From: a virus
Virus record (IMG/VR): IMGVR_UViG_3300029309_000418
Location: 1-20,817 of that record
Direction: 5' to 3' (one strand)
DNA: 20,817 bases
Within the stretch, counting starts at the first letter, position 1; the number at the start of each line of letters is the position of its first letter. Position numbers and translations under genes: made by a program. Below are positions 1 to 20,817 of the stretch, piece by piece. The notes beneath the pieces are model-generated. The model was not told the DNA's origin. It did not search any database and worked only from the letters and a program-made list of their open reading frames with translations.

Positions 1-2
1 TG

Positions 3-839
3 ATTCAGAAGATTGTTGGCACCAACATCAGGGTGGAAGAGATCAACACCACAATGATTGATGAAATCATTCAGACCTTAAAAAACCAAGGCAACAGTAA
101 TGGCACCATCAACAACAAGATGTCAGCTCTAATGGTATGCCTAAAGTATGCACACGATAGAGACTGGATACAGAACGTGCCTAAGTTTAAACGATACAAA
201 GCATCCGAAGGTAGGCTGCGTTACTTCTCACCTGAAGAGGAAGAGATGATTATCTCTACCAACAAGAGACTGGGTCAGGAAGACTTCGCTGGTTTCGTAA
301 AGATTCTCATAGACACAGGTCTGCGTACGGGCGAGCTATGCCGTGTACAATACAAGGATGTCGTGAAGGAATCAGGCAGATGGAAAATGTATGTCTGGGC
401 AAGGGGTCATGACTACAGAACCAAGAACGGTGAGATGCGTATTGTGCCTCTGTCTGACGAGGTCGTAGAAATTTTCACTAACAAATGGAATAGTCTTGAC
501 GCAAACTCTAGCCATCCTACTATAGATAATAGTATTACTTCTATTGCACACCGTAATAGTAAGATATTCAACTACACAAAATCTAATATACGCACACAAT
601 GGAACAACGTTCGTGACATACTAGGCTACATGGAGGACGAGGAGTTTGTTCCTCACCTGTGTAGACACACCTGCGCTACTCGCTTAGTGCAAGCAGGAGT
701 CCCACTACTCGCAGTCAAAGACTGGATGGGGCACAAGTCTATACAAGTCACCATGCGATACGCCAAGCTAGCTCCTGACGCTGTCTTCGATGCTCTTGAT
801 ACACTAAATAAAAAACGTAAAAACAAAACTAATGCCTGA
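3..839 (+). CDS. int: Tyrosine-family site-specific integrase, 5' end cut by window edge
   Basis: Phage integrase that would recombine attP with a host attB. The frame is open from base 3 through the GTG at 33, so the gene very probably starts outside the window and 33 is not the true start. Counting from base 33 (268 residues), the catalytic set is visible: Arg98 in TGLRTGEL, the His208-x-x-Arg211-His212 box (HLCRH), His234 in GHKS and the nucleophile Tyr243 in MRYAKL. A SAM-like core-binding domain precedes it (about residues 1-60). No catalytic residue is missing, so the enzyme looks active. Its last 8 bases overlap the next gene, and a complete tRNA-Leu lies 230 bases downstream, the usual arrangement of int and attP in integrating marine T7-like phages. 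The family assignment is firm; temperate behaviour is inferred. Confidence 0.95.
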   Translation: MQKIVGTNIRVEEINTTMIDEIIQTLKNQGNSNGTINNKMSALMVCLKYAHDRDWIQNVPKFKRYKASEGRLRYFSPEEEEMIISTNKRLGQEDFAGFVKILIDTGLRTGELCRVQYKDVVKESGRWKMYVWARGHDYRTKNGEMRIVPLSDEVVEIFTNKWNSLDANSSHPTIDNSITSIAHRNSKIFNYTKSNIRTQWNNVRDILGYMEDEEFVPHLCRHTCATRLVQAGVPLLAVKDWMGHKSIQVTMRYAKLAPDAVFDALDTLNKKRKNKTNA

Positions 840-1026
840 TAAATCAACCACACTGTTCCGTCCTGATACTGAAAAGGTTCTGGTCAGAGGACTTAACGCA
901 ATGACCAAAGCCTGTGATGCCTTGTCTACTCAGAATGACCTGCTCAATAAAGACATTGAGAAGCTCAAGAATAAAGTAGCGAGGCTACAGGAGAAAGTCT
1001 TAATCAATCAGGATGAAAAGGAATAA
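832..1026 (+). CDS. Small coiled-coil protein of unknown function
   Basis: 64-residue protein that I do not recognise. It starts inside the last codons of the integrase gene (ATG at 832, integrase stop ends at 839), so it is probably translationally coupled to it. Residues about 20-60 form a long charged helix with leucine/valine spacing typical of a coiled coil (NDLLNKDIEKL, KVARLQEKV), with no Cys, no membrane segment and no signal peptide. The ribosome binding site is weak. Position between int and the tRNA suggests an accessory of the integration region, such as an excision or regulatory partner that dimerises, but there is no visible helix-turn-helix, so this role is only positional inference. 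Confidence 0.6.
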   Translation: MPDKSTTLFRPDTEKVLVRGLNAMTKACDALSTQNDLLNKDIEKLKNKVARLQEKVLINQDEKE

Positions 1027-1069
1027 GTGACATGTGCCTATTATGTGTCTATATTGCCACCAAAAGGAT

Positions 1070-1155
1070 GGGCGTGTGGTGGAATGGTAGACACGGTAGA
1101 CTCAAAATCTACTGTCAGCAATGACTTGGAGGTTCAAGTCCTCTCACGCCTACCA
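1070..1155 (+). tRNA. tRNA-Leu (anticodon CAA), complete, with encoded CCA; likely attP core
   Basis: A full class II tRNA folds from the sequence. The acceptor stem is GGGCGTG (1070-1076) with CACGCCT (1145-1151), followed by discriminator A1152 and CCA 1153-1155. The D stem is GTG/CAC (1079-1081 with 1092-1094). The anticodon stem is GTAGA/TCTAC (1096-1100 with 1108-1112) with loop CTCAAAA and anticodon CAA at 1103-1105. The long variable arm is GTCA-GCAA-TGAC (1114-1125), and the T arm is GGAGG-TTCAAGT-CCTCT (1128-1144). It sits between int and the RNA polymerase gene. P-SSP7 and pelagiphages carry tRNA-Leu-matching attP sequences here, so the 3' half is the probable recombination core. 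Because the whole tRNA is present, it may also be a functional phage tRNA. Confidence 0.93.
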
Positions 1156-1255
1156 CTACATCGGATTCAAAATCCGTTGCATAATTAAATATCCGTGACA
1201 AATCCGTAGGGATTACTTTCAATTTTCTAACTACACCTTCATAACTAACACTACC
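1156..1255 (+). promoter_or_regulatory. Leader upstream of the phage RNA polymerase gene
   Basis: The 100 bases between the tRNA and the RNA polymerase ATG form one of only two sizeable gene-free gaps in the window. It is AT-rich, includes the heptamer cluster, and ends without a clear Shine-Dalgarno sequence before the ATG at 1256. An early host-type promoter could lie here, but no convincing -35/-10 pair is visible: GTGACA at 1195 with TTCAAT at 1218 is poor. Confidence 0.3.
1161..1207 (+). repeat. Cluster of ATCCGT heptamers: candidate integrase arm or regulator sites
   Basis: Just downstream of the tRNA there are three direct copies of (A/T)ATCCGT: 1171-1177, 1190-1196 and 1201-1207. The first is also half of a perfect inverted repeat, CGGATT-CAA-AATCCG (1162-1176). 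Tyrosine integrases of phages use short repeated arm-type sites flanking the core, and the position fits. An operator controlling the RNA polymerase gene downstream is the main alternative. The repeats are seen directly; the role is inference. Confidence 0.45.
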
Positions 1256-3673
1256 ATGCAGTCAATTCGTGAGACGTTTCCGTCCCAAAATCGTCCGATT
1301 GAGAACGATATGCTCGAAGGTGGTGTAAACCGTTTTCGATCTAAGATTGATTCAAGTAGACGAAGGGAGAGCGAATGCGAAACACCGTATGGTCAGCGTC
1401 TATTGAAGGCAGCACTTCCTCCTTTGGTCGAAGGTCTGGAACAATGGGAGAAGCAACAAGAGAAAGCACCCATATCAGGCAATGCTTATTATAAGCTCCA
1501 AGAGATTCCGACTAAGACCGCTGCCTTCATAGCTCTCAAATCTATATTAGATAGTATTACACAGAAGCGCACACTAGCATCTGCAGCTGTACGTGTAGGT
1601 GCATTGATCGAAGATGAGATAAGGTTCTCTCACTTCAGTAGTCATCCACAATGGCAAGGCATACTGCAAGGAGCCAAGCGTAGAGAGAGCTACCGCAAGA
1701 AACGATACTACCTGATTAAGTCTGAGAAGGGCGAAGCTGCAAAGGGCGAAACGGATGAGTGGGATCGTTGGGGTACACGCATCAAGCTTCACGTAGGCAC
1801 CGTGTTGATTGATACGATCAGGGTTACGACAGGTCTGATTGATTACGTCATGATACAGACAGGCAAGCGAGGACCTGCTAGATTTGTTACCGCATCAGAC
1901 AAGACAACGGAATGGATCGAAGACATGATGAAGGACAATGAATTGTTATGTCCTTTCTGGATGCCGTTGTTAGATTTTCCAAAGCAGTGGACAGACAAGT
2001 GGTCTGGTGGATACGAGATCGAGTCTGGTCTACCACCCTTACCGTTTATTAAGACACGAGACAAAGCGTTTCTCCGCGAAAACACAGAGAAGATGACTGA
2101 CGTTATGAACGCAGTTAATCTTTTACAGAATACACCTTGGCAGATTAACCAACGAGTTCTCAATGTATTACATGAGACTTGGGAACAGGGCATAGATGTA
2201 GATGGTATTCCCAGACGGGAAGACGAAGAGCTACCACCCTACCCATCAGATGATTGTGATCCAATAGAGAAGAAGATGTGGAAGCGTAGGGCAGCAGCAG
2301 TCTACGATCACAATGCAGCCACAAAGAGTAGACGACTCCTTATACTCAATACCCAGTGGCTGGCTAATAAGTACGTAGATAAAAAGTTCTACCTTCCACA
2401 CCAGACAGACTTCAGGGGTAGGTGCTATGCTGTTCCTGCGTATGTCAATCACATGGGAGCTGACTTTCAAAAGAGCCTACTAACTTTTGCTAGAGGTGAA
2501 AAGATTAAAGACGATAATGATGTTGAGTGGTTAGCTATACATGGTGCCAACTGCTATGGCATTAAAGGAACATTCACTCAACGCATTGATTGGGTAGAGG
2601 AGAACCGTCACAATATATTTAAGATAGCTAAAGACCCAATGGCTTACGTTGATTTGTGGCGAGAGTGTGATGAACCATTTCAGTTCCTTGCATTCTGTTT
2701 CGAGTGGGCAGACTACATGGCTACAGGTGTTGGGTTCATGACCCACTTACCTTGTGGTATGGATGCAAGTAACAACGGGCTTCAGTTGCTGGGCGTTCTT
2801 ACACGTGATGAACCTTCTTGCATAGCGACGAACGTTGCACCGAGTAACTACCCACAAGACATCTACGGTATTGTGGCTAACAAAACTATTGAGTTTCTAA
2901 AACAAGATGGAGACTCAGACTATGCTGACAAGTGGTTAGCATACGGAGTAGACAGGTCAGCTTGTAAGAGACCCACCATGACACAGAGCTACGGCTCTAC
3001 CCTATACTCATGCAGACAATACATCAGCGATTGGTATGATGAGACATCACGCAAGAAGGATCAGCTTCCATTCGATGAGACAGATAAGTTCCAAGCTACC
3101 TCGTATCTAGCTGGTAAAGTATGGCAAGGTATCAATGATGTTGTTGGTAAACCAAGAGAAGCAATGGCTTGGTTACAATCTACAGCACGTATCTTAGCAG
3201 ATAAAGGCAAACCTTTTTACTGGGTATCGCCAAGCGGTTTCCCTTGTCACCAGTCTTACATGAAGTGGGAGACAAAATCTATTAAGACTAAACTAGGTGA
3301 TAAGATTATGCGTGTTCGTTTTCGTGAGGACACAGACAAGCTATGTGCAAAGCGACAATCACAAGGTGCATCCCCTAACTACATACACTCACTAGATGCT
3401 AGCATATTACACACTACCGTAAACCAATCGGCTACTAATTTTAATGTCAGAGATTTTGCAATGGTGCATGACTCGATGGCAACACACACAACTAAGAGCC
3501 ACGAACTAGCTGCAACTATTCGTGATGTGTTTGTAAAACAATTTACACCTGACTTGCTTCAAGAGTTGAAAGACTCTTTGGAGGATGAACACGGAGTAAG
3601 CCTTGATCCTCTTCCAGTGAAGGGATCATTCAACATAAACAACATATACAAATCGGAGTACATATTCTCATGA
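1256..3673 (+). CDS. Single-subunit T7-type DNA-dependent RNA polymerase (gp1 homologue)
   Basis: 805-residue phage RNA polymerase, somewhat shorter than T7 gp1 (883), which would transcribe the replication and morphogenesis genes from phage-specific promoters. The palm signatures are all present: DFRGRCYAV (T7 DWRGRVYAV), motif A with catalytic Asp503 in GMDASNNG, motif B with Lys571 and Tyr579 in KRPTMTQSYG (T7 Lys631 and Tyr639), and motif C with Asp739 in MVHDSMATH (T7 Asp812). The N-terminal part (about 1-300) is divergent and carries the promoter-recognition regions in T7. The 3' end overlaps the SSB start by ATGA. The start at 1256 is the first ATG after the tRNA spacer, though its ribosome binding site is weak. 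The enzyme appears complete and active. Confidence 0.97.
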   Translation: MQSIRETFPSQNRPIENDMLEGGVNRFRSKIDSSRRRESECETPYGQRLLKAALPPLVEGLEQWEKQQEKAPISGNAYYKLQEIPTKTAAFIALKSILDSITQKRTLASAAVRVGALIEDEIRFSHFSSHPQWQGILQGAKRRESYRKKRYYLIKSEKGEAAKGETDEWDRWGTRIKLHVGTVLIDTIRVTTGLIDYVMIQTGKRGPARFVTASDKTTEWIEDMMKDNELLCPFWMPLLDFPKQWTDKWSGGYEIESGLPPLPFIKTRDKAFLRENTEKMTDVMNAVNLLQNTPWQINQRVLNVLHETWEQGIDVDGIPRREDEELPPYPSDDCDPIEKKMWKRRAAAVYDHNAATKSRRLLILNTQWLANKYVDKKFYLPHQTDFRGRCYAVPAYVNHMGADFQKSLLTFARGEKIKDDNDVEWLAIHGANCYGIKGTFTQRIDWVEENRHNIFKIAKDPMAYVDLWRECDEPFQFLAFCFEWADYMATGVGFMTHLPCGMDASNNGLQLLGVLTRDEPSCIATNVAPSNYPQDIYGIVANKTIEFLKQDGDSDYADKWLAYGVDRSACKRPTMTQSYGSTLYSCRQYISDWYDETSRKKDQLPFDETDKFQATSYLAGKVWQGINDVVGKPREAMAWLQSTARILADKGKPFYWVSPSGFPCHQSYMKWETKSIKTKLGDKIMRVRFREDTDKLCAKRQSQGASPNYIHSLDASILHTTVNQSATNFNVRDFAMVHDSMATHTTKSHELAATIRDVFVKQFTPDLLQELKDSLEDEHGVSLDPLPVKGSFNINNIYKSEYIFS

Positions 3674-4254
3674 GTGAAGTAATAACAACAATGGTGGGTA
3701 CAGCACGTTACCCACACGTAAACAAACCGAACACTACGTTCGATCCTGATGGCGCATACTCTTGTGACATCATAGTAACGGAAGCAGAAGCCAAAGAGTT
3801 TGCTGCTAAGATAGAAACAATCCGCAGTGAAGCCCATGACATGGAGGAGCGCAAGACAGGTAAGAAGATTCGCCTGTGCAAAGAGTTCCCTGTTAAGGAA
3901 ACCGAAGATGGTCAGTGGATTATTCGCAGTAAACAAAAAGCGAAGGGTAAGAACTCTCGCACTGGAGAAGTGTATGAGTTCAACATCAAACTCTTTGATG
4001 CACAAGGTAAAGCTTGTGACGTTGAAGTTGGTGGTGGTTCTAAAGTGAAGATGGCACTCAAGCCATACACTTGGTATAGCCCTAGCCTTGGGTTCGGTGT
4101 AAGCTTGCAACTTAAAGCGTTGCAAATCATCGAGCTTGTGGCACCTAGCGCATCAGGCGCAGGAGCTACTGCCTTTGGATTTACATCTGAAGAAGAAGGC
4201 TTCTCAAGCGGAGGCGAGTCTCTAGAATCTGTGGTAGCAGATGGGGACTTTTAG
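3670..4254 (+). CDS. Single-stranded DNA-binding protein (T7 gp2.5-like)
   Basis: 194-residue protein in the gp2.5 position between RNA polymerase and endonuclease I. It would coat ssDNA at the replication fork, promote annealing and recruit the polymerase and helicase. The N-terminal two thirds look like an OB-fold beta protein with many basic and aromatic residues (YPHVNKPNT, KPYTWYSPSLGFGVSLQL). The last 30 residues are a Gly/Ser/Glu-rich acidic tail ending in ADGDF, with the terminal Phe known to be important in T7 gp2.5. It starts within the RNA polymerase stop (ATGA overlap) and its own end overlaps the next gene by 14 bases, so it is part of a coupled operon. The call rests on synteny, length and the tail; overall sequence identity to T7 appears low. 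Confidence 0.88.
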   Translation: MSEVITTMVGTARYPHVNKPNTTFDPDGAYSCDIIVTEAEAKEFAAKIETIRSEAHDMEERKTGKKIRLCKEFPVKETEDGQWIIRSKQKAKGKNSRTGEVYEFNIKLFDAQGKACDVEVGGGSKVKMALKPYTWYSPSLGFGVSLQLKALQIIELVAPSASGAGATAFGFTSEEEGFSSGGESLESVVADGDF

Positions 4255-4606
4255 GTCAGGCTTTGAACAACGTGTGGCATCCTCTCTTACAAGGGAGGGT
4301 GTCCACTACGCCTACGAGACAGATAGAATATCTTTCGTAGAGCCTGAGAAGAAACGCAGGTACACGCCTGACTTCTTTTTAGATAACGGAGTCATCCTTG
4401 AAGTTAAGGGTAGACTAACTACAGCTGATCGTAAGAAGCATGAGTGGATCAAAAAGCAGCATCCTGACATAGACCTGCGATTTGTGTTCCAAAGACCGCA
4501 AGGTAAAATCTACAAGGGGAGTAAGACAAGCTACGCTGATTGGGCTGACAAACATAACATACTTTGGTGCAAAGGACCAAGCATACCAGAAGAATGGACA
4601 CACTAA
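4241..4606 (+). CDS. Endonuclease I, Holliday-junction resolvase (T7 gp3 homologue)
   Basis: 121 residues (T7 gp3 has 149; the N- and C-terminal extensions are shorter). T7 gp3 cuts branched DNA and helps degrade host DNA for nucleotide supply. The active site matches T7 residue for residue: Glu9 in FRSGFEQR (T7 Glu20), Asp44 in YTPDFFL (T7 Asp55), and Glu54-Val-Lys56 in ILEVKGR (T7 Glu65 and Lys67). The downstream strand YKGSKTSYADW also aligns with T7 YKGSPTSYGEF. Its start lies in the last codons of the SSB gene and its stop lies within the primase-helicase start. It probably acts as a swapped-domain dimer as in T7. Confidence 0.95.
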   Translation: MGTFRSGFEQRVASSLTREGVHYAYETDRISFVEPEKKRRYTPDFFLDNGVILEVKGRLTTADRKKHEWIKKQHPDIDLRFVFQRPQGKIYKGSKTSYADWADKHNILWCKGPSIPEEWTH

Positions 4607-6225
4607 AAACAATCAACACACACACGAATTGTCCTGACTGTGGGAGCAGCGATGCTCTATGCGAAAACGAGGATGGCAGCACTAAATGTTTCAGCTGCGG
4701 AATATTTAAACCAAGCAACACACAACATAAACCAACAACACACATAAATAATATGACACCAGTTCAAGGAGATTACCAAGATTTAGTAAAGCGAAACATA
4801 CCACAATCAATTTGTCAGAAGTATGGCTACACAGTTGGTGATCACAGATCGAAGCGTTGTCAGATAGCTAACTACAGAGACAGCTCAGGTAAGCTGGTAG
4901 GGCAGAAGCTACGGTATCCAGATAAATCTTTTGAGACGGTTGGCACTGTGCGTACCCTGTTCGGTATGCACTTGTTCGGTAAAGGTAAGCGCATCACTAT
5001 TACAGAGGGAGAGATAGATGCGATGAGCGTGTCCTCTGCATTCAATGGTAAGTGGGCAGTAGTCAGTGTGCCATCAGGAGCGCAGTCAGCTATGTCTTCA
5101 ATCAAGCACAACCTAGAGTATCTAAATAACTTTGATGAGATTGTTCTCATGTTTGATATGGATGAGGTTGGTGTTGCAGCAGCTAGAAAATGTGCAGCGG
5201 TGCTGCCTGTCGGCAAGGCATTCATTGCTAACCTACCAGCCAAAGACCCTAACGAATTGTTGATGGAGAATAGAAGTAGCGAAATCATCCAGTCGTTCTG
5301 GGACGCTACTCAGTACAGACCAGACGGTATCATAGCAGGTGAGGACATGTGGGACATAGTCAGTAAGACTGAGATAGTTGATAGCTCTGACTACCCATAC
5401 GAAGGGATGAACAAGATAACAAGAGGGCTACGTGTGGGAGAGATAGTTTGCTTTGCAGCTGGTAGTGGCGTAGGCAAGTCAGCCGTGTGCCGTGAGATTG
5501 CTTACCACCTTATTAAGAACAACGAGAAGGTTGGATACATAGCACTAGAAGAAAGTATCAAGCGTTCGGCTCAAGGCATCATGGGGTTAGCCATTAATAA
5601 GACACTGCACCTTGGCACTGAGGTGGAGGAAGAAGAACTAAGGAAGGCATTTGATGCTACGGTAGGAAGCGGAAACTTTGTTACCTATGACCACTGGGGT
5701 TCTATTGAATCAGACAATCTTATCAATCGTATTCGTTACATGAACAGAGGTCTTGGATGCAAGTGGATATTCTTAGACCACGTATCAATATGTGTCAGCG
5801 GTCAAGAAGGTGACGAGCGTAAGATGCTTGACATATTGATGACAAAGTTACGGTCACTTGTTGAAGAGATAGGTGTGGGTATGATTCTTGTATCACACTT
5901 GAAGAGACCAGAGGGCAGAGGATTTGAAGAAGGAAGAGAGACAACTCTAGGACACCTTCGAGGTTCAGCAGGATTAGGACAACTGAGTGACATGGTCATT
6001 GGCTTAGAAAGAAATCAGCAGGACGAGGAAGTTAAGAACCAGACAACAGTCCGTGTTCTTAAAAACAGATTTAGCGGAGAGACAGGCGTAGCTTGCACTC
6101 TTGAATACAACAAACACACAGGAAGAATACATGAACAAAACACATACTTCAGTGCTGATGATACTCAGCCTACTACTGATAACAACACACGCCAGCCAGA
6201 GGGAAATATCGATGAACCATTCTAG
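4594..6225 (+). CDS. Bifunctional DNA primase-helicase (T7 gp4 homologue)
   Basis: 543 residues from the ATG at 4594; the frame can be opened further to a TTG at 4564, but that has no ribosome binding site and T7 gp4 likewise begins close to its zinc site. Primase part: zinc-binding Cys13, Cys16, Cys32 and Cys35 (CPDC, CFSC), then a TOPRIM domain with Glu138 (TEGEIDAMS) and Asp188/Asp190 (FDMDEVG). Helicase part: RecA-like DnaB-type fold with Walker A at 290-296 (GSGVGKS, Lys295) and a Walker B-like IFLDH strand. The C-terminus is acidic and ends NIDEPF; in T7 the acidic tail with terminal Phe binds gp5. It overlaps the endonuclease by 13 bases, and its last 95 bases also encode the start of the lysin. 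Confidence 0.96.
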   Translation: MDTLKTINTHTNCPDCGSSDALCENEDGSTKCFSCGIFKPSNTQHKPTTHINNMTPVQGDYQDLVKRNIPQSICQKYGYTVGDHRSKRCQIANYRDSSGKLVGQKLRYPDKSFETVGTVRTLFGMHLFGKGKRITITEGEIDAMSVSSAFNGKWAVVSVPSGAQSAMSSIKHNLEYLNNFDEIVLMFDMDEVGVAAARKCAAVLPVGKAFIANLPAKDPNELLMENRSSEIIQSFWDATQYRPDGIIAGEDMWDIVSKTEIVDSSDYPYEGMNKITRGLRVGEIVCFAAGSGVGKSAVCREIAYHLIKNNEKVGYIALEESIKRSAQGIMGLAINKTLHLGTEVEEEELRKAFDATVGSGNFVTYDHWGSIESDNLINRIRYMNRGLGCKWIFLDHVSICVSGQEGDERKMLDILMTKLRSLVEEIGVGMILVSHLKRPEGRGFEEGRETTLGHLRGSAGLGQLSDMVIGLERNQQDEEVKNQTTVRVLKNRFSGETGVACTLEYNKHTGRIHEQNTYFSADDTQPTTDNNTRQPEGNIDEPF

Positions 6226-6571
6226 ACCAACAGAGACTGAGATAGGTTTACTTCTCTCTGCTATCATGAAGGTAGAGACAGGTGGAGAACCTAACCCAAC
6301 CTATGCTGTAGGAAGATACCAAGAGATTGGTCCATTCCAAATTACATACAACTACTTCCTAGACTCAGGTATCAAAGGCACATGGACATACAACTGTCTG
6401 TATGTTGATCGTTCAATCAAAGTCATGCGAGCTTACTGGAACAGGTATGCCAAGCTGCACACATTAGAAGAGTATGCACGTCTACACAATGGAGGACCCA
6501 ACGGTATGTCTAATAGAAACACACTAGAGTATTGGCACAAAGTTAAAGCAGAGATGGAGGCAGGATTATGA
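6131..6571 (+). CDS. Lysozyme-like lysin (SLT-type fold) with N-terminal signal peptide; nested start
   Basis: 146 residues from ATG 6131, preceded by AGGAAG with about 5 bases spacing. Residues 1-21 look like a Sec signal peptide: MNKTHT, a hydrophobic run (SVLMILSLLLITT) and a THA cleavage site. The remaining domain resembles a transglycosylase/lysozyme of the SLT type: candidate catalytic Glu49 (KVETGGEP), a GPFQIT strand (67-72) and an ARLHNGGPNG motif (116-125) like the family's YN-GP motif. The first 95 bases overlap the end of the primase-helicase. An in-frame ATG at 6212 (residue 28) has a better ribosome binding site, GAGGGA at 6199-6204 with 7 bases spacing, and would give a cytoplasmic form of 119 residues. 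T7 has its amidase-lysozyme gp3.5 one gene earlier; this is an unrelated enzyme class in a similar place. The start and exact bond cleaved are uncertain. Confidence 0.75.
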   Translation: MNKTHTSVLMILSLLLITTHASQREISMNHSRPTETEIGLLLSAIMKVETGGEPNPTYAVGRYQEIGPFQITYNYFLDSGIKGTWTYNCLYVDRSIKVMRAYWNRYAKLHTLEEYARLHNGGPNGMSNRNTLEYWHKVKAEMEAGL

Positions 6572-8412
6572 GGAGAGCTTACTTCGATATAGAAACTACA
6601 GCAGTAGACAACTGGGTTACACTAGATGGTATGGACAAGATACATTGTATCTGTGTTCTATCCGAAGATGATAACAAGTGTATATCTTTCAGTGGTAATA
6701 GTATTAGGGAAGGTATAGCTTACCTTGTTCAGCATGACGAAGTGGTTGGTCACAATGTGATTGGCTTTGACATCCCTGCTATCAAGAAGCTGCACCCTAC
6801 CATTAAGTTTCCGACTGTACGTGACACACTGGTGATGGCATCCGCTATGTTTGGTGATGTCAGAGCTACTGACTTACAAAAGCCACAGTTTCCTAGAGAG
6901 TTAATCGGTAGACAATCACTCAAAGCTTGGGGAGTTCGCCTTGGTGTATTGAAGGGAGACTACGGTGACACAACTGATTGGTCTGTGTGTACGAGAGAGA
7001 TGATAGAGTACTGCGAGCAGGATGTAGCGGTTACGTATCAACTATATCAACATCTCATAGCTGCTGAACCATCGGAAACGATGATTAAGATTGAACACAA
7101 GTTTGCTGAGTTGATGAAGATGCAAGAGGTGCATGGCTGGAAGTTTGATACAGCTGGTTGTCGCGCACTTACGAAGGAAATAATGCAGAGACGTGCTGAT
7201 CTAGAGAAGCAATTACAAGAAGCGTTTCCTCCAAAGGAAGTTCCAACTAAGACACCAGTCTGGAAAACTGATGACGGAAAAATATGGAAGACCAAGAAGC
7301 AAGCAACGGAAGCTGGATACAAACCAGCAGACGTGAAGAAGGATGGGTTCACCACTAAGAAGGTGCTGTTCAATCCTGCATCACGTGACCAGATTGCTGA
7401 ACGTTTGACAGAGAAGTATGGATGGAAGCCCAAGCTATTCACTTCATCAGGTAAGCCTAAGATTGATGAAACAGTTCTTAAGAGTATAGGTAAGCCAGAG
7501 GCTGACATACTGTTCCAGTATCTACTGTGCATCAAACGTCTAGGTCAGGTAGCTGAGGGTCAAGAGGCTTGGCTCAAGCTAGCAGATGACGGAGTGATGA
7601 GAGGACAGGTTGTTACCAACGGCACAGTCACAGGACGTTGCAGTCACAGACATCCTAACGTAGCTCAGGTGCCAGCAGTTGGTGCGGAGTATGGTAAAGA
7701 GTGTCGTGCTTTGTTCGGAGCTAGGACAGGATACAAGCTCGTTGGCTTCGATGCTTCTGGATTGGAACTGCGTTGTCTAGGACACTACCTTACGCCCTAT
7801 GATAATGGTGCCTATGCTAAGGAAGTTATTGATGGAGACATCCACACTCTCAATCAGAAAGCAGCTGGACTAGCTACAAGATCAGAGGCAAAACGATTTA
7901 TCTACGCCTACCTCTACGGTTGTGGCGACCAGCTTCTAGGTGAGATGATAGGTGGTGGAAGTAAAGAAGGAGGACAGCTACGTAAACGTTTCCTCAGTAA
8001 ACTACCTGCTCTCAATAACCTAATTAAAGATGTCAAGAAAGTGGCAGAAGGACAGAAGTATTTGAAAGCTATTGATGGCAGGAGACTGCATGTACGCTCT
8101 AGCCACTCAGCACTCAACCTATTACTACAGAGCTGTGGTGCTATCGTTATGAAGACTACAAGTTGCTATCTATTCTACAACCTGACTAATTCAAGGTATG
8201 TAAATGGCTATGTAAATTGGGTACACGGTAAGGACTTTGCCTTTGTCGGAAACATCCACGATGAAATCCAAGCGGAGGTCATTGAAGGGCGTGAAGATGA
8301 GTATGGCAAAATCGCTGAGAGGTCTATCAAGCAAGCAGGTGACTATCTTAAATTCCGTTGTCGTTTAGATGGCGAATACAAAGTAGGAAACAACTGGGCT
8401 GAGACCCACTAG
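6568..8412 (+). CDS. Family A DNA polymerase with 3'-5' exonuclease (T7 gp5 homologue)
   Basis: 614 residues, shorter than T7 gp5 (704). Exonuclease domain: Asp7 and Glu9 (FDIETT), GHNVIGFD for Exo II and YCEQDVAVTY for Exo III, so proofreading looks intact. Polymerase domain: motif A Asp395 in DASGLELR (T7 Asp475), O-helix Arg438, Lys442 and Tyr446 in KRFIYAYLYG with the same spacing as T7 Arg518, Lys522 and Tyr526, and motif C His564-Asp565-Glu566 in NIHDEIQAEV (T7 Asp654). Tyr rather than Phe at 446 is the T7-like state. I could not identify a clear counterpart of the T7 thioredoxin-binding loop; the shorter length suggests it is reduced. The ATG overlaps the lysin stop (ATGA), and the next gene begins one base after its stop. 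Confidence 0.97.
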   Translation: MRRAYFDIETTAVDNWVTLDGMDKIHCICVLSEDDNKCISFSGNSIREGIAYLVQHDEVVGHNVIGFDIPAIKKLHPTIKFPTVRDTLVMASAMFGDVRATDLQKPQFPRELIGRQSLKAWGVRLGVLKGDYGDTTDWSVCTREMIEYCEQDVAVTYQLYQHLIAAEPSETMIKIEHKFAELMKMQEVHGWKFDTAGCRALTKEIMQRRADLEKQLQEAFPPKEVPTKTPVWKTDDGKIWKTKKQATEAGYKPADVKKDGFTTKKVLFNPASRDQIAERLTEKYGWKPKLFTSSGKPKIDETVLKSIGKPEADILFQYLLCIKRLGQVAEGQEAWLKLADDGVMRGQVVTNGTVTGRCSHRHPNVAQVPAVGAEYGKECRALFGARTGYKLVGFDASGLELRCLGHYLTPYDNGAYAKEVIDGDIHTLNQKAAGLATRSEAKRFIYAYLYGCGDQLLGEMIGGGSKEGGQLRKRFLSKLPALNNLIKDVKKVAEGQKYLKAIDGRRLHVRSSHSALNLLLQSCGAIVMKTTSCYLFYNLTNSRYVNGYVNWVHGKDFAFVGNIHDEIQAEVIEGREDEYGKIAERSIKQAGDYLKFRCRLDGEYKVGNNWAETH

Positions 8413-8413
8413 C

Positions 8414-8935
8414 ATGACATACAGAAATCAACACGATCACACAGGCAAGTGCAGCCAGAACGGAGCGCGAGCAGAAAATCTATTTAGAACTATTATAAAT
8501 AACATTGGAGGAACGGCAACGCCTTCAAGTTTGGCGGAGCAGTTCAAAGGAATAGACTATCACGTAGACCTGAGTGGTAAGGTTGATGTCAAGTCGAGAG
8601 GACGTAACCGTAGAGGTGATGATTCTCCTGATGCCAAACGAGTATGGCTAGAATTAAAGAACGTACAAGGACGCAAGGGTTGGGTTTACAATGAGGCTGA
8701 CTACATCGCTTTCGAGAGAGAGCATAGATACCTAGTCGTCAAACGCCTAAGCCTATGCGAACTAATTGATAACCTAGTAGACATGGATGACATCGTACTC
8801 AGTCCTGCTGAGTGTATGTATAACCTATACTCACGTGTCGGACGTAAAGACTTACTAACTAAGGTTCACGTCGATGACCTACTAACATGTTCACACTACA
8901 TACTACCAAAACCAAATGAAAACAGTATTAATTGA
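8414..8935 (+). CDS. Putative PD-(D/E)XK-like nuclease
   Basis: 173 residues, one base after the polymerase stop and overlapping the exonuclease start by 20 bases. The layout fits a PD-(D/E)XK nuclease core: Glu21 on a first helix (GARAENLFRTI), Asp48 (GIDYHV), then after a short turn the strand VDVK with Asp58 and Lys60, followed by a basic loop (SRGRNRRGDD) and a strand WLELKNVQG. A role in recombination or in degrading host DNA is suggested by its place between gp5 and gp6. I do not recognise a named homologue in T7, where this position holds small unrelated genes. The fold is inferred from motif spacing only; a general conserved phage hypothetical remains possible. Confidence 0.6.
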   Translation: MTYRNQHDHTGKCSQNGARAENLFRTIINNIGGTATPSSLAEQFKGIDYHVDLSGKVDVKSRGRNRRGDDSPDAKRVWLELKNVQGRKGWVYNEADYIAFEREHRYLVVKRLSLCELIDNLVDMDDIVLSPAECMYNLYSRVGRKDLLTKVHVDDLLTCSHYILPKPNENSIN

Positions 8936-9626
8936 CGGGGACGAAGTAGCTTACAAGGCTGCTTTCGTTTCAGAAGTTCCAATCAAATGGGACGAAGACA
9001 CATGGACTCTACACTCTAGTGAAAGAGACATGTCAGATTCTATAGAGACTCTCATCGAACAAGCCTTAAGGGATGCACACTGCAATGGAACCTATGTAGC
9101 TCTGTCAGGTGGTAACAACTTCAGGTTGGATGTCTATCCAGATTACAAAGCTAATCGTGTAGGCAAACGCAAACCTCTTGGTCTTAAGTTCTGTCGGCAA
9201 TACCTGATAGATAATTATGATGCAGAGATTGTAGAGACACTGGAAGCAGATGACCTTCTGGCTATACGTGCTGTAGAGGATAAAGACAGTGTTATCTGGT
9301 CAGTAGACAAAGACTTCCTAACAGTTCCTTGTAATCTATTCAGGGATGGCACTGTGCAAGTAATCACAAAAGAGGATGCTGATTACTGGTTGAAGTATCA
9401 GACAATGGTAGGTGACGTTGCCGATAACTTCAAAGGAGCTGTTGGGTTCGGACCTAAGAAGACAACCAAGTGGCTGAAAGATAAGGGAGCTACATGGAAC
9501 TCTGTTCTTGATGCCTTCCTATCAGCAGGACAGACTGAGGATGAATGCACAACCAACGCTATCCTTGCTCGCATATTACACAAACACGAAGAGAAACTAA
9601 ACTGGAAACCAAACTATGAAAACTGA
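8916..9626 (+). CDS. 5'-3' exonuclease, FEN/T7 gp6 family
   Basis: 236 residues (T7 gp6 has 300). Acidic metal ligands of the FEN/PIN-like nuclease fold appear in order: Asp7 and Asp9 in LIDGDEVAY, the DNA-contact strand YPDYKANR (75-81), Glu110, Asp112 and Asp113 in LEADDLL, Asp131 and Asp133 in SVDKDF, and Asp167 and Asp170 in GDVADN. A helix-hairpin segment GAVGFGPKKTTKWL follows (174-187). In T7 the enzyme removes RNA primers and degrades host DNA. It overlaps the preceding nuclease candidate and the following gene (by 11 bases), consistent with one translationally coupled operon. Confidence 0.92.
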   Translation: MKTVLIDGDEVAYKAAFVSEVPIKWDEDTWTLHSSERDMSDSIETLIEQALRDAHCNGTYVALSGGNNFRLDVYPDYKANRVGKRKPLGLKFCRQYLIDNYDAEIVETLEADDLLAIRAVEDKDSVIWSVDKDFLTVPCNLFRDGTVQVITKEDADYWLKYQTMVGDVADNFKGAVGFGPKKTTKWLKDKGATWNSVLDAFLSAGQTEDECTTNAILARILHKHEEKLNWKPNYEN

Positions 9627-9975
9627 ACAACCTACTACATTACCAGACTCTGGTAAACGCTCTGAGTTTGACACTGGCGCAGTGCGTGACGCAATGAGTG
9701 GCAAAGGAATGCCCAGCCTCATACCTGTATCTGCGCTACGAGCCGTAGCCAAACGTTTTGAGGACGGAGCTGCCAAGTATGGACGAGACAACTGGAAGAA
9801 GGGCATACCAGTCTCCCGTTACATTGACGCTTTGTATCGTCACCTGTGGCAGTTGATGGAGAAGGATACTAAAGAAGATCATGGCGGTGCTGTGATCTGG
9901 AACGCTATGTGTCTCGTCGAAACACTGGACGCAATAGACAGAGGTGAACTTCCAAAGGAGCTTGATGACCTATGA
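9616..9975 (+). CDS. dATP/dGTP diphosphohydrolase-like (MazG-type, DUF5664-like) protein
   Basis: 119 residues, mostly helical. The helix DALYRHLWQLMEKD (71-84) followed by DHGGAVIWNAMCLVETL (88-104) carries acidic, His and Asn residues (Asp71, His76, Glu82, Asp84, Asp88, His89, Asn96) arranged as in MazG-like nucleotide pyrophosphohydrolases. The N-terminal YGRDNW and GKRSEFDTGAVRD segments match what I remember of the phage dATP/dGTP diphosphohydrolase N-terminal family (formerly DUF5664). It would hydrolyse a (d)NTP to the monophosphate and adjust nucleotide pools during replication. It is coupled to the exonuclease (11-base overlap) and to the next gene (ATGA overlap). The substrate cannot be read from the sequence. 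Confidence 0.65.
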   Translation: MKTEQPTTLPDSGKRSEFDTGAVRDAMSGKGMPSLIPVSALRAVAKRFEDGAAKYGRDNWKKGIPVSRYIDALYRHLWQLMEKDTKEDHGGAVIWNAMCLVETLDAIDRGELPKELDDL

Positions 9976-10211
9976 ATGAAGATGCGATAAGGTTTGATGG
10001 ACTAGATGAAGCTATCATAGGAACAGACCATAATGGTTTTATCATCTACGACCATGACATTATGATTACTATATTTTGCCGACAAGGGATGACTACATCA
10101 GAGGCAATAGAATGGATTGATTACAATGTCTTAGGCACTAATGCTGGTAACGGATTTACTGTTTTGATGCTCAATAAAGAATTAACAATGGAGGATTTAG
10201 GAGATGAGTGA
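9972..10211 (+). CDS. Conserved-type phage hypothetical protein (FDGLDEAIIG...WIDYNV type)
   Basis: 79 residues. The FDGLDEAIIG start, a central YDHDIMITIF segment and the AIEWIDYNV segment are a pattern I associate with a small family common in tailed phages (predicted product unknown). No membrane segment, Cys cluster or catalytic motif is visible. It begins in the stop of the preceding pyrophosphohydrolase-like gene, with AAGGAG 11 bases upstream, and overlaps the next gene by 8 bases. The role is unknown. Confidence 0.7.
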   Translation: MNEDAIRFDGLDEAIIGTDHNGFIIYDHDIMITIFCRQGMTTSEAIEWIDYNVLGTNAGNGFTVLMLNKELTMEDLGDE

Positions 10212-10422
10212 CAACTATATGAAAGGTCGTGGTGAAACTTTACCACCGATCTCTAGCACCTTAGTCAATGAACTAGATATTATCTTTGCTATTAAGGAGT
10301 TCTCTCCTGAGAGCAGTAAGGATGAGATGATGTACCACTATGGACAACGTTCTGTGATTAGGTTCTTAAAACACCATCTAAGTATTCAACAAGATAATAT
10401 ACTAAACCCAAAGGAAGAATAA
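10204..10422 (+). CDS. Small hypothetical protein
   Basis: 72 residues, overlapping the previous gene by 8 bases and using GGAG just upstream of the ATG. A TLPPIS segment near the N-terminus is followed by a helical part with MYHYGQRSVIRFLKHHL, a pattern that also occurs in small hypothetical proteins of other T7-like phages. No enzymatic motif is visible. It ends 4 bases before the gp7.3-like gene, at the transition from replication to structural genes. Confidence 0.65.
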   Translation: MSDNYMKGRGETLPPISSTLVNELDIIFAIKEFSPESSKDEMMYHYGQRSVIRFLKHHLSIQQDNILNPKEE

Positions 10423-10426
10423 CATC

Positions 10427-10633
10427 ATGTGCATGTCATCACCCAAAGTACCACCACCTCCACCACCACTCGCACCTCCTCCACCTCCTACTAAGACAGC
10501 GAAGACGGTAGAGAACAAAGCTCTTAAGCGTCGAGGTGGTTCTTCTAGGAAGCGCGGTACTTCTGCTCTTACTGTTCGTCGCTCTGCAATTAACACTGGA
10601 TCGTCAGGCACTGGCGCAAACATAAGCTACTAA
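10427..10633 (+). CDS. Poly-proline, basic, T7 gp7.3-like tail/adaptor protein
   Basis: 68 residues: a short N-terminus with Cys2, a proline run over residues 9-21 (seven then five prolines), a basic middle (KRRGGSSRKRG), and a C-terminal segment TSALTVRRS...GTGANISY. The C-terminus resembles the end of T7 gp7.3 (KKSLSVARSSGGGINI), and the gene sits where 7.3 lies in T7, shortly before the portal. gp7.3 is a virion protein needed for tail-fibre attachment and adsorption, so an assembly or adaptor role at the tail is inferred. The poly-proline N-terminus is not in T7 but is a pattern I know from similar small proteins in marine podoviruses. The repetitive CCN codons create a long glycine-rich antisense frame, which is not a gene. 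Confidence 0.65.
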   Translation: MCMSSPKVPPPPPPLAPPPPPTKTAKTVENKALKRRGGSSRKRGTSALTVRRSAINTGSSGTGANISY

Positions 10634-10637
10634 TAAT

Positions 10638-12236
10638 ATGGCAGGAAGAAGTCTAACACGAGTTCAAGGTGGGGTCACCGATACAATACATATCAATACT
10701 GATAAATTTGCTGGTGTTAGAACTATGTCGAGAACTGGCAGGTTAAAAGACAGCACCACCTCAATCCAAGTAACTGTTTCAGGACACTCTGACCTTGATG
10801 GGGTATATACTGGCTCAGGGGTAGATTCTACTTGGACTCAACAAGGAGGTAATGGTCGAATTGTTACGTTGGGCTACAATGAATCAGAAGAATTTCAACT
10901 GTGGTATATATTTGATAATAACGATTTAGACCCAAATGGTGAATCTAATCATCAATATGATTGGTCTGGTGGTATTGGAGAAACTAGCCCCTTCCCTTGG
11001 ACACACATTTCTAGCTCAGAAAACGTAACGATTACTCCTGCCCCAGAGACAGTCACAGTAAACCGCACAGCCCCAGTCATTGACTCAGACCGTAAAGGTG
11101 AGTCTCGTCCACTTCTAAGTAAACTAGTAGGTGGGGCAGAAGCGGCTTACAGCCTACGTGACCTCAATGACAAAGCAGGTAACAACAAGGTTGTCCGTGT
11201 TCGTCGTGCTAGTGATAACGCAGAGCGTGACTTCTTAGCCAAGGAGGTATCTAACGGAACGCTAGAAGCTTGGGTAAATTCTGGTAATGGTGTATTTCAA
11301 AACACAGGATATGAGTCCTTTACTAATGCTTCTGCTACTGGGTTTACAGCATCTAATACAGGTGGAAGTGGTTTTGCGGTAACGGACATAGCGGATGGAG
11401 TTAGCGGAGATGTAATAAAGGTTTCTTTTGATATAGACATTACAAATGGTTCTCCAAAGTTTTCGTTGAGAGGAGCTATGTCTGGAGCAGGTCAAGAGTC
11501 AAACGTAGTGACACTTACGGAATCTGGTTCTTATTCAATTACATTAACAGCTAATGACAATTACGTTGGTATAGGTTTTCCAGAAGGTGATTCTCCATCA
11601 AACTTTACTGTTTCTAATTTTAAAGTTCTAGGGAATGGTTTTGTAGAGACTTGGTATGACCAGTCAGGTAATGGCAATGATGCTACGCAAGCAACTGCCA
11701 CGGAACAACCCAAGATTGTTGATGAGGGCTCTTTACTGACTGCTGGTGTTACCTTTGACGGAGACGACACTCTAAGCGTTAGCGACCCTGTTATTACAGC
11801 ATCAAGTTCTGGAGTTTTTAGTTCATTTAGTGTTCAGACTGTAGCTACCAGCGAAGCTGGATATCTTTATGGAAATGCTTCAACATCGAATGGAGCTTCT
11901 TTTTATGCTGCTGTAAATAAATTTACTTTAAGTAATAAAAATTCTGCAAGTTTAGATAATATACCAAGGTCATCTGGTCAAAACGTATTGTCTGCTGTTT
12001 ACAATAATGGTGACGCAGGATTGCTGGTAAATGGTGCAGGAACTATGACAGATGCTGGGACTTACGGGTTTGCCTCTGGCACAAGTGACTTTGTTATTGG
12101 TAACCGCAACGGAGGAACATCTGCTGGAACATTTTTAACTGGCTCTATTAACGAGATTATTATCTACAACTCTGACCAATCAGCCAACCGTCTAGCCATC
12201 GAGGCTAACATTAACAATCAATACGACATCTACTAA
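10638..12236 (+). CDS. Lectin-like (LamG/ConA-type) modular virion protein
   Basis: 532 residues with no T7 counterpart at this place. Residues about 45-125 form one beta module (VTVSGHSDLDGVYT ... FPWTHI). From about 165 a LamG/concanavalin-type module begins with AYSLRDLND and VRVRRASDNAERDF, continues after an interruption with ETWYDQSGNGNDATQ (from 337), and closes with GSINEIIIYNSDQS near the C-terminus. Residues about 219-331 look like a separate beta-sandwich inserted inside it (GGSGFAVTDI ... FTVSNFKVL). Such modules usually bind surface glycans and are found in phage tail-associated or head-decoration proteins. The location between gp7.3-like and portal suggests a virion component, possibly a host-recognition or decoration protein. 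Specificity and location in the virion are unknown. Confidence 0.7.
   Translation: MAGRSLTRVQGGVTDTIHINTDKFAGVRTMSRTGRLKDSTTSIQVTVSGHSDLDGVYTGSGVDSTWTQQGGNGRIVTLGYNESEEFQLWYIFDNNDLDPNGESNHQYDWSGGIGETSPFPWTHISSSENVTITPAPETVTVNRTAPVIDSDRKGESRPLLSKLVGGAEAAYSLRDLNDKAGNNKVVRVRRASDNAERDFLAKEVSNGTLEAWVNSGNGVFQNTGYESFTNASATGFTASNTGGSGFAVTDIADGVSGDVIKVSFDIDITNGSPKFSLRGAMSGAGQESNVVTLTESGSYSITLTANDNYVGIGFPEGDSPSNFTVSNFKVLGNGFVETWYDQSGNGNDATQATATEQPKIVDEGSLLTAGVTFDGDDTLSVSDPVITASSSGVFSSFSVQTVATSEAGYLYGNASTSNGASFYAAVNKFTLSNKNSASLDNIPRSSGQNVLSAVYNNGDAGLLVNGAGTMTDAGTYGFASGTSDFVIGNRNGGTSAGTFLTGSINEIIIYNSDQSANRLAIEANINNQYDIY
11292..11630 (+). other. Apparent inserted beta domain within the lectin-like protein
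   Basis: Codons 219-331 of the lectin-like gene. The usual module text runs from an AWV...GNG strand directly into GNGFVxTWYDQSG; here a GNG (216-218) is followed by about 113 residues before a second GNG (332-334) and the FVETWYDQSG continuation, so the two halves of one module flank the extra sequence. The insert has its own beta pattern (GFAVTDI, VIKVSFDI, SYSITLTANDNYVGIGF). Confidence 0.55.
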
Positions 12237-12466
12237 TGTATCTAATTTACGCAAGCGAAGAAGCCGCCCTAGAGCGAGCCGACGAAGAAGGTAAGGTAAA
12301 TAACTTTGCCTACTGGACTGATGGCATGGGAACTCGCTGGTTGACAAAGCCAGTCCCTACGGCTGATGACATGTGGGCTTTAGATGTCTCTGAGTATGAA
12401 CTCGACGAGTCTGAAGTGTCGTCTACTGTTGATACTTATTCACCCCTAGAAGTCGAAGAGGACTAA
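12236..12466 (+). CDS. Small acidic hypothetical protein
   Basis: 76 residues, strongly acidic, especially the C-terminal 25 (VSEYELDESEVSS ... LEVEED). Its ATG overlaps the stop of the lectin-like gene (TAATG), so it is translated by termination-reinitiation, and the portal gene follows 7 bases later. I do not recognise it. No membrane segment or catalytic motif is visible. Similar small acidic genes occur beside the portal gene of other T7-like phages and may assist head or connector assembly; that is positional inference. Confidence 0.6.
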   Translation: MYLIYASEEAALERADEEGKVNNFAYWTDGMGTRWLTKPVPTADDMWALDVSEYELDESEVSSTVDTYSPLEVEED

Positions 12467-12473
12467 TAATTTT

Positions 12474-14015
12474 ATGAGTAACAAATCTGCCCAATCATTA
12501 TACCAATCCCTTGAAGGTAAACGATACACCTACTTGGATAGGGCTAGAAGAGCAGCAAAGCTTACGCTTCCATACGTCATGACAGAAGAAGGCTTTGGTT
12601 CTCACAGTCGTTTGGAAACACCATTTCAAGGCGTTGGGGCAAGAGGAGTAAACAACCTCGCTTCTAAATTACTGTTGGCACTCCTACCTCCCAACGCCCC
12701 CTTCTTTCGTTTAAAGATAGATGAGTATCAACTACGCGCTGAAGGCGCACCTGATGAACTAATCACTGAGATAGAGTCCTCACTACAACAAGTAGAGGAA
12801 GCCGTGATGGACGAGGTAAGTAGAAACACTTACCGTACAGGCATTCACGAAGCTCTTAAACATCTTATTATTACAGGTAACGCTCTTATATATCTTCCAG
12901 ACGAGGGAGGTTTGCGTGTATTCCACCTTGATAGGTTCTGTGTAGAACGTGATGCGATGGGCAACATACTTTATATATGCACTAAGGAAGACCTATCTTA
13001 TATGTCTCTGACAGAAGAGATGAAAAGTCTTGTTGGTGTGCAGAGTATGGATTCTCCTGATGAGGAGATTTGCCTCTACACTGCTGTATGTCGTAAGAGC
13101 GACCACTGGCACGTGTGGCAAGAGATCAATGGAGAGATGATTCCTTCCTCCGAAGGTTCATACCCATTAGATAAGAACCCTTTCATACCTCTACGCTTCT
13201 CTCGCATTGACGGAGAAGACTACGGTAGAGGATACGTAGAAGAATACTTAGGTGACTTGCAATCCCTTGAGGCACTTACACGTGCGCTCGTAGAGGGCAG
13301 CGCAGCAGCAGCTAAGGTATTGTTCCTTGTTAACCCTAATGGCACCACAAGAGCAAGGACTCTGGCTGAGTCTCCTAATGGTGCTATCACTCAAGGTAAT
13401 GCACAGGACGTATCTGTTCTCCAGTTGAATAAGTTCAATGACTTCAGGGTTGTGCAAGAGAGCATGGCTAAGATTGAAGAGCGTATGGGACATGCGTTCC
13501 TGCTCACTTCTGGCGTTGTTCGTAACGCAGAGCGTGTGACAGCTGAAGAGATACGTATGCTTGGACAAGAACTAGAGTCTGCTATTGGCGGTCTCTACTC
13601 TTTACTAAGCACTGAGATGCAGTTACCTATGGTCAATCGTTTGATGACCATCATGAACAAGAACAAGTCTCTTCCTAAGTTACCTGAAAATGTAGTGAGT
13701 CCTGTCATCATCACTGGTGTAGAAGCACTAGGTAGAGGCAACGATCTACAGAAGCTAGACATGTTCCTAGCAGGAGCAGCTCAGGTAGTTGGTCCAGAAG
13801 CTATACAACAATTTATTAACGTAGAGGAATACTTTACACGCAGAGCAACATCGCTCGGCATCAAAACAAGCGGTCTAGTTAAAGACCAAGAGCAGATGGC
13901 GCAAGAAGCGCAGCAAGCCCAACAAATGCAAATGGCAGAGAAGCTTGGACCAGCAGGTATCAAGGCTATGTCAGAAGAAGCAAAACTACAACAAACAGAA
14001 GCGAGAGAGGAATAA
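12474..14015 (+). CDS. Portal (head-tail connector) protein, T7 gp8 homologue
   Basis: 513 residues (T7 gp8 has 536). It forms the dodecameric ring at the head vertex through which DNA is packaged. Typical features of the podovirus connector family are present: the N-terminal YQSLEGKRYTYLDRAR helix, LPYVMTEEGF, and TPFQGVGARGVNNLASKLLLALLPP followed by FFRLKIDE. The segment ITGNALIYL and the FSRIDGEDYGRGYVEEYLGDL stretch are also diagnostic. The last 50 residues are Gln/Ala-rich and helical (MAQEAQQAQQMQMAEK), consistent with the crown region. It is followed 3 bases later by the scaffold gene. Confidence 0.95.
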   Translation: MSNKSAQSLYQSLEGKRYTYLDRARRAAKLTLPYVMTEEGFGSHSRLETPFQGVGARGVNNLASKLLLALLPPNAPFFRLKIDEYQLRAEGAPDELITEIESSLQQVEEAVMDEVSRNTYRTGIHEALKHLIITGNALIYLPDEGGLRVFHLDRFCVERDAMGNILYICTKEDLSYMSLTEEMKSLVGVQSMDSPDEEICLYTAVCRKSDHWHVWQEINGEMIPSSEGSYPLDKNPFIPLRFSRIDGEDYGRGYVEEYLGDLQSLEALTRALVEGSAAAAKVLFLVNPNGTTRARTLAESPNGAITQGNAQDVSVLQLNKFNDFRVVQESMAKIEERMGHAFLLTSGVVRNAERVTAEEIRMLGQELESAIGGLYSLLSTEMQLPMVNRLMTIMNKNKSLPKLPENVVSPVIITGVEALGRGNDLQKLDMFLAGAAQVVGPEAIQQFINVEEYFTRRATSLGIKTSGLVKDQEQMAQEAQQAQQMQMAEKLGPAGIKAMSEEAKLQQTEAREE

Positions 14016-14018
14016 AAC

Positions 14019-14816
14019 ATGGCTAATTATCAGTCAGTAACCGTAAGTGAAAATACAACTGAAGAGAATATATCTCTTGAGAAACAAGCAGCTATGCAAG
14101 AAGAAGCTGCAAACCAGAGGGGTCAGACTTTAGAAGCTGATCCGTCCGAAGGTAAACAAGAAGTTGAAGAGACTTCCGAACGTCCTGAGTGGCTAGACGA
14201 AAAGTTTGAAAGCCCAGAAGATTTAGCAAAAGCTTATAACGAGCTTCAAAAGAAACAATCAACAAAGGAAGGCTCTAGTGAAGAACAAGAACAAAATACT
14301 TCGGAGGATACGCCTCCATCTAACAACGCTATTACAGAAGCTACGACAGAGTTTACAGAAACTGGACGCTTATCTGACGAAACGTTTCTAAATCTTGAGA
14401 AAGCTGGAATACCTCGTGAGTTTGTTGAGGCTTACATGCAAGGACAAGAAGCTATTTCCACAGCATCAGCTGTAGAGATTCAAAACTCAATCGGTGGTAC
14501 TGGAAATTACGAAGCCATGAGTGAATGGGCTGGAGAGAATCTAGCTGACGAAGACCTAGATGCATATAACGCTATCGTTGAAAGAGGCACTGTTGAACAA
14601 GCACGTGTTGCTGTCAAAGGTATGTACGCTCAGTTCTTAGCTGCTGGCGGTAAGGGTCCCAACCTTGCTCAAGGTGCTACCTCTGGTGCAGCTGGTGCTA
14701 AGGCATTCGGTTCCGCTGCTGCAATGGTCGAAGCTATGCAAGACCCAAGGTATAAGAACGACCCTGCATATCGTGAACAAGTTGAGAAGCGTATTGCTGT
14801 CTCGAACGCATTTTAA
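14019..14816 (+). CDS. Capsid scaffolding (assembly) protein, T7 gp9-like
   Basis: 265 residues (T7 gp9 has 307), directly between portal and the holin-like/capsid genes. The N-terminal 110 residues are low-complexity and very acidic (many Glu, Gln and Ser), and the middle is helical with WLDEKFESPEDLAKAYNELQKK, a common phage scaffold motif. The C-terminal segment DPRYKNDPAYREQVEKRI is typical of scaffolding proteins and in related phages is the part that touches the coat protein. It would assemble the prohead internally and exit before packaging. The assignment rests on this composition and on synteny. Confidence 0.88.
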   Translation: MANYQSVTVSENTTEENISLEKQAAMQEEAANQRGQTLEADPSEGKQEVEETSERPEWLDEKFESPEDLAKAYNELQKKQSTKEGSSEEQEQNTSEDTPPSNNAITEATTEFTETGRLSDETFLNLEKAGIPREFVEAYMQGQEAISTASAVEIQNSIGGTGNYEAMSEWAGENLADEDLDAYNAIVERGTVEQARVAVKGMYAQFLAAGGKGPNLAQGATSGAAGAKAFGSAAAMVEAMQDPRYKNDPAYREQVEKRIAVSNAF

Positions 14817-14818
14817 TT

Positions 14819-15223
14819 ATGAGTATGGAACTAATAGCAATGCTTGGTGGTGGCTTGAGTGGCTTCGTTATGAAGATGCTTGCTGCCCAAGCACAATCAC
14901 AAACTCGTCTCCTTGAGATGCAGTTGGCTAAACAGAAAGCAGCTGATGAGTCAGCACAACAAGCTTCAGGGCGAGGCGGTGTATGGGTTAGACGCGTGTT
15001 TGTAGCTAGCATATTGTTTGCTGTTATCTTAGCTCCATTTATTCTATCACTTTTAAACACTCCTGTTACTATTGAGAAGGAAGCATCTAAAGGGTTGCTT
15101 GGTTTCTTAGGTATAGGAGGAAGAGGATGGGACTCTCTAGAAGGATTTGTTATTCTTCCAGAAGTTCGCCAATCAATGCTTGCCATTGTAGGATTCTACT
15201 TTGGCTCATCCCAAGTAAAATGA
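14819..15223 (+). CDS. Membrane protein, 3TM-holin-like
   Basis: 134 residues, 2 bases after the scaffold stop. A clear transmembrane helix spans about residues 56-79 (VWVRRVFVASILFAVILAPF). An amphipathic or weakly hydrophobic stretch lies at the N-terminus (MELIAMLGGGLSGFVMKML), and a second hydrophobic segment at the C-terminus ends MLAIVGFYFGSS. The GFYFGS ending and overall layout match what I know of the 3TM_holin family seen in marine phages and gene transfer agents. It would permeabilise the inner membrane and time lysis. Position between scaffold and capsid is unlike T7, whose holin is gp17.5. Two in-frame ATGs (14819, 14825) are possible, the kind of dual start known from lambda holin/antiholin. 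Confidence 0.65.
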   Translation: MSMELIAMLGGGLSGFVMKMLAAQAQSQTRLLEMQLAKQKAADESAQQASGRGGVWVRRVFVASILFAVILAPFILSLLNTPVTIEKEASKGLLGFLGIGGRGWDSLEGFVILPEVRQSMLAIVGFYFGSSQVK

Positions 15224-15227
15224 TTTT

Positions 15228-15383
15228 ATGGAATTGGTATTACAAATCGCTACGGCAGCGACACCAATACTAATCGGATTTATTACGCTAGTTATCATAC
15301 TATCTAAGATGCACTACAGCATCGAGGTACTGAAGGAGAAGGTAAAGATACTCTTCGACTTTCATAACAAGCATAAGAAATAA
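15228..15383 (+). CDS. 51-residue single-pass membrane protein (possible antiholin or holin partner)
   Basis: Short gene 4 bases after the holin-like gene: ATG at 15228, stop TAA at 15381. Residues about 4-24 are a strong transmembrane helix (VLQIATAATPILIGFITLVI), followed by a short basic cytoplasmic tail ending NKHKK. No Shine-Dalgarno is obvious, so translation may depend on coupling to the upstream gene. Adjacent small membrane proteins often modulate holins or act as spanins; it has no lipobox Cys, which argues against an outer-membrane spanin subunit. A role in lysis is inferred from the neighbour only. Confidence 0.55.
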   Translation: MELVLQIATAATPILIGFITLVIILSKMHYSIEVLKEKVKILFDFHNKHKK

Positions 15384-15523
15384 TTTCTACTCTAAGTTTA
15401 AAGTAACGACTGAGCCTGATACGTCAGACAACTCACTGATCGTAAAATATACACGGACTGAAAGACCACAAAACTAACGAGGACGTTGTGTCCTCACTAA
15501 CTAACCAAACAAAAGGAAATACT
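15384..15523 (+). promoter_or_regulatory. Leader region of the major capsid gene, with hairpin
   Basis: 140 gene-free bases, the largest gap in the window, directly before the capsid gene where T7 has its strongest promoter (phi10). A phage-polymerase promoter is therefore expected here, but I cannot define its consensus from this window. A 6-bp hairpin, GAGGAC-GTTGT-GTCCTC (15479-15495), lies in the leader and could be a processing or mRNA-stabilising element. AAAGGAA at 15513-15519 is the ribosome binding site. Confidence 0.45.
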
Positions 15524-16561
15524 ATGGCTAACGGAGACTTCTCCCCAACCCGTAGTGGCTTAATCCAAGGGGGTTCTGACAATGATGCTCTCTTTCTCAA
15601 GGTGTTCAGTGGTGAAATTCTCACCAGCTATGCTGAACATAATGTGATGAAAGACCTTCACCTTGTCCGTACAATTAGTTCTGGCAAGTCTGCACAGTTC
15701 CCCGTTTCGGGTATCGCCACCGCGAAATATCACACTGTAGGCGAAAATATCGTCGAGTCGTCAACTGGATACCTATCCAACATTGGCATGAACGAGAAGA
15801 TCATCACTATTGATGACGTTCTTGTTTCTTCGACATTCATCGCAAACATTGATGAACTCAAAAAGCATTATGACGTTCGCAGCATCTACGCTGCTGAACT
15901 TGGTAAGGCTCTAGCAAAACGTTTCGACATCGCAACGATGAAGACTCTCTATGCTGCTTCACAAGACAGTGCTAACCTCAGCAACACCGCTGCTGGTACA
16001 AGCATCACTGGTGCTACTACCAACACAGCTGCTGGCATCATTGATGCTCTATATGCTGTTGCTGAATCACTCGACAAGAACGATGCTCCAGATGAAGGTC
16101 GCTTTGCGATCCTTGCTCCAGCTACTTACTACAAGTTGCTAACATCTGACAACGTTGCTATCAACAAGGACACTGGTTCTGGCGGTAACGTCAATGCTGG
16201 TACTGTTGCAAGCGTTGCTGGTATCCGTCTTGTAAAGAGCAACCACCTTGTTGACATCGCTGAACTAGGCGATGACTCAGCAGTAACTACTGGTGATGGC
16301 TCGTCTAACAATGATGTGTTCGGTGCTAATGGTGCTGGTTACAACGGAGACTTCTCTGCGTTGACAACTGGTTCTGGTGCTACTCTTGAGTATGGTATCC
16401 TTGCTGGATGTAAGGAAGCTATCGGTACGGTCAAACTTCTTGATCTTGCTACTGAGAGCGAGTACCAAATCGAGCGTCAAGGTACATTGTTCGTTGCTAA
16501 GTACGCAATGGGTCACGGAGTTCTCCGTCCTGAGTGTGCTGTTGCAGTGAAACCTGCTTAA
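15524..16561 (+). CDS. Major capsid protein (T7 gp10 homologue)
   Basis: 345 residues, the same length as T7 gp10A, from ATG 15524 behind a good AAAGGAA site (a GTG at 15488 in the same frame lies inside the leader hairpin and is not the start). The HK97-fold coat protein is recognised by its N-terminal pattern: DNDALFLKVFSGEILTSYA (T7 ...KLALFLKVFGGEVLTAFA), TISSGKSAQFPVSG and YHTVGENI, which line up with T7 almost continuously. The rest shows the usual coat segments (LAKRFDIATM and RFAILAPATYYKLL). The C-terminus ends ...CAVAVKPA. It follows its own leader and is followed by a strong terminator, so it can be transcribed at high level separately. No decoration or frameshifted long form (T7 gp10B) is visible. 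Confidence 0.97.
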   Translation: MANGDFSPTRSGLIQGGSDNDALFLKVFSGEILTSYAEHNVMKDLHLVRTISSGKSAQFPVSGIATAKYHTVGENIVESSTGYLSNIGMNEKIITIDDVLVSSTFIANIDELKKHYDVRSIYAAELGKALAKRFDIATMKTLYAASQDSANLSNTAAGTSITGATTNTAAGIIDALYAVAESLDKNDAPDEGRFAILAPATYYKLLTSDNVAINKDTGSGGNVNAGTVASVAGIRLVKSNHLVDIAELGDDSAVTTGDGSSNNDVFGANGAGYNGDFSALTTGSGATLEYGILAGCKEAIGTVKLLDLATESEYQIERQGTLFVAKYAMGHGVLRPECAVAVKPA

Positions 16562-16573
16562 CAATTATTCAAG

Positions 16574-16603
16574 CCCTGCCCCCATTTGGGGGTGGGGTTT
16601 TTT
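16574..16603 (+). terminator. Strong intrinsic terminator after the capsid gene
   Basis: Stem CCCTGCCCCC (16574-16583), loop ATTT and arm GGGGGTGGGG (16588-16597) pair over 10 positions, two of them G-U wobbles, and are followed by six T (16598-16603). It lies 12 bases after the capsid stop, the position of T-phi in T7, and would partly separate capsid expression from the tail genes. Confidence 0.92.
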
Positions 16604-16609
16604 ATTACA

Positions 16610-16852
16610 ATGGCAAAAAGAAAAGGGCTTAGTCTAAGAAAGGAACACAAATCCAAAACAGGTGGTCTCAGTAAAAAAGGAAGAGACTACTACAACAGGA
16701 AGACAGGTTCCAATCTTAAAGCTCCTCAACCGCAAGGCGGTGCGAGAAAGCGTTCGTTCTGTGCGAGAATGAGTGGTGTCAAAGGACCCATGAAAGACTC
16801 CAAGGGCAGACCAACTCGTAAAGCTTTAGCATTAAGAAAGTGGAAGTGTTAA
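16610..16852 (+). CDS. Small highly basic protein with conserved Cys ends (DUF6321-like)
   Basis: 80 residues from ATG 16610, just after the terminator's T tract; an upstream TTG in the same frame lies inside the terminator hairpin and is not a start. It is rich in Lys and Arg (KRKGLSLRKEHKSKTGG), with a central GGARKRSFCARMSGV and a C-terminal block PMKDSKGRPTRKALALRKWKC, so Cys residues occur at about position 51 and at the end. I associate this block with a phage family I recall as DUF6321. Strong positive charge suggests nucleic-acid binding, or an internal or head protein. It has no T7 homologue here. It heads a run of three tiny genes before tail tube A. Confidence 0.75.
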   Translation: MAKRKGLSLRKEHKSKTGGLSKKGRDYYNRKTGSNLKAPQPQGGARKRSFCARMSGVKGPMKDSKGRPTRKALALRKWKC

Positions 16853-16854
16853 CT

Positions 16855-16929
16855 ATGAAAAAATGTACCTGCGGTAACTCTAAATCAAAACCATCGTGTG
16901 ATGGTTCGCACAAGCAAAAGGAAAAATAA
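16855..16929 (+). CDS. 24-residue CDGSH-type iron-sulfur micropeptide
   Basis: ATG at 16855, stop TAA 16927-16929, with GGAAG 8 bases upstream (16842-16846). The product is MKKCTCGNSKSKP followed by SCDGSHKQKEK. It satisfies the complete CDGSH pattern, C-x-C-x2-(S/T)-x3-P-x-C-D-G-(S/A/T)-H: Cys4, Cys6, Ser9, Pro13, Cys15, Asp16, Gly17, Ser18, His19. In mitoNEET-type proteins these three Cys and one His bind a redox-active [2Fe-2S] cluster. At 24 residues it is essentially only the cluster-binding loop. It lies between two basic small genes and is far below normal gene-calling length. Whether it is made and binds a cluster is untested. Confidence 0.72.
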   Translation: MKKCTCGNSKSKPSCDGSHKQKEK

Positions 16930-16931
16930 AA

Positions 16932-17063
16932 ATGAGTTTATACGAAAATATTAATCGTAGACGTAAGCTTGGAATCAGTCGTCCCAAGAGCAAGTCAACT
17001 ATAAGCAAGAAGTCTTACAGCAATATGAAAAAAGGCTTCCCTAAAAAGAAGAAAGGTAAGTAA
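16932..17063 (+). CDS. 43-residue highly basic protein
   Basis: ATG at 16932, preceded by AAGGA with 9 bases spacing; the TAA stop overlaps the tail tube A start (TAATG at 17061-17065). The product begins MSLYENINRRRKLGISRPKS and ends FPKKKKGK, with almost no acidic residues after the first few. The motif SLYENINRRRK with a basic C-terminus recurs, in my memory, in small proteins next to gp11 in marine T7-like phages. No function is known. DNA binding or internal-head localisation would fit the charge. Translational coupling to gp11 is likely. Confidence 0.68.
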   Translation: MSLYENINRRRKLGISRPKSKSTISKKSYSNMKKGFPKKKKGK

Positions 17064-17647
17064 TGGCAACGTTAACTTCTCAACTAGAATCCGTTAATGT
17101 GATGCTAGGGCATATAGGTGAAGCACCTATTAATACACTTACGGGTTCGTTACCTGTCAGCGCAACAACTGCTCTATCTACTTTGAATGAAGTAAGTAAA
17201 GAGATTCAATCAGAGGGCTGGCATTTTAACTCTGAGAAGGACGTTACATTATCTCCTGTTGATGGAACTATTACGGTTCCAACAAACGCAGTCCAAGTAG
17301 ATGCTGAGGACAAGACAATAGACTTAGTACAAAGAGGATCATCCCTATTTGATAGAGCTAACAACACATCTACTTTTGAAAAGAGTGTTAAGGTAAACCT
17401 AATACGGTTACTTGATTGGGACTCTTTACCAGAAGAAGCTCGTAGATATATTACGCTACGTGCTTCTAGAATTTTCCAAGGACGTACAGTAGGATCACGA
17501 GAGCTTGAAGCACTGATAGCTCGTGATGAATACCAAGCACGATCTCGTCTTGAAGAGTCTGACTATGGAAGCTCTGATAGAACTATATTTGACAACTACG
17601 ATGCAGCCACAAGAATTGGTGTGAATCGTAATTACGATATTTCATAA
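17063..17647 (+). CDS. Tail tubular protein A (T7 gp11 homologue)
   Basis: 194 residues, almost exactly T7 gp11 length (196). It forms the adaptor/gatekeeper ring between portal and nozzle. Characteristic segments are SVNVMLGHIGEAPINTLTG near the N-terminus, EIQSEGWHFNSEKDVTL, and YITLRASRIFQGRTVGS with the EARRYITLRA helix. The start overlaps the preceding micro-gene stop (TAATG) and its stop overlaps the start of tail tube B (ATAATG), so 11 and 12 are coupled. No unusual feature. Confidence 0.95.
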   Translation: MATLTSQLESVNVMLGHIGEAPINTLTGSLPVSATTALSTLNEVSKEIQSEGWHFNSEKDVTLSPVDGTITVPTNAVQVDAEDKTIDLVQRGSSLFDRANNTSTFEKSVKVNLIRLLDWDSLPEEARRYITLRASRIFQGRTVGSRELEALIARDEYQARSRLEESDYGSSDRTIFDNYDAATRIGVNRNYDIS

Positions 17648-20571
17648 TGGCTTTAATTAATACTCCTGTCCCTAACCTTATCCAAGGTGTATCTCAACAA
17701 CCAGACGCATCACGCTTTGCTGGTCAATGTGATGAGCAGGAAAACGCTCTTAGCTCTGTTGCAGATGGACTAAAGAAACGTCCTAATACTAGGCACGTTG
17801 GTAAGTTGCTTTCGACTGCTATAGACAGTAATAGCTTCGTTCACTTCATCAATAGAAGTGGAACTGAGAAGTATGTGATTATTCACGATGGCACATACCT
17901 GTGTGCATACAGTTTGATTGATGGCTCTGAGCAACCTATAACTGTCAATGGCGTTGAATATCTAAGCACAAATTCTAATGGCAAGTATCCCATAAGCGGA
18001 ACTTACCTTGCCTCTGACACGGCTCGTGCGTCTCTCAAGGCTCTTACGATTGCAGACAGCACATTCCTACTAAATACAGACCAAGCTGTAGGATTAGGCA
18101 CAGATAAATCTCCAGCCGTTGCAAAGGAAGCCCTCTTATTCATTAAACAAGGGGACTATAAAAAGAAGTATGGATTTAAAACAACAGTAACCGCCTCCGC
18201 TAATTCAGGATTACCTGCAAGTATTTTCTTTCAAGACACTACTAGTGGGTCATTCTACAACCGCAGAAAACATATAAATGTAATGACTGTTCCCAGTGGA
18301 GGAACGGGGTCTGGTTTTGCGGTAAATGATATTGTAGATGTTCCTCTCCCTACTAGCGGAACGCGAGAAACCTCAGACGATGACGGGAACGACTATGTCC
18401 GTAATGTAACCCTGTTCCTTTTTACACAGCCGACCTTTAGAGTAACTTCAGTAGGCTCCAACGGGGAAATAACTGGCGCAAGTATAGAAAATGCAGGTAA
18501 TTATTTTTATGCAACAAACTCTACTACTACCAAAAGGTTTGGACTTGCTAACGTGCTTGGAGCCGCAGAAGAAAGTAGCACCTATAATGGCACAGAGACA
18601 CTAACTATTGCTAGCACAAACAGCACCCCTGTTACAACAGGTAGCACAACCAATAGTGTGACATTAACAAAGGTATTTCAAAGCGGAGATAGCTCAGGCA
18701 CTGGTGCATCGGCAAATACTAATACATCAACTATCCTTGCAGGTGTTGGTGACATACAAAACACTTCTGGTGACCATCAGGGAACATCAGATGACATAGA
18801 ACTTTATTTTGAAACAACAGACCACACTGAGTCCAATTTGCTTGTCTTATCCGTTAAAGAAACAGGCGGTGTCATAGCCGCAGAAGACTTCACAATAAGT
18901 CCTGTAGATGATTTGGCTGGAGAAGGTATAGGCGTAATCTACAAGGAAGTAAATTCTATAACTGACTTACCAGTCGTCGCTAAAAATGGCTTTGAAGTAA
19001 AAGTAGCAGGTGACGCTGAACTTAACCAAGATGACTATTACGTGCGCTTTGAAACAACAGGCGGTGAAGACGTTGGACAAGGCTCTTGGGTAGAGTGCGT
19101 AGCTCCAGACCTGCGTTTAGGCTATAACGCTAACACACTTCCTATGGAGCTTATAAGTGACGGCACTGGCTTCACGCTCCGCACAATGAAGTTTGCTGAC
19201 CGAGTTGCTGGTGACGACGACTCAAACCCTCTCGCGTCCTTTGTGGCTCAAAGAATAGATAACTTATTCTTCTTTAAGAACCGACTTGGTTTCCTTACTG
19301 GAGAGAATGTCGTAATGTCTGAAAGTGGTCTAGGAGTCTTAGACACAACTGGACAACTTAATTTCAACTTTGGTCGCACCACAGTAACCACACTTCTAGA
19401 CTCTGACCCTATTGATGTATCGGTAGCCAGCAGTCGAGTGACTAATCTAAAGTCGGCTAAAGGCTTCCAAGAAAACCTTATATTATTCTCTGAGAACGGA
19501 CAATTTGTTCTTAAGGGTGGAGATGTTCTTACACCTAAGACAGTCAGCATCACGCCTGTTACTAACTTCAGCTTTGAAGACCAAGTAGACCCTCTGCCTC
19601 TAGGTTCGTATATCTACTTCCCATTTACCCGTGGTAACTTTACAGGTCTCCGTGAGTTCACTGTAAATGCCTCTACGGATGTCTATGACTCTGTAGAAGT
19701 CACTGAACACGTTCCTGCATACATCCCTAAGAACATTATCGACATGGCAGGGAGTAGCTCAGAGGACATAATTGCGTTACTCAGTGGGGACGAAAAAGGT
19801 TCACTATACATCTACAATTACTTCTGGAACAACAACCAGAAAGTACTCAGTGCTTGGTCTAAGTTTACCTTCACTGGTGAGATAAGAGGTATTGAGTTCA
19901 TTGAGTCTACTCTCTCCTTAGTTATCGTAGATGCCGCTTCAACTGAAACTAATCTCGTTGAGATGCCTCTAGAGTCTGGTCTTAAGGATGCCTCTGGTTT
20001 TGTTACTCACCTTGATATGCGAGTCGCTAAGACTGTTGCTGATGGCGCAAACACAATCGACTTAAGTAGCGACTACACACCAGCAGACAACTCTGTAGAG
20101 GTTTACACAACGGATGGTCTCAAGCTTAATGCTACAAACACAGGAGCTACTGTTAATCTTACACAAGCGGTGACAGAAGATACAAACGTATTCGTAGGCA
20201 TTCCCTACACCATGAAGTACACCTTCTCTGAACAACTCTTCAAAGCTAAGGCAGGGCAAGGAAGCAGTCCTTCTAATGCTGCCAAACTATTGATACGTAA
20301 CGGTTCAATCTACTTTGACAAGACGGCTCACTTCAAGGTTAAGGTTACTCCTAAGTTACGTGATACCTATGAAAATGTCTTTACACCTAATGTTATTGGT
20401 TCCTCATCAATAGGAACCTTGCAATTAGATAGTGGTTTCTTCAGGTTTCCTGTTTTCACTAAGGCACAAGATACAACTATTACTATTGAGAACGACAGCG
20501 CACTTCCAAGTAACTTACAAAGTGCCGAGTTTGAATCATTCCTACACTCTAGATCATCTAGGTATGCGTAA
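17647..20571 (+). CDS. Tail tubular protein B / nozzle (T7 gp12 homologue), enlarged
   Basis: 974 residues against 794 in T7. The N-terminus (MALINTPVPNLIQGVSQQPDASRFAGQCDEQENAL) is the diagnostic gp12 start, and the C-terminal half carries typical blocks such as VAQRIDNLFFFKNRLGFLTGENVVMSESG, NLILFSENGQFVLKGGDVLTPKTV and YIPKNIIDMAGSS. It forms the hexameric nozzle at the tail tip, which in related phages touches the cell surface. The extra length sits mainly around residues 185-435 (about 18200-18950), Ser/Thr/Asn-rich with a GGTGSGFAVNDI motif at about 218-229. This region probably forms external beta domains. Coupled to gp11 by a stop-start overlap, and its own stop is overlapped by the next gene. 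Confidence 0.95.
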   Translation: MALINTPVPNLIQGVSQQPDASRFAGQCDEQENALSSVADGLKKRPNTRHVGKLLSTAIDSNSFVHFINRSGTEKYVIIHDGTYLCAYSLIDGSEQPITVNGVEYLSTNSNGKYPISGTYLASDTARASLKALTIADSTFLLNTDQAVGLGTDKSPAVAKEALLFIKQGDYKKKYGFKTTVTASANSGLPASIFFQDTTSGSFYNRRKHINVMTVPSGGTGSGFAVNDIVDVPLPTSGTRETSDDDGNDYVRNVTLFLFTQPTFRVTSVGSNGEITGASIENAGNYFYATNSTTTKRFGLANVLGAAEESSTYNGTETLTIASTNSTPVTTGSTTNSVTLTKVFQSGDSSGTGASANTNTSTILAGVGDIQNTSGDHQGTSDDIELYFETTDHTESNLLVLSVKETGGVIAAEDFTISPVDDLAGEGIGVIYKEVNSITDLPVVAKNGFEVKVAGDAELNQDDYYVRFETTGGEDVGQGSWVECVAPDLRLGYNANTLPMELISDGTGFTLRTMKFADRVAGDDDSNPLASFVAQRIDNLFFFKNRLGFLTGENVVMSESGLGVLDTTGQLNFNFGRTTVTTLLDSDPIDVSVASSRVTNLKSAKGFQENLILFSENGQFVLKGGDVLTPKTVSITPVTNFSFEDQVDPLPLGSYIYFPFTRGNFTGLREFTVNASTDVYDSVEVTEHVPAYIPKNIIDMAGSSSEDIIALLSGDEKGSLYIYNYFWNNNQKVLSAWSKFTFTGEIRGIEFIESTLSLVIVDAASTETNLVEMPLESGLKDASGFVTHLDMRVAKTVADGANTIDLSSDYTPADNSVEVYTTDGLKLNATNTGATVNLTQAVTEDTNVFVGIPYTMKYTFSEQLFKAKAGQGSSPSNAAKLLIRNGSIYFDKTAHFKVKVTPKLRDTYENVFTPNVIGSSSIGTLQLDSGFFRFPVFTKAQDTTITIENDSALPSNLQSAEFESFLHSRSSRYA

Positions 20572-20817
20572 GAAAATATATCAGCAAGGTAAGATTTATA
20601 TGTGTGAGTCCATCGAGGACGACATAGAACACATCTATCCGTTCATGCGACAGGTAGATAAGATTGAGTGTGAGTGTATGGGCTTCACTCCGAAGGAAGC
20701 TCTAGAGGTAGCTCTAGGTGCCGACACCGTGACCTACACTGTGTTCGATCCGTATGATGTTCCGTTCTGTATGTTTGGAACTGGTCCTCTGAACTATGAA
20801 GGTGATGGGTATATATG
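20564..20817 (+). CDS. gp13-like (GNAT/DUF2833-type) internal virion protein, 3' end cut by window edge
   Basis: ATG at 20564 overlaps the nozzle stop, and the frame stays open to the window end (84 complete codons). The visible part begins MRKKIYQQGKIYMCES, continues DDIEHIYPFMRQVDKIECECMG, then EALEVALGADTVTYTVFD and DVPFCMFGTGPLNYEGDG. In T7-like phages gp13 follows gp12 directly and has the same plan: an opening helix, an ACCTLW-like short strand and a YDxxxPxAMFG-type hairpin from the acetyltransferase-like fold. T7 gp13 is needed for virion maturation. The assignment rests on synteny and this pattern; the C-terminal half is not seen. Confidence 0.8.
   Translation, partial: MRKKIYQQGKIYMCESIEDDIEHIYPFMRQVDKIECECMGFTPKEALEVALGADTVTYTVFDPYDVPFCMFGTGPLNYEGDGYI

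Follow-up and report, generated by a model that had tools for sequence, protein, structure and literature searches.

Introduction

In the solved CDGSH proteins, a [2Fe-2S] cluster is held by three cysteines and one histidine, and nine positions of the 17-residue motif are universally conserved, namely C2, C4, S/T7, P11, C13, D14, G15, S/T/A16, and H17 (Lin et al., PMC3174974). All solved CDGSH domains also contain an N-terminal strand, a lid-proline motif, and hydrophobic residues at motif positions 1 and 12, and these two positions are part of the core of the CDGSH sandwich (PMC3174974).

Here we analyzed a 20,817-bp linear virus record of IMG/VR (designated as the window, i.e., the whole stretch of DNA that was analyzed). 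We propose that it carries an optional late gene for a bare CDGSH module of 24 residues. The most likely role of the product, to which we assign a probability of roughly 45%, would be that of a late minimal [2Fe-2S] carrier or redox peptide.

Gene organization of the locus

The window belongs to a marine phage, and its genes are ordered as in T7-like podoviruses, with integrase, tRNA-Leu, RNA polymerase, DNA polymerase, portal, scaffold, capsid, and tail tube genes; its early genes were named by reading the translations. The tRNA-Leu (CAA) at 1070–1155, downstream of the integrase gene, is complete and possibly represents an attachment site. No exact match to its 3′ end was found in the genome contigs searched for a host, and the integrase gave no useful match in genome contigs as a host clue. 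A lysis-gene candidate is located at 6101–6571 and showed a weak match to Destabilase (i-type lysozyme) just below the cut-off. The features around the micropeptide gene are as follows.

15524–16561, plus strand: major capsid protein (Gp10A-like)
16571–16600, plus strand: intrinsic terminator-like hairpin with a T-run, right after the capsid gene
16610–16852, plus strand: basic 80-aa protein DUF6321 (PF19846), which adjoins the CDGSH gene also in other podoviral and viral loci
16842–16846, plus strand: GGAAG, a weak ribosome-binding site 8 bases 5′ of the ATG, within the C-terminal codons of DUF6321
16855–16929, plus strand: CDGSH micropeptide gene, 24 aa, ATG to TAA, identified by its frame, PF09360 match, and codon conservation
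16864–16911, plus strand: CDGSH signature C4-x-C6-x2-S9-x3-P13-x-C15-D-G-S-H19, identified by sequence, PF09360 match, and the consensus in PMC3174974
16932–17063, plus strand: 43-aa basic protein (phrog_25774), next in the micropeptide cassette
17063–17647, plus strand: tail tubular protein A

The CDGSH gene is housed in a cassette whose products are tiny, strongly basic, and often Cys-containing, with net charges of about +23 for DUF6321 and +14.5 for the product of 16932–17063. The hairpin separates the capsid gene from this cassette, and the cassette would therefore be expressed by read-through together with the tail genes. The terminator after gene 10 in T7 provides an analogy for the hairpin.

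The frame at 16855–16929 consists of 24 codons followed by TAA and is translated as MKKCTCGNSKSKPSCDGSHKQKEK. All nine universally conserved CDGSH residues are present (compared with the consensus in PMC3174974), and Cys4, Cys6, Cys15, and His19 are the predicted 3Cys:1His ligands. Pfam zf-CDGSH (PF09360) matched residues 4–20 at 30 bits (E = 6.4e-7), above the gathering score of 29.5 bits, and the closest relative of solved structure by sequence was 3tbn (E = 2.6e-8). PHROGs contained no family for the peptide. The ATG is located 2 bases past the upstream stop codon, which is consistent with coupled translation, and the GGAAG doubles as coding sequence for part of the conserved W-K-C end of the upstream gene. 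A previous sequence-only reading of the window had described this frame with its coordinates and nine-residue motif, the GGAAG at a spacing of 8 bases, and tight packing between two small genes. All of these were confirmed: the motif by the Pfam match above the cut-off, the GGAAG with its overlap into the last upstream codons, and the packing by the genes at 16610–16852 and 16932–17063.

Comparison with solved CDGSH domains

The peptide has three residues before the motif and five after it. It lacks the N-terminal strand, as Met-Lys-Lys alone precede Cys4, and no GP-type lid-proline (P) motif is present anywhere within the 24 residues. Motif positions 1 and 12 are polar (Lys3 and Ser14), position 12 being Phe or Tyr in the longer relatives L003, L011, L122, L124, and L126. 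Given the missing strand, the missing lid-proline motif, and the polar positions 1 and 12, the known dimer sandwich is not expected to form. Because these domain parts are missing, cluster binding by the lone peptide is not to be assumed. If a cluster is bound, it would be bound by the bare module or with a partner, since nothing is present outside the motif and Lys and Ser occupy positions 1 and 12. For a relative of 32 aa, the predicted structure was of modest confidence (mean pLDDT of 68.9), contained no strand, and had no significant match in the PDB. The 24-aa peptide thus appears to be an isolated cluster-binding module of the CDGSH family and not a complete domain, in agreement with its earlier description as nearly just the cluster-binding loop. 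In vitro, [2Fe-2S] clusters are reported to be held even by tripeptides that have a single thiolate (PMC11812447); small size alone is therefore no bar to [2Fe-2S] binding, which is possible in principle.

Viral homologues and the micropeptide cassette

When IMG/VR was scanned with the CDGSH motif as a pattern, at least 119 stretches matched, many of which encode proteins of 24–60 aa. Among the matches listed, about twelve further viral contigs have homologues of 24–41 aa, and the window peptide is the smallest CDGSH protein among those seen in this analysis. The PF09360 cut-off was passed in 13 of 15 homologue-bearing viral records. The nearest group, characterized by KCTCG or PCTCG, comprises L013, L036, L127, L125, L128, L003, L071, L011, L026, L073, and L279, and its podoviruses have portal, scaffold, capsid, and tail genes in common with the window. 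The homologues in L122, L124, and L126 are from viruses with different surroundings, and that in L089 is more distant. Bacterial-type CDGSH contigs, such as those with the 79-aa tandem type (L032, L034, and L063), may be host DNA and were left out of the argument.

The sequence-only reading had suggested looking for the motif in related podoviruses, and the gene shows syntenic conservation among further podoviruses of marine origin. DUF6321 is the constant neighbor of the CDGSH gene, and the side of the capsid gene on which it lies varies. The CDGSH gene is located 3′ of the capsid gene in the window and L128, and 5′ of it in L013, L036, L003, and L125. The same reading had placed the gene between capsid and tail genes, which holds for the window and L128 but not for several relatives, where it lies in the scaffold–capsid interval instead. 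Only a few bases separate the DUF6321 stop from the start of the CDGSH gene in the window, L128, L036, and L125, and the two genes overlap in L011 and L279. A 52-codon frame lies between the two genes in L003, and the CDGSH gene is just upstream of DUF6321 in L122, L124, and L126. A CDGSH–DUF6321 fusion by frameshift was rejected because the spacing differs among relatives and L003 has a frame in between.

The CDGSH gene is present in the window and L128, whereas L129, L130, L131, and L137 lack it, each with a clean gap. In L129, L130, and L131, which are the nearest relatives (97% portal identity), DUF6321 is directly followed by the next small gene, and the gap corresponds to one gene. Absence or disruption of the motif in close relatives had been named in advance as evidence against the gene; it is indeed absent in the nearest ones, but as a clean cassette absence with no broken frame. 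The CDGSH gene is optional cargo that is present or absent as a unit. When the frames downstream of DUF6321 were followed at 132 loci, they formed 72 distinct chains, the frames being tiny and mostly basic; CDGSH occurred 11 times and a CGCxxC peptide 14 times, usually in the first slot. This shows that late micro-genes of less than 100 codons, some of them missed by annotation, are swapped as units beside DUF6321.

DUF6321 is a stand-alone protein in podoviruses (16610–16852 in the window) and the C-terminal domain of several PHROG families. In cyanophage ACG-2014f, it forms the C-terminal domain of a 610-aa protein (L346, 806–2638) encoded two genes upstream of terminase. In cyanophage S-CBP4 (NC_025464), an unannotated DUF6321 gene at 17896–18136 is flanked by hli and by a hypothetical gene that precedes psbA, which suggests that the region is a place for optional cargo. 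A C-terminal tail of the form [KR]KxLx[IVL][KR]K is common to the unrelated CDGSH, CGCxxC, CPKGIAWA, and MPKVG micropeptides (L003, L279, L300, L196, and L200). This pattern, chosen post hoc, occurs in 5 of 31 representatives compared with 0.04 expected on shuffling, and two of the five are CDGSH variants.

The main alternative to a [2Fe-2S] carrier is a structural metal peptide, in which a Zn (or Fe) staple would hold together a peptide that attaches to DNA or to the inside of the capsid and enters the particle like a small internal virion protein. The same four ligands could hold Zn or Fe(II), the neighboring proteins are tiny and strongly charged as noted above, and relatives have a CGCxxC micropeptide in the same slot. 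Longer podoviral CDGSH variants end with KRKQLKIRK, which resembles the tails of the CGCxxC, CPKGIAWA, and MPKVG peptides. The window peptide, however, is weakly basic (net charge +4.6) and does not have such a tail. It also retains Ser9, Pro13, Asp16, Gly17, and Ser18 besides the four ligands; these residues are needless for a plain Zn knuckle, and their retention favors a [2Fe-2S] carrier over a metal-stapled packaged peptide. We consider the structural peptide less likely, although it is the strongest competitor.

Association of viral CDGSH proteins with 2OG-Fe(II) oxygenases

Among the matches listed, a 2OG-Fe(II) oxygenase frame was found within 1.5 kb in 37 of 97 distinct viral motif loci, and the density of such frames near viral CDGSH genes was 0.37 per kb within 1.5 kb compared with 0.11 beyond 3 kb. 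In marine myoviral-type contigs, CDGSH proteins are encoded beside 2OG-Fe(II) oxygenases or fused to them. Several fusions among the matches listed consist of an N-terminal CDGSH part followed by the oxygenase (PF09360 and PF13640), the PF09360 part being below the cut-off in both whole fusions scanned. The fusion loci (L016, L068, L070, L007, L065, L076, and L094 with 279–280 aa; L008 with 243 aa) lie within clusters of several 2OG-Fe(II) oxygenases. Proximity and fusion tie viral CDGSH modules to iron chemistry. In L015 and L061, genes for an AhpC/TSA peroxiredoxin and an AhpD-like (CMD) protein are located directly upstream of the CDGSH microprotein gene.

These associations raise the possibility that the peptide donates iron or electrons to a specific iron enzyme of the phage or host, such as a 2OG-Fe(II) oxygenase. 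The clustering and N-terminal fusions in other viruses agree with this, as do the AhpC/AhpD-like neighbors in L015 and L061. No 2OG oxygenase (PF13640) was found in any of the 15 CDGSH-bearing podoviral-type records searched, including podoviral ones of 38–42 kb. On these records, a partner oxygenase in the same podovirus was rejected, and the oxygenase link does not explain the window gene; the enzyme served would have to be the host's. A dedicated donor is improbable in our estimation, and a more general [2Fe-2S] carrier or redox peptide is preferred.

Purifying selection on the CDGSH gene

In an alignment of 11 homologues, 10 columns are invariant and include all nine family residues. The nine residues are fixed in 13 distinct core sequences while all nine of their codons vary synonymously, including a change from TCN to AGT for the Ser of CDGSH. 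Over all pairs of the 13 core sequences, pS was 0.66 and pN was 0.19 (pN/pS of 0.28), and the dN/dS of the window gene was 0.24 against L128 and 0.11 against L036. The probability that random differences spare the nine residues is 6.6e-4 for 12 differences (the window–L036 number) and 0.03 for six (the window–L128 number). Because the homologue set was partly found by the motif itself, the result was rechecked on contigs found via the portal protein alone, and the motif was intact in L136, L209, L278, L279, L282, and L309. As carrier phages were the source of two of the three portal proteins used as queries, the portal searches give no prevalence estimate. No partly decayed copies were seen among the portal-found contigs and the DUF6321 loci inspected. 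The synonymous/non-synonymous comparison suggested by the sequence-only reading thus revealed purifying selection, and the codon data indicate that 16855–16929 is a genuine gene under strong purifying selection on the nine family-defining residues.

Sporadic presence and a motif left alone might suggest the remnant of a longer CDGSH protein, either decaying or neutral, but this is contradicted by the codon data, by similarly short homologues in several viral lineages, and by the lack of decayed copies, and is very improbable. A chance match in a non-coding gap, conceivable for 24 codons with no PHROG match, has a practically negligible probability and is ruled out by syntenic conservation with synonymous change and by an expectation of 8e-8 signatures (from the six-frame composition of the window) compared with one observed, in keeping with the rarity claimed earlier.

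Proposed role

As a late minimal [2Fe-2S] carrier or redox peptide, the product would be made late on tail-gene transcripts, by coupled translation after DUF6321, and would take up one labile [2Fe-2S] cluster through Cys4, Cys6, Cys15, and His19. Without a sandwich fold of its own, it may be stabilized by self-pairing or by a basic neighbor such as DUF6321. Its function would then be that of a small iron-sulfur or electron carrier while the cell is dying, and the gene would be a piece of optional metabolic cargo at the place that hli and psbA occupy in cyanopodoviruses.

When 50,697 phage records were searched by tblastn with six viral CDGSH sequences, no clear CDGSH relative was found in isolate phages; the hits were limited to MT835643, with a best E value of 0.03, and a single chance match. 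In the literature searched, no paper was found that connects CDGSH substantially with phages or viral metagenomes. The CDGSH module itself is known, and what is new to the sources searched is a phage-borne form that stands alone with 24 residues; the predicted peptide points to iron-sulfur cargo in viruses that was not described before. More broadly, we tentatively suggest that marine phages may possess widespread, undescribed stand-alone iron-sulfur micropeptides of minimal size, down to 24 residues, holding [2Fe-2S] without a sandwich fold and used as cargo or modular redox parts (free in podoviruses and, in marine viruses of other kinds, part of a fusion with a 2OG-Fe(II) oxygenase).

If the window peptide binds a cluster, it would be, to our knowledge, the smallest natural CDGSH protein known. 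In that case, the 17-residue module would work without the fold thought necessary, and marine phages would be directly linked to iron-sulfur supply in iron-poor water. Host iron-uptake genes are raised during infection by one pelagiphage, which itself has a 2OG-Fe(II) oxygenase (PMC12753301).

Comparison with known systems

The CGCxxC basic micropeptides (e.g., MKNCGCSKCAMKRKKLTIKKSKPKKY in L155) resemble the CDGSH peptide in being tiny, Cys-based, basic, and encoded directly after DUF6321. They take the same slot in some relatives and occur together with CDGSH in L125 and L036, but their motif is unrelated, and no Pfam family was found for the member tested. The auxiliary genes of cyanopodoviruses (hli and psbA in S-CBP4) are likewise optional cargo by DUF6321 in the structural-gene region, whereas the window CDGSH gene is much smaller and its metabolic role is putative. 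With mitoNEET (CISD1), CISD2, and CISD3, the peptide has the 3Cys:1His ligand pattern in common; these proteins were solved as chains of 68–92 residues forming dimers or tandem domains, while the window peptide has neither the membrane helix nor the beta-cap. The single-motif CISD/NEET types 3 and 4 (3tbo, a 60-residue chain, and 3tbm, 69 residues) share with it the nine residues at the same spacing and a Pfam score over the cut-off. In contrast to them, the window peptide has 24 residues, lacks the N-strand and the P motif, is polar at positions 1 and 12, and is encoded by a phage.
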